From the NCBI GenBank assembly GCA_003210285.1, contig QCVS01000010.1:1-64000 (forward strand): DNA of 64,000 nucleotides, in the 5' to 3' direction. Within the stretch, counting starts at the first letter, position 1; each line of letters starts with the position of its first letter. The notes beneath the pieces are model-generated. The model worked only from the letters and a program-made list of their open reading frames with translations. It did not search any database and had not been told where the DNA came from. The translations under genes and the position numbers were made by a program. This DNA comes from Prochlorococcus sp. AG-686-J21 (GTDB taxonomy: Bacteria > Cyanobacteriota > Cyanobacteriia > PCC-6307 > Cyanobiaceae). This document shows, piece after piece, positions 1-64,000 of this stretch.

Positions 1-456
1 ACGGGTGGCATTGCAACAAAATTAATAGCTGCTGAAATCGCTACAAAAGGTGGTGTAGAGGTTCAATTAGCCGATGGCAGAAATGAAAATAATTTAATAG
101 ATATTTTTAATGATAAAAAAATAGGCACTACTTTTCATCCTGTAGATAAACCAGTAAGTAATAAAAAAAGTTGGTTATCTCATGCTATTAAAACTGTTGG
201 TGAAATAATCTTAGATGAAGGTGCTTGTCTAGCTATTGAGCAAAAAGGTGCCTCTCTGTTAGTAGTGGGAGTGAAAGGAGTAGAGGGAAACTTTACTGTT
301 AATCAGGCTGTTAGAATTGTAAATAAAAATAAGAAGGAAGTTGCAAAAGGTATAACATCAATGAGTAGTGATTCTTTAAAAAGAATTTTAAACAAAAAAG
401 AATCTATAAATTCATCAATGATTGTTGTACATAGGGATGTTCTTGCTCTTACCTAA
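1..456 (+). CDS. proB: Glutamate 5-kinase, C-terminal part (cut by window start)
   Basis: The open frame runs from the first base to a TAA at 454-456, so the N-terminus lies outside the window. The visible ~151 residues open with [12 protein letters not shown], the end of the amino-acid kinase domain, followed by an acidic linker and a PUA-like domain ([18 protein letters not shown] onward, then a VVHRDVLAL ending). ProB phosphorylates L-glutamate in the first step of proline synthesis in the cytoplasm. It is 20 nt upstream of lpxD on the same strand, so the two are probably co-transcribed. The domain order matches long bacterial ProB proteins; the kinase active site cannot be checked here. 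Confidence 0.88.
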
Positions 457-476
457 AGTAAATTAAAATTGAAAAA

Positions 477-1511
477 ATGCTATTAAATAATTTAGTTGAT
501 CTTATAAAAAGTGGAAATTCAAAATTCATTAAAGCAAATATATTCGAAAATATAGATATAGAAAATGCTGCTTCCTTAGATATTGCATCAAAAAATCAGA
601 TATCTTTTCTAGAAGAAAACAATATATTAAAAGAGAATTTAGGAAAAACTTCTGCTTCAGCAATCATAATATTCAACAATGACGAAATATTAGGTTTACT
701 AGACTCATTAAAAATTTCCAACATAGTTGTAGAAAATCCTAGAATTGCATTTGCAGAAGTATTAAATTCTCTTTCTAAACAAATTAACTTTAGTCCAGGA
801 ATAGATGATTCAGCTATTATAAAAACATCTGCAAAAGTAGGAGAAAATTGTTATTTGGGTGCTAATGTTTATATTGGCGAAAATACAATAATTGGTGCGA
901 ATAACAAGATCTTCCCTGGTGCAACAATTTTAGGAAATGTTCGATTAGGTAATAACAATATAATTCATCCAAATTGTGTAATTTATGAAAATACAAGCAT
1001 TGAAAATAATTGCGTAATAAATTCGAATACTGTTATTGGTTCTGAAGGATTTGGTTTTGTTCCCCAAAATGGCAAGTGGATTAAAATGCCACAAACAGGT
1101 TCAGTAATAATAAAGAGTTTTGTAGAAATAGGGACCAACTGTTGTATTGATAGGCCATCCGTAGGGAATACGTTTATTGATGAGGGAACTAAAATGGACA
1201 ACTTAGTTCAAATAGGTCATGGCGTTAAGGTAGGGAAAAATTGTGCATTTGCTGCTCAAGTTGGAATAGCAGGAGGAGCTGTTATTGGAGATGGAGTTAT
1301 CCTCGCTGGACAAGTAGGTGTTAATAACAGAGTAAGAGTAGGTAACAATGTAATTGCAAGTTCAAAATGTGGGATCCATTGTGATGTTGAAGATGGAGAA
1401 GTTGTTAGTGGTTTCCCAGCTATGAAAAATAAATCTTGGTTAAGGAGTTCAAGTGTTTTTAAAAAATTACCTGAATTAGCAAAAAAGCTTAGACAACTAG
1501 ACAAGAAATAA
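477..1511 (+). CDS. lpxD: UDP-3-O-acylglucosamine N-acyltransferase
   Basis: This 344 aa protein transfers a 3-hydroxyacyl chain from ACP to UDP-3-O-acylglucosamine in lipid A synthesis. Residues 1-105 form the uridine-binding N-terminal domain. From about 108 to 300 there is a left-handed beta-helix of hexapeptide repeats (for example VGENCYLGANVYIGENTIIG). The GFGF motif at 191-194 and the His in QIGHG (H248) match the LpxD substrate site and catalytic base. The ATG at 477 follows proB closely. Picocyanobacteria keep a simplified lipid A pathway, so the acyl-chain preference is unknown. The length is normal for the family. Confidence 0.93.
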   Translation: MLLNNLVDLIKSGNSKFIKANIFENIDIENAASLDIASKNQISFLEENNILKENLGKTSASAIIIFNNDEILGLLDSLKISNIVVENPRIAFAEVLNSLSKQINFSPGIDDSAIIKTSAKVGENCYLGANVYIGENTIIGANNKIFPGATILGNVRLGNNNIIHPNCVIYENTSIENNCVINSNTVIGSEGFGFVPQNGKWIKMPQTGSVIIKSFVEIGTNCCIDRPSVGNTFIDEGTKMDNLVQIGHGVKVGKNCAFAAQVGIAGGAVIGDGVILAGQVGVNNRVRVGNNVIASSKCGIHCDVEDGEVVSGFPAMKNKSWLRSSSVFKKLPELAKKLRQLDKK

Positions 1512-1539
1512 ATTATTCTTTTACTAAACTAAAAACCAA

Positions 1540-2613
1540 ATGAAGAGTTATAAAGTTGTTCTACTTTCTGGAGATGGTATAGGTCCAGAAATATCAGAAA
1601 TTTCAATAAATATATTAAAAAAACTATCTCAAAAATATGGTTTCAATATTGAGATTATAAAAGAATATTTTGGTGGAATAGCTTATGAAAAGTATAAAGA
1701 CCCTGCTCCTAAAGCAACATTAGATCAGTGTAAAGCATGTGACGCAGTACTTTTAGCTTGTGTCGGTGATATGAAATACGATACTTTACCAAGAGAATTA
1801 CGGCCCGAGAGTGGCTTACTTAAATTAAGATCTGCATTGAATTTATTCGCTAATATAAGACCAGTAAAAATAAGAAAATCTCTTCTTGATTCAAGTTCCT
1901 TAAAAAAAGAAATAATTAAAACTGTAGATTTGATTGTAGTAAGAGAATTAATAGGTGGAATATATTTTGGACAGCCTAGAGGACAAATTATTAACACTAA
2001 AATTAAAAAAGCTTTCAATACAATGGTTTATGACTCAAAAGAAATAGAGAGAATTACAGAAGTTGCCATTAAATTAGCAAATCAAAGAAGTAAAAAAATA
2101 TGTTCAGTAGATAAATCAAACGTACTCGAAGTAAGCCAATTATGGAGAGATACAGTTTTAGAAGTCGTCTCAAAAGATAAAGATTTAAGTTTAAGTAATA
2201 TGTACGTTGATAATGCCGCCATGCAACTCGTAAAGAATCCGAGCCAATTTGATGTTATTTTAACTAGCAATTTGTTTGGGGATATTTTAAGTGACTTAGC
2301 CGCAATGATAACTGGTTCTATTGGAATGCTTCCATCAGCATCTCTAAGTAATTCAGGGCCTGGAGTCTTTGAACCTGTCCATGGTTCTGCTCCTGATATA
2401 GCTGGTAAAAATATAGCTAATCCAATAGCCATGGCATTATCAACTTCAATGATGCTTAAAATTGGTCTAAATGAGTCAGAAGCTGCAGAAGATATAGAGA
2501 TAGCTGTAGATAATGTTTTAGCTAAAGGATATAGAACATCAGATTTAAACGATGGTAATTGCCAAGTCCTTTCTTGCAGTGAAATTGGAGAAAAAATTAT
2601 TCAAGAAATTTGA
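1540..2613 (+). CDS. leuB: 3-isopropylmalate dehydrogenase
   Basis: This 357 aa enzyme catalyses NAD-dependent oxidative decarboxylation of 3-isopropylmalate in leucine synthesis. GDGIGPE at 11-17 opens the fold. The substrate arginines lie around RPESGLLKLR (88-97). The family signature NLFGDILSDLAAMITGSIG spans 244-262, and HGSAPDIAGKNIANP (281-295) is the NAD-type cofactor loop. It is 28 nt after lpxD and in the same direction. The homologous isocitrate dehydrogenases are excluded by the cofactor loop and by the length. Confidence 0.95.
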   Translation: MKSYKVVLLSGDGIGPEISEISINILKKLSQKYGFNIEIIKEYFGGIAYEKYKDPAPKATLDQCKACDAVLLACVGDMKYDTLPRELRPESGLLKLRSALNLFANIRPVKIRKSLLDSSSLKKEIIKTVDLIVVRELIGGIYFGQPRGQIINTKIKKAFNTMVYDSKEIERITEVAIKLANQRSKKICSVDKSNVLEVSQLWRDTVLEVVSKDKDLSLSNMYVDNAAMQLVKNPSQFDVILTSNLFGDILSDLAAMITGSIGMLPSASLSNSGPGVFEPVHGSAPDIAGKNIANPIAMALSTSMMLKIGLNESEAAEDIEIAVDNVLAKGYRTSDLNDGNCQVLSCSEIGEKIIQEI

Positions 2614-2703
2614 ATAAAAAATTAATAAATTAAAAATTATCTTTAACTAGAACAAAAAGTTGGCATATGACCTGTCAGAATTAATATATATTGTTTTAAT
2701 TAA

Positions 2704-3603
2704 ATGTCTAAACGTCATCCAGTAGTTGCTGTAACAGGATCATCAGGAGCAGGAACAAGTACAGTAAAAAGAGCATTTGAGCATATTTTTGCAAGAGAAA
2801 ATATAGTTCCAGCTGTTGTAGAAGGAGATAGTTATCACAGGTTTGAGAGAATGCCTATGAAAAAAGCTATGGCCGAAGCACTCTCAAAAGGAGAAAATTT
2901 TTCTCATTTCGGTCCAGAAGCAAATCTTTTTGACAAGTTAGAAGAACTTTTTAAAATCTATGGAGAAACAGGCGGAGGTGAAAAAAGATATTATCTTCAC
3001 AGCACTGAAGAAGCTCAGGAACATAATACAAGACTAGGGACATCACTAGAACCAGGTCAATTCACCCCATGGGAAGATATTCCAAATGGAACAGATGTTC
3101 TTTTCTACGAAGGTTTACATGGAGGTGTTGAGGGAGAAGGATACAATGTATCTTCTTATGCAGATTTACTTGTTGGTGTTGTACCTATTACAAACTTAGA
3201 ATGGATCCAAAAAATTCATAGAGATAATGCTGAAAGAGGTTATTCGGCTGAAACTATAGTTGATACTATATTAAGAAGAATGCCAGATTACATAAATCAT
3301 ATTTGTCCACAATTTAGTAAAACGGATATAAATTTCCAGAGAATTCCTACCATTGATACCTCGAATCCTTTTATATGTAGAAACATACCTACACCAGATG
3401 AAAGTTTTGTAATAATACATTTTAGAAAAGGGGCAAGAGAAAAATGGGGTATTGATTTTCAATATCTTTTAGGAATGATTCATGATTCATTCATGTCAAG
3501 TCCAACGAGCATTGTTGTTAATGGAGGGAAAATGGGTTTTGCCATGGAGTTGATCCTCACTCCAATAATCCATAAAATGATTGAAGAAAAGAAACATTCA
3601 TAA
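2704..3603 (+). CDS. prk: Phosphoribulokinase, proteobacterial type
   Basis: This 299 aa kinase makes ribulose 1,5-bisphosphate from ribulose 5-phosphate and ATP in the Calvin cycle. The P-loop is GSSGAGTST (12-20), with Thr where most P-loops have Lys, as in proteobacterial phosphoribulokinases. EGDSYHRFERMPMK and FYEGLHGG follow. It lacks the paired N-terminal regulatory cysteines of the plant and beta-cyanobacterial enzyme, so thioredoxin/CP12 control of the usual type is not apparent. The short, proteobacterial-like form is what alpha-cyanobacteria with form IA Rubisco would be expected to carry. The ATG is at 2704 after a 90 nt A+T-rich gap holding a TATATATT stretch that may be part of its promoter. 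Confidence 0.9.
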   Translation: MSKRHPVVAVTGSSGAGTSTVKRAFEHIFARENIVPAVVEGDSYHRFERMPMKKAMAEALSKGENFSHFGPEANLFDKLEELFKIYGETGGGEKRYYLHSTEEAQEHNTRLGTSLEPGQFTPWEDIPNGTDVLFYEGLHGGVEGEGYNVSSYADLLVGVVPITNLEWIQKIHRDNAERGYSAETIVDTILRRMPDYINHICPQFSKTDINFQRIPTIDTSNPFICRNIPTPDESFVIIHFRKGAREKWGIDFQYLLGMIHDSFMSSPTSIVVNGGKMGFAMELILTPIIHKMIEEKKHS

Positions 3604-3785
3604 ATAGATTTAATTCCTTTTCCTTAAGCTTTCAAAATAATCTTAATTTTGAAGACGTAAATTTATTAAGGTAAAATTCCTATGGTTTCTGTAAAATTTT
3701 AGTACTAAGGAATTTCAAATATTTATATATCTTCCTTGATAAAAGGGCCTTATTTAGACTTAAATAGATAAAAACAGAGAATATT

Positions 3786-4664
3786 GTGTCTTTAATCGAC
3801 TGGTTTGCCGCAAGGCGAAAAGATCAATTTGTTGGGAAGGTTTCTCAAGATCCAGAGGAAAGTGATGGTCTTTGGGTTAAATGTTCAGAATGTGGACAAG
3901 TTGCTTATAGAAAAGATTTAATTTCTAATTTTAATGTGTGTAATAATTGTAGCCATCATAATAGAATTAATAGCGATGAAAGAATTAAAATAATAGCTGA
4001 CAAAGATTCATTTAAGGAGTTTGATGGTTCATTAAGTCCTACTGACCCTTTGAAATTTAAGGATAGAAGATCTTATTCAGACCGTATAAAGGAGAGTCAA
4101 GAGGGGACTGGACTCAAAGATGGAGTAATAACAGGTTTATGTTCCATTAATTCAATGCCTTTGGCTTTAGCCGTAATGGATTTTAGATTTATGGGAGGAT
4201 CAATGGGTTCAGTAGTAGGAGAAAAGATTACTAGAATAATTGAAAGAGCCACGATTAAAAACTATCCAATTTTAATTGTTTGTGCCTCAGGTGGAGCAAG
4301 AATGCAAGAGGGAATGTTAAGTCTTATGCAAATGGCAAAAATATCAGGTGCGCTAAAAAAACATAGAGCTAAAAATCTTCTTTATATGCCTTTATTAACT
4401 CATCCAACTACTGGTGGAGTTACTGCTAGTTTTGCAATGTTAGGAGATCTAATATTGGCAGAACCAAAAGCTCTTATTGGATTTGCAGGGAGAAGAGTAA
4501 TAGAACAAACTTTAAGAGAAAAATTACCTGATAATTTTCAAACAGCAGAATATCTTCAAGAACATGGATTCGTTGATGTAATCGTAAATAGGAAGGATCT
4601 TAAAAGCACTCTGACAAAAATTTTAAAAATTCATGGTGTAAAAGAACTTGTTGAGGTAAATTAA
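3786..4664 (+). CDS. accD: Acetyl-CoA carboxylase carboxyltransferase, beta subunit
   Basis: This 292 aa subunit, with AccA, transfers the carboxyl group from biotin-BCCP to acetyl-CoA to start fatty acid synthesis. The N-terminal zinc ribbon is visible as C33-x2-C36 and C52-x2-C55. The crotonase-fold core follows with [27 protein letters not shown] and a [12 protein letters not shown] oxyanion region. The start is a GTG at 3786, which leaves MSLIDWF, the usual N-terminus of cyanobacterial AccD. The 182 nt gap upstream of it shows only A+T-rich sequence and a weak CAAAAT/ATTTTG inverted repeat near 3630-3652 that might end the phosphoribulokinase transcript. Confidence 0.95.
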
Positions 4665-4668
4665 AAAG

Positions 4669-5061
4669 ATGAAAATTATTTTTAATTTTTTTTCTTTATG
4701 CATTACTTTTTTAATTTTAATTTTAAATAACTCTGAATTTGCATATGGTGTTGGTAATGTAGATTGGGTCCTTTTAAAAGAAAATAATGATGGAAAAGAA
4801 TGGATAGATATCGGCAGTATTAAGGAAATAAATAATGGAGAACTAACAGTTTTAACAAAGTTCCTTAAAAATCCGAAGAAATCAAGTGATAAAGAACAAT
4901 TATCTCTCTACGTCATGAGAATTAATTGTAATGACAAAACATTTAAAGATACTTCAATTAATGGGATGCCACAGTTTGGTTCTAAGTGGCAAAATTCAAA
5001 TAATGATGAACTTATTGAAGTTGTTATTGAAAAAAGTTGTTCCGAAATAATAAATAAATGA
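4669..5061 (+). CDS. Exported protein of unknown function
   Basis: I do not recognise a family. The 130 aa product begins MKIIFNFFSLCITFLILIL, a good signal peptide or single membrane helix, with a likely cleavage after an AYG-type site near residue 27. The mature part opens with VDWVLLKENNDGKEWIDIGSI, and has two late cysteines (in INCNDK and KSCSEI) that could form a disulfide in the periplasm or lumen. It starts 4 nt after accD and its last 4 nt overlap the next gene (ATGA), so it lies inside an operon. A role in envelope or thylakoid lumen is inference from the signal peptide only. Confidence 0.75.
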   Translation: MKIIFNFFSLCITFLILILNNSEFAYGVGNVDWVLLKENNDGKEWIDIGSIKEINNGELTVLTKFLKNPKKSSDKEQLSLYVMRINCNDKTFKDTSINGMPQFGSKWQNSNNDELIEVVIEKSCSEIINK

Positions 5062-6161
5062 ATAATAGTAATACTCCACAAAAATTAAGAATCGCACTTG
5101 CTGGCTTAGGATTTGGGAAAAAAATTCATTTGGAAGCCTTAAAAGAATCAGAATACTTAATTCCAACTGCAATTTATCACTATAAAAAAGAAAAGGGACC
5201 ATCATTAGAGAAAGATACTGGTTTAAATTTTTACAATGATTGGGGGGAATTAGTTAAATCTAAAGACATCGACGGTATCATTATTGCTACATCTCCTGAA
5301 TCAAGATTTAAATTAGCAAAGGAAGCACTAAAGAATAATAAACATCTTTTATTAGAAAAACCTGTTGCCCTAACTTCCGAAGAAATTGAAGAACTACAAA
5401 GAATATCATTAATTAATAATTTGAGTGTTTGCGTAGATTTTGAATATAGAGCAGTGCCTCTTTTTCTACAAACAAAAAAATTAATTGATGAGAATACTTT
5501 AGGTGAAATTTATCTAATTAAATTAGATTGGTTAATGGGCAGCCGATCAGATCCCAAAAGGGCTTGGAATTGGTATTCATTAAAAGAAAAAGGCGGAGGA
5601 GTAATTGGAGCATTGGGGACTCACGCGTTCGATATGTTGAACTGGTTTTTTGGAGAATCGATAATGGTATCTGGAAAATTATCAACATCAATCAAGGAAA
5701 GAGCCTTACCTAATTCCTCCAAGATATTGGAAGTAACAAGTGAAGATATTTGTATAGCTAACATGGAAATCAAAAATTACGATTCCACTTTAGTGCCATG
5801 TCAGGTTTCATTATCCTCGATTTCAAAAAATGGGAGTGGATTTAATTTGGAAGTGTATGGAAGTGAAGGTTCGCTTTTCCTCAGGAGTGAGAATCAAAAA
5901 GATTATGTACATGGTTTTAATTTAAAATTTTCGAACAAAGAAGATGAGATATATGACATACCAGCTGATCGTCTATACAATTTTGAAAAAATCTGGACTG
6001 ATGGAAGAATTGCGCCTGTTAAGAGAATTCACGATTTATGGGCTGAGAGTATCAATAATCAAACACCAGTAATCCCTGGATTATCTGAGGGGCTAAGAAG
6101 TCAAAGGGTTTGCGAAGCAATAAGACAATCATCTGAGAATGGGATTTGTATTAAAACTTAG
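5058..6161 (+). CDS. Gfo/Idh/MocA family NAD(P)-dependent oxidoreductase
   Basis: This 367 aa protein has an N-terminal Rossmann fold (IALAGLGFGKKIH, residues 11-23) and the characteristic LLEKPVAL motif (about residues 95-102) holding the catalytic Lys. The second domain includes GGGVIGALGTHAFDMLNWFFG, with the family His. The family acts on sugars, inositols or related cyclic alcohols. The substrate cannot be read from the sequence. Its start overlaps the upstream exported protein gene by 4 nt, suggesting translational coupling, but no pathway follows from the neighbours. Confidence 0.85.
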   Translation: MNNSNTPQKLRIALAGLGFGKKIHLEALKESEYLIPTAIYHYKKEKGPSLEKDTGLNFYNDWGELVKSKDIDGIIIATSPESRFKLAKEALKNNKHLLLEKPVALTSEEIEELQRISLINNLSVCVDFEYRAVPLFLQTKKLIDENTLGEIYLIKLDWLMGSRSDPKRAWNWYSLKEKGGGVIGALGTHAFDMLNWFFGESIMVSGKLSTSIKERALPNSSKILEVTSEDICIANMEIKNYDSTLVPCQVSLSSISKNGSGFNLEVYGSEGSLFLRSENQKDYVHGFNLKFSNKEDEIYDIPADRLYNFEKIWTDGRIAPVKRIHDLWAESINNQTPVIPGLSEGLRSQRVCEAIRQSSENGICIKT

Positions 6162-6263
6162 CCCTATACATTGATAAGTAACAATTATTACTCGATTAGG
6201 TATTGAATTGATTTTATTTTTTATTCATATTCTGGAAAAATCAATTGAACTGAAATTTTATGA

Positions 6264-7331
6264 ATGGCATTAAATTACTACAAAAATGAGCTTAAAGAAA
6301 ATGCTCAACTTTTAGCTTCTAAAGGTAAGGGGATATTAGCTGTAGATGAATCGACTAAAACAGTAGGGAAAAGATTAGCGGGTATTGGAGTAGAAAATAC
6401 TGAAGAGAATAGAAAATCATACCGAGGTATGCTTTTCACCACAGAAGGACTTGGAAAATATATAAGTGGTGCAATTTTATTTGAAGAAACACTATATCAA
6501 AACCATCAAGATGGGGAATCTATGGTGCAAAAGCTAAATAAATCTGGAATCATTCCAGGTATTAAGGTTGATAAAGGTTTGAATCCTCTCTCAGGAGGTG
6601 GGGACGTAGAAACATTTTGTTCAGGTTTAGATGGTTTAGTTGAAAGAGCAGCAAAATACTACGAACAAGGAGCAAGGTTTGCTAAATGGAGAGCAGTTTT
6701 ACAAATAACAAAAGATGGTTGCCCATCAAAATTATCCATACAAGAAAATGCATGGGGATTAGCAAGATATGCTAGATCAGTACAGGAATCAGGCTTAGTG
6801 CCAATAATTGAACCTGAAATTTTGATGGATGGCGATCATACTATTGAGAAAACTGCTGAAGTTCAAGAAGAAGTTATTAAGCAGGTATACATAGCTTGTC
6901 AGACTAATGGAGTTTTTCTTGAAGGAACACTTTTAAAACCTTCAATGACTGTTAATGGAGCTGAGTGCCCGACAAAAGCTGATCCTATGAAAGTCGCTGA
7001 AATGACAATAAGAACAATGGAAAGATGCGTACCTGCATCAGTTCCTGGAATTGTCTTTCTGTCCGGAGGTTTAAGTGAGGAAGCTGCTTCAGTTTATTTA
7101 AATAACATGAATACTCTTTATAGAAAAGCATTATGGAACGTTTCATTCTCTTATGGACGAGCTCTACAGCATTCTTGCTTAAAAGCATGGAAAGGAAGCG
7201 AAACAGATGCTGGGCAAAAAGCTTTAATCGCTAGAGCACAGGCAAACTCCGAGGCTTCAAAAGGTTCATATGTAGCAGGATCACAACCATCATCTGATGA
7301 GCAATTATTTGTTGCTGGCTACACTTACTAA
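6264..7331 (+). CDS. fda: Fructose-bisphosphate aldolase, class I
   Basis: This 355 aa Schiff-base aldolase cleaves or forms fructose 1,6-bisphosphate without a metal. GILAVDEST (23-31), KWRAVLQI (141-148) and EGTLLKPSM with Lys225 as the Schiff-base lysine are all present, as is the C-terminal AGYTY tail with the terminal Tyr typical of eukaryote-like class I aldolases. It stands 102 nt after the oxidoreductase and immediately before a class II aldolase of different ancestry. Some marine picocyanobacteria are known to carry both classes. Confidence 0.94.
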   Translation: MALNYYKNELKENAQLLASKGKGILAVDESTKTVGKRLAGIGVENTEENRKSYRGMLFTTEGLGKYISGAILFEETLYQNHQDGESMVQKLNKSGIIPGIKVDKGLNPLSGGGDVETFCSGLDGLVERAAKYYEQGARFAKWRAVLQITKDGCPSKLSIQENAWGLARYARSVQESGLVPIIEPEILMDGDHTIEKTAEVQEEVIKQVYIACQTNGVFLEGTLLKPSMTVNGAECPTKADPMKVAEMTIRTMERCVPASVPGIVFLSGGLSEEAASVYLNNMNTLYRKALWNVSFSYGRALQHSCLKAWKGSETDAGQKALIARAQANSEASKGSYVAGSQPSSDEQLFVAGYTY

Positions 7332-7483
7332 CTAAAGAAAACAAAAATATACACTTAGGTATTCAAATAGTTTCATTTATTTAGTATTTTGTATATCTAA
7401 TGACGTGACATTTGATACCTCTATATATTAAACTCTCGGAACATATTGCTTAGTTTTTCTTAAGCATCTAATTAATTTTAATT

Positions 7484-8557
7484 ATGGCCCTTGTTCCACT
7501 GAGACTACTTTTAGATCACGCAGCCGAGAATGGTTACGGTATACCAGCTTTTAATGTCAATAATCTTGAACAGGTTCAAGCGATCATGGAGGCTGCTTAT
7601 GAAACTGATAGTCCTGTAATTCTTCAAGCTTCAAGAGGAGCAAGAAATTATGCTGGCGAAATTTTCCTTCGTCACTTAATCCTTGCTGCAACAGAAACTT
7701 ATCCAAATATACCCGTTGTAATGCATCAGGATCATGGTAATGAGCCATCAACTTGTTATTCAGCAGCGATTAATGGTTTTACATCAGTAATGATGGACGG
7801 ATCTCTAGAGGCAGATGCAAAAACACCCGCAAGTTATGAATATAATGTTGCCGTAACAAAAAAAGTCGTAGATTTCGCACATTCAGTTGGGGTTAGTGTA
7901 GAAGGAGAATTAGGTTGCTTAGGATCATTAGAGACAGGTAAAGGTGAAGCTGAAGATGGTCATGGATTCGAAGGTGAGCTTTCAACAGATATGCTTTTAA
8001 CTGATCCTGAAGAAGCTGCAGACTTTGTGGCGAAAACAAAAGTTGATGCTTTAGCAATAGCAATTGGAACAAGTCATGGTGCATATAAATTCACAAGGAA
8101 ACCAACAGGAGAGGTTCTTGCTATAAGCAGAATTGCTGAGATCCATAAAGCTCTACCAAATACTCACCTTGTAATGCACGGATCAAGTTCGGTACCTCAA
8201 GAATGGTTAGATATCATTAACAAATATGGTGGAGAAATACCACAGACATACGGAGTACCTGTAGAAGAAATTCAAGAGGGTATTAGAAACGGGGTAAGGA
8301 AAGTTAATATCGATACTGATAATAGACTTGCATTTACAGCAGCAGTTAGAGAAGCTGCTTTTGCGGACACAGCAAACTTCGACCCAAGACATTTCAATAA
8401 ACCTGCCAGAAAATACATGAAGCAAGTTTGTCTTGATAGATATAAGCAATTCTGGTGCGAAGGTCAAGCAAGTAAGATCAAACAAAGCAGCACAAATTAT
8501 TATGCTGATCTTTATGCGAAAGGAAACTTAGATCCAAAAGTAAAGGCAGCAGTTTAA
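7484..8557 (+). CDS. fba: Fructose-bisphosphate aldolase, class II (Calvin cycle type)
   Basis: This 357 aa zinc-dependent aldolase serves the Calvin cycle and gluconeogenesis, and can also make sedoheptulose bisphosphate. HQDHGNEP (81-88, D83/H84 for catalysis and metal), [10 protein letters not shown] and [13 protein letters not shown] (the CbbA-type insertion) and [17 protein letters not shown] are visible. The 152 nt gap before it holds a TATATATT stretch around 7421-7428 and a small hairpin TGCTTA/TAAGCA (7447-7466) just upstream of the ATG. A strong terminator lies 25 nt after its stop. Confidence 0.95.
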
Positions 8558-8581
8558 TATTTAACCAAAGATTAAATGAAG

Positions 8582-8606
8582 AAAGACCTCAGATATTGAG
8601 GTCTTT
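8582..8606. terminator. Bidirectional intrinsic terminator between fba and purQ
   Basis: A perfect 10 bp inverted repeat, AAAGACCTCA / TGAGGTCTTT, with a 5 nt loop (GATAT) is followed by TTTTA on the plus strand and preceded by A-rich sequence that gives a U-run on the minus strand. It sits between convergent fba and purQ. The same GAGGTCTT stem sequence returns near 62318-62348. Confidence 0.9.
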
Positions 8607-8607
8607 T

Positions 8608-9273
8608 TTATTGTGTAATTAAGGACTTCAAAGTGTATAGACCATCTATTCCACCAATAGATTCATCACAAGCCCGTTCAGGATGAGGCATTAATCCTAA
8701 AACATTTCCTTTTTTATTTGTTATACCAGCTATATCAGAAGTTGAACCATTAGGATTAGTTATGTATTTCAGTGCAATTAAATCATTGTCAATAAGACTT
8801 TTTAAAGTATCTTGATCGCAATGATAACGTCCTTCTCCATGCGCAATTGGTAATTTTATTTTTTGTTTTTCATCTAACTTTTTAAACCAACCGCCTTTTG
8901 AAGTAATCACATTCAAGTCAACATCATCACAAATGAAATTAAGATTTTTATTTGCAACAAGAGCTCCGGGAAGAAAACCTGATTCAGTTAAAATCTGAAA
9001 CCCATTACATATTCCTAATACTCGTCTTCCGCTTTTAACAAAATCATGTAAAGCATTTATTAATGGAGAGAATCTTGCGATTGCTCCACATCTTAAATAA
9101 TCACCATAACTAAATCCACCTGGCAAAACAATTGAATCAACATCATTTAAATCAGATGATTCATGCCACAAAAATTTTGTTTTAATGTCTAAACAAGCTT
9201 CTAAAGCCCATGCAACATCACGATCACAATTAGAACCAGGGAAAACGACAATACCAACGGTAAAACTAGCCAT
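8608..9273 (-). CDS. purQ: Phosphoribosylformylglycinamidine synthase, glutaminase subunit
   Basis: This 221 aa class I glutamine amidotransferase supplies ammonia to PurL in purine synthesis. The nucleophile is Cys89 in GICNGFQ, and the His197/Glu199 pair is in [16 protein letters not shown] (11-19) is the usual PurQ N-terminal motif. It begins directly after the purS stop codon, so PurS and PurQ are probably made together; both associate with the small-type PurL, which is not in the window. Confidence 0.95.
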
Positions 9274-9525
9274 TTATAATTTATTTATTGAATATTCATA
9301 GTCTTCAATGATTGTATTAGCAAATAATCGATCACATAATAAGTCAATTTTTTCTTTAATATCTTCTTCATTACTTTCGATTTTAACTTCAATCATTTTT
9401 CCGATTCTTAAAGATTTAATTCCTTCTACTCCAAGTTTGCTGGAAGCGGACTTTATTGCCTCTCCTGCTGGATCAAGAACGGAAGGTCTTAACCTTATAA
9501 AAACTTTTACTTCAAATTGATCCAA
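9274..9525 (-). CDS. purS: Phosphoribosylformylglycinamidine synthase subunit PurS
   Basis: This 83 aa protein bridges PurL and PurQ in the three-part FGAM synthase. It shows the VKVFIRLRPSVLDPAGEAI start and the KSLRIGKMIEV motif of the family. It is the first gene of the purS-purQ pair on the minus strand. The region upstream (9526-9626) is A+T-rich and holds no recognisable gene, so its promoter is probably there. Confidence 0.93.
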   Translation of the reverse strand: MDQFEVKVFIRLRPSVLDPAGEAIKSASSKLGVEGIKSLRIGKMIEVKIESNEEDIKEKIDLLCDRLFANTIIEDYEYSINKL

Positions 9526-9626
9526 TTAAAAAATTATTTCTAATAGAAGAATAGTTTAAATATTAATAAAAAAGTAGCCTAAATTAATAAACAAATATTT
9601 TTATCGTTAATAATAAAAATAATTAA

Positions 9627-9794
9627 TTAAACGTTTATAAAACCTTTACCAAAACATTCTAAACAAGTTCTTCTTAAGTTTTCTGGGGTTTTGAAATTAC
9701 CTGCCCCAGCACATTTAGAGCAAATGACTTTAAAACAAGGGATTGAATTTTTAGTAAGGATATTAGCTCTAAAAGCAATTTTTGTATCTTCCAT
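9627..9794 (-). CDS. Small DnaJ-like zinc-finger protein
   Basis: This 55 aa protein (start MEDTKIAFRANI) has two Cys pairs, C25-x2-C28 and C44-x2-C47, the second inside CLECFGKG, with AGAGNF after the first pair. The CxxCxGxG-like spacing resembles half of the DnaJ zinc-finger domain or related thylakoid zinc-finger proteins. It reads cleanly from ATG 9794 to TAA 9627 on the minus strand. It lies 46 nt after the COG0523 GTPase gene and could share its transcript. Zinc binding is expected from the motif; the client is unknown. Confidence 0.72.
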   Translation of the reverse strand: MEDTKIAFRANILTKNSIPCFKVICSKCAGAGNFKTPENLRRTCLECFGKGFINV

Positions 9795-9840
9795 TTTCAA
9801 TTTTGAAATTAGGGAAATTATTTCAGTGGCAACTATAAAA

Positions 9841-10911
9841 TTAAATGCTTATTTTTGGAACGTTTAAAACCTTAAATTTCTCTTTAATTTTTTCTATGAA
9901 TTTTGTAATTGATTCATTATCAAAAGAAATTATAACTAATTCAAGTCCAGCACTATCAATTGGTCTCCAACAATTAAGAGGTGCTTCTTCATACCAAGTA
10001 TTTATTTTTTTGCCAACTATTTGTATTTGTAAAGGCAATGATTTATTTGGAATCCATATACGTCCTTTTATTCGAAGAATATTTATATCACTTAAAACGT
10101 TAACTATCTCTTTTTCAAATTCCTTTTTATCAAGAAAATAATTTAACTTTATTGAATCAGAGACAAGTTCAACATGATTATGATTATGATCATGTTCCTC
10201 AGAAATAAAATTTTTATAATTATCCTTTTTAAAATCAATATCGAATATATATTTTAAATCAATTTTGCCGTTAAGAGATTTAAGAATAGGAACAGTTGAA
10301 TTAAACTTTTCTTTGATTATATTTTTGATAGATTTAAATTCTTCTTCATTTAAAACATCTGCTCTTGATATTAGAACGATATCAGAAACCTCTAACTGTT
10401 CTTCAAAGAGTTCATCAATGGATGCATTATGATCAATCTTATTTAATTTATTGTACTGATTAGTTATTTCATTTAAATCATTTATTGGAGAGCCCTTAAG
10501 CATCGACTCTCCATTGACTATGCCAATAACGAGATCAAGATATATAGATGACCTTATCTCAGGCCAATTAAGTGCTTTTAACAATGGTAAGGGCAAGGCA
10601 AGTCCACTTGTCTCAATAATTATTGCTTCTATTTCAGGATTAAATTTTAGAAGTGATTTTATCGAGGGAATAAAATCATCTTGAACAGTGCAACATAAAC
10701 AACCATTGTTTAATTCAATAATGCAGTCTTCATCTGAATCGTCACAGCCATTACAACTTTTAACCAAGTCACCATCAATTCCAACATCACCAAATTCGTT
10801 AATTATTAACCCAAATTTTTTATTGCTCTCTCTGAGTAAATATCTTAAAAAAGTTGTTTTTCCCGAACCAAGAAATCCAGAAATTACAATTACAGGTATT
10901 CTTTTTTTCAT
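9841..10911 (-). CDS. COG0523 (CobW/ZNG1-like) metallochaperone GTPase
   Basis: This 356 aa G3E-family GTPase has a P-loop GFLGSGKTT (12-20), the metal-binding GCLCC motif (70-74), a SRAD base-recognition motif, and a His-rich stretch EEHDHNHNH near residue 240, followed by the CobW C-terminal domain (LRIKGRIWIPN). The extra Cys cluster at C53-x2-C56 and C63 before the GCLCC motif is notable. Members insert or deliver zinc or cobalt to client proteins. Whether this one serves cobalamin synthesis or zinc homeostasis cannot be told from sequence. The small zinc-finger gene follows and a pentapeptide protein precedes it by 9 nt. Confidence 0.88.
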   Translation of the reverse strand: MKKRIPVIVISGFLGSGKTTFLRYLLRESNKKFGLIINEFGDVGIDGDLVKSCNGCDDSDEDCIIELNNGCLCCTVQDDFIPSIKSLLKFNPEIEAIIIETSGLALPLPLLKALNWPEIRSSIYLDLVIGIVNGESMLKGSPINDLNEITNQYNKLNKIDHNASIDELFEEQLEVSDIVLISRADVLNEEEFKSIKNIIKEKFNSTVPILKSLNGKIDLKYIFDIDFKKDNYKNFISEEHDHNHNHVELVSDSIKLNYFLDKKEFEKEIVNVLSDINILRIKGRIWIPNKSLPLQIQIVGKKINTWYEEAPLNCWRPIDSAGLELVIISFDNESITKFIEKIKEKFKVLNVPKISI

Positions 10912-10920
10912 ATATAGTTT

Positions 10921-11433
10921 CTAACACCCAAGACTATATTCTGTACTTTCCCCTGTAGAACTATTTGTACCATTTGCAATCTCACATAATTCTTTTTGTT
11001 GTATACGGCTAAGGACTGCGTTTGTAAAATCTGCACCATCGATCTTAGCTCCTTCAAAATTACTTTCCATTAATAAAGCATTTGTGAAATTTACATCTGA
11101 AAGATCTGCGTCTGTAAAATCTGTTGCATATGCTAAAGCGTCACTAAGATTAGCTCCAGTCATAGTTGCGTTTTGCAATTTACTATTATTAAAAACTGCT
11201 CCCTCTAAGTTACTTTGACTAAAATCAAATCCATTTAAATTAAACTTTACAAATTCATTACCACTAAGATCTTGACCATGCATATCTTCCTCTAAATCAA
11301 GGTCTTGTTGATTTCTTATTTCTGGAGGTCGTTTAGCCCAAGCAGAGTTTACAAAATTAAAAAATAAGATTCCGATAAAAAATATAGTTATTAAAGCATT
11401 CTTTAGAGAAGGAAAATTAATTGATTTAATCAT
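10921..11433 (-). CDS. Exported pentapeptide-repeat protein
   Basis: This 170 aa protein has a signal peptide (hydrophobic 11-30, AWA-K cleavage near residue 33) and then an acidic linker. About 80 residues (roughly 58-140) follow a five-residue rhythm, for example NLEGAVFNNSKLQNATMTGANL, which predicts a right-handed quadrilateral beta-helix. Two cysteines near the C-terminus (KELCEI and the final C) may pair. Lumenal or periplasmic pentapeptide proteins are common in cyanobacteria; most have no assigned function. It is the first gene of the minus-strand run with the COG0523 GTPase and diverges from the plus-strand gene at 11496. Confidence 0.87.
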   Translation of the reverse strand: MIKSINFPSLKNALITIFFIGILFFNFVNSAWAKRPPEIRNQQDLDLEEDMHGQDLSGNEFVKFNLNGFDFSQSNLEGAVFNNSKLQNATMTGANLSDALAYATDFTDADLSDVNFTNALLMESNFEGAKIDGADFTNAVLSRIQQKELCEIANGTNSSTGESTEYSLGC

Positions 11434-11495
11434 AATAAAAATGTATTTTAGATCTAGGGTTTTAAAGTTTGTATTCTTATCTTAAAGGAAAATAT

Positions 11496-12113
11496 ATGGC
11501 AATGTCACTAAAGGTTATTGTTCCACCTCATCCATTAATAAAACATTGGCTTTCAATTTTAAGAGAGAAAAATACTCCTAGTATATTATATTCAACTGGC
11601 TATGAACAATTAGGGAAATGGCTAACTTATGAAGCGTTAAGAGATTGGCTTCCATATAAAAAAGAGTCGATAAATACAGATAATGGAGAGGCAGAAGGTG
11701 TCTTTATAAATAATGATTATCCAATTAAAGTAATAGCGAAAATACCTGAAGGATTATCCCTATGGTACGGGGCAAAAGAAGTGATCCCAAATTCAACTCT
11801 TTGTTTAGGAGAATTACCAACAAAAGTTGGAGACAATGTAGGAGTTATCGTATATTCAGATCATATACAGATGAAGTCAACTCCTATTGAAACCCTAATC
11901 AACTTAAAAAGATTAGGGGTTGAATCTAATAGAATTCTATTAATATCATCTATTTGCAGCAATAAAGGTCTTAATGAAATTGCGAAGATATTTCCTCAAC
12001 AAGTTATATATACATCTTGCATTGATGAAGAAGACGAAAAATTAAATTTGTTAAAGCCCGGAATTGGGGACCCTCTATCTCGTTTGAGTACTATATTTTC
12101 AGATAAGAACTAA
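11496..12113 (+). CDS. Uracil phosphoribosyltransferase-like protein, probably not a standard UPRTase
   Basis: The 205 aa product has the PRTase-fold opening of UPRTases (MSLKVIVPPHPLIKHWLSILRE, then GYEQLGKWLTYEALRDWLP). The typical PRPP-binding loop with its Asp-rich motif and the C-terminal uracil motif GDAGDR-type are not there: the central region reads VGVIVYSDHIQMKSTPIETL, and the end reads KPGIGDPLSRLS. I choose ATG 11496 because AAAGGA lies 7 nt upstream; an in-frame ATG at 11469 would add nine residues. It could be a regulator or a divergent transferase. The name should not be taken to mean uracil salvage. Confidence 0.75.
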   Translation: MAMSLKVIVPPHPLIKHWLSILREKNTPSILYSTGYEQLGKWLTYEALRDWLPYKKESINTDNGEAEGVFINNDYPIKVIAKIPEGLSLWYGAKEVIPNSTLCLGELPTKVGDNVGVIVYSDHIQMKSTPIETLINLKRLGVESNRILLISSICSNKGLNEIAKIFPQQVIYTSCIDEEDEKLNLLKPGIGDPLSRLSTIFSDKN

Positions 12114-12142
12114 GATATAATATAAATAGAAATAAATTACCA

Positions 12143-12433
12143 ATGTCTGAATATAGAGATTCGTCTTCAAATAATTTTTTATCATTAATAAGCGGGGCTT
12201 TTATTGGAGCAGCAGGTTTGGCATGGTGGTTAATCTCCGAGGCAGATAAAAGAAAAGAGGAAAAGAAACAAAAAGCAATGATGTATTCATCAAGAATCCA
12301 AGATGGTTCAGAGGCTATTGACACTAACGAAAACATAAAAGACATTGAAGGGGATAAATTAGAGCAGAAAGTTGAAGAACTTAATTCTGCAATTGCTGAT
12401 GTAAGGAAGCAACTTGAGGAGTTAGGACAATAA
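12143..12433 (+). CDS. Small membrane-anchored coiled protein
   Basis: I do not recognise a characterised family. The 96 aa product has one hydrophobic segment (about residues 11-30, LISGAFIGAAGLAWWLI), then a charged Lys/Glu segment and a C-terminal coiled helix (LEQKVEELNSAIADVRKQLEELGQ) with heptad-like leucines. It is 29 nt downstream of the UPRTase-like gene and 23 nt upstream of ilvD, so it probably belongs to one transcript. The topology suggests a membrane tether with a cytoplasmic helix. Confidence 0.72.
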   Translation: MSEYRDSSSNNFLSLISGAFIGAAGLAWWLISEADKRKEEKKQKAMMYSSRIQDGSEAIDTNENIKDIEGDKLEQKVEELNSAIADVRKQLEELGQ

Positions 12434-12456
12434 AATAAAAAAGGTTCTCAAATCAT

Positions 12457-14136
12457 ATGAATAAATTAAGATCATCGGCAATAACTCAAGGTGTCCAAAG
12501 ATCTCCCAACAGATCAATGTTAAGAGCGGTTGGATTTAGTGATGAAGATTTTACGAAACCTATTATTGGTGTTGCTAACGGATTTAGTACTATCACACCA
12601 TGCAATATGGGGCTAAACAAGTTAGCTCTAAAAGCTGAAGAGTCAATAAGAGATTCAGGAGGAATGCCTCAAATGTTTGGAACCATCACCGTGAGTGATG
12701 GAATCTCTATGGGAACAGAAGGAATGAAATATTCCTTAGTTTCAAGAGAGGTCATAGCTGATTCAATTGAAACAGCATGTAATGCGCAAAGTATGGATGG
12801 AGTTTTAGCTATTGGAGGTTGTGATAAAAATATGCCGGGAGCAATGATTGCAATTGCAAGAATGAATATCCCATCAATATTCATTTATGGAGGAACGATA
12901 AAACCTGGTAAATTAAATGGTGAAGATCTAACAGTTGTCAGTGCATTTGAAGCTGTTGGGCAATTAGCCTCTGGGAAAATAAATGAGAAGAGATTGATTG
13001 AAGTTGAAAAAAATTGTATCCCAGGAGCTGGTAGTTGTGGAGGTATGTTTACAGCTAACACTATGTCTGCGGTCATAGAAGTTTTAGGTTTAAGTCTTCC
13101 CCATAGTTCAACAATGGCAGCGGAAGATTATGAGAAGGAAGTTAGCGCAGAAAAAAGTGCTGAAATATTAGTTGATGCAATCAAACAAGGCATTAAACCT
13201 TTAGATCTCATGACTAAAAAATCTTTTGAGAATGCAATATCTGTAATTATGGCAATTGGAGGTTCAACTAACGCCGTTCTTCATATACTAGCAATAGCAA
13301 ATACAGCCGGTATAGATATCAATATTGATGATTTCGAAAGAATAAGACAAAAAGTTCCTGTAATTTGTGACTTAAAACCGAGTGGTAGATATGTAACGGT
13401 AGATCTTCATAAAGCAGGTGGAATCCCACAAGTTATGAAAATACTCTTAAATGCAGGATTAATAAATGGAGACTGCAAAAATATAGAGGGTAAGACAATA
13501 TCTGAATCCTTAATTACTATTCCAGATAAAGCTCCAGAGAATCAGGATGTCATTCGAGATATTGATAACCCGCTTTATAAAAAAGGTCACTTAGCAATAC
13601 TAAAAGGTAACTTAGCCTCGGAAGGTTGCGTAGCCAAAATTAGTGGAGTAAAGAATCCCGTATTAAAAGGACCTGCTCGAATTTTTGAAAGTGAGGAGGA
13701 TTGTCTCAAATCAATTTTGAATAATGATATTAAAGCTGGTAATGTTGTCGTCATAAGAAATGAAGGTCCTGTTGGCGGACCAGGGATGAGAGAAATGTTG
13801 GCACCAACATCCGCAATTGTTGGGCAAGGACTTGGAGAAAAGGTGGCTCTGATAACTGATGGTAGATTTAGTGGAGGTACCTATGGCCTAGTCGTTGGTC
13901 ATATTGCACCAGAGGCAGCCGTTGGAGGAAATATAGCGTTAATCAAAGAAGGCGATTTAATTACTGTTGATGCGGTTAACCAATTAATCGAAGTTGAACT
14001 ATCTGATGAGGAATTAGAAGAAAGAAGAGTTAACTGGATAAAGCCTATTCCCAAATATAAAAAAGGAGTACTTTCAAAATATTCGAGAATTGTTAGTACC
14101 TCGAGCTTAGGAGCAGTAACAGATTTGGAAGAATAA
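12457..14136 (+). CDS. ilvD: Dihydroxy-acid dehydratase
   Basis: This 559 aa Fe-S enzyme dehydrates 2,3-dihydroxy acids to 2-keto acids for valine, isoleucine, leucine and pantothenate. The three cluster cysteines are visible at C49 (TPCNMG), C122 (GGCDKNMPG) and C194 ([12 protein letters not shown]), the pattern of the 2Fe-2S class. The C-terminal [14 protein letters not shown] and [20 protein letters not shown] motifs are intact. It ends convergently 17 nt from the next minus-strand gene. With leuB, the window holds two branched-chain amino acid genes, but not in one operon. Confidence 0.96.
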
Positions 14137-14153
14137 TCTCCAAATAAACTGTT

Positions 14154-14540
14154 CTAAGTAATAAAGTTTTTTATCCTCGTAGCAAGGTTCTCCAATCTAG
14201 AACTATATTTAGGTGGAGAACATTTCTTACCATTATTACTATTCATCCATATTGTTTTTACACCACTCCATAAGATAGGTTCATCAGGAAAGTTCAGCTT
14301 AGAAATAACTAAAACCAATTCACTATTTGATCTAAAAAGTTCCAACTCGAGATCATAAATATCTAATCTTTTCCCTTCATTATCTCTACATAAAATATTT
14401 ACAGTTAAATCAATATCCTCATCATCTCTTTCATATTGCCCATTAATATTTACGACTGAGTGTAGAAAGGGTTTATTTGTTAAATCGGCAGATTTAGCAA
14501 TTAAAGTATTAAAATTTTGTTCAAAACCTTCAAAAAACAC
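14154..14540 (-). CDS. Conserved-looking protein of unknown function
   Basis: The 128 aa product has no signal peptide or membrane helix. It is rich in acidic residues, with YERDDEDIDLTVNILCRDNEG in the centre and a Pro/Lys patch GKKCSPPKYSSRLENLATRI near the end. I do not recognise it. Its start lies inside the last 11 nt of the CIA30-like gene, which suggests translational coupling and a shared job. Confidence 0.68.
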   Translation of the reverse strand: MFFEGFEQNFNTLIAKSADLTNKPFLHSVVNINGQYERDDEDIDLTVNILCRDNEGKRLDIYDLELELFRSNSELVLVISKLNFPDEPILWSGVKTIWMNSNNGKKCSPPKYSSRLENLATRIKNFIT

Positions 14541-15078
14541 TGATTGATTTTATTAAAATTTTTATTGGACCAGATTTAAATCCATCATTAAGTAGTCCAT
14601 CATCTCCAAATTTTGAATGCAGCAGTTGTAATCTCTTAATTTTTGATGGTTTGAATTTAAATGGGAAACTGACCTTATTAGCTCTTACTGATGGACTAAG
14701 AGAATTAAATGGAATTTCTATCTTAGTTGTTCCAAATTTTTTAGTAGGGAATGATTTTATCCATCTCAAACCACCAGGAATAAATTCAGTCAAACCAAGG
14801 ATGTCATCTTCGCATGCAACTGCAAATTTAAAGGTTCTTCCTTGACCATCTATTTTTAATTCAAACGATTGATACTCTTTAATATCTAATGAAGGTTTAT
14901 ATATCAATGATCTACAACTAACAAAGCCTCCAGCTTTCTCTATGATATTTCCCTTTAAAAGCAACCCAGAATTTGTATTTTCACAATAAGCTGAACTTGA
15001 TCCACCCATAACAGTATCGTTTAAGGTTTTCCATCCTTCAAACTCTTTTTTCTGGAATAAAGCTTTTTTATTACTCAT
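14530..15078 (-). CDS. CIA30-family (complex I intermediate-associated) protein
   Basis: This 182 aa protein matches the CIA30/NDUFAF1 fold: FEGWKTLNDTVMGGSSSAYCENTNSGLLLKGNI at the start, then GGFVSCRSLIY and FKFAVACEDDI, and a C-terminal FKSGPIKILIKSISVF strand. CIA30 is a complex I assembly factor in mitochondria, and cyanobacterial members may serve NDH-1 or envelope carbohydrate binding; the role here is inference. There is no signal peptide. It overlaps the following 128 aa gene by 11 nt. Confidence 0.78.
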   Translation of the reverse strand: MSNKKALFQKKEFEGWKTLNDTVMGGSSSAYCENTNSGLLLKGNIIEKAGGFVSCRSLIYKPSLDIKEYQSFELKIDGQGRTFKFAVACEDDILGLTEFIPGGLRWIKSFPTKKFGTTKIEIPFNSLSPSVRANKVSFPFKFKPSKIKRLQLLHSKFGDDGLLNDGFKSGPIKILIKSISVF

Positions 15079-15108
15079 TAATTAGTTTAGAAATATTATT
15101 TATTTTAA

Positions 15109-15837
15109 CTAAATTGATAATTCTTTTGTAGATTCTTCATCGCAAAATATTGATATCTGTTTACTTGATTTAATTAGTTTAGAAGGAGTCCTTTCTTGAG
15201 ATTCATTTTTATCCAATAACCTCTTAAGTGCTAATTGTTTCGAAGCTCCACTAACTAAAAATAATATATTTGAAGAAGCAGAGAGTACTTTAGGGGTTAG
15301 AGAAATTCTTTTAAGCCCCTTACCCTCATTAAAAATTACTAAATCATCGGCATTATTATTTTTCTGATATGGAAATAATGAAGCAGTATGTCCATCATCT
15401 CCAAGACCTAATAAAGTTAAATCGAAAGATGGGGGATTACCATTACAACTTTCATTGAGTTTAGAAATTAATAATTTTTTAGAAATATTGTCATCAACTT
15501 TTGTATCACTAAAGATCTCATAGAAGAAAGCTTTAGAGCCATATTTAGTTAGCAAGGAATTCTTTAACATAAGAGAATTACTTAATTCAGAGTTTGGATC
15601 TACACACCTCTCATCACCTAAAAAAATATCAACTTTCTCCCATTTAATATCTCTTTTTGAAAGCAATTGATAAACTAATTTAGGAGTTGAACCACCACTT
15701 ACACAAAATTGAAATCTGTCTTTAATTTTAGTAGATTGAATTATTTGATTTTCTATAAAATTGGAAACATTAGATGAAAGTTCTAATTTATCTTTATATA
15801 TGTATAAATTATATTCATCAAAAGATTTTTCAATCAT
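15109..15837 (-). CDS. pgl: 6-phosphogluconolactonase
   Basis: This 242 aa enzyme hydrolyses 6-phosphogluconolactone in the oxidative pentose phosphate pathway. FCVSGGSTPKLVYQLL, KVDIFLGDERCV and LGLGDDGHTASLFP are the conserved sugar isomerase-like motifs. I use ATG 15837, which forms an ATGA overlap with the gnd stop codon; a start at 15846 is possible and would add three residues. gnd and pgl are therefore probably translationally coupled. Confidence 0.93.
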   Translation of the reverse strand: MIEKSFDEYNLYIYKDKLELSSNVSNFIENQIIQSTKIKDRFQFCVSGGSTPKLVYQLLSKRDIKWEKVDIFLGDERCVDPNSELSNSLMLKNSLLTKYGSKAFFYEIFSDTKVDDNISKKLLISKLNESCNGNPPSFDLTLLGLGDDGHTASLFPYQKNNNADDLVIFNEGKGLKRISLTPKVLSASSNILFLVSGASKQLALKRLLDKNESQERTPSKLIKSSKQISIFCDEESTKELSI

Positions 15838-17252
15838 TTCATCCATTCAGTATGAAAACTTCCTTCTTTATCAACTCTTTCGTAAGTATGAGATCCAAAA
15901 CAATCTCTCATCGCTTGCACTAAATTTTGAGGGAGTCTGTTTGTTCTATAACTATTTAAATAATCTAAAGTGCTAGATAAACAAGGAACAGGGATCCCAG
16001 CCTTAGTTGAGGAAGAAACGACGCTTGCTAAATTATCAATTCTTGTAGAAATTTCTTTATTGAACCAATCATCAAAAATCAGATTCTTCAAGTTTGGATC
16101 TTTTTGGTATGCATCTTGAATTTTTCTTAATAATTTTGATCTTATAATGCAACCACCTTTCCATATTTGAGCAATAGATGGCATATTTAAATCATAATTA
16201 TAAACTGATGAGGCTTCACTTAATATATCCATCCCTTGAGCATAACTAGCGATAGTAGCAAGAACAACTGCGTCAAACAAAGGTTTCATACCATTAGAAA
16301 TTTCTCCTAAATCAAAATCTTCAATATCTTCCATTGGGATTGTTTTCTCGATTTCACTTCGTTGATCCTTAAGAGAACTCATAACCCTTGCATTTAATGA
16401 AGCATAAATAGTGGGAACTGATATACCAAGTTCTAATGCACTAACAACGGTCCATAATCCAGTACCTTTTTGACCTGCTTTATCCAATATTTTTTCAACA
16501 ACGTCTTCACCTGTTAGTTCATCTTTAGTGTTTAAACATATCTGTGTTATTTCAACAAGATAAGAAGCTAATTCATCCGTATTATTCCAAATACCAAAGA
16601 CCTCAGACATTTGTGATCCATTCATATTTTTAACTCTTTTCATAAGGTCATAAGCTTCTGCAAGAATTTGTTCAATGCCATATTCAATTCCATTGTGAAC
16701 AGTTTTAACGAAATGACCTGAACCGCCGGGACCAACATAAGCAACACAAGGGCCGTCTTCAACTTTCGCAGCCATTTTAGTCAATAAACTTTCTATAGCG
16801 TCATAAGAGGCTTTAGTCCCACCTGGCATCATACTTGGACCCTCTAAGGCTCCTTTAGCTCCTCCAGAGACACCCATTCCAATGTATCCAAAGCTTTTAC
16901 TTTCAAGAGTCTCAACTCTCCTTTCAGTATCTTTAAATTGAGAATTACCTCCATCGATTAGCAAATCACCTTCTTCAAGATATTCAGAAATATTATCAAT
17001 AACAGCATCTGTAGCTGAACCAGCTTTAACCATCATTAAAATTCTTCTTGGTCTCTCAAGCTTATTCACAAATTCTTGAAGTGTTTTAGCTCCTTCTACA
17101 TTCTTCCCTAAACCTCTACCTTCTAAGAATTCTTGAGTTTTTGAATAGGTCCTGTTAAAAACCACACTAGAAAATCCATTTCTTTCAGCATTAAGAACTA
17201 AATTCTCCCCCATAACTCCAAGACCGATTAAACCAAAATGTGCCTTGGACAT
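15834..17252 (-). CDS. gnd: 6-phosphogluconate dehydrogenase (decarboxylating)
   Basis: This 472 aa enzyme makes ribulose 5-phosphate, CO2 and NADPH. GLIGLGVMGENLVLNAE opens the Rossmann fold, MGVSGGAKGALEGPSMMPGG is the substrate region, and HFVKTVHNGIEYG carries the catalytic Lys. The frame is open to an ATG at 17291, but the extra residues MHAIYIYYVFYFF do not look like Gnd, so I take MSKAHFG at 17252, which also gives the usual family length. The gene overlaps pgl by 4 nt. Confidence 0.94.
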   Translation of the reverse strand: MSKAHFGLIGLGVMGENLVLNAERNGFSSVVFNRTYSKTQEFLEGRGLGKNVEGAKTLQEFVNKLERPRRILMMVKAGSATDAVIDNISEYLEEGDLLIDGGNSQFKDTERRVETLESKSFGYIGMGVSGGAKGALEGPSMMPGGTKASYDAIESLLTKMAAKVEDGPCVAYVGPGGSGHFVKTVHNGIEYGIEQILAEAYDLMKRVKNMNGSQMSEVFGIWNNTDELASYLVEITQICLNTKDELTGEDVVEKILDKAGQKGTGLWTVVSALELGISVPTIYASLNARVMSSLKDQRSEIEKTIPMEDIEDFDLGEISNGMKPLFDAVVLATIASYAQGMDILSEASSVYNYDLNMPSIAQIWKGGCIIRSKLLRKIQDAYQKDPNLKNLIFDDWFNKEISTRIDNLASVVSSSTKAGIPVPCLSSTLDYLNSYRTNRLPQNLVQAMRDCFGSHTYERVDKEGSFHTEWMK

Positions 17253-17351
17253 AAAAAAATAAAAAACGTAATAAATATATATTGCATGCAACTTAAAGAA
17301 ATTGCTTAAAAAATAATACTTATGTCAGCGAAAAATGATCGAAAAACTAAA

Positions 17352-18647
17352 TTAAATAATTGTTCCGTTAGCAATAGTTGCATTTTTAACTACAACAACA
17401 ATTCCATTTCTTATATAAAATCCTAGCTCGGGTTTGTCTGCTTCTTCTACTCTATCCTTATTTACTATCACAACATTATCTCCAATTCTTGCATTCTTAT
17501 CAAGAATTGCTCTTTTTATAGTTGAACCTTCCCCAACTCCAAGAGGAGTACCACCACCTTTTCTTAATTCAATTCTTTCTTCTAGTGATTCAAAGAAATC
17601 AGATCCCATTACAAGAGTATCTTCAATAACAGAGTCGCTTTCAATTCTACTTCTTACGCCTAAAACACAATGCAAAATACTACACGATTTCAAAATAGTT
17701 CCTTCACAAACAATTGAATCTGTAATTTGAGCATCTACAAGTTTTGATGGAGGAAGATATCTTGGCCTAGTATATATTGGAAACTTTTCATCATAAAAAC
17801 TAAATGGAGGTTTTGGTTGCTGTGTTAAGGCTAAGTTTGATTCAAAAAATGCTCCAATAGTTCCAATATCTTCCCAATAATCATCAAAAACATAACTCTT
17901 TAATGTATCTCCTCTACTCAATGCCTCAGGGATTATATCTTTACCAAAATCTGTATAACTAGGAAACTTATTTAAGAGATCGAAAAGTGTCTTTCTACTG
18001 AAAACATAAATACCCATTGAGGCAAGATACGGTTTCTCTAATGCTGATTCCTTGTTTAATCCGAACTTAGAGGTATCAACCGCCATTGACTTTAGTTTCT
18101 CGCCAGTTGGCTTTTCACTAAATTCTTTAATATTACCCAAATCATCTGTTCTCATAAGTCCAAAACCTTCAGCTTGAGACTCATCAACAGGCAAAGCAGC
18201 TACTGTTAAATCAGCACCATTATCTCTATGGTGTTGAACAAATAAACTATAATCCATCCTGTAAAGTTGATCACCAGACAATATTAGATATTCGTCCACA
18301 TCCCACTCTTGGAATAACCATTGATACTTTCTTACTGCATCAGCAGTACCTTCAAACCACTTTGGACTATCAGGAGTCTGCTGAGCAGCTAGAACCTCCA
18401 CAAATCCTTGCCCGAATGGAGCACTTAAATTATATGTTCTCCCAATATGTCTGTTAAGAGAAGCACTATTAAACTGAGTTAAAACGTACATTTTATTAAT
18501 CCCAGAATTAATACAATTACTAATTGGGATATCAATTAAACGATATTTACCAGCTAAAGGAACGGCAGGTTTAGCCCTCATTTTTGTTAAGGGATAAAGC
18601 CTAGAACCTTTTCCTCCTCCGAGGATGATTGCCAACACACGCTTCAT
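17352..18647 (-). CDS. glgC: Glucose-1-phosphate adenylyltransferase
   Basis: This 431 aa enzyme makes ADP-glucose for glycogen and is the main carbon-storage control point. The pyrophosphorylase motif [12 protein letters not shown] (residues 10-21), [15 protein letters not shown], and SGDQLYRMD are visible, with a C-terminal left-handed beta-helix ([14 protein letters not shown] onward). The size and ending (IANGTII) match cyanobacterial GlgC, which is activated by 3-phosphoglycerate. The ~130 nt gap to hemA has no gene I support. Confidence 0.95.
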
Positions 18648-18776
18648 TCAATTTAATGGAGGTATACTCAACTATTAAAATTAACTGATTGTGTGCAAAT
18701 TTAAAAATGGAAATGGCCACTTTACAAAGGTATTTAGAAAAATCTAATGAAAAACTTAATATAAAGTCAGTTATTT

Positions 18777-20087
18777 TTAATAATTTTGCTCATCATCAAC
18801 CAAAGAAAACAATTTTTCAACAATTTTTAATGATGCTTGTCTTTCTTCTCTTGACTGAGGACTTCTCAATTTAGTTACTGGTGTGTGAAGAATCTTATTA
18901 ATAATCCCTTTAGTTAAAGCTTCTACTACTTTCCTTTCTCGAGCAGAAAAATCAGGTCCCATTCTGCTTAGTGCCTTTTGTAACTCTTCTTTTCTTATTA
19001 ATTCTAAATCAGATCTTAATTTATTTATAACTGGAACTGCTTCTAAACTAGCCCACCACTCCAAAAAAATGATTCTTTCATCTTTAACCAGAGATTCAGC
19101 CTCTTTTGCTATTTTTTGTCTAAATTCCTGATTTCTAGAAACAACTTCCTCCAAGTCATCTACATCAAAAGACTCTATGAAAGCATGATGTTTAACATCA
19201 TTTGAAATATTTCTTGGAACACCTATATCAATAAATTTAAGTTTATTATTTAAACTAATATTTTCAACTCTTGCTAAATCAATAAAAGGTTTTTCAGAGG
19301 CAGTACTTGTAAAGACAAGAGAGGATAAAGATATATTTTCATCCAATTCATTTAAACTCTTGCAATTTATTTCAAGATCTGGGAAACCTCCTGCAAGATT
19401 TACGGCTCTATCAATATTTCTATTTAAGAGAGTGAGCTTATGGCATCCTTTGGACTTCAAATGAGTTATTAAAAGTCTACTCATCCTTCCAGCTCCAACG
19501 ACTAGAACTTTTTCTGATTTCAAACTTACAAGCCCATCAACACCATGATCCTGTCCAATTTTTAATTGAGCCAGTTCTACAGCCGCTGAGCTAATTGACA
19601 CGGCTCCAGTTCCTAAATTTGTTTCAGATCTAACTTTCTTACCAGCACTAACTGATTGACTCAATAACCTATTAAGAATTGGCCCAGTAGATTGATTCTC
19701 CTGACCTAATCTCATCATTTTTTTAACTTGCGAGAGTATTTGCCCTTCACCCAAAACGAGGCTATCTAATCCAGCTGAAACTTTCATTAAATGTAAAACA
19801 GCTTCTTCTTGTCTAAAATCAAAAAGGTGAGGATTTAGGTCTTCAAAATTTACACTCGAGTAATCTGTTAAAAATTCTTTAATAGATGAAATACCAATAT
19901 TTATATCTTTAACAAGAGCGTATATTTCCAACCTATTACAAGTACTTAAAATAGAAACTTCTAAAATATCAGAATAGACCCTCAGAGTTTTTAATGATTC
20001 TGAAATCGATTGATCAGGAATACTTAACTTCTCACGGACTTCGACAGGTGCCGTGCGATGACTTAGTCCGACGACAACAATATGCAT
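18777..20087 (-). CDS. hemA: Glutamyl-tRNA reductase
   Basis: This 436 aa enzyme reduces glutamyl-tRNA to glutamate-1-semialdehyde, the first committed step to heme, chlorophyll and bilins. GLSHRTAPVEVREKL is at 7-21, and Cys50 in LSTCNRLEIY is the thioester nucleophile. The NADP domain has VVGAGRMSRLLITHL, and the C-terminal dimerisation helix region follows. It is 17 nt downstream of glpX on the minus strand. Confidence 0.95.
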   Translation of the reverse strand: MHIVVVGLSHRTAPVEVREKLSIPDQSISESLKTLRVYSDILEVSILSTCNRLEIYALVKDINIGISSIKEFLTDYSSVNFEDLNPHLFDFRQEEAVLHLMKVSAGLDSLVLGEGQILSQVKKMMRLGQENQSTGPILNRLLSQSVSAGKKVRSETNLGTGAVSISSAAVELAQLKIGQDHGVDGLVSLKSEKVLVVGAGRMSRLLITHLKSKGCHKLTLLNRNIDRAVNLAGGFPDLEINCKSLNELDENISLSSLVFTSTASEKPFIDLARVENISLNNKLKFIDIGVPRNISNDVKHHAFIESFDVDDLEEVVSRNQEFRQKIAKEAESLVKDERIIFLEWWASLEAVPVINKLRSDLELIRKEELQKALSRMGPDFSARERKVVEALTKGIINKILHTPVTKLRSPQSREERQASLKIVEKLFSLVDDEQNY

Positions 20088-20104
20088 AAAATCAAATTAA
20101 GATA

Positions 20105-21106
20105 TTAAAGTTTGATGTTTTTAGCACCATCTTTCATGTGTATTGTATTTGTAAATCGACAAGTACTATCTAATGTACTTATTACAAGGCTACTTGTTCT
20201 AGTACAGTCTTTTTCAAATTTAACTCCGTCAAATAATAATCCATCAGTTATTCCACTACCAGCAAAGATTACATTTTCTCCTGATGCGAGTTCGTTGGCC
20301 TCATATATTTTGTCAATATCAGTAATTCCCATTTCATTTAAACGTTTAATATTTCCTTCTTTTGTATAGTCAGCCCATTCAGAAGTTTGCGCAATTGCAG
20401 GGTCATAAACCAACTGTCCTTGAAAATGTCCACCCAGAGCTCTCATGGCAGCGGCAGATATTACACCTTCTGGAGCCGCTCCAATACCCATTAAGCAATG
20501 AGTCCCTGTACCTGCAAATCCGCATGCAATTGCAGCTTGAACATCTCCATCAGAGATTGGTTGAATTTTTGCTCCACATTCTCGAATCTCCTTGATCAAA
20601 TCTTTATGTCTTGCTCTATCCATAACTACTACAGTAAGTTCATCAATCGCTAAATCTAGGCAATTACTTAAAATCTTTAAATTCTCAGTAGGTGATTTCC
20701 TGATATCTACCTTTCCTTTTGCCGCTGGAGGTGCTGCCAATTTATTCATATAAAAATCAGGTGCATTAAAAAGCCCCCCAGTGTCTGAAGCAGCTAATAC
20801 TGCCATAGATCCTCTTTGGTTGTTAGCACAAAGATTGGTTCCTTCACAAGGATCTACAGCGAAGTCAACCCCTGGGCCGTTTCCACTTCCTACCTCTTCC
20901 CCGATATATAACATTGGTGCTTCGTCACGTTCACCTTCACCTATCACAATTTTTCCTTTCATCTCAATTTTGCCCATACGCAACCTCATTGCTTCAACAG
21001 CAGCTGCGTCAGCTTCGTCTTTCTGACCTAAACCTGTAAGTTTCGCTGATGCGATTGCGGCTTGCTCGACTACTTCGAGAATTTCTTGAATTAAAGTTTG
21101 ATTCAC
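20105..21106 (-). CDS. glpX: Class II fructose-1,6/sedoheptulose-1,7-bisphosphatase
   Basis: This 333 aa Mg-dependent phosphatase of the GlpX family serves as the main cyanobacterial SBPase/FBPase in the Calvin cycle. [18 protein letters not shown] (56-73), [11 protein letters not shown] and [21 protein letters not shown] are family motifs. It is divergent from rpe across a 187 nt region that probably holds both promoters; the two enzymes work two steps apart in the cycle. Confidence 0.95.
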
Positions 21107-21293
21107 AATTAAATTTTAAAAGATTTTCTAAGAGGTTAAAAACATATTCTCATAAAAAATGCCTTTTTTATAAGAATTAATTTGCTAAGTAGTTTTTTTT
21201 AACTCTGTGCAGCTGTTACTTTATCAGGCCGCGACTTGAAATTAGGAATAAGCAACCAAATATAGTATCTTTATTAAATATTTTAAAAATTAA

Positions 21294-22049
21294 ATGCCAG
21301 AAACTAATTCTAAAAATTCAGTTAGTGTTAATCGACCAATTCAAATAATTCCTTCCGTTCTACCAGCAGACTGGGCAAATATGGGGGCATGCGTTAAAGA
21401 TCTTGAAGAAGCAGGCGTTGATCGTATTCAATTTGATGTCATGGATGGAAATTTTGTGCCCAATCTTACATTTGGACCTGAAATGATTGCTGCATGTAGA
21501 AAATATTGCGAGGTTCCTTTTGAAACTCAATTAATGGTAAGCCAATATAATTGTGAGACAATGCTTGAGGCATATGTAAAAGCCACTAAAGGTCCAAATG
21601 GAGAGCCTGGAGTTGTCATAGCTCATGCCGAAGCTAATGTTCACCTTCACAGAGTCCTTGGAAAGATAAGAGATCTTGGTGGATCACCATCGGTTGCATT
21701 AAATCCTCATACACCATTTGAAATGATTGAAAATATTATGGATATGGTTGATCATGTCTTGGTAATGACAGTTAATCCAGGATTTGGTGGCCAAGCCTAC
21801 ATACCAACAATGTTAAATAAAATAAGAAAGATTAGACAATTCGTAATTACAAAGAATTTGAATGTAGATATTGAAGTTGATGGTGGAATAAAAGCAAATT
21901 GGACCATTTCGCAATGTGCAGAAGCTGGTGCTAATTGTTTCATTGCGGGAAGTGGAATGTTTGCTTATCCAACTTTAAAAGAGGGTTGTGATGAATTAAG
22001 GTCAGTTGCTCTAGATGCTCAAAATGGGAAAATAATTTCAGAACCTTAA
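21294..22049 (+). CDS. rpe: Ribulose-phosphate 3-epimerase
   Basis: This 251 aa TIM-barrel enzyme interconverts ribulose 5-phosphate and xylulose 5-phosphate. IIPSVLPADWANMG opens the barrel. FDVMDGNFVPNLTFG carries the metal-binding His-equivalent and Asp region, VLVMTVNPGFGGQ is the phosphate loop, and DIEVDGGIKANW holds the second catalytic Asp. The first ~15 residues (MPETNSKNSVSVNRP) are a short polar extension. It ends 10 nt before the convergent ccsA stop. Confidence 0.95.
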   Translation: MPETNSKNSVSVNRPIQIIPSVLPADWANMGACVKDLEEAGVDRIQFDVMDGNFVPNLTFGPEMIAACRKYCEVPFETQLMVSQYNCETMLEAYVKATKGPNGEPGVVIAHAEANVHLHRVLGKIRDLGGSPSVALNPHTPFEMIENIMDMVDHVLVMTVNPGFGGQAYIPTMLNKIRKIRQFVITKNLNVDIEVDGGIKANWTISQCAEAGANCFIAGSGMFAYPTLKEGCDELRSVALDAQNGKIISEP

Positions 22050-22059
22050 TAATTGGCAC

Positions 22060-23004
22060 TTAAAATAAATTAAACATTCCAAAAATCCAACCATAACTGT
22101 GCAAACCTACACCTAAGAAATTTACTCCGACATAGCATATTAGTACTATAAAAAAGCCAGAAGTAGCAAGTAATGCAGGTCTTCTACCTTGCCAACCTCT
22201 ACTTATCCTCATATGTAGATAGGCAGCATAAAATAGCCAAGAGATGAAAGCCCAGGTCTCCTTAGGATCCCAACTCCACCAAGTGCCCCAAGCTTCATTG
22301 GCCCAAATAGCTCCAGTAATTAAACCAAGAGTTAGAAGAACAAATCCAACTAATATAGATCTATAACTAAGAGTATCTAATTCCTCAGAATGAGAAAAAT
22401 TTATAGGCTCAATCACATTATTGATCGAGTATGAATTAGACATTTTGAAACCACCTACACCTGTAGAACTACTTCTAAGTTGAAGAGGTTGGCTTTTATT
22501 AATAAATAGTACAGAAGCTGAAAGTAAAGAGCCAATTATAAGAGCGGCATAACTAAGCATGACTACACTTACATGCATAATTAACCAACTTGATCTTAAT
22601 GCTGGGACAAGATTAGATGATAGCTTTAAATCTTCTGGCAAAACAAAACAAGCAAAAGCTACAGTTAAAAGTTCAACAGGTATTGCTATTGCTGGGATTA
22701 TCGGAGTCGGGTATTCATTCTCAACTAATAATTGACCTAAAGATATACCCCAAACTAAGAAATATAGCGATTCATATAAGTTACTAATTGGAAAATGTCC
22801 CGATAAACTCCATCTAAAGATAAGCTGCAAAGCTATGAGGAGATTAATTAAAATAGTAATTAGTCTCACATATGATGAGGATTTTTTATTAAATAAGGCC
22901 AATAGAGAAACAGGCAAATTAATTAATAAAAAATAAAAAATTAAAATGCCTATAGAAGATACAGGATCGTAAAATAAATTTTTGACAAATCCATAAAATA
23001 TCAT
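22060..23004 (-). CDS. ccsA: Cytochrome c biogenesis protein CcsA
   Basis: This 314 aa polytopic membrane protein handles heme export and attachment in system II c-type cytochrome maturation, with Ccs1/CcsB. The tryptophan-rich heme motif WGTWWSWDPKETWAF is present near residue 235-250, flanked by about eight hydrophobic segments. Conserved His residues occur in LIMHVSVVM and AYLHMRI. Its partner is not in the window. It is needed for cytochrome f and the soluble c cytochromes. Confidence 0.92.
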   Translation of the reverse strand: MIFYGFVKNLFYDPVSSIGILIFYFLLINLPVSLLALFNKKSSSYVRLITILINLLIALQLIFRWSLSGHFPISNLYESLYFLVWGISLGQLLVENEYPTPIIPAIAIPVELLTVAFACFVLPEDLKLSSNLVPALRSSWLIMHVSVVMLSYAALIIGSLLSASVLFINKSQPLQLRSSSTGVGGFKMSNSYSINNVIEPINFSHSEELDTLSYRSILVGFVLLTLGLITGAIWANEAWGTWWSWDPKETWAFISWLFYAAYLHMRISRGWQGRRPALLATSGFFIVLICYVGVNFLGVGLHSYGWIFGMFNLF

Positions 23005-23126
23005 CTTTAGATTATAAAACTGTATTGTTTGACTTAATTATAAAATAATAAAATAAATAAAATATTCATGCCTATATCAAAAAATTTAATTTAAATTTAA
23101 TTAAAATTTATTTCTAAATCAACTAC

Positions 23127-23855
23127 TCAAAGTTGAAAGTCATCCCCCAAATAAAACTTTTTCACTATCTGATTACTTGCAAGTTCAGTAGATGTTCCAT
23201 GAGCTAAAATCCTTCCTTCACTTAAAACATATGATTTGCTTGTAATTAATAGAGTCTCTCTTACATTATGGTCAGTGATAAGAATTCCCATTCCAGACTT
23301 ACTTAGTTTAATAATAAGTTTCTTTAAATCATTTACAGCCAAAGGGTCGATCCCAGCAAAAGGTTCATCCAAAAGTAAATATTTCGGTCCTTCTCTACCA
23401 ACTGATAGAGCTCTTGCTATTTCACACCTTCTCCTCTCCCCTCCTGATAGTTGATAACCATAATTATCAACAACTTTATTTAAATTAAATTCATTAATTA
23501 TTTTTTCTCTCTTATTTCTTACTAATGCGCTATTAAAAAATGAATTATATAAGGCTAAGTCAATATTTTCTTTAACTGTTAGATCTCTGAAGATACTTGC
23601 TTCTTGAGTTAAATATCCTAAACCAAGTCTTGCTCTTCTAGGCAAAGGTAAATTGTTTATAGATTTGCCATTCATTAATATATCTCCCTTATCAGGTTTT
23701 AAATTGCCAACCGCAAGATTAAAAGTAGACGTTTTACCCGCACCATTTGGTCCCATTAAACCTACAATTTCGCCTGGGCATACCTTTATTGACACATTCT
23801 TTACTATTGATTTCCCTTCAATAGTCAGAAATACGTTCTTTATTTCAAAATTCAT
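23127..23855 (-). CDS. lptB: LPS export ABC transporter ATP-binding protein LptB-like
   Basis: This 242 aa ATPase has Walker A GPNGAGKTS (35-43), the signature LSGGERRRCEIARAL, Walker B YLLLDEPFAGIDP and the H-loop ITDHNVRETL. The ITDHNVRETL form and DEPFAGIDP are typical of LptB, which drives LPS extraction with LptF/G. A generic YhbG annotation would mean the same. It begins inside the last 11 nt of the DUF309 gene. Lipid A synthesis is supported elsewhere in the window by lpxD. Confidence 0.88.
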   Translation of the reverse strand: MNFEIKNVFLTIEGKSIVKNVSIKVCPGEIVGLMGPNGAGKTSTFNLAVGNLKPDKGDILMNGKSINNLPLPRRARLGLGYLTQEASIFRDLTVKENIDLALYNSFFNSALVRNKREKIINEFNLNKVVDNYGYQLSGGERRRCEIARALSVGREGPKYLLLDEPFAGIDPLAVNDLKKLIIKLSKSGMGILITDHNVRETLLITSKSYVLSEGRILAHGTSTELASNQIVKKFYLGDDFQL

Positions 23856-24228
23856 TCTTCTCTTTTATCAATAGATAGGGCTTATCATTCTCATTTAATT
23901 CCTCTTTATATTGAAGTTTTCTTAATAATGTCTCAAGACATTTACAAAAAGATTCGAGGTCTATACCTAAATCAATATTAGTTCTACTTTTTATTCTACC
24001 TAAGCCTTCACCCATTAATATCGTTGCTCCATTGAAATTACCTTTGCTTAAATGGAATTGAGAAACAGATACCTGAAGTATACCTTGTATAACTTGTCTC
24101 TCATCGCCATCAAGAGTATTCCATATGTCTTCAAAAGCATCATGAGCTTCATACCATTTTTGTTTATTGAAAAGATTTAAAGCCTCTAAAAAAATATCCT
24201 CGAAACTTTTGATATCTTCTTCTCTCAT
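23845..24228 (-). CDS. DUF309 family protein
   Basis: This 127 aa helical protein carries the DUF309 pattern: EALNLFNKQKWYEAHDAFEDIWN, then QVIQGILQVSVSQFHLSKGNFNGATILM, a histidine-containing helical hairpin. The EAHD...W and QG(I/L)LQ...H residues are family landmarks. The function is unknown. It sits between typA (6 nt away) and lptB (11 nt overlap), in one probable transcript. Confidence 0.85.
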   Translation of the reverse strand: MREEDIKSFEDIFLEALNLFNKQKWYEAHDAFEDIWNTLDGDERQVIQGILQVSVSQFHLSKGNFNGATILMGEGLGRIKSRTNIDLGIDLESFCKCLETLLRKLQYKEELNENDKPYLLIKEKNEF

Positions 24229-24234
24229 AATATT

Positions 24235-26037
24235 TTATTTTTTCATTGCCTTCTTCTTATTTAATTTTCTCATTCTTATAGAATCTGGTGTGACCTCTAA
24301 CATTTCGTCGGGACCTATATATTCAAGTGCTCTCTCAAGAGTGATATCTACTGGAGATTGTAAAGTATCTAATTCTTCTGCTCCCGCAGATCTAATGTTA
24401 GTCAATTGCTTGGTTTTACAGATATTTAACTCTAAATCTTGTGATCTATTATTCTCGCCAATAATCATACCTTTATAAACTTTTACTCCTGGTTTAATAA
24501 AATAAACACCTCTATCTTCTGCATTTTTTAAAGCATAGAATGTTGCTACACCCTCTTCAAAAGAGATAAGTACACCATTTCTTCTTGTCTCAAAATCTCC
24601 AGCTTTAGGTTTATATTCATAGAAAGAATGACTCATAATTCCCTCACCTCTGGTTATTCTGACAAATTCACCTCGGAAGCCGATAAGGCCTCTTGATGGT
24701 ACAAGAAATTCTAATTGGGTTCTTCCGTCTGAACTTGTCTGCATGTTTTTCATTTCAGCCTTTCGTGATCCTAGTTTTTCAATACAAGATCCAACTGCTA
24801 CCTCTGGAACATCTAAAACTAATGTCTCTATAGGTTCGCACTGAACATCATCAATTTCTCTAAAAATAACTTGAGGTTGCGATATTTGGAATTCAAAACC
24901 TTCTCGTCTCATTGTTTCTATCAAAATTCCTAAATGAAGTTCCCCTCTCCCAGAAACAGAAAATCTATCTGGAGAATCCGTTTCTTCAACTCTTAGGGCT
25001 ACATTAGTTAATAATTCCCTTTCCAATCTATTCTTTAATTGTCTACTTGTAACAAATTTCCCTTCCTTACCAGCGAATGGAGAATCATTTACCACAAAGG
25101 TCATATTTAAGGTAGGTTCATCAACTTTAATTAAAGGAAGTGGATGAGGAGAATCAGGACAAGCAATCGTTTCACCAATATTTACATCATCAAAACCTGA
25201 AACAGCAACAATATCCCCTGCAAAGGCTTCTTTGATATCAATTCTTTGTAATCCCTCAAAGCCTAAAAGCTTGCTTACTTTACCCTTGATAGTTTTCCCA
25301 CTTTCTTTTATTAAGCTAGCTTGTTGGCCATTTTTTATAGTTCCATTGTGAATTTTTCCAATCACAATTCTTCCTAAGAAATCAGAATAATCCAAGGTTG
25401 TAATTTGAAGTTGCAATGGCTTATTTGAATCTCCTACAGGTGGTGGAACATGCCTAAGAATAGCTTCAAAAAGAGGCAGCATATTATCGCTATTTGATTC
25501 CATTTCTTCTTTTGCAAAACCAGATAAACCACTACCGAATAAATAAGGAAAATCGCATTGATCATCATCAGCACCTAATTCAAGAAATAAATCAAGAACT
25601 TTATCCACAGCAATTTCTGGGACTACTCTAGGTCTATCAATTTTATTTACAAAAACTATAGGCCTAAGACCTTTTTCTAAAGCTTTTTTCAAAACAAATC
25701 TTGTTTGAGGCATAGGGCCCTCATTAGCATCGACAATTAATAAACAACCATCAACCATGCCCAAGACTCTCTCAACTTCGCCACCGAAGTCAGCATGGCC
25801 AGGCGTATCAATAATATTAATTCTTGTATTTTTGTAATTAACAGCAGTATTTTTTGAAAGTATTGTTATACCTCTTTCTCTCTCGAGATCATTTGAATCC
25901 ATTACGCAAGTTGGAACTACTTCGTTATCTCTAAAGATTCCAGATTGGGATAATAATGCATCAACAAGTGTTGTTTTCCCATGATCTACATGAGCGATAA
26001 TTGCTACATTTCTTATTTCTTTAATTAAAGTTGACAT
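24235..26037 (-). CDS. typA: Ribosome-associated GTPase TypA/BipA
   Basis: This 600 aa translational GTPase acts on 70S ribosomes or 50S assembly, notably under stress and cold. The G1 motif [13 protein letters not shown]3 [15 protein letters not shown] and G4 VNKIDRP are intact, and the BipA-specific C-terminal domain ([20 protein letters not shown]) is present. I prefer ATG 26037 ([10 protein letters not shown]) over 26055, because the six extra residues are not BipA-like. Confidence 0.95.
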
Positions 26038-26144
26038 CAATAAACTTACAAACAAATAGTTGATTAATTCAAGGCTAACTCAAAGAATGCTTATTCTGAA
26101 GAATTTATCTATAAGACTTTGAAAATCAAATACAAAAACTCTAA

Positions 26145-26891
26145 TTAGTTATAAGTTTTTAGTATTTTAGCTTTTTTCAAATTCCTATTTGATGCTTCAA
26201 AAACTTTAAGTGCTTCTATCGATCCTTCATATCTCCAGTGCCAAGGCTCATAATCAACATTTTTATTATTTTGATTAAAAGATAATTTGAAATGATACTT
26301 GGCTGCATTCTTTTTAAGCCATCTAAATGCATCCGTGTTTTCAAATTCAACTTCAAAGTCTGTTTCTCTGTTGTAAGCATCTCCAATATCTATAGCAAAT
26401 CCTGTACTATGTTCAGAATATCCTGGTGGTGCTGAGACCCTAGCTCTCTCTGCAGCGATTTGATTTCTCATGGATTTTAAAGAATAAAAAATATCTTTTT
26501 GCAGATTTATTGATCTATATCCACTAAGGAATACCAAGTATATTCCATCTTTTCTCGCATCTTTTCTCATCTTCAGAAGAGAATCACTCATATCAATATG
26601 AACTTCAATATTTGGTTCAATAAAGACTAATTTTTCTTTTGAAATTTCCTTGTAGGGTAAATGACCCAAAATACTAAGATCATTATTTACAACTTTTTTA
26701 ACATTATTAACTCCAGAGAGAATAATTTTAAAATTACTCTTAAATGCCAAGCCAATAAAAGGTAAAAGAAATATTAAAAAAAAAGCTATAAATAAAGAAT
26801 ATTTCTTTAATTTAAATTTATTTTCATTTAAATTCCTTCTCTCCGCAACATGTATATCAATGTCTTCATTTATAAGATTCTTTTTTTTCAA
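26145..26891 (-). CDS. Membrane-anchored D-Ala-D-Ala carboxypeptidase (M15B, VanY-like)
   Basis: This 248 aa protein has an N-terminal cytoplasmic stretch, one membrane helix (about 31-50) and a periplasmic zinc peptidase domain. The zinc ligands and catalytic residue are visible: H161 and D168 in SEHSTGFAIDIGD, then E215 and H218 in YEPWHW. RSINLQ(K)D at 126-133 supplies the substrate arginine. It trims D-Ala from peptidoglycan stem peptides. A vancomycin resistance role is not implied. It diverges from chlP. Confidence 0.88.
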   Translation of the reverse strand: MKKKNLINEDIDIHVAERRNLNENKFKLKKYSLFIAFFLIFLLPFIGLAFKSNFKIILSGVNNVKKVVNNDLSILGHLPYKEISKEKLVFIEPNIEVHIDMSDSLLKMRKDARKDGIYLVFLSGYRSINLQKDIFYSLKSMRNQIAAERARVSAPPGYSEHSTGFAIDIGDAYNRETDFEVEFENTDAFRWLKKNAAKYHFKLSFNQNNKNVDYEPWHWRYEGSIEALKVFEASNRNLKKAKILKTYN

Positions 26892-27001
26892 TATAAGAAT
26901 AATAATTAAAAAGATATTTCGATATTAACTATTAATTTACGAAATGCACTTTTATAAGGAAATTGATGTAGTTTTTTAATAGGGTACAATTTTTTTTTAA
27001 T

Positions 27002-28333
27002 ATGTTGAGAGTTGCTGTTATCGGTGGGGGTCCAAGTGGTTCATGTGCTGCTGAAATACTTGCTAAATCTGGGATTAAAACTTGGCTTTTTGAAAGGAAA
27101 TTAGATAATGCAAAACCATGCGGAGGAGCCATTCCTCTTTGCATGGTTGAGGAATTTGACTTACCAGAAACTATTATAGATAGAAAAGTAAGACATATGA
27201 AAATGATATCTCCCTCTAATAGAGAAGTTGATATTAGCTTGGATAATGTTTATGGCAAAAGTGATAATGAATATATAGGAATGTGCAGAAGAGAGGTGAT
27301 GGATGCATTTATGAGAAACAGAGCTTCTGAACTTGGGGCAACATTAATTAATGGATTAGTTACTTCAATTGATACTGGGAATGATAATCAAGGTCCATAC
27401 AAACTTTCATATTCAGATTTTTCTTCTGGAGAAAAGAAAGGAGAACTTAAAGAATTAACTGTAGACCTCTTGATTGGGGCTGATGGAGCAAACAGCAGAG
27501 TTGCAAAAGCAATGGATGCAGGCGATTACAAAGTGGCAATAGCATTCCAAGAAAGAATTAAGTTGCCTAAAGAAGAAATGAGTTACTACGAAGACCTCGC
27601 TGAGATGTATGTAGGAACAGATGTTTCTCCTGATTTTTATGGTTGGGTATTTCCTAAATATGATCATGTAGCAGTAGGGACAGGCACAATGCAAAAGAAC
27701 CAATCTCTTATAAAAGGTCTACAAGAAGGAGTAAGGAATAGAGCAAAAAAAAGGCTGGTGAATGGTGAAGTCATAAAAGTTGAAGCACATCCTATTCCTG
27801 AGCATCCAAGACCTCGAAGAGTTGTAGGCAGGATGGCTTTGGTAGGTGATGCAGCTGGCTATGTAACGAAAAGCTCTGGAGAAGGTATATACTTTGCTGC
27901 AAAAAGTGGAAGAATGTGTGCTGAAGAAATCGTTGAAGCTTCAAAAAACGGGGAACAGATTCCATCAGAAAAAGATTTAAAAAATTACTTAAAAAAATGG
28001 GATAAAAAATATGGAACAACCTACAAGGTATTAGAAATTCTTCAAAATATTTTCTATAGAAATGATTCCGCTAGAGAAGCTTTTGTTGAAATGTGTGATG
28101 ATATGGATGTTCAAAGACTAACTTTTGATAGTTATCTATATAAAAAAGTTGTTGCGATGAAACCCCTTCAGCAAATTAAACTAACTATGCTCACTCTTGG
28201 ATCAATTTTAAGAGGGAAAGCACTGGCACCATTAAAATATAAACCAGTTAAAAGTGCTGTAAGAGAAGAAAAAGAAGTCGAAAAAATGCTTAAGAATTAT
28301 TCAATTAAAGGTGGAATTAAAGTTAAGAGTTAA
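27002..28333 (+). CDS. chlP: Geranylgeranyl reductase
   Basis: This 443 aa flavoenzyme reduces geranylgeranyl groups to phytyl for chlorophyll and tocopherol. The FAD motif GGGPSGSCAAEILA is at 8-21, then CGGAIPLCMVEEF, and the second FAD motif VGDAAGYVTKSSGEGIYFAAKSG. The length and C-terminal region match cyanobacterial ChlP. The start ATG at 27002 follows a run of T. Its 3' end overlaps the convergent glyS by 11 nt. Confidence 0.95.
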   Translation: MLRVAVIGGGPSGSCAAEILAKSGIKTWLFERKLDNAKPCGGAIPLCMVEEFDLPETIIDRKVRHMKMISPSNREVDISLDNVYGKSDNEYIGMCRREVMDAFMRNRASELGATLINGLVTSIDTGNDNQGPYKLSYSDFSSGEKKGELKELTVDLLIGADGANSRVAKAMDAGDYKVAIAFQERIKLPKEEMSYYEDLAEMYVGTDVSPDFYGWVFPKYDHVAVGTGTMQKNQSLIKGLQEGVRNRAKKRLVNGEVIKVEAHPIPEHPRPRRVVGRMALVGDAAGYVTKSSGEGIYFAAKSGRMCAEEIVEASKNGEQIPSEKDLKNYLKKWDKKYGTTYKVLEILQNIFYRNDSAREAFVEMCDDMDVQRLTFDSYLYKKVVAMKPLQQIKLTMLTLGSILRGKALAPLKYKPVKSAVREEKEVEKMLKNYSIKGGIKVKS

Positions 28334-30485
28334 AAAGTGTAAAATCAGCAATTTTTAAAGAGTAATTTCTGACCAATCCTAATAAATTGAGGCGATTATT
28401 TTTAAGTTCAGGATTTTCTGCCATGATCAGAACACCTTTTTCATTATCAAATAGTTCATTAAGGTTATCAGAATTAGTCTTAAATAGACTAAATAATTGA
28501 AAATAATTCCAATTTGGTAATTTAACAATTTCTTCTAATTCTTTGATAAATTTAAATACCTTAGTTTCACATTCCTTTTCAAATAGATCTGGATTTACAT
28601 AATCATTGCATGAAAAAATTGTTGTTTTAAGATTTCCTTTTTGAGCAAGTTTACTAACTCTCGAGATAACTTTTTGAATTTCAGAAAAATCTGCTTTTAC
28701 TTTAAGTTGGTTAATAGTATTAATTCTGATTTTTATATCCAAAATATTCATTATTCTTTTTTTAGTAGAGGTCTCAATAAAACAAATAGCTTTAATAAGA
28801 TCTTTACTGATTGATAATTCATCAAGATAGCTAATAATTCTTTGATTAGTAAATTCGATTAAATCATTTAAAACTTTTTCTTTAACGAATTTCAAATTTG
28901 GGAGTGAAATATTCCAATATTCAAGAAGTTCCTCAAAAATATTTTCAATATCTAAATCTAGTTCAAACTGCCAGATAGTTATAATAACTCCATTTAAGTT
29001 CCTTCTAAGTGCATAAGGATCAGATGAACCACTTGGCCTTTTCCCAGAAATAAATATGCTTATTAAAGTTTCAATTTTGTCAGAGATAGAAATAATAGCT
29101 CCATAAATTGTAGAAGGAAGATCATCTTTATAAAAACCAGGCAAATAATGTTCCGCTACTGCTATACAAATCTCTTTACTAAAGCCTTCATTTCGTAAGT
29201 ATTTACCACCCATTATTCCCTGCAATTCAGGGAATTCATCAACAATTTCACTACATAAATCGTTCTTACAATATTTTGCAGCTTCTATTACTTTTTTTCT
29301 GTCTAAAGATTGATCATTTAAGTAATTAAGTATCATTTCAGAGATAGCCTCTATTCTTTTTACTCTCTGAAAAACATTACCCATACCTTTTAAATAAGAA
29401 ACAGATTTAAGTTTTTCATTTCTTTCTTTAGAAGAAACTTTTTTGTCACTTTCTACAAAAAACTTTGCATCAGAGAATCTAGCCCTCAATACTTTTTCAT
29501 TACCCTTAGATATAATATTATCGGATTCTCTTAGACCATTCGATAAGACAAAGAATTTTGTACTTATAACTTTTTCAGAACTCAAATCTAATTTAGAAAA
29601 TGTTTTATCTTTTTTTAGAAGAGGAATATATCTTTGGTGATTTTTCATTACCGTCGAAAGAACTTCAACAGGCAAATTAAGAAATCGCTTATCAAAGTTA
29701 CTAGTTATTAAATTAGGAGATTCAACTAAATCAGTAAGTTCGTTAAGTAAATGATCAGAAAGATCGGGATCTAAATTTACCAATTGAGATTCATGATTTA
29801 TGAGATTAGCAATTTTTTCTTTTCTTTCTTCTCTTTTAACAAGTACTCCACTCTTAGCCATTAATTCAAAATAATTATCTGAAGAATGAATTTCAATAAT
29901 TTTATTAATTAATCTATGACTTTTTGATTTATTGCCTATTGAAATTTTAGGATCACATTCATCGAAATTAAAATCAAGAATTTCATCGTTGTAAAGTGAG
30001 ACCACCCATCTGATAGGTCTTGAAAATTTAAAGCTTCCACATCCCCATTTCATAAATCGGGGACCTTGCAAATTTTTTATTACTTTAGGGATTATTGAAG
30101 ATAAAGAAGATCTAGTAGATTCTCCTTTTTCAATTTTTGTTCCAAAGACAAACTCACCCTTTTCTGTTTGTCTTATTTCTAAGTCATCTATATTAATTCC
30201 TAAACTATTTGCAAAACCAATAGCAGCTTTAGTTGGTACGCCATTAAGAAATGCAGAAGCAGCTTTTGGACCTTTTCTTATTGATGTTTTGTCATCCGCA
30301 TGATCAACTAACCCTTCTAGAAATAGAACTATTCTTCTTGGTGTGGAGGTGCAAATAATATTATTAAATTTGATAAGTTTTTTATCAAATTCAAATTTTA
30401 TAAGAGAGTTAATTTGGTTTATTACAGAATGAGAAAAATTTGCTGGTAACTCTTCTGTTCCTATCTCAAGTAAATATTTAGACAA
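28323..30485 (-). CDS. glyS: Glycyl-tRNA synthetase beta subunit
   Basis: This 720 aa subunit belongs to the alpha2beta2 bacterial glycyl-tRNA synthetase and provides tRNA binding. LLEIGTEELPA at the start, RGPRFMKW-type GPRFMKWG near 145-152, HQRYIPL, and GSSDPYALRR are family motifs, and the C-terminal anticodon-binding region is present. It converges with chlP, sharing 11 nt of coding sequence, and diverges from sir. Confidence 0.94.
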   Translation of the reverse strand: MSKYLLEIGTEELPANFSHSVINQINSLIKFEFDKKLIKFNNIICTSTPRRIVLFLEGLVDHADDKTSIRKGPKAASAFLNGVPTKAAIGFANSLGINIDDLEIRQTEKGEFVFGTKIEKGESTRSSLSSIIPKVIKNLQGPRFMKWGCGSFKFSRPIRWVVSLYNDEILDFNFDECDPKISIGNKSKSHRLINKIIEIHSSDNYFELMAKSGVLVKREERKEKIANLINHESQLVNLDPDLSDHLLNELTDLVESPNLITSNFDKRFLNLPVEVLSTVMKNHQRYIPLLKKDKTFSKLDLSSEKVISTKFFVLSNGLRESDNIISKGNEKVLRARFSDAKFFVESDKKVSSKERNEKLKSVSYLKGMGNVFQRVKRIEAISEMILNYLNDQSLDRKKVIEAAKYCKNDLCSEIVDEFPELQGIMGGKYLRNEGFSKEICIAVAEHYLPGFYKDDLPSTIYGAIISISDKIETLISIFISGKRPSGSSDPYALRRNLNGVIITIWQFELDLDIENIFEELLEYWNISLPNLKFVKEKVLNDLIEFTNQRIISYLDELSISKDLIKAICFIETSTKKRIMNILDIKIRINTINQLKVKADFSEIQKVISRVSKLAQKGNLKTTIFSCNDYVNPDLFEKECETKVFKFIKELEEIVKLPNWNYFQLFSLFKTNSDNLNELFDNEKGVLIMAENPELKNNRLNLLGLVRNYSLKIADFTLFNS

Positions 30486-30572
30486 GAATAATTTATGGCT
30501 ATTACAACTATAATTTACTACCAGTTAAATAAGCTTTTCGCTAATGTATAAAAAGAGATACGTTTTGATCCC

Positions 30573-32363
30573 TTGATAAAGGTCGAAAAAGTAAAAAAGA
30601 AAAAAAAGATCGAGAAACAAGAGACAGTTTGTTTAGCAAATGGACTTGAGGTTTCTAAATTTGAGAATTTCAAGAAAGGTAGTGAATTTCTCAAGGAGCC
30701 CCTTGCCAGCGAGTTAAAAAATGAAAGCGATCATTTTACTAATGATGCTGTTCAACTATTAAAATTCCATGGAAGTTATCAACAAGATAATAGAGAAAAT
30801 AGAAAACCTGGCAAAAGTAAAGATTGGCAGATGATGCTAAGGCTAAGAAGTCCAGGTGGAGAAATTCCAGGAAAATTATTTCTATCTTTAGATGAAGTAT
30901 CTGACAAACTTGGTAATGGAACACTCAGGGTAACTACTAGACAAGCCTTCCAAATGCATGGGATCAGAAAAGATAACTTGAAGGAAGTAATTAAATCTAT
31001 TGTAAATTCAATGGGTTCAACTCTTGCTGCGTGTGGAGACATAAATAGAAACGTCATGGCTCCAGCTGCACCATTTGAAACATCAGAATACGTAACTGCA
31101 AGAACTTTAGCAGTAAAAGTTGCTGACCTTTTAACACCAGTAGCCGGACAAGGAACCTTTTTGGAGCTATGGGCTGACGGAGATTTGGAATACACGATAA
31201 AACCAGATAAAGAAATTGAAGAGAATAGGAAATTACAGTTTAAAGAAAATGTTTTTAGCGGGAATAAAAAAGAACCTCTATATGGATCTACATATCTACC
31301 AAGAAAGTTTAAATGTGCTGTCACAGTTCCAGGCGATAATTCTGTTGATCTTCTCACTAATGATATTGGAATAGTTGCATTCACCTCAATAGAAGGAGAT
31401 TTCGAAGGTTGTAATTTTTATATCGGCGGAGGTATGGGTCGAACTCATAATAATGAAGAAACATTTGCAAGAATTGCAGATCCGCTTGGTTATGTTGAAA
31501 AGGAAGACATCTATGAACTAATTCAAAGTATCGTTGCCATTCAAAGAGATTATGGAGATAGGAAATCAAGGAAAAATTCCAGAATGAAGTACCTTTTGCA
31601 TAGGAAAGGTATTAGATGGTTTAAAAAAATACTTTTAGATAAATACTTTAAAAAAGAAATTAAGCCTTTAAGAAAAGAACCTGAGAATAAATTAATTGAT
31701 TATCTAGGTTGGCATAAACAAAATGAAGATAATTATTTTGTTGGATTACCTTTATTATCTGGAAGGCTTTCTGGAAAGAAGAAATCATTAATAAGAGATC
31801 TTGTCAAAGAAAATGATCTTGACTTAAGACTCACTCCTAATCAAGATATTTTGCTATGTAATATTCCCAATAAAAACAAAAACGAAATTAAAAAGGCTTT
31901 AAAAAAGATTGGATATGACAATCTTAATGACATCAATGAAATTCAAAGACACGCTTTAGCATGTCCAGCCCTCCCTCTTTGTGGTCTAGCTATGACCGAA
32001 GCTGAAAGAATTTTACCTGAAGTTCTTACTAGAATAGAAAAACTATTAAATGATACGAATATAGAAAAGACAATATTATTTAGAATGACAGGATGTCCTA
32101 ATGGTTGTACAAGACCTTATATGGCAGAATTAGCTCTTGTTGGTAGTGGGCAGAATAAATATCAACTATGGTTGGGGGGAAGTAAAAACCTTCAAAGATT
32201 AGCTAAACCATACTTGCAAAGAATGGAACTTGATGATTTGGAAAAAACTATTCATCCTTTATTAGAGTTTTGGAAGAAAAGCAGTCCCGAAAAAGATTTT
32301 GGGGATTTTATTAACAATCAAAAAGAACCTTTCATTACAAATTTACTAAGCGAGATAAATTAA
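30573..32363 (+). CDS. sir: Ferredoxin-sulfite reductase
   Basis: This enzyme of about 596 aa reduces sulfite to sulfide with six electrons from ferredoxin, using siroheme and a 4Fe-4S cluster. The cluster ligands are C464-x5-C470 (CPALPLCGL) and C508-x3-C512 (GCPNGC). The RTTRQAFQMHGI-like TTRQAFQMHGI and GDINRNVMAP motifs are also there. Close nitrite reductases (NirA) have a different N-terminus and context, so sulfite is favoured. The start is uncertain: the frame opens only at TTG 30573 after a stop at 30549, with a Lys-rich leader (VEKVKKKKKIEK) coded by a long A-run. Confidence 0.9.
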   Translation: MIKVEKVKKKKKIEKQETVCLANGLEVSKFENFKKGSEFLKEPLASELKNESDHFTNDAVQLLKFHGSYQQDNRENRKPGKSKDWQMMLRLRSPGGEIPGKLFLSLDEVSDKLGNGTLRVTTRQAFQMHGIRKDNLKEVIKSIVNSMGSTLAACGDINRNVMAPAAPFETSEYVTARTLAVKVADLLTPVAGQGTFLELWADGDLEYTIKPDKEIEENRKLQFKENVFSGNKKEPLYGSTYLPRKFKCAVTVPGDNSVDLLTNDIGIVAFTSIEGDFEGCNFYIGGGMGRTHNNEETFARIADPLGYVEKEDIYELIQSIVAIQRDYGDRKSRKNSRMKYLLHRKGIRWFKKILLDKYFKKEIKPLRKEPENKLIDYLGWHKQNEDNYFVGLPLLSGRLSGKKKSLIRDLVKENDLDLRLTPNQDILLCNIPNKNKNEIKKALKKIGYDNLNDINEIQRHALACPALPLCGLAMTEAERILPEVLTRIEKLLNDTNIEKTILFRMTGCPNGCTRPYMAELALVGSGQNKYQLWLGGSKNLQRLAKPYLQRMELDDLEKTIHPLLEFWKKSSPEKDFGDFINNQKEPFITNLLSEIN

Positions 32364-32366
32364 ATA

Positions 32367-33053
32367 TCACATCTTCCCATACAAAGCATTAGGTTTTTTA
32401 TTCTTCCATGCCCATAGTTGATCTCCATAACTAAAATGCCACCACTCATTTGGATGCTGAACAAATTCAAATTTAATCATAATTTCTTTTAGTAACTTTC
32501 TTCTTTCATTCCATATAATCGCATCTTCATTTTCAATATTATGATAAAAATCTGGTTTTGATTTATCATCCATCTGATCAATATTACTTCCCATATCCAT
32601 AATATTTCCATATTTATCGGCCAAAGTAATATCTAAAGCACCTCCAGTTGAATGTGGAGGAGGACATCTGTCATCGGAAGAAGGATATGCCCAAAATTTC
32701 TCAACATTTTTTTTTACTATGGAATATTGTTCCATATCTTTTTCAGAAGCATCAATATTTAGCCTTTCACATTCCAAAATAAAAGCTCTATTGAACATAA
32801 ATTTCTGAACTTCAATAGGTCGCCAACTGTCATAAATCAAAAGGGATAAACTATCATTTTTTAATTTTAAAAAGTCATTTACTTTTATTAATCTTTTTAC
32901 AACTTCTTCTCTTAATTTCCAAATGAACTTTTTTCCCTTATAGGGAGCACCTAGATCATAGTAAGGATGAGGACTAAAAAATTTAAAACAACTAGGTATT
33001 GTAATTAATTTATCTTTATTTTCCTCAATTGGGATCTCGTTCCAAATTTTCAA
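32367..33053 (-). CDS. D-Ala-D-Ala dipeptidase-like protein (M15D, VanX/DdpX-like)
   Basis: This 228 aa protein has the VanX zinc site: H134 and D141 in PHSTGGALDITLAD, E203 and H206 in NEWWHFSYGDQLWAW, and the substrate Arg78 in DSWRP. No signal peptide is seen, which fits the cytoplasmic or loosely placed DdpX-type dipeptidases that recover D-Ala from peptidoglycan turnover. It converges with sir (3 nt between stop codons). It is a second M15 peptidase in this window, unlike the membrane-anchored one at 26145. Confidence 0.88.
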   Translation of the reverse strand: MKIWNEIPIEENKDKLITIPSCFKFFSPHPYYDLGAPYKGKKFIWKLREEVVKRLIKVNDFLKLKNDSLSLLIYDSWRPIEVQKFMFNRAFILECERLNIDASEKDMEQYSIVKKNVEKFWAYPSSDDRCPPPHSTGGALDITLADKYGNIMDMGSNIDQMDDKSKPDFYHNIENEDAIIWNERRKLLKEIMIKFEFVQHPNEWWHFSYGDQLWAWKNKKPNALYGKM

Positions 33054-33111
33054 TGAACATTGTCTATTAATTTTATATTTGCATATATTTAAAAATTGAC
33101 AATTAAAAGTT

Positions 33112-35568
33112 TTAATTTAAGAAATCATGAATAAATTTATTATCAGAATTGTCAATTAGCAAATCTCTTAATAAAATATTTTTTCTTAAATCAGGATCTT
33201 CAGTTATTACCCTCTGAGCCTCTTCTCTGGCCTTTTCAATTAAAACTTTATTATTTGGTAAGTTATCCAATACAAAATCAGGTAATCCAGACTGCTTATA
33301 TCCCAAGAGTTGGCCGGGGCCTCTAAGTTCCAAGTCTTTTTCCGCGATATAAAAACCATCATTAGATTTTTCTAAAACACTTAGCCTTTTATTTTCTAAT
33401 CCATTTTTATCAGAGGTTACTAAGTAACAAAATGATTTATGGGATCCTCTCCCAACTCTCCCTCGTAACTGGTGTAATTGAGATAAACCAAATCTTTCAG
33501 AATTATAGATAATCATAATTGAAGCATTAGGTACATCGATTCCTACCTCAATAACTGTAGTAGAGACCAATATGTTTACTTCATTATTTACAAAAGAATT
33601 AATGACATTATTCTTCTCTTCAGAATTTAATTTTCCATGTAAAAGTCCAACTTTATTTTTTAAAAAAATTTCCTCTGATAAATATTTATAAATCTTTTTT
33701 GCAGAACTTAAATTCATTTTTTCAGAATCTTCAATTAATGGCAAAATTACATAGGCTTGCTTTCCATTATCTATCGCATTCTCAACACGTTTAAATAATT
33801 TATTTAACTCTTCTTCTGAAATAATATTTGTTGTTATAGGAACTCTTCCTGGGGGAAGTTCTGTAATCTGACTAATATCTAAATCACCATAAAGTGATAA
33901 AGCGAGAGTCCTAGGTATAGGTGTAGCTGTCATTGATAATAAATTAGTATTATCTCCTTTATTAAGTAATCGATTTCTTTGCGTAACCCCAAACCTATGT
34001 TGTTCATCTATGACTACCATCCCTAATGAATTAAAGACAACTTTATCTTCAAATAATGCATGAGTACCTACAAGAATATCTACCATTCCATTTTTTAAAT
34101 TTGTAAGTATTTCTTTTCTCTTTTTCTGTGGGGTATTACCTGTAAGAAGTTCTACAGAAACTAAAAGTGGGTTCAAGAATTTTATTAAATTCCTATAGTG
34201 CTGTGAGGCAAGTACTTCAGTAGGAACCATCAATGCACCCTGTTGATTTTTTTCAAGTTCAATCAAAAGAGATGCTATTGCAATAATAGTTTTACCACTG
34301 CCAACATCTCCTTGTAGTAGTCTAGACATAGGTGTTAAATCTGATAAATCATATTTAATTTCATCAAGTACTTTTTCCTGAGATTTTGTTAATTTAAAAG
34401 GAACTTTATTTAAAAAGTCTTTAAGTAAAAAATTCTTTTTAATGGATTTTTGAATAGTTAATTTTTTATTATTTTTCCTTTTTCTCAATAAAAACTTCAT
34501 TTGCAATAGAAATAGTTCATCAAATACCAAACGTTTTTTTGACTCAATCAAAGCATTCTTATTTATAGGTAAATGAATATTTAGTAAAGAATCACTTTTT
34601 GAAACTAAAGATAAGGAAGTAAGTTGTTTTTGATTAAGTAGATCTGGATATTGTTTTGAATAAATAATTACTTTTTTAATTAATTTTATAAAACTTATAT
34701 TTGATAATGATTCTGATAACGAATATAAAGGCATAATCTTTCCAGAGAAATTAAAAGATTCTTCATTCTTATTTAAAATTTCTATTTGCGGGTCTACAAA
34801 ATTTTTCCCATACTCAGATAATTTGACCTTACCAGAGATTGCTAATTTAGTACCTGGAATATATAAGGATTTCTGAGAAGAAAAAAAAGAATAAGATCTA
34901 AATCTCTTACCTAAAAAGAATTTTGTGACTTTTATTGAGGAAGTTTCATCAAATATCACTATATTCATTATTGATAAATTACTATTATTTGGACTCTTAT
35001 AAATATAAAACTTTTTAATAGTTGCTATGCAAGTATATAGATTATCGGGTTTTAAATTAATTATTTTAACTCTATTTGTATAATCTAAATAAGTTCGTGG
35101 AAAGTAATTAATAATGTCTTTTATATTATATATACCTAATTCATTTAGCTTATTTTTATTAATCTTACCTATACTTTTTATTAACCCAATATCTGAATTT
35201 AAAGATAGATTAAAATCTATAGCTTTTGAATAATAAATATCTGTATTTTCATTAATATAATTTAAATCAATAGATTTGCCTAATTTAAGTAGAACCTTTC
35301 TAGTATCAATTACCAGTCTTTTTCTTTGATTAATATCTAAATCATTATACTCAGAATATTTAAATGAAAATTCATTAAATAATTTGATAAATTCATTAGA
35401 TAATTTCAAATTATCTAAATTACTTAGTGACTTATTTAAATAATCATTAAAATGTTGTTTTTTACCTAGTAAGTTAGTAAAATTATTTTCTGATTCAAGC
35501 GTAAGAGATTTTTGAAGGGGTCTAATCCAATCCTTAACTAAATTAATATATTCTTCATTCTTAGTCAC
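33112..35568 (-). CDS. recG: ATP-dependent DNA helicase RecG
   Basis: This 818 aa helicase remodels stalled forks and Holliday junctions. It has a long cyanobacteria-style N-terminal extension (about 1-130), a wedge/OB domain around 155-280, Walker A GDVGSGKT, the DEQH box in VVIDEQHRFGVTQRNRL, and C-terminal helicase motifs including QLHQLRGRVGRG. The final PDFVLDNLPN and KAREEAQR region matches RecG. It heads a dense minus-strand run with the next three genes. Confidence 0.95.
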   Translation of the reverse strand: MTKNEEYINLVKDWIRPLQKSLTLESENNFTNLLGKKQHFNDYLNKSLSNLDNLKLSNEFIKLFNEFSFKYSEYNDLDINQRKRLVIDTRKVLLKLGKSIDLNYINENTDIYYSKAIDFNLSLNSDIGLIKSIGKINKNKLNELGIYNIKDIINYFPRTYLDYTNRVKIINLKPDNLYTCIATIKKFYIYKSPNNSNLSIMNIVIFDETSSIKVTKFFLGKRFRSYSFFSSQKSLYIPGTKLAISGKVKLSEYGKNFVDPQIEILNKNEESFNFSGKIMPLYSLSESLSNISFIKLIKKVIIYSKQYPDLLNQKQLTSLSLVSKSDSLLNIHLPINKNALIESKKRLVFDELFLLQMKFLLRKRKNNKKLTIQKSIKKNFLLKDFLNKVPFKLTKSQEKVLDEIKYDLSDLTPMSRLLQGDVGSGKTIIAIASLLIELEKNQQGALMVPTEVLASQHYRNLIKFLNPLLVSVELLTGNTPQKKRKEILTNLKNGMVDILVGTHALFEDKVVFNSLGMVVIDEQHRFGVTQRNRLLNKGDNTNLLSMTATPIPRTLALSLYGDLDISQITELPPGRVPITTNIISEEELNKLFKRVENAIDNGKQAYVILPLIEDSEKMNLSSAKKIYKYLSEEIFLKNKVGLLHGKLNSEEKNNVINSFVNNEVNILVSTTVIEVGIDVPNASIMIIYNSERFGLSQLHQLRGRVGRGSHKSFCYLVTSDKNGLENKRLSVLEKSNDGFYIAEKDLELRGPGQLLGYKQSGLPDFVLDNLPNNKVLIEKAREEAQRVITEDPDLRKNILLRDLLIDNSDNKFIHDFLN

Positions 35569-35597
35569 TTTATCGATAAGATAAATTTAGATTTAGA

Positions 35598-36653
35598 TTA
35601 CTTTGAACTATTTGAGGCAAGTTCCTTATTTTTCCAATATCTTTGCTTTTTATTTAATAATCTAAACCTATTTTTTAGTTCATTTATATTATTTCTGCAG
35701 ATTGAAAGATCTAAATTGTCAAACTCTAATTCAACATTAGTTATATTGAATAAGTGAATATCTGAAGATTTAATAATTTTTGCAGATAACTCATTTGGAT
35801 TTAAATCATATCTTATAACAAAAGGACTTGGATGTTTTATTAAATAATTATTTTTAGATAAATATTTGAAAGTATCTTCTGATATAAATTTTTTGATTAA
35901 TTTTGCTTTAAATAATTCAAAATTAACCTTATATGAAAGGTTTAACAAAAAATTACTAAACGAATTATCAATAAATTCAAATATATTTAAATTATCACTT
36001 GATATAAAAACATCACTTAGTTGATCATTTAATTTATTATCATTTTTTTCTTCTATTAATTCAAGAATAGGGTTAACTGTATGTTTTTCATCTTCAATCT
36101 TTTTAATACAAATTTCTTTAGAAAAAGAATTTAAATAATTACTTTCATCGAAATTTAAGGAGGGAATTTCATCTTCACTTAAAGTTTCATAGTATATATT
36201 TGAATTTAAATTGTTATTGCAATGAAATTCTATAGATTCATTAGTAATTAATTCATTCTCATGATCAAAATTTACTGTTTGATATTCTTTTGATTTCCCC
36301 AACTGTTTTAAGACATTTACATTTACTAACTGTTTTATAGGATCACTAATTTCACCTAACTTTAGTTGTTCAATGGTTATTAAAGGAAGTTTAGAATTGA
36401 TAAGTGACCTAATATTTTTTTTAAAAAATATATTTAATTCCCTTGAATGTAATTCTGTATCTCTATTAGGAAAGTCAGTGTAAATACCAACTATTCCTTT
36501 CTCAGCAGAGGTAAATATAGATTCTCTTATTATCTTAAAATAAGCCTCATATTCTTTATAAATATTTTTTATTAATATATTTTTTTGAATTTCAGCCCTC
36601 TTGATCTGAATCGTTACTTCATTTAAATTTTTCTCTTTAATACTATTATTCAA
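35598..36653 (-). CDS. Protein of unknown function next to tsf
   Basis: I do not recognise a family. The 351 aa product is soluble, with no signal peptide or membrane helix. A helical N-terminus (LNEVTIQIKRAEIQKNILIKNIYKEYEAYF) is followed by a poorly structured Asn/Ser/Glu-rich middle (about 110-230) and a more ordered C-terminus ending VELEFDNLDLSICRNNINELKNRFRLLNKKQRYWKNKEL. It starts 5 nt after the tsf stop and ends 29 nt before recG, in the rpsB-tsf transcript direction, so it may be expressed with translation genes. Confidence 0.72.
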   Translation of the reverse strand: MNNSIKEKNLNEVTIQIKRAEIQKNILIKNIYKEYEAYFKIIRESIFTSAEKGIVGIYTDFPNRDTELHSRELNIFFKKNIRSLINSKLPLITIEQLKLGEISDPIKQLVNVNVLKQLGKSKEYQTVNFDHENELITNESIEFHCNNNLNSNIYYETLSEDEIPSLNFDESNYLNSFSKEICIKKIEDEKHTVNPILELIEEKNDNKLNDQLSDVFISSDNLNIFEFIDNSFSNFLLNLSYKVNFELFKAKLIKKFISEDTFKYLSKNNYLIKHPSPFVIRYDLNPNELSAKIIKSSDIHLFNITNVELEFDNLDLSICRNNINELKNRFRLLNKKQRYWKNKELASNSSK

Positions 36654-36658
36654 GTTAT

Positions 36659-37315
36659 TTAGTTTACCTTTAAAGATGCGACTTCATCAGCAAAGTCCAT
36701 CTCATTTTTTTCAATACCCTCTCCTAATGTATATCTAGTAAAACGTCTAACTTTGATATTTTCGCCAATTTTAGCTGCTGCTTGTTTTACAAGGTCCTCA
36801 ACTGTTATAGCACTATCTTTTATGTATGGTTGAGAAAGTAAGACTAACTCATTTAGTCTTTTAGCTATTCTTCCCTCAACAATTTTTTCTTTAATATTTT
36901 CAGGTTTACCAGACAAATCATCTCTGCCCATTTCTATTTGTTTTTCTTTTTCTACTATATCGTTAGGTATTTGATCAATAGAAACAAACTCTACATTTGG
37001 ACATGCTGCAACTTGCATAGATACATCTTTTAAAAGTGATTGAAATATATCTCCTCTTGCAACAAAATCAGTTTCACAATTTAGTTCTAAAAGAACACCC
37101 ACCCTTGAACCCGTATGTATATAGCTGCCAATAGAACCTTCAGCCGCAACTCGTCCAGATTTCTTCTCTGCACTTGCTATACCTTTCTTCCTCAACCATT
37201 CTACAGCTTTTTCAACATTTCCATCTGTCTCATTTAAAGCCTTTTTGCAATCCATCATTCCCGCTCCAGTCTTATCTCTAAGATCCTTAACTAGTTTTGC
37301 TGTAATGTTTCCCAT
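36659..37315 (-). CDS. tsf: Elongation factor Ts
   Basis: This 218 aa protein exchanges GDP for GTP on EF-Tu. The N-terminal UBA-like motif [20 protein letters not shown] and the core [13 protein letters not shown] are intact. The short form with a single core domain is typical of cyanobacteria. It follows rpsB by 45 nt, the common rpsB-tsf pair. Confidence 0.96.
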
Positions 37316-37360
37316 TTAAAAAGATAATGTTTTTGTTTTTATTAAAATTTGAAATTATAA

Positions 37361-38065
37361 TTAATTTTTTCTTTGATCATTAGAGCCTTTTCTTCCCTCA
37401 TTGATTGCATCTGCAAGTCGTCCTAAAATGAGTTGAACAGATCTCACTGCATCATCATTACATGGAATAGGAACTTCACACAAATCAGGATCACAGTTAG
37501 TATCTAACATTGATATTAAAGAAATGTCTAATTTCCTAGCTTCGAGCACAGCATTAGATTCTCTTCTTTGATCTACAAGAACAACTACATCAGGTAATCT
37601 TCTCATACCTTTAAGACCCCCTAAATACTTCTGTAAGCGTTCTAATTCTCGCCTTAATACAGCCGCTTCTTTTTTAGGTCTCATAGCGATTGCACCACTA
37701 CTTTCCATTCTTTCAAGATCCTTTAATCTTTCTATCCTAGCTTTCATTGTAGTCCAGTTAGTGAGCATACCTCCTAGCCATCGCTGATTTACATAAGCAG
37801 CGCCACATCTAACAGCTTCTTGAGCAACGACATCTGATGCTTGTTTCTTCGTGCCTACAAAAAGGAATCTTTTTCCACTTTTTGCAGCATTCCTTGTCCA
37901 CTTATAAGCATTATTCATACATAAAGCAGTTTTAACAAGATCAATGATATGAACCCCATTTCTTGCACAATATATATATTTAGACATTTTGGGATTCCAA
38001 CGTCTAGTTTGATGCCCAAAATGAGCACCAGCTTCCATCATTTCAGATAGTGATACAACAGCCAT
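37361..38065 (-). CDS. rpsB: 30S ribosomal protein S2
   Basis: This 234 aa ribosomal protein starts [25 protein letters not shown] and contains [18 protein letters not shown] and [11 protein letters not shown], all S2 landmarks. The mRNA leader is unusual: the only good Shine-Dalgarno (GGAGG at 38088-38092) lies 22 nt from the ATG inside a potential hairpin loop (see the leader entry). S2-controlled leaders are known from E. coli, so feedback control is plausible here. Confidence 0.96.
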
Positions 38066-38075
38066 GTTTAAATTA

Positions 38076-38130
38076 GTTTCGGGTTAGCCTCCATCCGACG
38101 GGAAATTTAAATATTTAAATCACCCGAAAC
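38076..38130 (-). promoter_or_regulatory. Structured rpsB mRNA leader, candidate autoregulatory element
   Basis: Reading the mRNA strand, GTTTCGGGT (38130-38122) can pair perfectly over 9 bp with ACCCGAAAC (38084-38076), closing a 37 nt loop that holds GGAGG. Within the loop, ATTTAAATATTTAAAT (38105-38120) is a perfect 16 bp palindrome. CGGG of the first arm can instead pair with CCCG just after the palindrome, giving a local hairpin that excludes the long helix. This fits a two-state leader. Binding by S2 is inference. Confidence 0.55.
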
Positions 38131-38159
38131 AGTCAGATGTGTGGTTTTAAGTTTCATTT

Positions 38160-38165
38160 ACTATA
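38160..38165 (-). promoter_or_regulatory. Putative -10 element of the rpsB promoter
   Basis: On the minus strand TATAGT follows GC and would place a start site near 38153, giving a leader of roughly 88 nt that contains the whole structured element. No convincing -35 hexamer is seen at 17 nt, so the call is tentative. Confidence 0.35.
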
Positions 38166-38217
38166 GCAAATAATATGAATTCCTAAAAGAATAGCTTTTA
38201 AAATTAATCTTTTAAAT

Positions 38218-39135
38218 TTAAATTAATCTTCTAAGCTCTTTTACATAAATTAAATTCAGAGGGATTCTCACAATCTCCAGAGCAATTCTATTTTTACCTG
38301 AATCAACTAGAAAAAGTAATAATGGAAATAATCTTTTAATACTGATCAATCCCCCCAGACAAATTATTTGCCAAAGCAAAAGGTGAATAGGGGTTAATTG
38401 AATCATAAATCTTACTCTTAAATTTGAATGTTTTTTATAAAAGATTAAAGCCATCTTTGCTCTCTCTTTTTCTTGGGATATTAAAGATTCAATCTGCCCG
38501 CAATCAAAAGGTGGGTGCCAATGAAAGCCAACAGCTTCTGGACACTTAATTAATTTTGTCCCAATTTTTTTTAATCTCTCTCCCAACTCTAGATCTTCCC
38601 ACCCGTAGAGGCTAAAGGAGGAATCAAATAACCCAACATTTAAAAGTAATTCTTTGGCAATAGCCACATTTCCAGTAGCAAAGTATGCAAAGGAAAAGTC
38701 AGTTAACTTATACATTTCACTTTCGGGATTTATGAAATTGGAAGTATTAATAACTGAACCATAAGTAAAACATTTTTTGTTATTTTTATTCCAAGAAGAT
38801 AATAGTCTATTAACATGACAAGCTATAAAGTCTTCTAAAACAATAAGATCACTATCAATAAATATTATAATTTCATATTTGGATTTCATTACACCAAGGT
38901 TTCTTCCTAACGCAGGTCCGCCATGATTTTGTTCATATAAAACAACATGAGAGAGAGCTTTATTATTATTTCTTATCCAAGAGGTTGTGCCATCTGTAGA
39001 GCCATCATCAACAACTATTACTTCGTAATTACTGATCTTCTCATCTAAAATTTGATTCTCAAGAGCCCTTAGACATTTTTTCAATATTGGCTTTCTATTA
39101 TAAGTGGGAATAACGATACTTACATTCATAACCAT
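38218..39135 (-). CDS. Family 2 glycosyltransferase
   Basis: This 305 aa protein has a GT-A fold: VSIVIPTYNRKPILKKCLRALE near the start, VVDDGSTDGT (nucleotide sugar binding), and IIFIDSDLIV as the DxD-like metal motif. FSLYGWEDLELGERLKKIG matches the ED catalytic-base motif of chondroitin-synthase-like GT2 enzymes. A hydrophobic C-terminal stretch (about 255-280) could attach it to the membrane. The acceptor is unknown; surface polysaccharide is the usual target. The first residues MVMNVS leave some doubt whether ATG 39135 or 39129 is used. Confidence 0.85.
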   Translation of the reverse strand: MVMNVSIVIPTYNRKPILKKCLRALENQILDEKISNYEVIVVDDGSTDGTTSWIRNNNKALSHVVLYEQNHGGPALGRNLGVMKSKYEIIIFIDSDLIVLEDFIACHVNRLLSSWNKNNKKCFTYGSVINTSNFINPESEMYKLTDFSFAYFATGNVAIAKELLLNVGLFDSSFSLYGWEDLELGERLKKIGTKLIKCPEAVGFHWHPPFDCGQIESLISQEKERAKMALIFYKKHSNLRVRFMIQLTPIHLLLWQIICLGGLISIKRLFPLLLFLVDSGKNRIALEIVRIPLNLIYVKELRRLI

Positions 39136-39190
39136 ATATTATTTATTTGTTAATATACAGAATTTAAAAGATGAAAGATCCAAAATTATA

Positions 39191-39340
39191 CTAGTCAGCT
39201 GCTCCGCCATTATTAGCAGTCCCAGTTACGTGACTTCCATCAGGTCTGCCATCAGATCTAAGCTTTCTTTTCTTGAATTTTCTAGCATATGCACGATTAC
39301 GGTCAGCCTTTTCTTTTTTTAAATTTCTTCTCTTGGACAT
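39191..39340 (-). CDS. Very basic 49 aa protein
   Basis: The product begins MSKRRNLKKEKADRNRAYAR and is about one third Lys/Arg up to residue 33. It ends in an uncharged tail GTANNGGAAD. The basic part suggests binding to RNA or the ribosome, with a disordered tail. It lies between the DevBCA-like operon (24 nt after its start side) and the glycosyltransferase. I have no family name for it. The clean ATG-to-TAG frame and strong amino acid bias support that it is translated. Confidence 0.65.
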   Translation of the reverse strand: MSKRRNLKKEKADRNRAYARKFKKRKLRSDGRPDGSHVTGTANNGGAAD

Positions 39341-39363
39341 AAAAAATTTTATTTAACTTTCCA

Positions 39364-40086
39364 CTATCTTAGCTCACTAAGTGCATTAAATATCTTACCA
39401 TCCTCCATGTTTAATATCCTGTCCGCCATATCTGAAATTCTTGGATCATGAGTAACCATAAGAACAGAACAATTCTGCTCTTTTGCTAATTTCCGTAAAA
39501 GAGAAACTATTTCTCTTCCTGTGACACTATCTAAAGCGGAGGTAGGTTCATCCGCAAGTAATAGCTTTGGATTCGCAGATAATGCCCTTGCAATTGCAAC
39601 CCTTTGTTTCTGCCCTCCAGATAACCCACTTGGCATTTTTTTATGATGATCCTCTAAACCAACCGCAGATAACCACTTCCTTGCTACTTCTCTTCTTTGC
39701 AAGTACGTTAAATTTCTAATTAGATCTGCTCCCATCTGAACATTTTGTTCTGCTGTTAAACATCTAAGCAAATTATGTCCCTGAAAAATCATCCCAATAT
39801 TTCTACGAAGTTTTTGTCTAGTTTTTCTTGAAGCCCCATTTAGTTGATTGCTTAAAACCGTTAAATCTCCGCTTTGGCATGTTCTCAATGCACCAATTAA
39901 AGTTAGAAGAGTTGTCTTGCCACATCCAGAAGGTCCTTTCAAAAGAACTAGCTCTCCTTTTTCAATAAAGAAATTTACATTATTAAGTACTTGTTTCTTA
40001 TTTTCATCTAACCCGTAAAAATGACTCAAATTATTTATAGAAACAGTTTTTGAATTTTTGTTATTTTCATTGATGGCCTTAATCAT
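39364..40086 (-). CDS. devA: DevA-like ABC exporter ATP-binding protein
   Basis: This 240 aa ATPase has Walker A GPSGCGKTT (51-59), signature LSGGQKQRVAIARAL, Walker B LLLADEPTSALD, and a switch His in MVTHDPRISDMADRI. In Anabaena, DevBCA exports heterocyst glycolipids with TolC; non-heterocystous cyanobacteria have homologues with other cargo. It is the last gene of devB-devC-devA, 14 nt after devC. Confidence 0.87.
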   Translation of the reverse strand: MIKAINENNKNSKTVSINNLSHFYGLDENKKQVLNNVNFFIEKGELVLLKGPSGCGKTTLLTLIGALRTCQSGDLTVLSNQLNGASRKTRQKLRRNIGMIFQGHNLLRCLTAEQNVQMGADLIRNLTYLQRREVARKWLSAVGLEDHHKKMPSGLSGGQKQRVAIARALSANPKLLLADEPTSALDSVTGREIVSLLRKLAKEQNCSVLMVTHDPRISDMADRILNMEDGKIFNALSELR

Positions 40087-40100
40087 ACAAATAACTCTAA

Positions 40101-41273
40101 TTAAAATATTTCAGCAGGATCTGCATCGACTAATTTACGCATAGCAATTCCAGCAGAACCCATACACATAAACAAGATCAAAATAAAAATTAAAATTGTT
40201 TTATTGGCATCCATTACTATGGGTAATTTTGTAGAACTTCTGACGACTGAATAAAGTATTTGTCCAGAAAAATAAGCAGGCAAATATCCAAATAATGCTA
40301 ATAAAAAGCCTTCTCTAGCTACAACAAAAAACAAAGACTTTAGTCTATACCCCATAGCCAATAAGGTTGCATATTCGGGGAGATGATCAGTAACATCGCT
40401 ATAGAGAATTTGGTAAACAACAACGCAACCAACCACAAAGCCCATCAAAGCTCCTAAACTAAATATAAAGCCAATCGCGGTACTATTTTTCCAATAATTT
40501 TTTTCAAACTCTATAAATTGACCTTTTGTTAAAACACGAACGTCATTCGGTAAAGACTTATTTAAAATTTCAGATACTAAAATAGGATTTGCACCACTTC
40601 GAAGTTTCACTAAACCTATTTCAATACTTCCTTTTGGATTTGCAGGGAAAAGCCTTAAATATGTTTCTCTACTTGTTATGAGGTTTCCATCTGCTCCAAA
40701 GGAAGGACCCAACTCAACAAGGCCCTCAACTAATACTCTTTTACCAGCAACTTCTGTCTCTACTTTCTTCTCCGAAAGAAACCAATCTTCTATAGGTCCA
40801 AATTCTGGTCTTGAAAGTTTATCAAAAAGAACTCTTCCAGGATTTTTAAGTTTATCAGCCTTTCTTGAAAATCCATCATCTAGTAAAAGAGAATCTGAAG
40901 GATTGAATCCTAATGTTAAGATAGATCTTGTTTTTAAATTTTCTGGGTTTCTCCATAAAAGATAAGTCAAGTTAACTGGAGCAGTTTTTTCTACGTCTTC
41001 TAAAGCTAAAGTTTGAATCAATCTTCTTTTTGGAAACCCACTCATACTTATAGAACTTTTTGATCTTGGACTTATCAACACAAGATCAGCATCCAAAAGT
41101 TTATGAATAGTTACACTTGTATCAAATAATCCATCTCGAAAGCCTAATTGCATAAACATTAAAATCCCTGCGAAGCTAATTCCTGCAATAGCAACAATTA
41201 ATCTAAGTGGCTGTCTAGTTAGTAGCAACCAAGCTAAAGGGATTTTCCTAAATTTTACGAAAGAAATATTCAT
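40101..41273 (-). CDS. devC: DevC-like ABC exporter permease
   Basis: This 390 aa MacB/FtsX-type permease has one N-terminal helix (about 16-40, RQPLRLIVAIAGISFAGILMFMQLGF), a large periplasmic domain, and three C-terminal helices (roughly 270-380). RDGLFDTSVTIHKLLDADLVLISPRSKSS is typical of DevC. It shares one base with the devB stop (TAATG), so translation is coupled. Confidence 0.88.
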   Translation of the reverse strand: MNISFVKFRKIPLAWLLLTRQPLRLIVAIAGISFAGILMFMQLGFRDGLFDTSVTIHKLLDADLVLISPRSKSSISMSGFPKRRLIQTLALEDVEKTAPVNLTYLLWRNPENLKTRSILTLGFNPSDSLLLDDGFSRKADKLKNPGRVLFDKLSRPEFGPIEDWFLSEKKVETEVAGKRVLVEGLVELGPSFGADGNLITSRETYLRLFPANPKGSIEIGLVKLRSGANPILVSEILNKSLPNDVRVLTKGQFIEFEKNYWKNSTAIGFIFSLGALMGFVVGCVVVYQILYSDVTDHLPEYATLLAMGYRLKSLFFVVAREGFLLALFGYLPAYFSGQILYSVVRSSTKLPIVMDANKTILIFILILFMCMGSAGIAMRKLVDADPAEIF

Positions 41274-42190
41274 TAAGGTAGGAATTTTGCAATGACTTTC
41301 ATACCAGTATAATTTTTAACTAATTTTATAGATTCCGCATTTAGCTTTACAAGAACTTCAATAATACGAGCATCGGCATCCCCGGTAGGATCTGTGGATA
41401 AGACCTTTCTTTGTTTTACTTGGGGGCTAATTCTTATTACTTCCCCTTTTAGAGTTTTTTTGAAGCCTCCATTTTCACTACTTAATTCAACATTTTGCGA
41501 GATAAATACTCTATTTATATCAGATTCATAGACTTCTATAAGTGCCTCCATATTCTGACTTGAGCCAATATCAAGAATCCCTTCGTTTTTAGATCTTTCT
41601 CCAACTCTTGTATTAACAGAAAGTATATAGCCATCAATTGGGCTTCTCAGTTGTGAGTTAAAAAGATCTATCTCAATGTTTTTTTTATCCCCAACATTAA
41701 TTATTTTTTGTTTTTGTAATTTTAACAATTCATCTTTTCTCTGAGAAAGTTGTACCAATGAATATGCTGACTTTTCAACGGCTAATTCATATCTTTTAAT
41801 TTGATCTTCTTTTAATGAAATCTCTAAAATATTAGTTTCAATAAGAGAATTCTTTTGTTCAAGATCTGCAATTAATTTATTCCTGTTTTCAAAAACGGCC
41901 AGGACTGAGCCTTCCTTGACATAATCTCCCTCCTGAACAAAAAGTTCAGACAAACGAGGAGATGATCCAAATTGAGATATTGGTGCTGCTAATTGCCTAA
42001 TCTCCCCAGCTGGAGAAAGTTGACCTAATGCGGCAACTGCTTCTATTACAGGAATAAAATCAGAAGTAATTTCTGTATTAGAATTAATATTTAATTTATT
42101 ATTTTGAGAACATGAACTTAATCCAATCGATACTGGTAAAAATATCAAAAGATAAAAGAGTAGATTTTTAAAATTATTAATAAACATCAA
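41273..42190 (-). CDS. devB: DevB-like membrane fusion protein with a lipobox
   Basis: This 305 aa periplasmic adaptor begins with a lipoprotein-type signal ending LSSC (about residue 27), then a biotinyl-lipoyl-like half ([35 protein letters not shown]), a coiled-coil hairpin (about 105-165), and a return strand ([18 protein letters not shown]). This links an inner-membrane exporter to an outer-membrane TolC channel. The lipobox suggests lipid anchoring rather than a membrane helix. It overlaps pcyA by 4 nt. Confidence 0.87.
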
Positions 42191-42912
42191 AAATCAAATA
42201 GTACTTTTTTGATGTAATCATCTACCCATATTTTATCAAAATATTTAAGTAAAACTAAACTTGTTTTTTCATTTTTCATTTGCTGAACACAATAATTTTT
42301 TTGATAATGAATTCTTTCTTCAATTATTCCATTATCACAATCAGGACAAGTACTTTTACTTAACTGAATTAAAACAGAAAGATAATTATCAACTATTTTA
42401 CAAAAAGCATTTTTTTCGCTTTCATTTTTTAAAGAAGCAAATAAAACATTTTTAGAGAAAATATTTCCCCATTTTGGAATGTCTCTTTTGGATTTAAAAA
42501 CGTTTTTATCAATATTAGATAGCAATTTATCATATTTTATATTTTGGTTCTTTGATGACGGGGATAAATCAACAATAGCTGCTGAAACTAATTCATTAAC
42601 TTTAACTAAATCCATCCCAAATATTGGAATATCATACTTTGGGTCAGGGAAAAATACACAATGAAGAATCTTCAGACTATTTGAAAATTCAGCCACCTCT
42701 ATGTGTAACTTTCTAAATCCTTTTGCTTTATGAAATTCATTTTCTATATATAATTCCTTACCTTCTACATTAGAAATTATATTTGAAAGCTTGGGATCTA
42801 CTTCGATACAATTGAGGTTTTTAAGCTTAGACCTATGTCCTCTTATATTTTGCAATAAATTCAAAATAAGTGGATCAATTAATTTAGTTTTGGTTAAAGA
42901 TTTAGACAACAA
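42187..42912 (-). CDS. pcyA: Phycocyanobilin:ferredoxin oxidoreductase
   Basis: This 241 aa enzyme reduces biliverdin IX-alpha to phycocyanobilin with four electrons. [38 protein letters not shown] contains the conserved His and Asp of the bilin reductase family, with PIFGMDLV a PcyA landmark. The late Cys pair C195-x2-C198 (TCPDCDNG) is less usual. Its stop overlaps devB (ATGA), which is an odd operon partner for bilin synthesis. The start is 41 nt from the divergent M16 gene. Confidence 0.9.
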
Positions 42913-42953
42913 GAGTAAAAGGTATCAAAATAAAAGTAGGAAAAAAAATTTCA

Positions 42954-44204
42954 ATGTACGTAGGCGAAATTAATTACTATAACCATTCAAACAAACCTCA
43001 ATGTGTTTTTGTGGAAAATAAAGAATTACCGCTCGTATCCATAGATTTTTGGTTTAAAGCAGGATGTGTATTTGAGGAATCAGATAAAAATGGGACTGCT
43101 CATTTTCTTGAACATATGATTTTCAAGGGGAATAATAAAATAATGCCAGGAGAATTTGATCATAAAATTGAATCTCTTGGTGGTATTAGCAATGCTTCAA
43201 CTGGATATGATGATGCACACTACTACGTTTTAATACCCACAATCAATTTTAAAGAATCACTAGCTCTTTTGACAAACATTGTTTTATCGCCAAGCATTAA
43301 TATCCATGAATTTGAAAAAGAGAAAAGTGTTGTTATTGATGAAATAAAACAACAAAATGACCAGCCTGATGAAAAGCTTTTTAATTATTTCCTGAGCAGA
43401 ATATGGAACGATAATAATTACGGCAAAACAATCCTAGGTACTGAAAAAGATGTCCAATCATTAAAGATAGGAGATCTAGAAAAATTCCACAATAAATTCT
43501 ATAACAAAAAAAATATTTCTATTTCAATTGCTGGAAATCTATCTAAGGAAACTTTTGAAGAATATTACGAAAACAACTTTTCTTATCTAAATCATGGTGA
43601 GACTTCTGAAATAAAAAATAATAATAAATTAATTGCAAGACCAAACATTGGGAGAGAAGAAATTAATTTTGATAATATTGAATTTTCTAGAATATTCATG
43701 GCATGGAGTATACCTTGCCTTATGAATCAGAGAATAAATATCGGATTTGAAATTTTAGCATCTTTACTTTCTGTTGGAAGAAATAGCAGATTAGTAAAAG
43801 TTTTAAAAGAAGAAAAGAACCTAGTTCAGTCAATATATGTCGATGTAAATGGTGGGGAATTAGGCGGTTTATTAATAATAGAAGCTTGCTGCGATGAAAT
43901 GAATATAAAAAACGTAGAGGAAGAAATTAATAAAATAATTCAAGAAGTTATGAGTTTCAAAAATTTAACTAAAAATGAGTTAAGAAAAGCAATTAATATT
44001 GTTAAAAGCAACTATATTTTTAATCTGGAAACGTCAACACAATTAACTTCATTTTTTGGAAGTGAACTTTTGTGGGGTAGAAAAAATTCCATAGAAAATT
44101 TTAATAATCATCTAGAATACTGGAATAATTTAAATAATTTTAAAGAAATAATAAATTTTTTATCAATAAATAAATTCACTTTTATTGCATCAAAAAGTAA
44201 ATGA
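42954..44204 (+). CDS. M16 zinc peptidase, active-type subunit
   Basis: This 416 aa protein has the inverted zinc motif H50-x2-E53-H54 (AHFLEHMIFKGN), the downstream E in EKEKSVVIDEIKQQNDQ, and the fold of mitochondrial-processing-peptidase-like enzymes. No signal peptide is visible, so it is cytoplasmic or loosely membrane-bound. The next gene overlaps by ATGA and encodes the inactive partner, a common M16B pairing. The substrate could be targeting or small peptides. Confidence 0.88.
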   Translation: MYVGEINYYNHSNKPQCVFVENKELPLVSIDFWFKAGCVFEESDKNGTAHFLEHMIFKGNNKIMPGEFDHKIESLGGISNASTGYDDAHYYVLIPTINFKESLALLTNIVLSPSINIHEFEKEKSVVIDEIKQQNDQPDEKLFNYFLSRIWNDNNYGKTILGTEKDVQSLKIGDLEKFHNKFYNKKNISISIAGNLSKETFEEYYENNFSYLNHGETSEIKNNNKLIARPNIGREEINFDNIEFSRIFMAWSIPCLMNQRINIGFEILASLLSVGRNSRLVKVLKEEKNLVQSIYVDVNGGELGGLLIIEACCDEMNIKNVEEEINKIIQEVMSFKNLTKNELRKAINIVKSNYIFNLETSTQLTSFFGSELLWGRKNSIENFNNHLEYWNNLNNFKEIINFLSINKFTFIASKSK

Positions 44205-45433
44205 TACAAAAATATTTCCAAAATGAAGATAGAAGAAATTTTTCAATTGCGATGATTTGGATAAATGGTGGAAGCAGTATGGATGTTGAAAATAAAAAAG
44301 GGATTAATCAAATTCTTTGCTCATTACTAAGCAGAGGATGTAAAGATTTTGAAAATTTAGCTTTTTCGGAGTACCTACATTCACATGGGGCAGAATTAAA
44401 TCTTGAGACATTAGAGGATGGTACGTTGATAAGTCTTAAATCATTAGATGAGTATTTTTATAAACTTTTTCCTTTACTGGATTTGATAATTAATCAACCA
44501 TCACTTCCATACAGCCAATTCCAAAATGTAAAGAAATCATCCATCAATACTTTAAAAAAAGATAAGGAAAATCCTTTCAATATTACCTTTGAAAAATGGC
44601 GTAAAATTGTATATTTAAAACATTCCTATGCTTATAATTCTTATGGATATGAGGAAGATATTTCTAAAATTAACTATAATGATGTTTTATCTGAATATGA
44701 AAATTTTAAAAATAGAGATAAGCATTTAATTTCTAATAATTTAATACTCAAAAGTAAAAGTTATGATTTATTCAATCATAATATTTGCAAAAATAAATTT
44801 ATTTCTAATCAATTAGATTGCGAAAATAATGACCAAAATCATAATATTTTTAATCGGTTTGTAAGTACACATAAAAAGTCAAACCAAGTAATTCTAATGT
44901 TAGGGAACCAAACGTGTCCGATATCTAGTCATGAATTCTTACCTTTAAAAATTTTAGAATCACATCTCTCATATGGTATGAGCTCTGTATTATTCAAATT
45001 ATTCAGAGAAAAAAATGGTTTAACCTATGATGTTGGGGTCTATAATCCTTTTAGAAAACAAAATGCTCCTTTTTTAATTTACCTTTCTGTCTCAAATAAA
45101 AATGCACGTTTAGCATTTGAAATCTTATCTGAATTATGGAGAAAATTATTATCTTCGTTAATTGTTGATAAGGATATTTCTTTAGCGAAGATTAAATTAG
45201 AAAGTTCTACTCTTATCTCAAACCAAACATTAGATGAAATTTTTCAGAGGAAAATTCAATTTATTGGATATGATTTAGACCAAAATTTTAATATTCTTAC
45301 TAAAATTGATGACATAAATTCTGAAGATATATTAAAGGTAATTAGAAAATATTTATCAAAACCTTTTTTGAGTATTTACGGAGAAAGAAAAATATGTGAT
45401 CAAATTAAGAAGCTTTGGATAACAAATTTTTAA
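44201..45433 (+). CDS. M16 peptidase-like, non-catalytic subunit
   Basis: This 410 aa protein has the M16 fold but no HxxEH: the equivalent place reads GINQILCSLLSRGC. The C-terminal substrate-side motif LFREKNGLTYDVGVYNPFRKQ (Arg/Tyr pair of M16 partners) is kept. It probably forms a heterodimer with the upstream subunit. Its TAA shares bases with the stop of the convergent gene (TTAA at 45430-45433). Confidence 0.86.
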   Translation: MIQKYFQNEDRRNFSIAMIWINGGSSMDVENKKGINQILCSLLSRGCKDFENLAFSEYLHSHGAELNLETLEDGTLISLKSLDEYFYKLFPLLDLIINQPSLPYSQFQNVKKSSINTLKKDKENPFNITFEKWRKIVYLKHSYAYNSYGYEEDISKINYNDVLSEYENFKNRDKHLISNNLILKSKSYDLFNHNICKNKFISNQLDCENNDQNHNIFNRFVSTHKKSNQVILMLGNQTCPISSHEFLPLKILESHLSYGMSSVLFKLFREKNGLTYDVGVYNPFRKQNAPFLIYLSVSNKNARLAFEILSELWRKLLSSLIVDKDISLAKIKLESSTLISNQTLDEIFQRKIQFIGYDLDQNFNILTKIDDINSEDILKVIRKYLSKPFLSIYGERKICDQIKKLWITNF

Positions 45434-45645
45434 ATTTTAATTTTTTCAATCTTGTCAGTATCAATTAAGAAAGATCCTCTTCTAAATTTTATTTCAACAG
45501 TATCAGGAGATTTTATGGAAATTATTTCCCCAATTTCGTCAATAGCTACTAAGTCAGGCGGCCTAAGCATTGGCATATTGTCAGAAGTTTTAAGATAAGA
45601 CAAGGGATTTTTTAGTTTTACCTGATCTTGAATATTGAATTCCAT
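45430..45645 (-). CDS. CRR42/DUF3148-like NDH-1 assembly protein
   Basis: This 71 aa protein resembles plant CRR42 and its cyanobacterial relatives: VKLKNPLSYLKTSDNMPMLRPPDLVAIDEIGEIISIK, followed by a small barrel ending FRRGSFLIDTDKIE. CRR42 is needed for assembly of the chloroplast NDH complex; I infer an NDH-1 role from the match, made by eye. It converges on the M16 gene and diverges from ftsH. Confidence 0.68.
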   Translation of the reverse strand: MEFNIQDQVKLKNPLSYLKTSDNMPMLRPPDLVAIDEIGEIISIKSPDTVEIKFRRGSFLIDTDKIEKIKI

Positions 45646-45756
45646 AGTGAATTAAGAAATGTAAAATTGATTTACTATAAAAATTAAGTAATAAAATTAC
45701 AACGAAATGGATAGTTTCATTCTAGAATTATGAAAATTTATATGTGAAATAAATTA

Positions 45757-47670
45757 ATGAATCAAAAATTTAAAACAATAATTTTATGGGCTCTCCCTAT
45801 AATTTTGGTTATTGCCCTTTCATATCAATTCCTTTCAACTAGTAATATTGATTCATTAAAATCTAATGGTACGACAATCGCACCTAAAAATTCAGCAGTA
45901 GCCAGAGTTAGCTACGGAAGATTTTTAGATTATATAAAATCCGGAAGAGTTACATCAGTTGATATTTTTGATGGAGGTAGAAATGCTGTTATTGAAACAG
46001 TTGATTCAGATTTAGATAATAAAGTACAAAGATTAAGAGTTGATTTACCAGGTCTTACTCCTGAACTAATAAGCAATCTTAAAAATGAAGGAATAAGTTT
46101 TGATGTACACCCTGTCAAAACGGCACCACCAGCTTTGGGAATTCTGGGAAATCTTCTTTTTCCTGCAATTTTGATAGGAGGTTTAATTCTTTTAGCGAGA
46201 AGATCGAATGGTATGCCAGGAGGTCCAGGACAAGCTATGCAATTTGGGAAATCAAAAGCTAAATTTGCTATGAATGCAGATACGGGAGTAGTATTTGACG
46301 ATGTTGCAGGAGTTAATGAGGCAAAAGAAGACCTTGAAGAAGTTGTAACATTTTTAAAAAAACCGGAAAAGTTTACTTCTGTAGGTGCTCGTATACCTAA
46401 AGGGGTATTACTTGTAGGTCCTCCAGGAACCGGAAAAACACTCCTAGCTAAAGCAATTGCAGGAGAGGCCGGTGTTCCATTCTTCTCGCTAGCAGGTTCG
46501 GAATTTGTTGAGATGTTCGTTGGAGTTGGAGCTAGTAGAGTTAGAGATCTTTTTAAAAAAGCTAAAGAGAATAGTCCATGTATAATCTTTATTGATGAAA
46601 TTGATGCTGTAGGTAGGCAAAGAGGTGCTGGTATCGGTGGTGGTAATGATGAAAGAGAGCAAACTCTTAACCAACTCTTAACTGAAATGGATGGATTTGA
46701 AGGGAATAGTGGAATTATTATTATTGCCGCAACAAACCGTCCAGATGTTTTAGATTCAGCCTTAATGAGGCCAGGTAGATTTGATAGACAAGTAACAGTT
46801 GATGCTCCTGACATTAAAGGAAGATTATCAATCCTTGAAGTTCACTCAAAAAACAAAACTCTTCAGAAAGACTTAACTTTAGAAAGTATTGCAAGGAGGA
46901 CTCCAGGTTTTACTGGTGCAGATTTAGCGAATCTTCTAAATGAAGCTGCAATCTTAACTGCCAGAAGAAGAAAAGATTCAATAAGCATTTTAGAAATAGA
47001 TGATTCAGTAGATAGAATAGTTGCAGGAATGGAAGGCTCTCCATTAACTGATGGAAGAAGCAAAAGATTAATTGCCTATCACGAAGTTGGACATGCAATT
47101 ATAGGTACATTAGTTAAAGCTCATGATCCCGTTCAGAAAGTAACTGTAATTCCAAGAGGCCAAGCAAAAGGACTTACATGGTTTACTCCTGACGATGATC
47201 AATCTCTCATAAGCAGAGCAAATTTAAAAGCAAGAATTATGGGTGCTCTTGGAGGAAGAGCAGCTGAAGATGTCGTTTTTGGTGAAGGTGAAATAACAAC
47301 TGGAGCTGGAGGAGATTTTCAACAAGTAGCTTCAATGGCGAGACAAATGGTTACAAGATTTGGGATGAGCAATTTAGGTCCAATTGCTCTTGAAGGCGGA
47401 AATCAAGAAGTTTTTGTAGGGAGAGACTTAATGACTAGAAGTGAAGTATCGGATTCTATCTCTAAACAAATTGATGAAAGTGTAAGAGTTATGGTTAAAG
47501 ATTGTTATAAGCAAACTTATTCAATAATTAGTAAGAATAGAGAGGCGATGGACAAATTAGTAGATCTTTTAATAGAAAAAGAAACATTAGATGGTGAAGA
47601 GTTTGTAAAAATACTTTCTGAATTTACACCAATTCCTGAAAAAGAAAGAAGTCCACAAATACTTAATTAA
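45757..47670 (+). CDS. ftsH: ATP-dependent zinc metalloprotease FtsH
   Basis: This 637 aa membrane AAA protease degrades damaged membrane proteins such as photosystem II D1. Helices lie at about 7-25 and 127-147. Walker A is GPPGTGKT (221-228), Walker [12 protein letters not shown], and the protease motif H442-E-x2-H446 (HEVGH). The size and sequence are of the thylakoid FtsH2/3-like group, though which paralogue is not certain. Its stop shares TTAA with clpP. Confidence 0.96.
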
Positions 47671-47675
47671 GTATT
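47658..47675. terminator. 18 bp palindrome over the shared ftsH/clpP stop codons
   Basis: AATACTTAATTAAGTATT is a perfect palindrome centred on the TTAA that contains both convergent stop codons. In RNA it folds as a 7 bp stem with a 4 nt AAUU loop. On the plus strand a TTTTTT run follows 15 nt later. It may be a weak two-way terminator or a barrier to RNA decay. Confidence 0.4.
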
Positions 47676-48257
47676 CTTTATTGGTTTTTTATCTAAAACT
47701 AAATCTATTAAACCATAATCTACTGCTTCTTGGGGAGACATATAAAAATCCCTATCAGTATCTTCTTTAATAGTGTCAAGTTCCTTGCCAGTTCTTTCAG
47801 ATAATTCAATGTTTAAACGTTTCTTTAAGTATAAAATTTCATCAGCTTGAATTCTAATATCGCTTGCTTGACCTCTCGCTCCGCCAAGTGGTTGATGAAT
47901 CATTATTCTTGAATGTCTGAGGCTACTTCTTTTACCTTTAGTACCTGCTGCAAGTAAAAAGGCTCCCATACTAGCTGCTAATCCAACGCAAACGGTATGA
48001 ATATCAGGCTTTACATGTTGCATGGTATCGAAAATACCTAAACCGTCATAAACCGACCCTCCAGGAGAATTTATATACATATAAATATCTTTTTCAGGAT
48101 CTTCGGCTTCAAGGAAAAGTAATTGAGCAACAATTCTATTTGCAGTATCACTTGTGACCTGTTCTCCTAAGAATATTATCCTTTCTCTTAAAAGTCTTGA
48201 GTAAATATCAAAGACTCTCTCACTTCCACCGGATTCTTCTAAGACTAAAGGAATCAT
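47667..48257 (-). CDS. clpP: ATP-dependent Clp protease proteolytic subunit
   Basis: This 196 aa serine protease subunit has Ser96 in AASMGAF, His121 in [12 protein letters not shown] and the Asp in DTDRDFYMS (about residue 168-174). [17 protein letters not shown] is the oxyanion region. Cyanobacteria have several ClpP/ClpR paralogues; this one has a full triad, so it is a ClpP rather than ClpR. It diverges from psb29. Confidence 0.95.
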
Positions 48258-48337
48258 AATAATATTTATCTGTTTATTTGATCTTAACGATATTGAGTCA
48301 ACATACGCTATGGTTATTAAGGTTTACATATAAAAAA

Positions 48338-48946
48338 GTGAAAGTAAAATTGACTGTCTCAGATAGTAAAAAAGTATTTCATGAACAATTCCCATACGTA
48401 ATTTCAGGTTTATATAAAAGGATAGTGGATGAGATGCTTGTTGAACTAAATCTTTTAAATCACCAAAATGAATTCATGCAAGATGATTTGTTTTGTGTTG
48501 GTCTTACAGAAACATTCAAAGAATTAACGAAAGGCTATAAACCAGAGGAACATTTAATACTTCTTTTTGATTCATTATGTAATTCATGCAATTTTGAACC
48601 TAAAAAAATTAAAGATATTTCTAAGAAAACACTTGAAGAGTACAAAGAAAAATCCTTAAAAGAAATTTCTATTTTATTAAGTGAAAAATCTACTTCTAAC
48701 CTATACTCCTCAAGGATGTTGAATTTAGGAATTTATTTAATTATCTCTAATGCTAATGATTTTAAGGATATCAAGGATTCTGAAAAAAATAAAACAATTT
48801 CAGATATCTTCAATAAATTAAATTTATCATTTAATAAAGCCGAAAAGGATATAGGCATTTATAAAAGTATCCTTGTAAGGATGGAACAAGCAAAAGAACT
48901 TCTTCAAGAAGCAAAAATAAAAGCTAATAAAGAAAAGAACAAATAA
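48338..48946 (+). CDS. psb29: Photosystem II biogenesis protein Psb29/THF1
   Basis: This ~202 aa protein carries the THF1 pattern: VSDSKKVFHEQFPYVISGLYKRIVDEMLVELNLL, then FCVGLTETFKELTKGY, and a helical C-terminus with YKSILVRMEQAKELLQEA. THF1 stabilises FtsH complexes in thylakoids and aids photosystem II repair. The frame is open from 48278, but those first 20 residues are hydrophobic and unlike THF1, so I prefer GTG 48338; a TTG at 48350 is also possible. Its neighbours ftsH and clpP fit the role. Confidence 0.9.
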   Translation: MKVKLTVSDSKKVFHEQFPYVISGLYKRIVDEMLVELNLLNHQNEFMQDDLFCVGLTETFKELTKGYKPEEHLILLFDSLCNSCNFEPKKIKDISKKTLEEYKEKSLKEISILLSEKSTSNLYSSRMLNLGIYLIISNANDFKDIKDSEKNKTISDIFNKLNLSFNKAEKDIGIYKSILVRMEQAKELLQEAKIKANKEKNK

Positions 48947-48962
48947 TTTTCAATTTAAGAAA

Positions 48963-49112
48963 CTATTTATCAATTCTTCTTTTATCTTTCCAAGAGATAT
49001 AAGAAATATAGATTACTGCGATTGTAATTAGACTTAATAAAACAAAAGATGCAAAAATAAGAAACTTGCTTAAATAAAAATCATAGTTAAATGACGAAAA
49101 ATCATATGTCAA
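48963..49112 (-). CDS. Small single-helix membrane protein downstream of petN
   Basis: A 49-codon frame, TTG 49112 to TAG 48963, begins within the last 11 nt of petN. It encodes a helix ([20 protein letters not shown]) followed by a charged end [10 protein letters not shown], the pattern of small thylakoid subunits. No in-frame ATG exists, so translation would rely on TTG and coupling to petN. I do not recognise it. Confidence 0.45.
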
Positions 49113-49203
49113 TAGAACCGTCACCATTTCTGCCCCAAACAACCATAGCTATTGAAAAAGTAAAAATTGCTGCTAGAGAAGCCCAACCTATTTGAAAAAT
49201 CAT
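49102..49203 (-). CDS. petN: Cytochrome b6-f complex subunit PetN
   Basis: This 33 aa single-helix subunit reads [20 protein letters not shown] and then [13 protein letters not shown], which matches PetN almost residue for residue. It is essential for b6f assembly in photosynthetic electron transport. The ATG at 49203 gives exactly the canonical length; a second ATG directly upstream (49206) would add one Met. Confidence 0.93.
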
Positions 49204-49322
49204 CATAATTGAATTAGTAAACTAAATATAACAGAACATCCAAAAGAATTTTTTAATTCAATCATTTTTCAAATAAAAATTTATTTCTCAGAAGTATTTA
49301 TTATTAAATACAATGTTTATAA

Positions 49323-49613
49323 ATGAAAATCACCTTGGGAAGAGTTGTTTTAAATCATAGTACTCATGTAGAAGGATTGATTCCTGTTCTTAAAAAACTA
49401 GCCTTAAATATAAGAATTAAAACAATTACACCAGCAATAATTTCAAGAGTTAGAGGGAGATCTTCTAACTTAGTTATAAGAGTTTCTGTAAAAACAATTA
49501 ATGGATATAAAGCAATTGCTAGAAAGGGGAAAACAGCTCAAGAAGTTTTTATTTCAACAGACTTAAGTAAAGATGAATTAAAAAAGCTTTTGGACTTTTG
49601 TAATTATGGATAA
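49323..49613 (+). CDS. DUF2103-family predicted metal-binding protein
   Basis: The 96 aa product reads LGRVVLNHSTHVEGLIPVLKKLA, then ITPAIISRVRGRSSNLVIRVSV and GYKAIARKGKTAQEVFISTDL. This matches DUF2103, a cyanobacterial and archaeal family described as metal-binding, with the NHSTH histidines near residues 11-15. The function is unknown. It starts the plus-strand side opposite petN across a 119 nt divergent region. Confidence 0.8.
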   Translation: MKITLGRVVLNHSTHVEGLIPVLKKLALNIRIKTITPAIISRVRGRSSNLVIRVSVKTINGYKAIARKGKTAQEVFISTDLSKDELKKLLDFCNYG

Positions 49614-49656
49614 TGTTTAAAATAAGATTTAGACTTTCTTCAAAATAAAAAAATTT

Positions 49657-49863
49657 ATGATGAAATTATTTTTCAATTCAGTATTATTTGGTTTTATTAT
49701 ATTATTTGATAATAGTGCTTATTCACTTTCTAATTATCAAATAAAAGAAATATGTCAAAAGAAGCCAAAAAGATCTATTTGTATAAAAAACTTAAAATTT
49801 AAAAAGATAAATTTATTAAAAGGGAATAAAATTGAAATTCCTGTAATACCTTTCAAAAGATAA
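49657..49863 (+). CDS. Small exported basic protein
   Basis: The 68 aa product has a signal peptide (FFNSVLFGFIILFDNSAYS, cleavage near residue 23) and a short basic mature part with two cysteines (EICQKKPKRSICIKNL) that could form a disulfide. It is 43 nt after the DUF2103 gene. No family is recognised. A start at the second Met (49660) is equally possible. Confidence 0.6.
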   Translation: MMKLFFNSVLFGFIILFDNSAYSLSNYQIKEICQKKPKRSICIKNLKFKKINLLKGNKIEIPVIPFKR

Positions 49864-49870
49864 ATCTATT

Positions 49871-50140
49871 TTATATTTCAAACTCTGACTCAAAAGTTGA
49901 AAAAGCTAAATTGTACTCAGCAATCAATTTATCAGAATTATCATTAAAGCCAACTAATTCATAGTCATTTTTTAATTGATCATAAGAACGAACAACATTA
50001 TTAAAAGCGCTCATATATTCTTTTTGGATATCCTCATCGTCAATATCATAAATTTTAGCTAAAACTAATTCCACATTTTTTTTTGATGTATAAATTTGTT
50101 TCTCGAAATCTTTATTTAACTTTCTTCTTTTTTTAGGCAT
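49871..50140 (-). CDS. Small helical protein of unknown function
   Basis: The 89 aa product starts with a basic MPKKRRKLNKDFEKQIYTSKKN and continues as acidic helical sequence (LAKIYDIDDEDIQKEYMSAFNNVVRSYDQLKND). No membrane segment is seen. It ends 7 nt from the convergent small exported gene. I do not recognise it. Confidence 0.6.
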   Translation of the reverse strand: MPKKRRKLNKDFEKQIYTSKKNVELVLAKIYDIDDEDIQKEYMSAFNNVVRSYDQLKNDYELVGFNDNSDKLIAEYNLAFSTFESEFEI

Positions 50141-50275
50141 TATGAATTTTCATATTTAATTTACCAGTTTACAATAATCAAAATCATGTATAAATGAAAT
50201 TAAAACTTCAAAAATAAAAATATAGTTTTCAAATCAAAATAAAACCACTATATTCCAAATAAGCTAATTGATAAT

Positions 50276-50713
50276 ATGGAGAAAAAAGAATCAAGAAAGG
50301 TAAACGGTATAAAAAATCCAACCTTTGAAAATAAAAAATTAAAATCTCCAACAAATTCAAATAATAAAAAAGATAGATCTCTACCTTGGTGGGTCGAATT
50401 ATTATTTGTTCAAATTGGATTACCAGATAAATGGCTTATTAAAGTATTAAAGTCAAAGAAAAAATATACAGAGTTAATTAAAAATGACAAAAAATTAATA
50501 GTAATATTTATGTTCGTGTTAGCCGGCCTCACTTATTTTTATCCAGTAGTAAAATATTCTAAAAATAGATTAGATTGCGAAAATAATGCTCAGAATTATA
50601 TTATAAACAATAAAAAACTAATCAATATAAATAGAAACCAATTAAAAATGTTATCAACTAATTTTTGTAACGGGGGCGATGAAATATATGAAATTAAAAA
50701 TCTTGAAGATTGA
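50276..50713 (+). CDS. Single-pass membrane protein of unknown function
   Basis: The 145 aa product has a Lys/Asn-rich disordered start (about 1-36), an amphipathic SLPWWVELLFVQIGLPDKWLIKVL, one membrane helix (about 77-95, LIVIFMFVLAGLTYFYPVV) and a short outer part with two cysteines (LDCENN, NFCNGG). No family is recognised. The sequence LPWWVELLFVQIGLPDKWL is distinctive enough for a homologue search. Confidence 0.65.
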   Translation: MEKKESRKVNGIKNPTFENKKLKSPTNSNNKKDRSLPWWVELLFVQIGLPDKWLIKVLKSKKKYTELIKNDKKLIVIFMFVLAGLTYFYPVVKYSKNRLDCENNAQNYIINNKKLININRNQLKMLSTNFCNGGDEIYEIKNLED

Positions 50714-50811
50714 ACTAATTATTTATTTCCAAATAAATAACTAAAAACTTATTAAATTTTATAGATTATATTCTATATAGATTTAAATTTAAATTATTAA
50801 TTATTAATTCT

Positions 50812-50988
50812 ATGACCAATGTCAGACAAAAAAAAGAAAATGTGAAGATGCATTTAAACGACCTTAGAAAAGATTTAAAAAGAATGCATCTCACCGTTAC
50901 GGAAGAGTTATTATTACCTCAACCAGACGAGGTTAAAATCTTAATGTACAAAATGGATCAGTTGTTAAAAGTAATCGAATCAAAATAA
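50812..50988 (+). CDS. Small helical protein, paralogue of the gene at 52251
   Basis: The 58 aa product reads MTNVRQKKENVKMHLNDLRK, DLKRMHLTVTEELLLPQPDE, VKILMYKMDQLLKVIESK. It aligns end to end with residues 5-57 of the 68 aa product at 52251-52457 (HL..LR.xL..MH......LLP...E....xD.L..). It predicts two helices joined at the LLP turn. The function is unknown. Confidence 0.6.
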   Translation: MTNVRQKKENVKMHLNDLRKDLKRMHLTVTEELLLPQPDEVKILMYKMDQLLKVIESK

Positions 50989-51033
50989 ACTATAATTTGA
51001 AATAAATACATATTTTACAAAATCTGAATTTAG

Positions 51034-51384
51034 ATGAAAAATATTATAAAAATTACTCAATTATTCTTACTTTTAGTTATTTTAACTTCGTGCAAATCAA
51101 CATCTTATAAAGAGGAGTTAATAAAAGATTCTGAAGACCAGAAGAGTAATGAAATAAACTTAGTAAAAAGAAAGATGGAAGTAAGATTTTCTTGTGGTGA
51201 AGTTGGCATTTCAGAATTTCTTAATAATGGATGGATTATTTCTGAAGAATTTACACAAGAAAAAATATGTACCTGGAAATCATTTCCTGCGACTAAGGAT
51301 TGCGATATGGAAAAAGATAAAGGTTGTAAAATAACAACTCCTGATAAGATAGGTGAAGAAAAAATTTATTTATTAGAAAAATAG
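51034..51384 (+). CDS. Small lipoprotein
   Basis: The 116 aa product has a type II signal peptide ending in LTSC (lipobox, Cys20), then a charged linker and a C-terminal part with cysteines (RFSCGEVG, EKICTWKSFPATKDCDMEKDKGCK) and a WIISEEF motif. It should be lipid-anchored in the periplasm. The GWxI..E..x..C-W-K pattern recalls small cyanobacterial lipoproteins of unknown role. Confidence 0.7.
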   Translation: MKNIIKITQLFLLLVILTSCKSTSYKEELIKDSEDQKSNEINLVKRKMEVRFSCGEVGISEFLNNGWIISEEFTQEKICTWKSFPATKDCDMEKDKGCKITTPDKIGEEKIYLLEK

Positions 51385-51393
51385 TTAAAAACT

Positions 51394-51519
51394 ATGCCTA
51401 ACAATAAAGAGTATTTGTTAGAAGTCATATTTAACAAATTAAAAAAAACCTCTAAAAAAATTAATTTAGAAAAAAAAGAGTTTACTGAATTTATTAATTT
51501 CCTTATAAATAATAATTAA
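51394..51519 (+). CDS. Very small Lys-rich protein
   Basis: A 41-codon frame, MPNNKEYLLEVIFNKLKKTS then KKINLEKKEFTEFINFLINNN, starts 9 nt after the lipoprotein gene. It predicts two short amphipathic helices. The position suggests co-transcription. Translation is likely but unproven. Confidence 0.45.
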   Translation: MPNNKEYLLEVIFNKLKKTSKKINLEKKEFTEFINFLINNN

Positions 51520-51588
51520 TAGTAAATAATTCCAAATCTAAATTTTGTTAAAGTAATATATAACTACCAATATTAGAGATAGTATTAA

Positions 51589-51684
51589 ATGTATAACTTT
51601 TCAATATTAACTATTATGCTATTAAGTATTTTCGTTGTAAGTCTATATTTTTTATTTAAAGTTACTTCTAAAGCAAAAGATTAA
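51589..51684 (+). CDS. 31 aa single-helix membrane peptide
   Basis: The frame encodes MYNFSILTIMLLSIFVVSLY followed by FLFKVTSKAKD: one hydrophobic helix and a short basic end, as in small photosystem or respiratory subunits. It does not match PsbM, PsbT, PetL, PetM, PsaI, PsaJ or PsaM by eye. The frame is short enough to arise by chance. Confidence 0.4.
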   Translation: MYNFSILTIMLLSIFVVSLYFLFKVTSKAKD

Positions 51685-51766
51685 GTTTATTAATCTCAAA
51701 ATTTAATATTTAAATAATCGGTTCATCTATTAGTAATAAAATTGATTGATAAACAAAGCCATGTCT

Positions 51767-51901
51767 TTACCAATGTTTGTATTCTTCCAAAATATATTCT
51801 TGATCCCTTTTTTCTAATAATTTAATTCATTTCTTAGTATTATCAATTTCTAAAGTGATGCAAAATTTATAATCTAAGAATCTTTTTTTTATAAAATTAA
51901 T
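51767..51901 (-). pseudogene. Possible decayed gene with an in-frame stop in a 350 nt gap
   Basis: The 51685-52034 gap has no intact gene. On the minus strand a frame open from 51901 reads KKRFLDYKFCITLEIDNTKK, then a TGA (51827-51829), then IKLLEKRDQEYILEEYKHW and a TAA at 51767. The charged, gene-like composition continues across the TGA. There is no ATG start. It may be a remnant or chance in A+T-rich DNA. Confidence 0.25.
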
Positions 51902-52034
51902 TCATTTTATATAGATTAATAAGTTAAATATATTTTTGTATTACAAAAGACAATAATAAGTATTTATTCAATAAAAGTATCAAACAATACTGAATTATTC
52001 TTATTATATTTATGATAATAAAGTTTTAAAAATT

Positions 52035-52220
52035 ATGTCTTACGAAGCGGGTAGTAAAGAATGTAGACATTTGATTGAGGCTAAAGAAAGTCTATTACTA
52101 GCGATGGAATCTTTAAGTAACATAAGCTCAACGGATAGCTTACAAATACAAATCAAAGAAATTTATAATAAGTTAGAGGGGTTGCACGACAAACGAAAAA
52201 AAATAGAATTCAACTCTTAA
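52035..52220 (+). CDS. Small helical protein of unknown function
   Basis: The 61 aa product reads MSYEAGSKECRHLIEAKESL and LLAMESLSNISSTDSLQIQI, then a charged end. It predicts a two-helix hairpin similar in size and style to the two paralogues nearby (50812, 52251), though I do not see a clear alignment. It converges with the 52251 gene (30 nt apart). Confidence 0.55.
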   Translation: MSYEAGSKECRHLIEAKESLLLAMESLSNISSTDSLQIQIKEIYNKLEGLHDKRKKIEFNS

Positions 52221-52250
52221 TAGATCAGAAAAAAATATTATAGTTGAGTA

Positions 52251-52457
52251 CTAGAAATTTTCGAATTCATTCTTGACTTTCTTTTTTCTTTTATCAGACA
52301 ACAATTCGTAAAGAGCATCTAGTTGTGCATGTACTTCTTTTGCTTCGCTAAGATCAGGCAATAAATCATCCTTTACAAGCATTTGATGCATCTCTCTAAG
52401 TTCTAACCTTATATATCTAAGGTGAGAACTTACTTCCTCTCTTTTAGATGCACTCAT
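52251..52457 (-). CDS. Small helical protein, paralogue of the gene at 50812
   Basis: The 68 aa product starts MSASKREEVSSHLRYIRLEL and continues REMHQMLVKDDLLPDLSEAK, with a basic C-terminal tail (DKRKKKVKNEF). The HLRxIRxELRxMH...LLP core is shared with the 58 aa product at 50812-50988. Two helices with a turn are predicted. The function is unknown. Confidence 0.65.
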   Translation of the reverse strand: MSASKREEVSSHLRYIRLELREMHQMLVKDDLLPDLSEAKEVHAQLDALYELLSDKRKKKVKNEFENF

Positions 52458-52582
52458 ATTGGCCGATGGTTAATGATCATTATACAATATTCTATTTTAA
52501 TTGGATATATCAAACAAATACAAATTAACCAAAACTTAAGTTATTTATTATTTCGCTATTAGTTTATTGTAATATAGTTTTC

Positions 52583-52759
52583 ATGAAGAAAAAATCGTCA
52601 AAAAAGAATCCAAAAAAATTAATAAAAAAGGATAATAATGAATTAGGACAAACAAAAAATTCAGCCAAATTAATTTTATTTATATTTGGCATTGGTCCAA
52701 TAATAGGAATTATAATATTTTTGTTTAGTAAAGGATTTTTTAATTCTCCAAGCTTTTAA
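52583..52759 (+). CDS. Small basic single-helix membrane protein
   Basis: The 58 aa product has a very basic N-terminus (MKKKSSKKNPKKLIKKDNNE) and one membrane helix (about 31-49, LFIFGIGPIIGIIIFLF), ending GFFNSPSF. The basic part would remain in the cytoplasm and could contact nucleic acid or lipid head groups. No family is recognised. Confidence 0.5.
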   Translation: MKKKSSKKNPKKLIKKDNNELGQTKNSAKLILFIFGIGPIIGIIIFLFSKGFFNSPSF

Positions 52760-52822
52760 TTTAATCCTAGAATAAACAAAGAAAGAAATTATTTACAATT
52801 TAAAATTATAAAATATTTATAA

Positions 52823-53026
52823 TTATTGAAATTTTTTAAGTGAATAAATTCTAAATTTTGCTATTTTTCTTGCATTATCAAGGTTTGAAATAACAAATGG
52901 ATGATCAGATAAAATCTCAATAACTTTATCTATTTTTTTTGCAATATCGTTACAGCTAACTTTTTGCCATTCCTCATCAAAAGATATAGCAAAACTGTCT
53001 GCATTATTATAGGTTTTATCTTTCAT
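52823..53026 (-). CDS. Small soluble protein of unknown function
   Basis: The 67 aa product reads SFAISFDEEWQKVSCNDIAKKIDKVIEIL, then SDHPFVISNLDNARKIAKFRIYSLKKFQ. It predicts mixed helices and carries a single Cys. It has no membrane segment and no recognised family. It diverges from the ribbon-helix-helix-like gene over a 234 nt A+T-rich region. Confidence 0.55.
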   Translation of the reverse strand: MKDKTYNNADSFAISFDEEWQKVSCNDIAKKIDKVIEILSDHPFVISNLDNARKIAKFRIYSLKKFQ

Positions 53027-53100
53027 AAAAATTTGTTTATATTTTTACAGTACTTGTAATAATTACTTATAAGATAATTTTTTTAAATAATAATAATAAA

Positions 53101-53129
53101 TTGACAAGAATTCAGGGTAAAAATATCTT
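53101..53129 (+). promoter_or_regulatory. Putative sigma-70 type promoter for the 53261 gene
   Basis: TTGACA (53101-53106), a 17 nt spacer and TATCTT (53124-53129) form a good bacterial promoter. A second TTGACA at 53221 is followed by GTGTTACAC (53230-53238), a 9 nt palindrome, and a repeat of TGACAAA, just before the ATG; these could be operator sequences. The function is untested. Confidence 0.35.
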
Positions 53130-53260
53130 ATTTTTGATAAATTAAGGTCAATAATATTTATATCTCGTATAAAACATTTCTAAATTATAAATATTTTATA
53201 TTTTTGAGGCTTTGAAAAATTTGACAAAAGTGTTACACTTATGACAAATCATATAAGAGA

Positions 53261-53626
53261 ATGGAAAATCCAGTTAAGAGGATAGGTTATTTACCGAGGA
53301 AAAGAGTTCTGGAAATTATTGATCAAATATCTAAAAGTGAATCTATAAGTATGTCAAAAGTTGTTGGCATACTAGTAGAAGAAGCCCTTGATGCTAGAGG
53401 TATCGCAAATTTTGGATATAGTAACTTAAATAAAACGAAATCATATAGTTCAGAAATTTATACTGAGAATCAATCCATTAAAAATATATCCGATTCAGAG
53501 GATGAGTTTGTTGATGATAGCGGATACACAATTCCCTCCCACAAACCTTCAGAAAGATCTATATCGACAGCAGATATTGAATTAGCTAATAAGATTAACA
53601 TCTTAAAAGAATCAGGTTTAATTTAA
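53261..53626 (+). CDS. Ribbon-helix-helix-like protein
   Basis: The 121 aa product has an N-terminal segment (residues 3-48, NPVKRIGYLPRKRVLEIIDQISKSESISMSKVVGILVEEALDARG) that fits a CopG/MetJ-type strand-helix-helix DNA-binding fold. An Asp/Ser-rich disordered middle follows, then a short C-terminal helix (ADIELANKINILKESGLI). Such proteins usually bind operators as dimers, and a palindrome sits directly upstream. It could be an autoregulator or the regulator of the following genes. RHH proteins are also common antitoxins, but no toxin follows. Confidence 0.7.
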   Translation: MENPVKRIGYLPRKRVLEIIDQISKSESISMSKVVGILVEEALDARGIANFGYSNLNKTKSYSSEIYTENQSIKNISDSEDEFVDDSGYTIPSHKPSERSISTADIELANKINILKESGLI

Positions 53627-53629
53627 AAG

Positions 53630-53650
53630 GAAATAAATTACTTTTATTTC
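53630..53650 (+). terminator. Weak hairpin after the ribbon-helix-helix-like gene
   Basis: GAAATAAA / TTTATTTC pair over 8 bp with a TTACT loop, 4 nt after the stop codon. All but two pairs are A-T and no T-run follows, so termination would be weak. Confidence 0.3.
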
Positions 53651-53770
53651 TAATAAGTATTTGATGCATAATATTGAATCTATGATTATTCTATATCCAT
53701 AATAAAATTCTTTATGAATAATAAGACTGTTATGTCATTATCAAAAATAAGAAATCGTTGTTTGTAAAAA

Positions 53771-55087
53771 ATGAAAGATATAAAATGTCCATCATGTGGA
53801 AAAACTTTCAGAATAGATCCGAGCAGCTTTGAAGAAATACTTCTTCAAATTAAAGACGAAGAATTTAACAAGCAAATAGAGGAAAGGCTTAAACTCGCAG
53901 AAGAAGATAAGAATAAAGGTATAGAAATTGCCAAACAAGAATTAAAAATAAAATTAATGGAAGAAAAGCAAAAAAAAGATTCAAAAATTCAAGACCTTGA
54001 GTCTAAGTTGAATATCTCTGAAGAAAAGAAATTAACTGCATTAAGTGAACTAAAAAATAAAGCAACTAACAAAATCAATTTACTAAATAATGAGGTAATT
54101 AAATTAAAGGAGGATATTGAAAGGCAATCCGTAATTAGTGATTTATCATCAAAAAATAAAGTAATTGAAGCTGTAAATAGTTTAGAAAAAGAAAAAACTT
54201 CATTGTTAAACTCTATTGAAAAAATGAAATTAGAACAATCCATTAACGAGAGGGAAATTGAAGCAAAATTTAAGTACAAAATTACAGAGCGTGATTTGAC
54301 TATTCAAGAACTAAGAGATATGAAATCTAAACTTTCGACAAAGATGGTTGGAGAAACCTTAGAAATACATTGTGAGACTCAATTCAATCTAAATCGAGCT
54401 ACTGCTTTTAAAAATTCATATTTTGAAAAAGATAATGATGCAAGTTCAGGAAGCAAAGGAGACTATATTTTCAGAGAGTTTGATGATAATAAAATTGAAA
54501 TCGTCTCTATCATGTTTGAGATGAAAAACCAAAGTGCTGAAGGTTTTAATAAACGAAAAAATGAAGACTTCTTCAAAGAATTAGACAAAGATAGAACTCA
54601 GAAATCATGCGAATATGCAGTATTGGTTTCTTTATTGGAACCAGAAAGTGAGCTATATAATTCCGGGATAGTAGATGTCTCTTATAAATATCCAAAAATG
54701 TTTGTTATAAGGCCACAATTCTTTCTTCCGATTATTTCTCTTCTAAGAAATGCTTCTTTAGAAACTTTAAAGTATAAAACTCAAATAGATTTAATGAAAC
54801 AAGAGAATTATGACATAACAAATTTTGAAAGTACTCTTGATCAATTCAAAAATGCTGTAGGGAAAAACGTTTCGTTAGCACAGGATAGATTTAATGATGC
54901 AATTTCTGAAATAGATAAATCAATAAGTCATTTACAAAAAACCAAAGAGGCATTACTGATATCTAAAAAACATCTTTTATCTGCGGATAGTAAATCACAA
55001 GATTTAACGGTTAAAAAGTTAACTAAAGATAATCCCACAATGAAGAAGAAATTTAATGATTTAAGAAATAAAGAAGACTTAATATAA
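53771..55087 (+). CDS. DUF2130 protein with a PD-(D/E)xK-like nuclease pattern
   Basis: The 438 aa product starts with a half zinc ribbon (C6-x2-C9, KCPSCGKTF), has a long coiled coil (about 25-185), then a globular domain (about 190-335) and a C-terminal helical region (340-420). In the globular part, GETLE (E198), GDYIF (D231) and FEMKNQ (E250-x-K252) have the order and spacing of a PD-(D/E)xK nuclease core. The DUF2130 assignment is by eye; catalysis is inferred. It is on the same strand as the repair cassette further downstream. Confidence 0.78.
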   Translation: MKDIKCPSCGKTFRIDPSSFEEILLQIKDEEFNKQIEERLKLAEEDKNKGIEIAKQELKIKLMEEKQKKDSKIQDLESKLNISEEKKLTALSELKNKATNKINLLNNEVIKLKEDIERQSVISDLSSKNKVIEAVNSLEKEKTSLLNSIEKMKLEQSINEREIEAKFKYKITERDLTIQELRDMKSKLSTKMVGETLEIHCETQFNLNRATAFKNSYFEKDNDASSGSKGDYIFREFDDNKIEIVSIMFEMKNQSAEGFNKRKNEDFFKELDKDRTQKSCEYAVLVSLLEPESELYNSGIVDVSYKYPKMFVIRPQFFLPIISLLRNASLETLKYKTQIDLMKQENYDITNFESTLDQFKNAVGKNVSLAQDRFNDAISEIDKSISHLQKTKEALLISKKHLLSADSKSQDLTVKKLTKDNPTMKKKFNDLRNKEDLI

Positions 55088-55181
55088 ATTAAATTCAACT
55101 ACAGAAAGTTTATAAAAATTTCATATTTAATAATTTGTGAATTAATCAAGATATAATATAAGTATCGATATACGAAAAATA

Positions 55182-55469
55182 ATGTCTTCAAACACTCCTA
55201 TTTATAGTATTGCAAAGGAACTTAATATTGATAGTAATAGAATCATATTAGCTTGTAAATCAATAGGTATTAATGCGAAAGGAGCAACAAAACGACTAAA
55301 TGAAAAAGAATTAGAAAGAGTAAAAAATTATTTTGAAACAGGTAAAAATGTTTCTGAAGAAATAGTTGAAATTACTCAAAAGAATACTTCAATTAAAAGC
55401 AAAACAAACACAATTAAAAGAGAAACAAAAAAAAGTTATTTCCCAAATAGACTTATTGCGAAATCTTAA
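55182..55469 (+). CDS. Stand-alone IF2 N-terminal-like domain protein
   Basis: The 95 aa product reads YSIAKELNIDSNRIILACKSIGINAKGATKRLNEKELERVKNYF, which matches the small IF2_N domain usually repeated at the start of bacterial translation initiation factor IF-2. Here it stands alone, followed by a Lys/Thr-rich basic tail. It may bind RNA, the ribosome or DNA through the basic tail. It may be a gene fragment, but the frame is intact with its own ATG. Confidence 0.7.
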   Translation: MSSNTPIYSIAKELNIDSNRIILACKSIGINAKGATKRLNEKELERVKNYFETGKNVSEEIVEITQKNTSIKSKTNTIKRETKKSYFPNRLIAKS

Positions 55470-55553
55470 ATAAAACAAATTTTTTCCTTATTTAAAGTAT
55501 CCAGAACCACAGAAGAAATACCTAATAAATTATCATAAGTAAAAATACTTAAA

Positions 55554-55967
55554 ATGAAAATCACTGAGGCCTTAAAATCTCTTGAAAATTCTTGGTCAAG
55601 AGAAGAGATTCTAGTAAAAATAAAGAATGGGGAAGATTCCGAAAAGATAGTAAATGAATTTTGCTCATCTAAAAAACAAGAAATCGAAACACTTACTAAT
55701 TTTATTAAACCAGACGACAAAGTTCTATTAAGTGAAATAGAAAGTTTAGCGAATATAGAGTCGAAATTAATAAATAAAATTAAAAATTATAGTTTTACTA
55801 AAATTGAAACATCAAAAAAAGAAAAAGATCAAAAAAAGATTTCTCAACCAGAACGAAATATATCGTTTGATTTAGGTTTTTTCATGTTGAAATGGAGTAA
55901 TAAATTTGTTTTTATTTCTCTTTTAGCCATCTCAGCAATAGCTTTAACTAAACAAGCGTGGGCTTAA
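55554..55967 (+). CDS. C-terminally anchored helical protein
   Basis: The 137 aa product begins MKITEALKSLENSWSREEIL, with helical acidic sequence to about 70, a Lys-rich linker (KKEKDQKKISQPERN) and a C-terminal membrane helix (about 116-133, KFVFISLLAISAIALT). The cytoplasmic domain with a tail anchor is unusual next to DNA repair genes. The next gene begins 36 nt later. The family is unknown. Confidence 0.62.
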   Translation: MKITEALKSLENSWSREEILVKIKNGEDSEKIVNEFCSSKKQEIETLTNFIKPDDKVLLSEIESLANIESKLINKIKNYSFTKIETSKKEKDQKKISQPERNISFDLGFFMLKWSNKFVFISLLAISAIALTKQAWA

Positions 55968-56003
55968 TTCGCTAAATTAACAATATCAAAATAAATTAAA
56001 TTC

Positions 56004-56996
56004 TTGAGAAAGGATAGTTCTTATTTAATTAAATATACAAGTATTGGTCTTTATTGTGAACTAGCCGATGTTTGGATTGATCCGAATAAACCCGTAAAAA
56101 GAGCAATAATTACTCATGCACATATGGATCATTTCACCTTTGGGTGCGATGAATATATTTCAACATATGAAACCGCAATAATTCTAAAAGAGAGAATAGG
56201 AAAAGAAATTAAAATTAAAACTTACGATTATGAAAACGAATTTAAAATTAACGGTGTCAGAATAGCCTTTCATCCTTCAGGACATATCCTTGGATCAAGT
56301 CAAATAAAATTTATTCTTGCTGACGAGAAATGGTTAATTACAGGTGATTTTAAACGGCAAAAAGACGACACTTGCAAAGAATATAAAATAGTAGAGACTG
56401 ATTTTTTAATAAGTGAATCAACCTTTGGGTTGCCAATATTTAAATGGGATGAATCTCACAAAACAGCGTTAGATATTACAAAATGGGTAAATTCCTCCCA
56501 AGAAAAAACATCTATCTTATTTTGTTATTCGCTTGGAAAAGCTCAAAGACTATTGAATGAAATAAGTAAAACAAAATTTAAAAATAATATTTATACTCAT
56601 AGCAGTATTTATAAGATAAATAAATGTTATGAAAAATTAGGAATTGATATTGTAGATACAAAAAAAATTGAACCGAATAAAAATAGTGAGGATCTTAAAG
56701 GCAGTCTAATATTACTTCCACCCGCTTTAAATAAAAGTTCTTCTCTAAAAAATTTCAAGGATAGTCAAACTGGGTTTGCAAGTGGATGGATGTCAATTAG
56801 AGCACTCAGAAAAAGGTCTGGATATGATAAAGGTTTCTCTATCTCAGACCATGCTGATTGGATAGCTATTTTAAGGACAATAAAAGAATCTAAAGCTAAA
56901 AATGTTTTTTTTCATCATGGTGATAGTGAAGCTTTAAATAAATATTTAAAAGAAAAAAATTCGATAAATGTTCTTGAATTTGAATATAAAAAATGA
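56004..56996 (+). CDS. Ligase-associated DNA exonuclease (metallo-beta-lactamase/beta-CASP type)
   Basis: This 330 aa protein has the metal site H38-x-H40-x-D42-H43 (THAHMDHF), SGHILGSSQI, TGDFKRQKDD and a late SDHADW histidine, the layout of the mRNA 3'-processing-factor-like nucleases that accompany bacterial ATP-dependent ligases. The start is a TTG at 56004, with GAGAAAGG overlapping. Its stop overlaps the ligase start (ATGA). It is the first gene of the four-gene repair cassette; an end-trimming role is inferred from that association. Confidence 0.85.
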   Translation: MRKDSSYLIKYTSIGLYCELADVWIDPNKPVKRAIITHAHMDHFTFGCDEYISTYETAIILKERIGKEIKIKTYDYENEFKINGVRIAFHPSGHILGSSQIKFILADEKWLITGDFKRQKDDTCKEYKIVETDFLISESTFGLPIFKWDESHKTALDITKWVNSSQEKTSILFCYSLGKAQRLLNEISKTKFKNNIYTHSSIYKINKCYEKLGIDIVDTKKIEPNKNSEDLKGSLILLPPALNKSSSLKNFKDSQTGFASGWMSIRALRKRSGYDKGFSISDHADWIAILRTIKESKAKNVFFHHGDSEALNKYLKEKNSINVLEFEYKK

Positions 56997-58630
56997 GTCT
57001 AAAAAATTTTTCAGAATTATTTATAGATTTAGATTCTTGTAATAGCACAAATAAAAAGATAGAAATTTTACAAAACTATTTTTTTTCAAATGAGGCTTTA
57101 GAAAATTCATGGACAATATATTTACTTACAGGAAAAAATAATAAGCGATTTATAAGTGGAAGATCCCTTAAAACTTTCTTTTCAGAAATTTATGAATACC
57201 CTTTGTGGTTAATTGATTCTTGTTATTTAAAAGTTGGAGATTCTGCAGAAGTTATATCTCTATTATTAAGGAATATGATCACTGGAAAAAATATAAAATA
57301 TCAAGATGTTTCTTTGAATAGATTATTAGACAAATCTTTTCCAGAGTTATCCATTCTTAAAGGAGATGAGAAGAAGTTAAGAGTAAAAGAAATTTGGGAA
57401 AACATTCCAATAGAAAATCTTCTAGTTATAAATAAAATCCTAACTGGTACTTTTAGATTTGGAGTCTCTATAGGCTTGATAACAAAATCAATAGCAAAGC
57501 TTATTAATCTAGATGAAGCAATAATTTCTCATAGATTAATGGGCGATTTTATTCCCTCTGAAGAATCATATAAATTATTAATAGATAAAAAAATAAATCC
57601 TTCAGAATTAAATTACAAACCTTACCCCTTTCTTCTAGCTAATACTTTTGAAAAAAAAATTATAGATAAATCAATTAACGATTTTCAGTTTGAATGGAAA
57701 TGGGATGGAATCAGAATTCAATTAATAAAAAGGTCAGGAAAAGTTTCAATATGGACAAGAGGTCAGGATTTAGTAAATAAATCTTTCCCTGAATTAGTAG
57801 ATAAAATCTCATTTATCAAAGATGACTTTGTAATAGATGGTGAATTATTAGTCTGGGATTTTAAGCAAAATCTTCCTCTTAATTTCTCTTTGCTTCAAAA
57901 AAGAATTAATAGAAAGGCGCCATCAAGATCAATTCAAAAAACTTTACCTATTATATTTATTGCCTATGATCTTTTAGAAATAAATGGAGAAGATCAAAGA
58001 GTCTCAAATTTAGAAATCAGAAGAAACATTTTGGAAAAACATTTATATAATTGGTTAAATGAAAGTAAAGAAGAATTATCTAATATTTTTAAAATAAGTG
58101 ATTTAATATATCCAAAAAATTGGCAAGAGGTAGAAACTTTTAAAAATAATTCTAGAGATAATGGAACAGAGGGATTAGTTATTAAAAATAAAAAATCAAT
58201 CTACACACCTGGCAGAAAGAAAGGTCTTTGGTGGAAATATAAAGTTGATCCAATGCAACTTGATGCAGTCCTCATTTATGCCAAAGGCGGTAGTGGGATA
58301 AGAGCAGGTTTATATACTGACTATAGTTTTGCTCTTTGGAAAGATGGTGAATTAATCAAATTTGCTAGTGCATATTCTGGATTAAACAACACTGAAATTA
58401 AAGAGTTAGATAGATGGATTAGACAAAACACTATTGATAGGTTTGGACCTGTTAGATCAGTAAGAGCAGAAATGGTCTTCGAAATTTCCTTCGAAAATAT
58501 TCAAATTTCAAAACGTCATAAATCAGGAATTGCTGTAAGATTTCCAAGAATAACTAAATGGAGGAAAGATAAGTTGATTAAAGATGCTGATACCTTGGAA
58601 AACGCTCAGAAATTAATGTTAAATAAATAA
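56993..58630 (+). CDS. ATP-dependent DNA ligase (ligase-associated repair cassette)
   Basis: This 545 aa ligase has an N-terminal DNA-binding domain (about 1-200), the nucleotidyltransferase domain with Lys236 in EWKWDGIRIQ (KxDG motif), FIAYDLLEING, GLVIKNKKSIYTPG, and WWKYKVDP (motif V), then an OB domain ending in RITKWRKDK. It joins nicks using ATP and is additional to the NAD-dependent LigA expected elsewhere in the chromosome. It shares bases with both neighbours (ATGA, TAATG). Confidence 0.92.
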   Translation: MSLKNFSELFIDLDSCNSTNKKIEILQNYFFSNEALENSWTIYLLTGKNNKRFISGRSLKTFFSEIYEYPLWLIDSCYLKVGDSAEVISLLLRNMITGKNIKYQDVSLNRLLDKSFPELSILKGDEKKLRVKEIWENIPIENLLVINKILTGTFRFGVSIGLITKSIAKLINLDEAIISHRLMGDFIPSEESYKLLIDKKINPSELNYKPYPFLLANTFEKKIIDKSINDFQFEWKWDGIRIQLIKRSGKVSIWTRGQDLVNKSFPELVDKISFIKDDFVIDGELLVWDFKQNLPLNFSLLQKRINRKAPSRSIQKTLPIIFIAYDLLEINGEDQRVSNLEIRRNILEKHLYNWLNESKEELSNIFKISDLIYPKNWQEVETFKNNSRDNGTEGLVIKNKKSIYTPGRKKGLWWKYKVDPMQLDAVLIYAKGGSGIRAGLYTDYSFALWKDGELIKFASAYSGLNNTEIKELDRWIRQNTIDRFGPVRSVRAEMVFEISFENIQISKRHKSGIAVRFPRITKWRKDKLIKDADTLENAQKLMLNK

Positions 58631-61107
58631 TGGAAAGCTTTATAAATAAAAATAAAATTAAGAATATAGAAAAATTTTTTTATAAAAATGGTTGGGAACC
58701 TCTGCCATATCAAATTGAATCATGGAAAGCATATTTGAATGGAGAAAATGGAATCATTCAGGTTCCTACAGGATGCGGTAAAACTTATGCAGCTTTAATG
58801 GGACCTCTTTCGAAATTAAAAGATTCCACAAAACCAACTGGATTATGCATTTTACTAATAACTCCATTAAAAGCATTAAGTAGAGATTTAAAAAATGCAG
58901 TATATTTAGCCGCTCAATTTTTTAATCAAGAAATAACAGTTGGAATCAGAAATGGTGATACAAACCCATATGAAAAGAAGAAGCAAATACTTAAACCTCC
59001 AAATATTCTAATAACGACTCCAGAATCACTTTCTCTCCTCTTATCTAATAAAGAATCTAAAAAAATATTTAGTAATATATTTTCAATAATTATTGATGAG
59101 TGGCACGAGTTAATGGGTAGTAAAAGAGGTAATCAATCTGAATTATTACTAAGTTGGCTGAGAGGAAATAAAAAAGATTTACAAATTTGGGGAATGTCTG
59201 CCACTATCGGTAATATTACAGAAGCAGCAAGAGCTATTGTTGGAATAAAAGGGGAACTACCAACGGTAATAAGTACTAATATTCAAAAAGAAATTGAAAT
59301 CCTTAGTGTTTTACCTGAAGAAGAAACAACCTTTCCATGGAGTGGACATTTAGGAATTAGGAGTTATTCTCTACTTCTCAAATTATTAGATAAAAACAAA
59401 AGTACACTACTATTCACTAACACTAGGAATCAGTCTGAGAGATGGTATCAATGCTTAAGATTCTGTCTACCAGAAATGGAAGATAAGATTTCTTTACATC
59501 ATGGGTCATTGGATAAAGATGAGAGAAAGATAGTTGAGGATGGGGTTAAAAACGGATCTATAAAATGGGTTGTCTGCACAAGCTCATTAGATTTAGGTAT
59601 TGACTTTCAACCTGTTGATCAAATTGTACAAATAGGAAGTGCTAAAAACTTAGCTCGACTTATTCAAAGGGCAGGGAGAAGTGCTCATAGACCTGGAGGA
59701 AAGTCAAAAATAATTTTTATGCCCACTAACTCATTAGAATTACTCGAAATTAGTGCCATGAGGAGAATAATAAAAAGTGGGGTATCTGAAGAAATTAAGC
59801 TTCCTGAATTATCTTTTGATGTACTTCTTCAACATCTCGTTAGTTTGGCTTGTGGACCAGGTTTTAATCCCATCACTGAAAAAGAAAGAATTAAAGATTG
59901 CTGGAGTTATAGAAATCTAAGAGATCAAGATTGGGATTGGTGTATTGATTTTTTGGAGTATGGAGGAAAGTGTTTGAAAGCTTATCCAAAATATAAAAAG
60001 ATAGAAAGAGAAAAATTAAAAGGGGATGAAAATAACTTCAACTATTTTGTAAAAGATAAATCTTTAATAAGGATGCATAAGTTTAATATTGGAACAATAA
60101 CAAGCGATAAGTTTATTAATGTTAAATATTTAAAAGGGAAATCATTAGGCAATTTAGAAGAAAACTTTGCTAGTAAATTAAAATCAGGTGATACTTTTTA
60201 CTTCGGGGGCAAAATGCTCGAATTTATAAAAATTAGAGATATGACTTTATACGTAAAAAAATCTTCCAAAAAAAGTTCGTTAATCCCAGCATGGGTGGGA
60301 GGTCAAATGGCTATCTCTGATCTTTTAAGTGAAAATTTAAGAAGTGAAATAGATATTTGCAATAACTTAGAAAATGAAGATGAATTTCTTAATAAAGAAT
60401 TAAATTCATTAATTCCAATTTTAAAAAAACAGAAAGATCTTTCAGATATTCCACAAAGGAATCAACTACTTATTGAAATCTATAAAACTAAAGAGTTAAC
60501 AAGTCTTTTTGCTTTTACACTTGATGGTAAATTTGTTAATGAAGGAATTGCCTTTCTGTGGGCATTAAGGTTTGCTAATAAAAAACAATCTACATTTAGT
60601 ATTTCTGCAAATGATTTTGGATTTAGCTTAACCACCTCAGAAAATTATGACTTTTCAATTATTGAAAAAGAATTTTCTTATTTTATAGAAAAAAATAACT
60701 TGGATGAAGATATAGAAAATGCAATAAATTTTTCAGAATTAACAAAGAGAAGATTTAAAAACATTGCTCAAATTAGTGGATTAGTAAATCAAAATAATCC
60801 CACCAAAACAAAAAGCTCATCGCAACTTCAAATAAGTTCAAGTCTTTTTTATGATGTTTTTACTCGATATGAAGAAGGTCATCTGCTAATCAAACAAGCA
60901 CATGAAGAAGTAAAAGAGTATCAATTAGAAAATAAGCGAATTACTAATTCTTTAGAAAGATTATCTAATATAAAAATAATATTAAACGAGACTAAAACTC
61001 CAAGTCCATTTGCTTTTCCTTTATTAGTTGAAAGACTTAAAAACACATTAAGCAATGAATCTATAGAAAAAAGAGTTGAAAAACTTATAAAAAAATATAA
61101 TAGTTAA
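58630..61107 (+). CDS. Lhr-like DEXH helicase (ligase-associated)
   Basis: This 825 aa helicase has the Q motif PYQIESWKAYL, Walker A PTGCGKT (46-52), the DEWH box (156-159), SATIG, and motif VI QRAGRSAHRPG, followed by the Lhr-core winged helix and a DUF4011-like end. It is shorter than the full-length Lhr and matches the 'Lhr core' found with these ligases. It starts on the ligase stop (TAATG) and ends directly before the phosphoesterase. Confidence 0.92.
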   Translation: MESFINKNKIKNIEKFFYKNGWEPLPYQIESWKAYLNGENGIIQVPTGCGKTYAALMGPLSKLKDSTKPTGLCILLITPLKALSRDLKNAVYLAAQFFNQEITVGIRNGDTNPYEKKKQILKPPNILITTPESLSLLLSNKESKKIFSNIFSIIIDEWHELMGSKRGNQSELLLSWLRGNKKDLQIWGMSATIGNITEAARAIVGIKGELPTVISTNIQKEIEILSVLPEEETTFPWSGHLGIRSYSLLLKLLDKNKSTLLFTNTRNQSERWYQCLRFCLPEMEDKISLHHGSLDKDERKIVEDGVKNGSIKWVVCTSSLDLGIDFQPVDQIVQIGSAKNLARLIQRAGRSAHRPGGKSKIIFMPTNSLELLEISAMRRIIKSGVSEEIKLPELSFDVLLQHLVSLACGPGFNPITEKERIKDCWSYRNLRDQDWDWCIDFLEYGGKCLKAYPKYKKIEREKLKGDENNFNYFVKDKSLIRMHKFNIGTITSDKFINVKYLKGKSLGNLEENFASKLKSGDTFYFGGKMLEFIKIRDMTLYVKKSSKKSSLIPAWVGGQMAISDLLSENLRSEIDICNNLENEDEFLNKELNSLIPILKKQKDLSDIPQRNQLLIEIYKTKELTSLFAFTLDGKFVNEGIAFLWALRFANKKQSTFSISANDFGFSLTTSENYDFSIIEKEFSYFIEKNNLDEDIENAINFSELTKRRFKNIAQISGLVNQNNPTKTKSSSQLQISSSLFYDVFTRYEEGHLLIKQAHEEVKEYQLENKRITNSLERLSNIKIILNETKTPSPFAFPLLVERLKNTLSNESIEKRVEKLIKKYNS

Positions 61108-61752
61108 ATGCAAAAAATGTCTTTTTCAATAAGTTGGGGGAATTCATCACTAAAGATGCTCTCATCAAAAGCATTACTTTTGCCTCAAACAAATGAACTA
61201 TTAATATGTGATATTCATCTCGGTAAAGCAGAATATTTTCAGCAGAATGGGATTCCTCTTACGAATAATTCAGATGAACAAAACTTATTAAGCATAAAAA
61301 ATATTGTAAAAAATAATAACCCTAATAAATTAATTATTTTAGGAGATTTATTTCATAGTAAATATTCAATAAGTGAATCTCTAAAAAGTAAAGTAGAAAA
61401 TCTTTCAGAATCATTAAATATTAAAATTGAACTAATAATTGGTAATCATGATATCGGGTGCAAAGTCAAAAATATAAGCTTTCTTGAATATAAAAGATCT
61501 AGTAATTTTATATTTAGTCACGAGCCAATAGGTAAATCCGAAAATAACATTTTAAATATTTGCGGACACTATCATCCAAAAACATTTTTAAAAAATTCAA
61601 AAGATAAGTTATCCTTTAAATGTTTTGCTATGGATGAAAAAAATAATATATTATACCTCCCAGCTTTTGGAGATCTCACAGGAGGTTATCAATGTAAGAA
61701 TTCATTCAAAAAATGGGCAATTATTTCTGAAAAAGAAATTATTGCAATTTGA
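61108..61752 (+). CDS. Ligase-associated metallophosphoesterase (PdeM-like)
   Basis: This 214 aa calcineurin-like phosphoesterase has DIHLGKAEYFQQNGIPL (first metal motif), ILGDLFHSK, GNHDIG, and CGHYHPK, all metal ligands of the fold. It may clean blocked DNA ends or act as a nuclease. It begins at the base after the helicase stop, with a possible second Met (MSFSIS) 9 nt later. It is the fourth gene of the cassette. Confidence 0.88.
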   Translation: MQKMSFSISWGNSSLKMLSSKALLLPQTNELLICDIHLGKAEYFQQNGIPLTNNSDEQNLLSIKNIVKNNNPNKLIILGDLFHSKYSISESLKSKVENLSESLNIKIELIIGNHDIGCKVKNISFLEYKRSSNFIFSHEPIGKSENNILNICGHYHPKTFLKNSKDKLSFKCFAMDEKNNILYLPAFGDLTGGYQCKNSFKKWAIISEKEIIAI

Positions 61753-61958
61753 TATTTACAAAATAATTAAAATTAAATTAATTAAATTCTTCGTTTGAGC
61801 GTACTAATTTATACATATAACTCTCAAAATTATTTTTCATTTATTAGATTTTAATAGTAAATGATAAAAATAGTCTCTCAAGAAAATAATATAAAATTTT
61901 TTACCCTTCCCATAACTTAATAATTACGTTATAAAAAAAATAAACTTAACTTTTAATA

Positions 61959-62267
61959 ATGAAAAAATTAATAACTATTCTTATATTTCAAGTTTTGTTA
62001 ATGCCCTTGGGACTAAATGCTAATGAAAACTTTTCTGTTGAGATTGAAGCCCTTACATTAGTAATGGAGCAATATAACAAAGATATTGATATTGAAGACA
62101 AAGCTGAGCTAGAACTAAACAACAAAAAGTCTAGTTATATGGCTCTTAAACAAGATGAATGCAATGCTACTGTAAAAGTCACTGAGAAAACAGGCTTAGA
62201 AATTGTTGGAGCTGAATCGTTCGACGTAAATGTATGCAAGAAAGAAGTCAATAAAGTTATAAATTAA
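61959..62267 (+). CDS. Small exported protein
   Basis: The 102 aa product has a signal peptide (ITILIFQVLLMPLGLNA, cleavage near residue 21), an acidic mature part (SVEIEALTLVMEQYNKDIDIEDKAEL) and two cysteines (DECNAT, NVCKKE) that may pair. It is 206 nt after the repair cassette and probably separate. The family is unknown. Confidence 0.62.
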   Translation: MKKLITILIFQVLLMPLGLNANENFSVEIEALTLVMEQYNKDIDIEDKAELELNNKKSSYMALKQDECNATVKVTEKTGLEIVGAESFDVNVCKKEVNKVIN

Positions 62268-62317
62268 TTCGTTAAATTTTTAGTTAAAGTTTATTCTTAA
62301 ATAATTTCAAATAAAAA

Positions 62318-62380
62318 GAGGTCTTTTACTTAAAGAAGGTAAGACCTCGAGACCTGACAGAAACTTTGGAACGGGTTCTG
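62318..62380 (+). ncRNA. Candidate structured RNA or terminator
   Basis: GAGGTCTT (62318-62325) and AAGACCTC (62341-62348) form a perfect 8 bp stem with a 15 nt loop. It is followed by a second possible stem CAGAA (62358-62362)/TTCTG (62376-62380) over a GGAACG-containing loop and then TTGATTAATT. There is no open frame. A small RNA of about 60-80 nt or a terminator for the 61959 gene would both fit. Confidence 0.35.
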
Positions 62381-62455
62381 TTGATTAATTAATAACGAAT
62401 TTCATATTGTACAGATGTAATAAAAAGTACAGTTTAAATATTTATTCTTAATCTC

Positions 62456-62605
62456 CTATTTATTTTTTTTTGATACTTTTTGTATTTCATCTCTAGACAT
62501 AAGAGCTTCTATTTGAGCTAAAACTTTATGCAGTTCTTCTGTCTTTGATAGAGAAGCCTCAGCAACTTCTCTTAGTTTTTCCAATTGTTCTTGTGTTTTA
62601 TTCAT
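62456..62605 (-). CDS. Small coiled protein
   Basis: The 49 aa product reads MNKTQEQLEKLREVAEASLS then KTEELHKVLAQIEALMSRDE, almost wholly helical with heptad leucines. No membrane segment or cysteine is present. The function is unknown. It sits 391 nt before pstB's stop side. Confidence 0.6.
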   Translation of the reverse strand: MNKTQEQLEKLREVAEASLSKTEELHKVLAQIEALMSRDEIQKVSKKNK

Positions 62606-62799
62606 AATTAATTAGTTAGAAATACATCACTTAAAATGATGGTTTTAAAACAAATTTTCACACACACATAAATCCATTTTCACTCTGTTTTTTATAAAGT
62701 CAAATAAATCTCTATTAATTTATGTTTTATGAGGACTTGCAATTAAATCTTCTTTAATCAACCTCGCAATAGGATTAAACCTAAATAAAGTGTTCAGAA

Positions 62800-62889
62800 T
62801 TATGATGTGAATACTGGTAAGCCTACAGTAGCTGTTGTTATTAACGCACCTGCAAAGATTAGAAAAGGAAGATAAGGAAAGTTTTTCAA
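62800..62889 (-). CDS. Possible 29 aa hydrophobic peptide in the gap before pstB
   Basis: The 62606-62996 gap holds no long frame. On the minus strand TTG 62889 opens MKNFPYLPFLIFAGALITTA then TVGLPVFTS, one hydrophobic helix. Just after it, in another frame, lies LNTLFRFNPIARLIKEDLIA ending at 62720. They could be two small genes or one gene broken by a frameshift. The rest of the gap is A+T-rich with a CACACACA stretch near 62660. Confidence 0.28.
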   Translation of the reverse strand: MKNFPYLPFLIFAGALITTATVGLPVFTS

Positions 62890-62996
62890 GTTCAACTTTT
62901 GTAATTTGAAATTACTATATAGGTATTTATACTATTTGTCTAGTGCTAATTCTCTCAAATAGTTTAAATTCTTCTTTCATAGGTAAGAAATAAAAG

Positions 62997-63806
62997 TTAT
63001 CCGAATTTCCCTGAGATATATTCTTGCGTTGTTTTTTCCTTAGGAGAACTAAAAATCTTCTTTGTAGAATTGAATTCCGCTAGATATCCAACCTTACCTC
63101 CATCGCCATCTTCATATTCAATTGCATTAAAGAAAGCAGTCATATCACTAACTCTGAGAGCTTGCTGCATATTGTGAGTAACTATTATAATTGTGTAATT
63201 CTTCTTCAGTTCGTGCATTGTTTCTTCTATTTTTAAAGTTGAAATAGGATCTAATGCTGAACAAGGTTCATCCATAAGTATTATTTCAGGTTCAATTGCT
63301 ATTGTTCTTGCTATACATAGTCTTTGTTGTTGCCCTCCGGATAAGGAATAACCACTATCATTTAATTTATCCTTACATTCACTCCATAAAGCAGCCTTTT
63401 TAAGCGAAAGTTCCACTAAATCGTCCATATCTCCAACATATCCATTAATTCTTGCTCCAAATGCAATATTCTCGTAAATAGATTTAGGGAAAGGATTAGG
63501 TTGCTGAAAAACCATCCCGATTCTTCTTCTAACTTCGACAGGATCTACTCTTTTATCATAAATATTCGTCCCATCAAAAAGAACCGTACCTTTTAAAGAA
63601 CAATTAGGAATCAGATCATTCATCCGATTTAAAGACCTTAAAACAGTCGATTTACCGCAACCAGAAGGTCCAATCAGAGAAGTTATATCTCCTTTCTTAA
63701 AATTACAAAAAATATTTTTTACAGCTTCAAATTTTCCATAACTAATAGAAACGTCCTCAAGGGATAAAATATTATTCTTTTGTACCTTTTTAGTATTTTT
63801 TATCAT
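62997..63806 (-). CDS. pstB: Phosphate ABC transporter ATP-binding protein
   Basis: This 269 aa ATPase powers high-affinity phosphate uptake. Walker A is GPSGCGKST (46-54), the signature is [16 protein letters not shown], Walker B is [13 protein letters not shown] and the H-loop is [32 protein letters not shown] and the ending [11 protein letters not shown] are PstB hallmarks. It starts 2 nt upstream of the pstA stop, so the two genes are tightly linked. Confidence 0.96.
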
Positions 63807-63807
63807 T

Positions 63808-64000
63808 TCATACCCTCTTTGTCTTCTCAGTTAATGCGGCTAAGATTCTTGAAAATATATTTACAGAAAGAATAGACAAAACAAGGATAAAAGATGCAGC
63901 CCATGCGAGTTTATTTTGAGCATCATATGGTTCCAAAGCAAAATTATAAATTAAAACTGCAAGAGATCCCATTTCATAAAACAAATCACCAAATCCCGTT
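63808..64000 (-). CDS. pstA: Phosphate ABC transporter permease PstA, C-terminal end (cut by window end)
   Basis: The last ~64 codons of a minus-strand gene are visible: [20 protein letters not shown], then a final membrane helix ([18 protein letters not shown]) and a basic tail ending at TGA 63808. This is the normal end of PstA, the second permease of the phosphate channel. pstC and pstS would be expected beyond the window. Confidence 0.88.

Follow-up and report, generated by a model that had tools for sequence, protein, structure and literature searches.

The cassette and its conservation

The window, that is, the whole 64,000-nucleotide stretch of DNA analysed here, from the surface-ocean Prochlorococcus sp. 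AG-686-J21, carries an exonuclease, a ligase, a helicase and a PdeM-like gene contiguously on one strand (Table 1). From the sequence, the original prediction had read them as the four ligase-associated families, joined into one tight unit. A profile search, the check it had proposed, agreed: all four proteins exceeded the curated NCBIfam cut-offs of TIGR04120-04123. In order, the junctions are an ATGA overlap, a TAATG overlap and a zero gap, as seen in the ORF coordinates and, around the first junction, in the DNA itself. We thereby confirm the cassette at 56004-61752 as a real four-gene set. The expectation of a very small genome also held, as the source genome (G000) comprises 1,577,724 bp.

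Table 1. Coordinates of the cassette genes, their neighbours and the second ligase of the source genome
Feature	Position	Strand	Length	Remarks
Beta-CASP/MBL exonuclease	56004..56996	+	330 aa	TTG start; TIGR04122 382.2 bits (cut-off 325, NCBIfam)
ATP-dependent DNA ligase, LigB type	56993..58630	+	545 aa	TIGR04120 489.3 bits (cut-off 400); PF04675, PF01068, PF04679
Lhr-Core DEXH helicase	58630..61107	+	825 aa	TIGR04121 1019.6 bits (cut-off 850); DEAD, Helicase_C, WH_Lhr, DEAD_assoc
Metallophosphoesterase PdeM/MPE	61108..61752	+	214 aa	TIGR04123 168.4 bits (cut-off 150)
Protein just 5' of the cassette	55554..55967	+	137 aa	Without NCBIfam or Pfam match; possible associate, membership not claimed
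Right-flank gene, site marker	61959..62267	+	102 aa	In 18/18 cassette loci and 6/6 cassette-free crown genomes examined
Pmar-Lig type ligase	G000 contig 1: 270256-271584		443 aa	Outside the window

As a cassette, this one is ordinary, with the identical order in other bacteria. Comamonas endophytica and Ideonella dechloratans carry ligase-associated DNA damage response clusters (TIGR04120-04123) on plasmids, likewise contiguous on one strand and with the same tight junctions; identity between their copies and those of the window is 36-39% for the ligase and 36-38% for the helicase. Unlike the cluster copies compared, the window cassette lies in a genome without full-length LigA.

All 18 further loci compared within the genus keep the four genes in the same order with the same right flank, so we dismiss a chance arrangement. 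The left flank with the 137-aa gene recurs in 17 of them; the remaining locus, L039, begins at a contig edge. Since these loci were drawn from cassette carriers, they are uninformative on frequency. We then considered sequence signatures that we take to be catalytic. The exonuclease motifs THAHMDH, HILGS and DHAD were present in 18/18 sequences tested, KxDGxR in 19/19 cassette ligases, and the helicase patterns PTGxGKT, DExH and QRxGR in 18/18. For PdeM/MPE, DxHxG, GDxxH, GNHD and GHxH were found in 18/18 and HxP in 17/18. The helicase frame is broken in one compared locus, L036. With L036 and pairs with dS <=0.05 or >=1.5 excluded, median dN/dS was 0.10-0.18 across the four genes (0.10 for the Pmar-Lig gene), with a maximum for mpe of 0.52 in one pair. 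The cassette is under purifying selection. No profile failed and the catalytic motifs are intact; neither outcome that the original prediction had named as refuting it occurred.

Distribution, loss and relatives of the cassette

By our own counts of the listed rows, which also underlie the genus figures for LigA and Pmar-Lig, the cassette ligase is near full length in 72 of the 87 near-complete genus genomes. A match of that length is missing in 15, two of them partial, and the cassette is therefore dispensable. None of the nine genomes of genera g35-g41 contained the ligase. The cassette-bearing genus probably represents high-light and g35-g41 low-light Prochlorococcus. Among 11 genomes with merely a weak cassette-ligase match, the left marker gene was absent or partial in five (G002, G023, G277, G010 and G264), so the site was read in the other six. 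Three of these cassette-free crown genomes hold decayed remnants, different in each (G262, G254 and G253), and three display a clean deletion (G042, G270 and G286). The 137-aa upstream gene was lost together with the cassette in five of the six. Four apparent partial cassettes were checked as well, and all stop at contig edges. The occurrence and depth-linked distribution of the cassette in Prochlorococcus are already published: according to an excerpt of PMC9040837, most deep-group HLII genomes are without repair genes, for example DNA ligase and DEXH box helicase, that are present in the surface group. The link to light or UV is circumstantial, and a UV benefit may be suspected.

Trees of the cassette proteins were built without L001-L030 (short windows, partly from the same genomes), ligase rows below 480 aa and helicase rows below 700 aa. 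In the ligase tree, HL groups with other cyanobacteria; in the helicase tree it lies nearer genus g67, on long branches. An AU test rejected HL together with four marine-Synechococcus-like rows (p 0.003), but the LigA control rejected a comparable group too (p 0.0145); regain and vertical descent both fit this outcome. An excerpt of PMC3940434 counts an ATP-dependent ligase among the losses on the branch that leads to all Prochlorococcus; regain, or a missed orthologue, would explain the HL copies. A close-relative query found no relatives of the cassette ligase in viral contigs, and at E 1e-40 the helicase had none in cultured phages. With both searches empty, a viral presence of the cassette was dropped. 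Ku was detected in 0/16 genomes searched, G000 included; NHEJ (Ku/LigD) was rejected on this count, and the end joining entertained in the original prediction is not favoured.

LigA and the ligase in its slot

The prediction that the genome should also have LigA did not survive. G000 yielded no full-length LigA (TIGR00575): besides an HhH-type match, the search found just short frames, 220-254 aa long. LigA scored above the cut-off in 3 of the 87 genus genomes, whereas 182 of the 184 genomes from other genera of the family had it; G256 was scored positive on an E-value of 1.7e-152 spread over several pieces. Proteins of about 250 aa bearing just an NAD-ligase adenylation domain occur in HL genomes, and we judge them to be probably incomplete as ligases. 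Positions of weak LigA matches were seen for six crown genomes.

A second, ATP-dependent ligase of the Pmar-Lig type (443 aa) is encoded in 80 of the 87 genus genomes (the other seven are without it) and in 0/184 in the rest of the family. The G000 protein is a full-length relative of Pmar-Lig (PDB 6RAU/6RAR/6RAS/6RCE), matching chain 6rau across residues 3-443 with an E-value of 1.2e-240. LigA and Pmar-Lig are mutually exclusive in this set: they occurred together in none of the 87 genomes, all three LigA carriers were without Pmar-Lig, and four drafts (91-94% complete) had neither. An excerpt of PMC6698739 treats Pmar-Lig as an addition to the replicative NAD enzyme, whereas here the two were never found together and share one locus. 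The cassette ligase was not detectable in 11 of the 80 Pmar-Lig genomes, nine of them >=99% complete, and in these 11 Pmar-Lig was the sole complete DNA ligase detected by three probes. An additional ligase may escape these probes, since the excerpts of PMC6698739 (three ATP-dependent ligases besides the replicative NAD-dependent enzyme in some strains) and PMC12133292 (an unclassified 'Lig W' listed for P. marinus) mention further types.

LigA (7 loci) and Pmar-Lig (6 loci) occupy one slot on the same strand, between a 139-aa gene and a DedA-like/ValS pair; the names rplI, dnaB, mnmG, valS and DedA at this locus were assigned by eye, without a family call. Both flanks recur in 79/79 named cyanobacterial loci among the best 80 of 193. 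LigA is found there in low-light and deep high-light lineages, and no full-length copy was found in crown high-light genomes. In the seven sister-lineage loci read, the slot holds LigA and not Pmar-Lig, which makes Pmar-Lig the newcomer in the host, and the sequences show an in-place substitution.

Viral relatives and the proposed roles of the two ligases

Close relatives of Pmar-Lig outside the genus have so far come from viral contigs (<=78% identity, IMG/VR) and one MAG contig. Pmar-Lig is matched by the phage-family profile phrog_114 (E 1.2e-87), and the best cultured phage ligase is 36.7% identical. It thus shares a family with phage ATP-dependent ligases (phrog_114; SPO1 gp32.95), but its gene here is chromosomal and sits in the ligA slot. 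Without dereplication, relatives numbered at least 595 among viral stretches, versus 1 of 103 cyanobacterial genera sampled. A terminase profile matched 2 of 25 contig records tested, one of them a 267-kb record that also encodes tail sheath, tail tube and UvsX; the others are unproven fragments.

Two sets of relatives, 434 and 595 in number, supplied the viral trees, with the best 80 taken from each. One ligase tree, from which rows >=90% identical had been removed and to which a few named HL rows were restored (192 to 72), nests HL among viral rows, with its bootstrap not settled. It is improbable, though not negligibly so, that viruses acquired the ligase from Prochlorococcus and not the reverse. 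In its favour, the rooting is unsure, a topology that keeps every viral row on one side was as good or better in a reduced set (p-AU 0.505, 38 rows chosen), and the closest row to the HL ligase, L161, is a viral contig of merely 4.1 kb. Against this stand the LigA of the sister lineages at the locus, the abundance of viral relatives over cyanobacterial ones and the phrog_114 match. We tentatively infer a phage origin and host-ward transfer of Pmar-Lig.

Three other readings concern the cassette. That it drifts towards loss without a present function is unlikely; the six cassette-free genomes bear at least three different scars and mpe reaches its high dN/dS in one pair, but the low medians and kept motifs contradict it, and the four partial cassettes checked end at contig edges. 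We give still less credence to the cassette ligase itself having taken LigA's replicative place. It is a three-domain ATP ligase and widespread in the genus, but it was not found in the 11 LigA-less Pmar-Lig genomes, its site holds remnants in three genomes, and the ligA slot holds Pmar-Lig instead. Least credible of all is the original version, in which the cassette is an accessory repair set and the usual LigA serves replication. The cassette ligase does coexist with LigA in many family genomes outside the genus, and the cassette with LigA in deep-branching G135 and in G257; the absence of full-length LigA from G000, its rarity in the genus and the other ligase in its slot speak against it.

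Our preferred reading, to which we assign a probability of roughly three in four, is a selected repair operon in a cell without LigA, in which a phage-type ligase took ligA's place and most likely Okazaki sealing too. Judging from their relatives, the Lhr-Core helicase would open damaged DNA in 3'-to-5' direction, PdeM/MPE would nick exposed single strands, the beta-CASP exonuclease would trim and the LigB-type ligase would seal. At the base of crown high-light Prochlorococcus, a phage-type ligase of the Pmar-Lig type would have taken the exact ligA position and then, most likely, taken over Okazaki-fragment sealing; we infer this replicative role because of locus, exclusivity and the genomes in which it is the sole complete ligase by three probes. 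The cassette ligase would be a separate repair enzyme that strains can lose. Slightly less firmly, we consider it probable that crown high-light Prochlorococcus, a free-living bacterial lineage, replicates its chromosome without LigA, a viral ATP ligase having overwritten ligA in place, with the separate cassette ligase kept or lost by niche; the further ligase type that the literature mentions for some strains lowers this probability a little.

High-light Prochlorococcus rank with the most abundant phototrophs. As genomes that carry the cassette and genomes that lack it at one site occur in nature, a direct test of its role is possible. An excerpt of PMC12133292 describes LigA as essential in bacteria, where it joins Okazaki fragments; if high-light Prochlorococcus does without it, this would be a large natural exception to the bacterial rule. 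Possible gains of the swap, such as a smaller protein, no zinc finger and ATP instead of NAD, are speculation. If the lineage does without LigA, the choice of ligase would be open to evolution, and one of the core steps of cellular replication would depend on a phage-type enzyme.

Integrity and distribution of the repair cassette

The original prediction described an exonuclease, an ATP-dependent ligase, an Lhr-Core helicase and a PdeM phosphoesterase forming one translational unit of the ligase-associated kind. ORF and DNA reading confirmed the coordinates and the ATGA, TAATG and zero-gap junctions, and profile searches placed 4/4 proteins above curated NCBIfam cut-offs. Across 18 other loci of the genus, which we take as the high-light (HL) Prochlorococcus group, junctions mostly ranged from -4 to +9 bases; the exceptions were L040 (55-base gap), L049 (-11 overlap) and L036, with its broken helicase frame. 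The patterns that we take to be catalytic signatures were found in every cassette sequence tested, save for an HxP pattern missing in 1/18 PdeM rows. Median dN/dS was 0.156 (exonuclease), 0.163 (ligase), 0.101 (helicase) and 0.182 (PdeM), and 0.021-0.100 for the comparison genes dnaB, mnmG and valS. Junctions, intact signatures and low dN/dS together indicate, at sequence level, a selected and probably functional unit.

Features of the cassette region and of loci elsewhere (positions in the window unless a contig is named)
Feature	Position	Strand	Description
Cassette	56004-61752	+	four genes
Exonuclease		+	NCBIfam ligase-associated model, score 382.2 (cut-off 325); Pfam: weak Lactamase_B match
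Ligase		+	NCBIfam ligase-associated model, 489.3 (400); Pfam ligase A_N, A_M, A_C
Helicase		+	NCBIfam ligase-associated model, 1019.6 (850); Pfam DEAD, Helicase_C, WH_Lhr, DEAD_assoc
PdeM		+	NCBIfam ligase-associated model, 168.4 (150); Pfam Metallophos
137-aa gene	55554-55967		no family match; 36 bases upstream of exonuclease
DUF2130 protein	53771-55087		left neighbour in high-light loci
Low-GC stretch	48001-54000		22-26% GC, few long ORFs; adjoins cassette neighbourhood
Pmar-Lig	G000 (window's genome) contig 1: 270256-271584		443 aa; outside window
Cassette scar in G262	L324:10017-10767		frameshifted exonuclease start beside PdeM end; ligase and helicase deleted
Adenylation-domain protein	L111:1177-1932	-	~250 aa, PF01653 alone
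Adenylation-domain protein	L115:1291-2040	+	~250 aa, PF01653 alone

As had been stated, the set is known from other bacteria: plasmids of Comamonas endophytica and Ideonella dechloratans carry the identical gene order. The accessible text of PMC9040837 describes repair genes, including a DNA ligase and a DEXH box helicase, as absent from most deep-group HLII genomes and present in surface-group ones. Given this order elsewhere and this printed distribution, the cassette on its own is a known system whose distribution is partly known.

The window's genome measures 1,577,724 bp (99% complete; sampled genomes of the genus, 0.8-1.8 Mb), and the nearest complete genome by cassette ligase is G015 (95% identity). 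Matches over cut-off were obtained for the helicase in 68, the exonuclease in 71 and PdeM in 65 of 101 sampled genus genomes of every quality. Among the 87 genus genomes with a completeness of 90% or more, counted by hand from search rows, the cassette ligase was near full length in 72, partial in two (G119, where the contig ends inside the gene, and G267), represented in 11 by a weak match that was the other ligase, Pmar-Lig, and unmatched in two. Family-wide, it was matched in 16/34 genera. In the proposed comparison across clades, the ligase is present in most genomes of the HL genus; the family-wide search gave no match in the nine genomes of g35-g41 or in g55-g57, genera that we infer to be low-light Prochlorococcus. 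Apparent partial cassettes in G055, G029, G001 and G119, the genomes covered by this check, stop at contig edges.

Six cassette-free genomes of the crown high-light group were read, and all retain the flanking genes: those for the DUF2130 protein, an IF2_N-like protein and a 102-aa protein, and pstB. Besides the G262 scar, PdeM debris is left at the site in G254 and G253, and the deletion is clean in G042, G270 and G286. These differing scars, each of which breaks or removes the unit, are consistent with the four genes being of value as a set. The six genomes are not necessarily six independent losses, and the tally rests on them since the left marker gene is missing or partial in five further cassette-free genomes. 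Among deep-branching members, G257 carries the whole cassette at the same site and G273 none.

The G262 scar may help to date cassette loss. The 137-aa gene, a possible fifth cassette member, was lost along with the cassette in five of the six crown genomes read; G262 keeps it, as does the cassette-free G273. Homologues of the DUF2130 protein (49-53% identity) occur in four low-light-type genomes, away from the other flank genes.

Pmar-Lig at the LigA locus

The genome had also been expected to encode LigA, an expectation that failed: a TIGR00575 search, run on 30 chosen genomes and then on 271 near-complete family genomes, gave only short frames and HhH-type matches in G000. LigA exceeded the cut-off in 24/30 chosen genomes, namely every low-light, Synechococcus and other cyanobacterial one and the deep-branching G135. 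In the six below it (G000, G015, G022, G041, G028 and G042), matches were confined to short frames of ~220-263 aa resembling the adenylation domain and to brief HhH-type stretches of other proteins. LigA was over cut-off in 185/271 family genomes; by our own count, these comprise 3/87 in the genus (G256 in pieces, G257, G273) versus 182/184 in the rest of the family. In the other 84 genus genomes, the best E-value was about 1e-22 or worse, where there was a match at all. Among the viral families that occur in some low-light strains alone, the accessible part of PMC11357015 names one of NAD-dependent ligase, in agreement with the scarcity of LigA in the high-light genus.

Adenylation-domain frames occur once or twice per genome in each of six HL genomes. 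Neither the L111 nor the L115 protein matched an OB, zinc finger, HhH or BRCT domain, and the lysine motif reads KIHG in one copy and KIDG in the other.

The second ATP-dependent ligase of G000 is a full-length relative of Pmar-Lig (PDB 6rau). Such a gene is present in 80/87 near-complete genus genomes versus 0/184 others of the family, and in 10/244 genomes drawn across the phylum, all ten from this genus. The seven genus genomes without it are the three LigA carriers and four drafts, 91-94% complete, that lack LigA as well; the two ligases do not occur together in any of the 87. With gene names assigned by eye, the locus rplI-dnaB-mnmG-...-139-aa gene-LigA-DedA-like-valS was found, within the reach of the individual stretches, in G135, G273, G257, G151, G148, G318 and G304. 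Pmar-Lig fills LigA's slot, gene order otherwise unchanged, in G000, G015, G022, G041, G042 and G262. Both ligases lie on the same strand, 9-17 (Pmar-Lig) versus 10-37 bases (LigA) from the upstream gene, and no LigA debris was found at the Pmar-Lig loci compared. As far as gene order can tell, this settles the relation: Pmar-Lig stands in LigA's place. In a DnaB/MnmG/ValS tree of 15 genomes, the LigA carriers G135, G273 and G257 are sister to six Pmar-Lig genomes (98/97, 97/99), so the swap most likely fell on the crown high-light stem.

Eleven genomes (G042, G253, G254, G262, G023, G264, G270, G002, G277, G010 and G286; nine of them at least 99% complete) yielded neither LigA nor cassette ligase. 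In these genomes three probes detected no complete DNA ligase other than Pmar-Lig, which is our main ground for regarding it as the probable replicative ligase. Nick sealing about equal to that of T4 ligase, with blunt ends not joined, as given in the accessible text of PMC6698739, agrees with such a role. Against it, the same text gives some strains three ATP-dependent ligases beside a replicative NAD enzyme, and the accessible part of PMC12133292 has an entry for P. marinus under 'Lig W', an unclassified type, so a further ligase may escape the three probes. An S-phase 'ligA' appears for MED4, by name only, in the accessible part of PMC2663038. Nowhere in the accessible literature searched was high-light Prochlorococcus said to lack LigA, or Pmar-Lig to occupy its locus; we claim no priority for either.

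Viral relatives of Pmar-Lig

Viral contigs held 434 relatives of Pmar-Lig with one query and at least 595 with another, and the best 80 of each were used. Best identity to HL copies among the matches listed was 78%; for cultured phages, the best-ranked row reached 36.7%. In the viral contigs read, the genes around the ligase include a member of phrog_11903, a PHROG family without assigned function, genes for a 2OG oxygenase and a ClpP-type protease, and some with partial matches to virion and tail-fibre proteins; host flank genes were not among them. A 267-kb viral record carries terminase, tail sheath, tail tube and UvsX genes, and 23/25 viral records tested gave no terminase match.

Of 193 relatives of a viral ligase in named genomes, the best 80 comprised 77 Prochlorococcus, two Synechococcaceae and one Neomarinimicrobiota; at 79 of these loci both flanks are present and LigA is absent. 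The remaining row, the sole non-cyanobacterial one of the 80, is the Neomarinimicrobiota MAG contig L346 (PBPT01000016.1, 335 kb). It shares an identical ligase with viral contig L233 and is perhaps a misbinned large phage contig, or a prophage. The HL copies form one clade (100/100) beside L161, a 4.1-kb viral contig (95/83), among viral rows; the bootstrap had not settled, and in a reduced-set AU test on the nesting of HL copies the tree with all viral rows on one side was as good or better (p 0.505).

Proposed role of the cassette

By analogy with relatives described in the accessible parts of PMC7437997 and PMC8301817, the cassette would likely open, nick, trim and then seal DNA where there are lesions or stalled forks; both the part of the exonuclease and the substrate of the pathway are guesses. 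The end joining originally suggested would not be of the classical type, as Ku was found in 0/16 genomes. In view of the surface/deep and high/low-light distribution, our best guess for the selective pressure on the cassette is UV or photo-oxidative damage.
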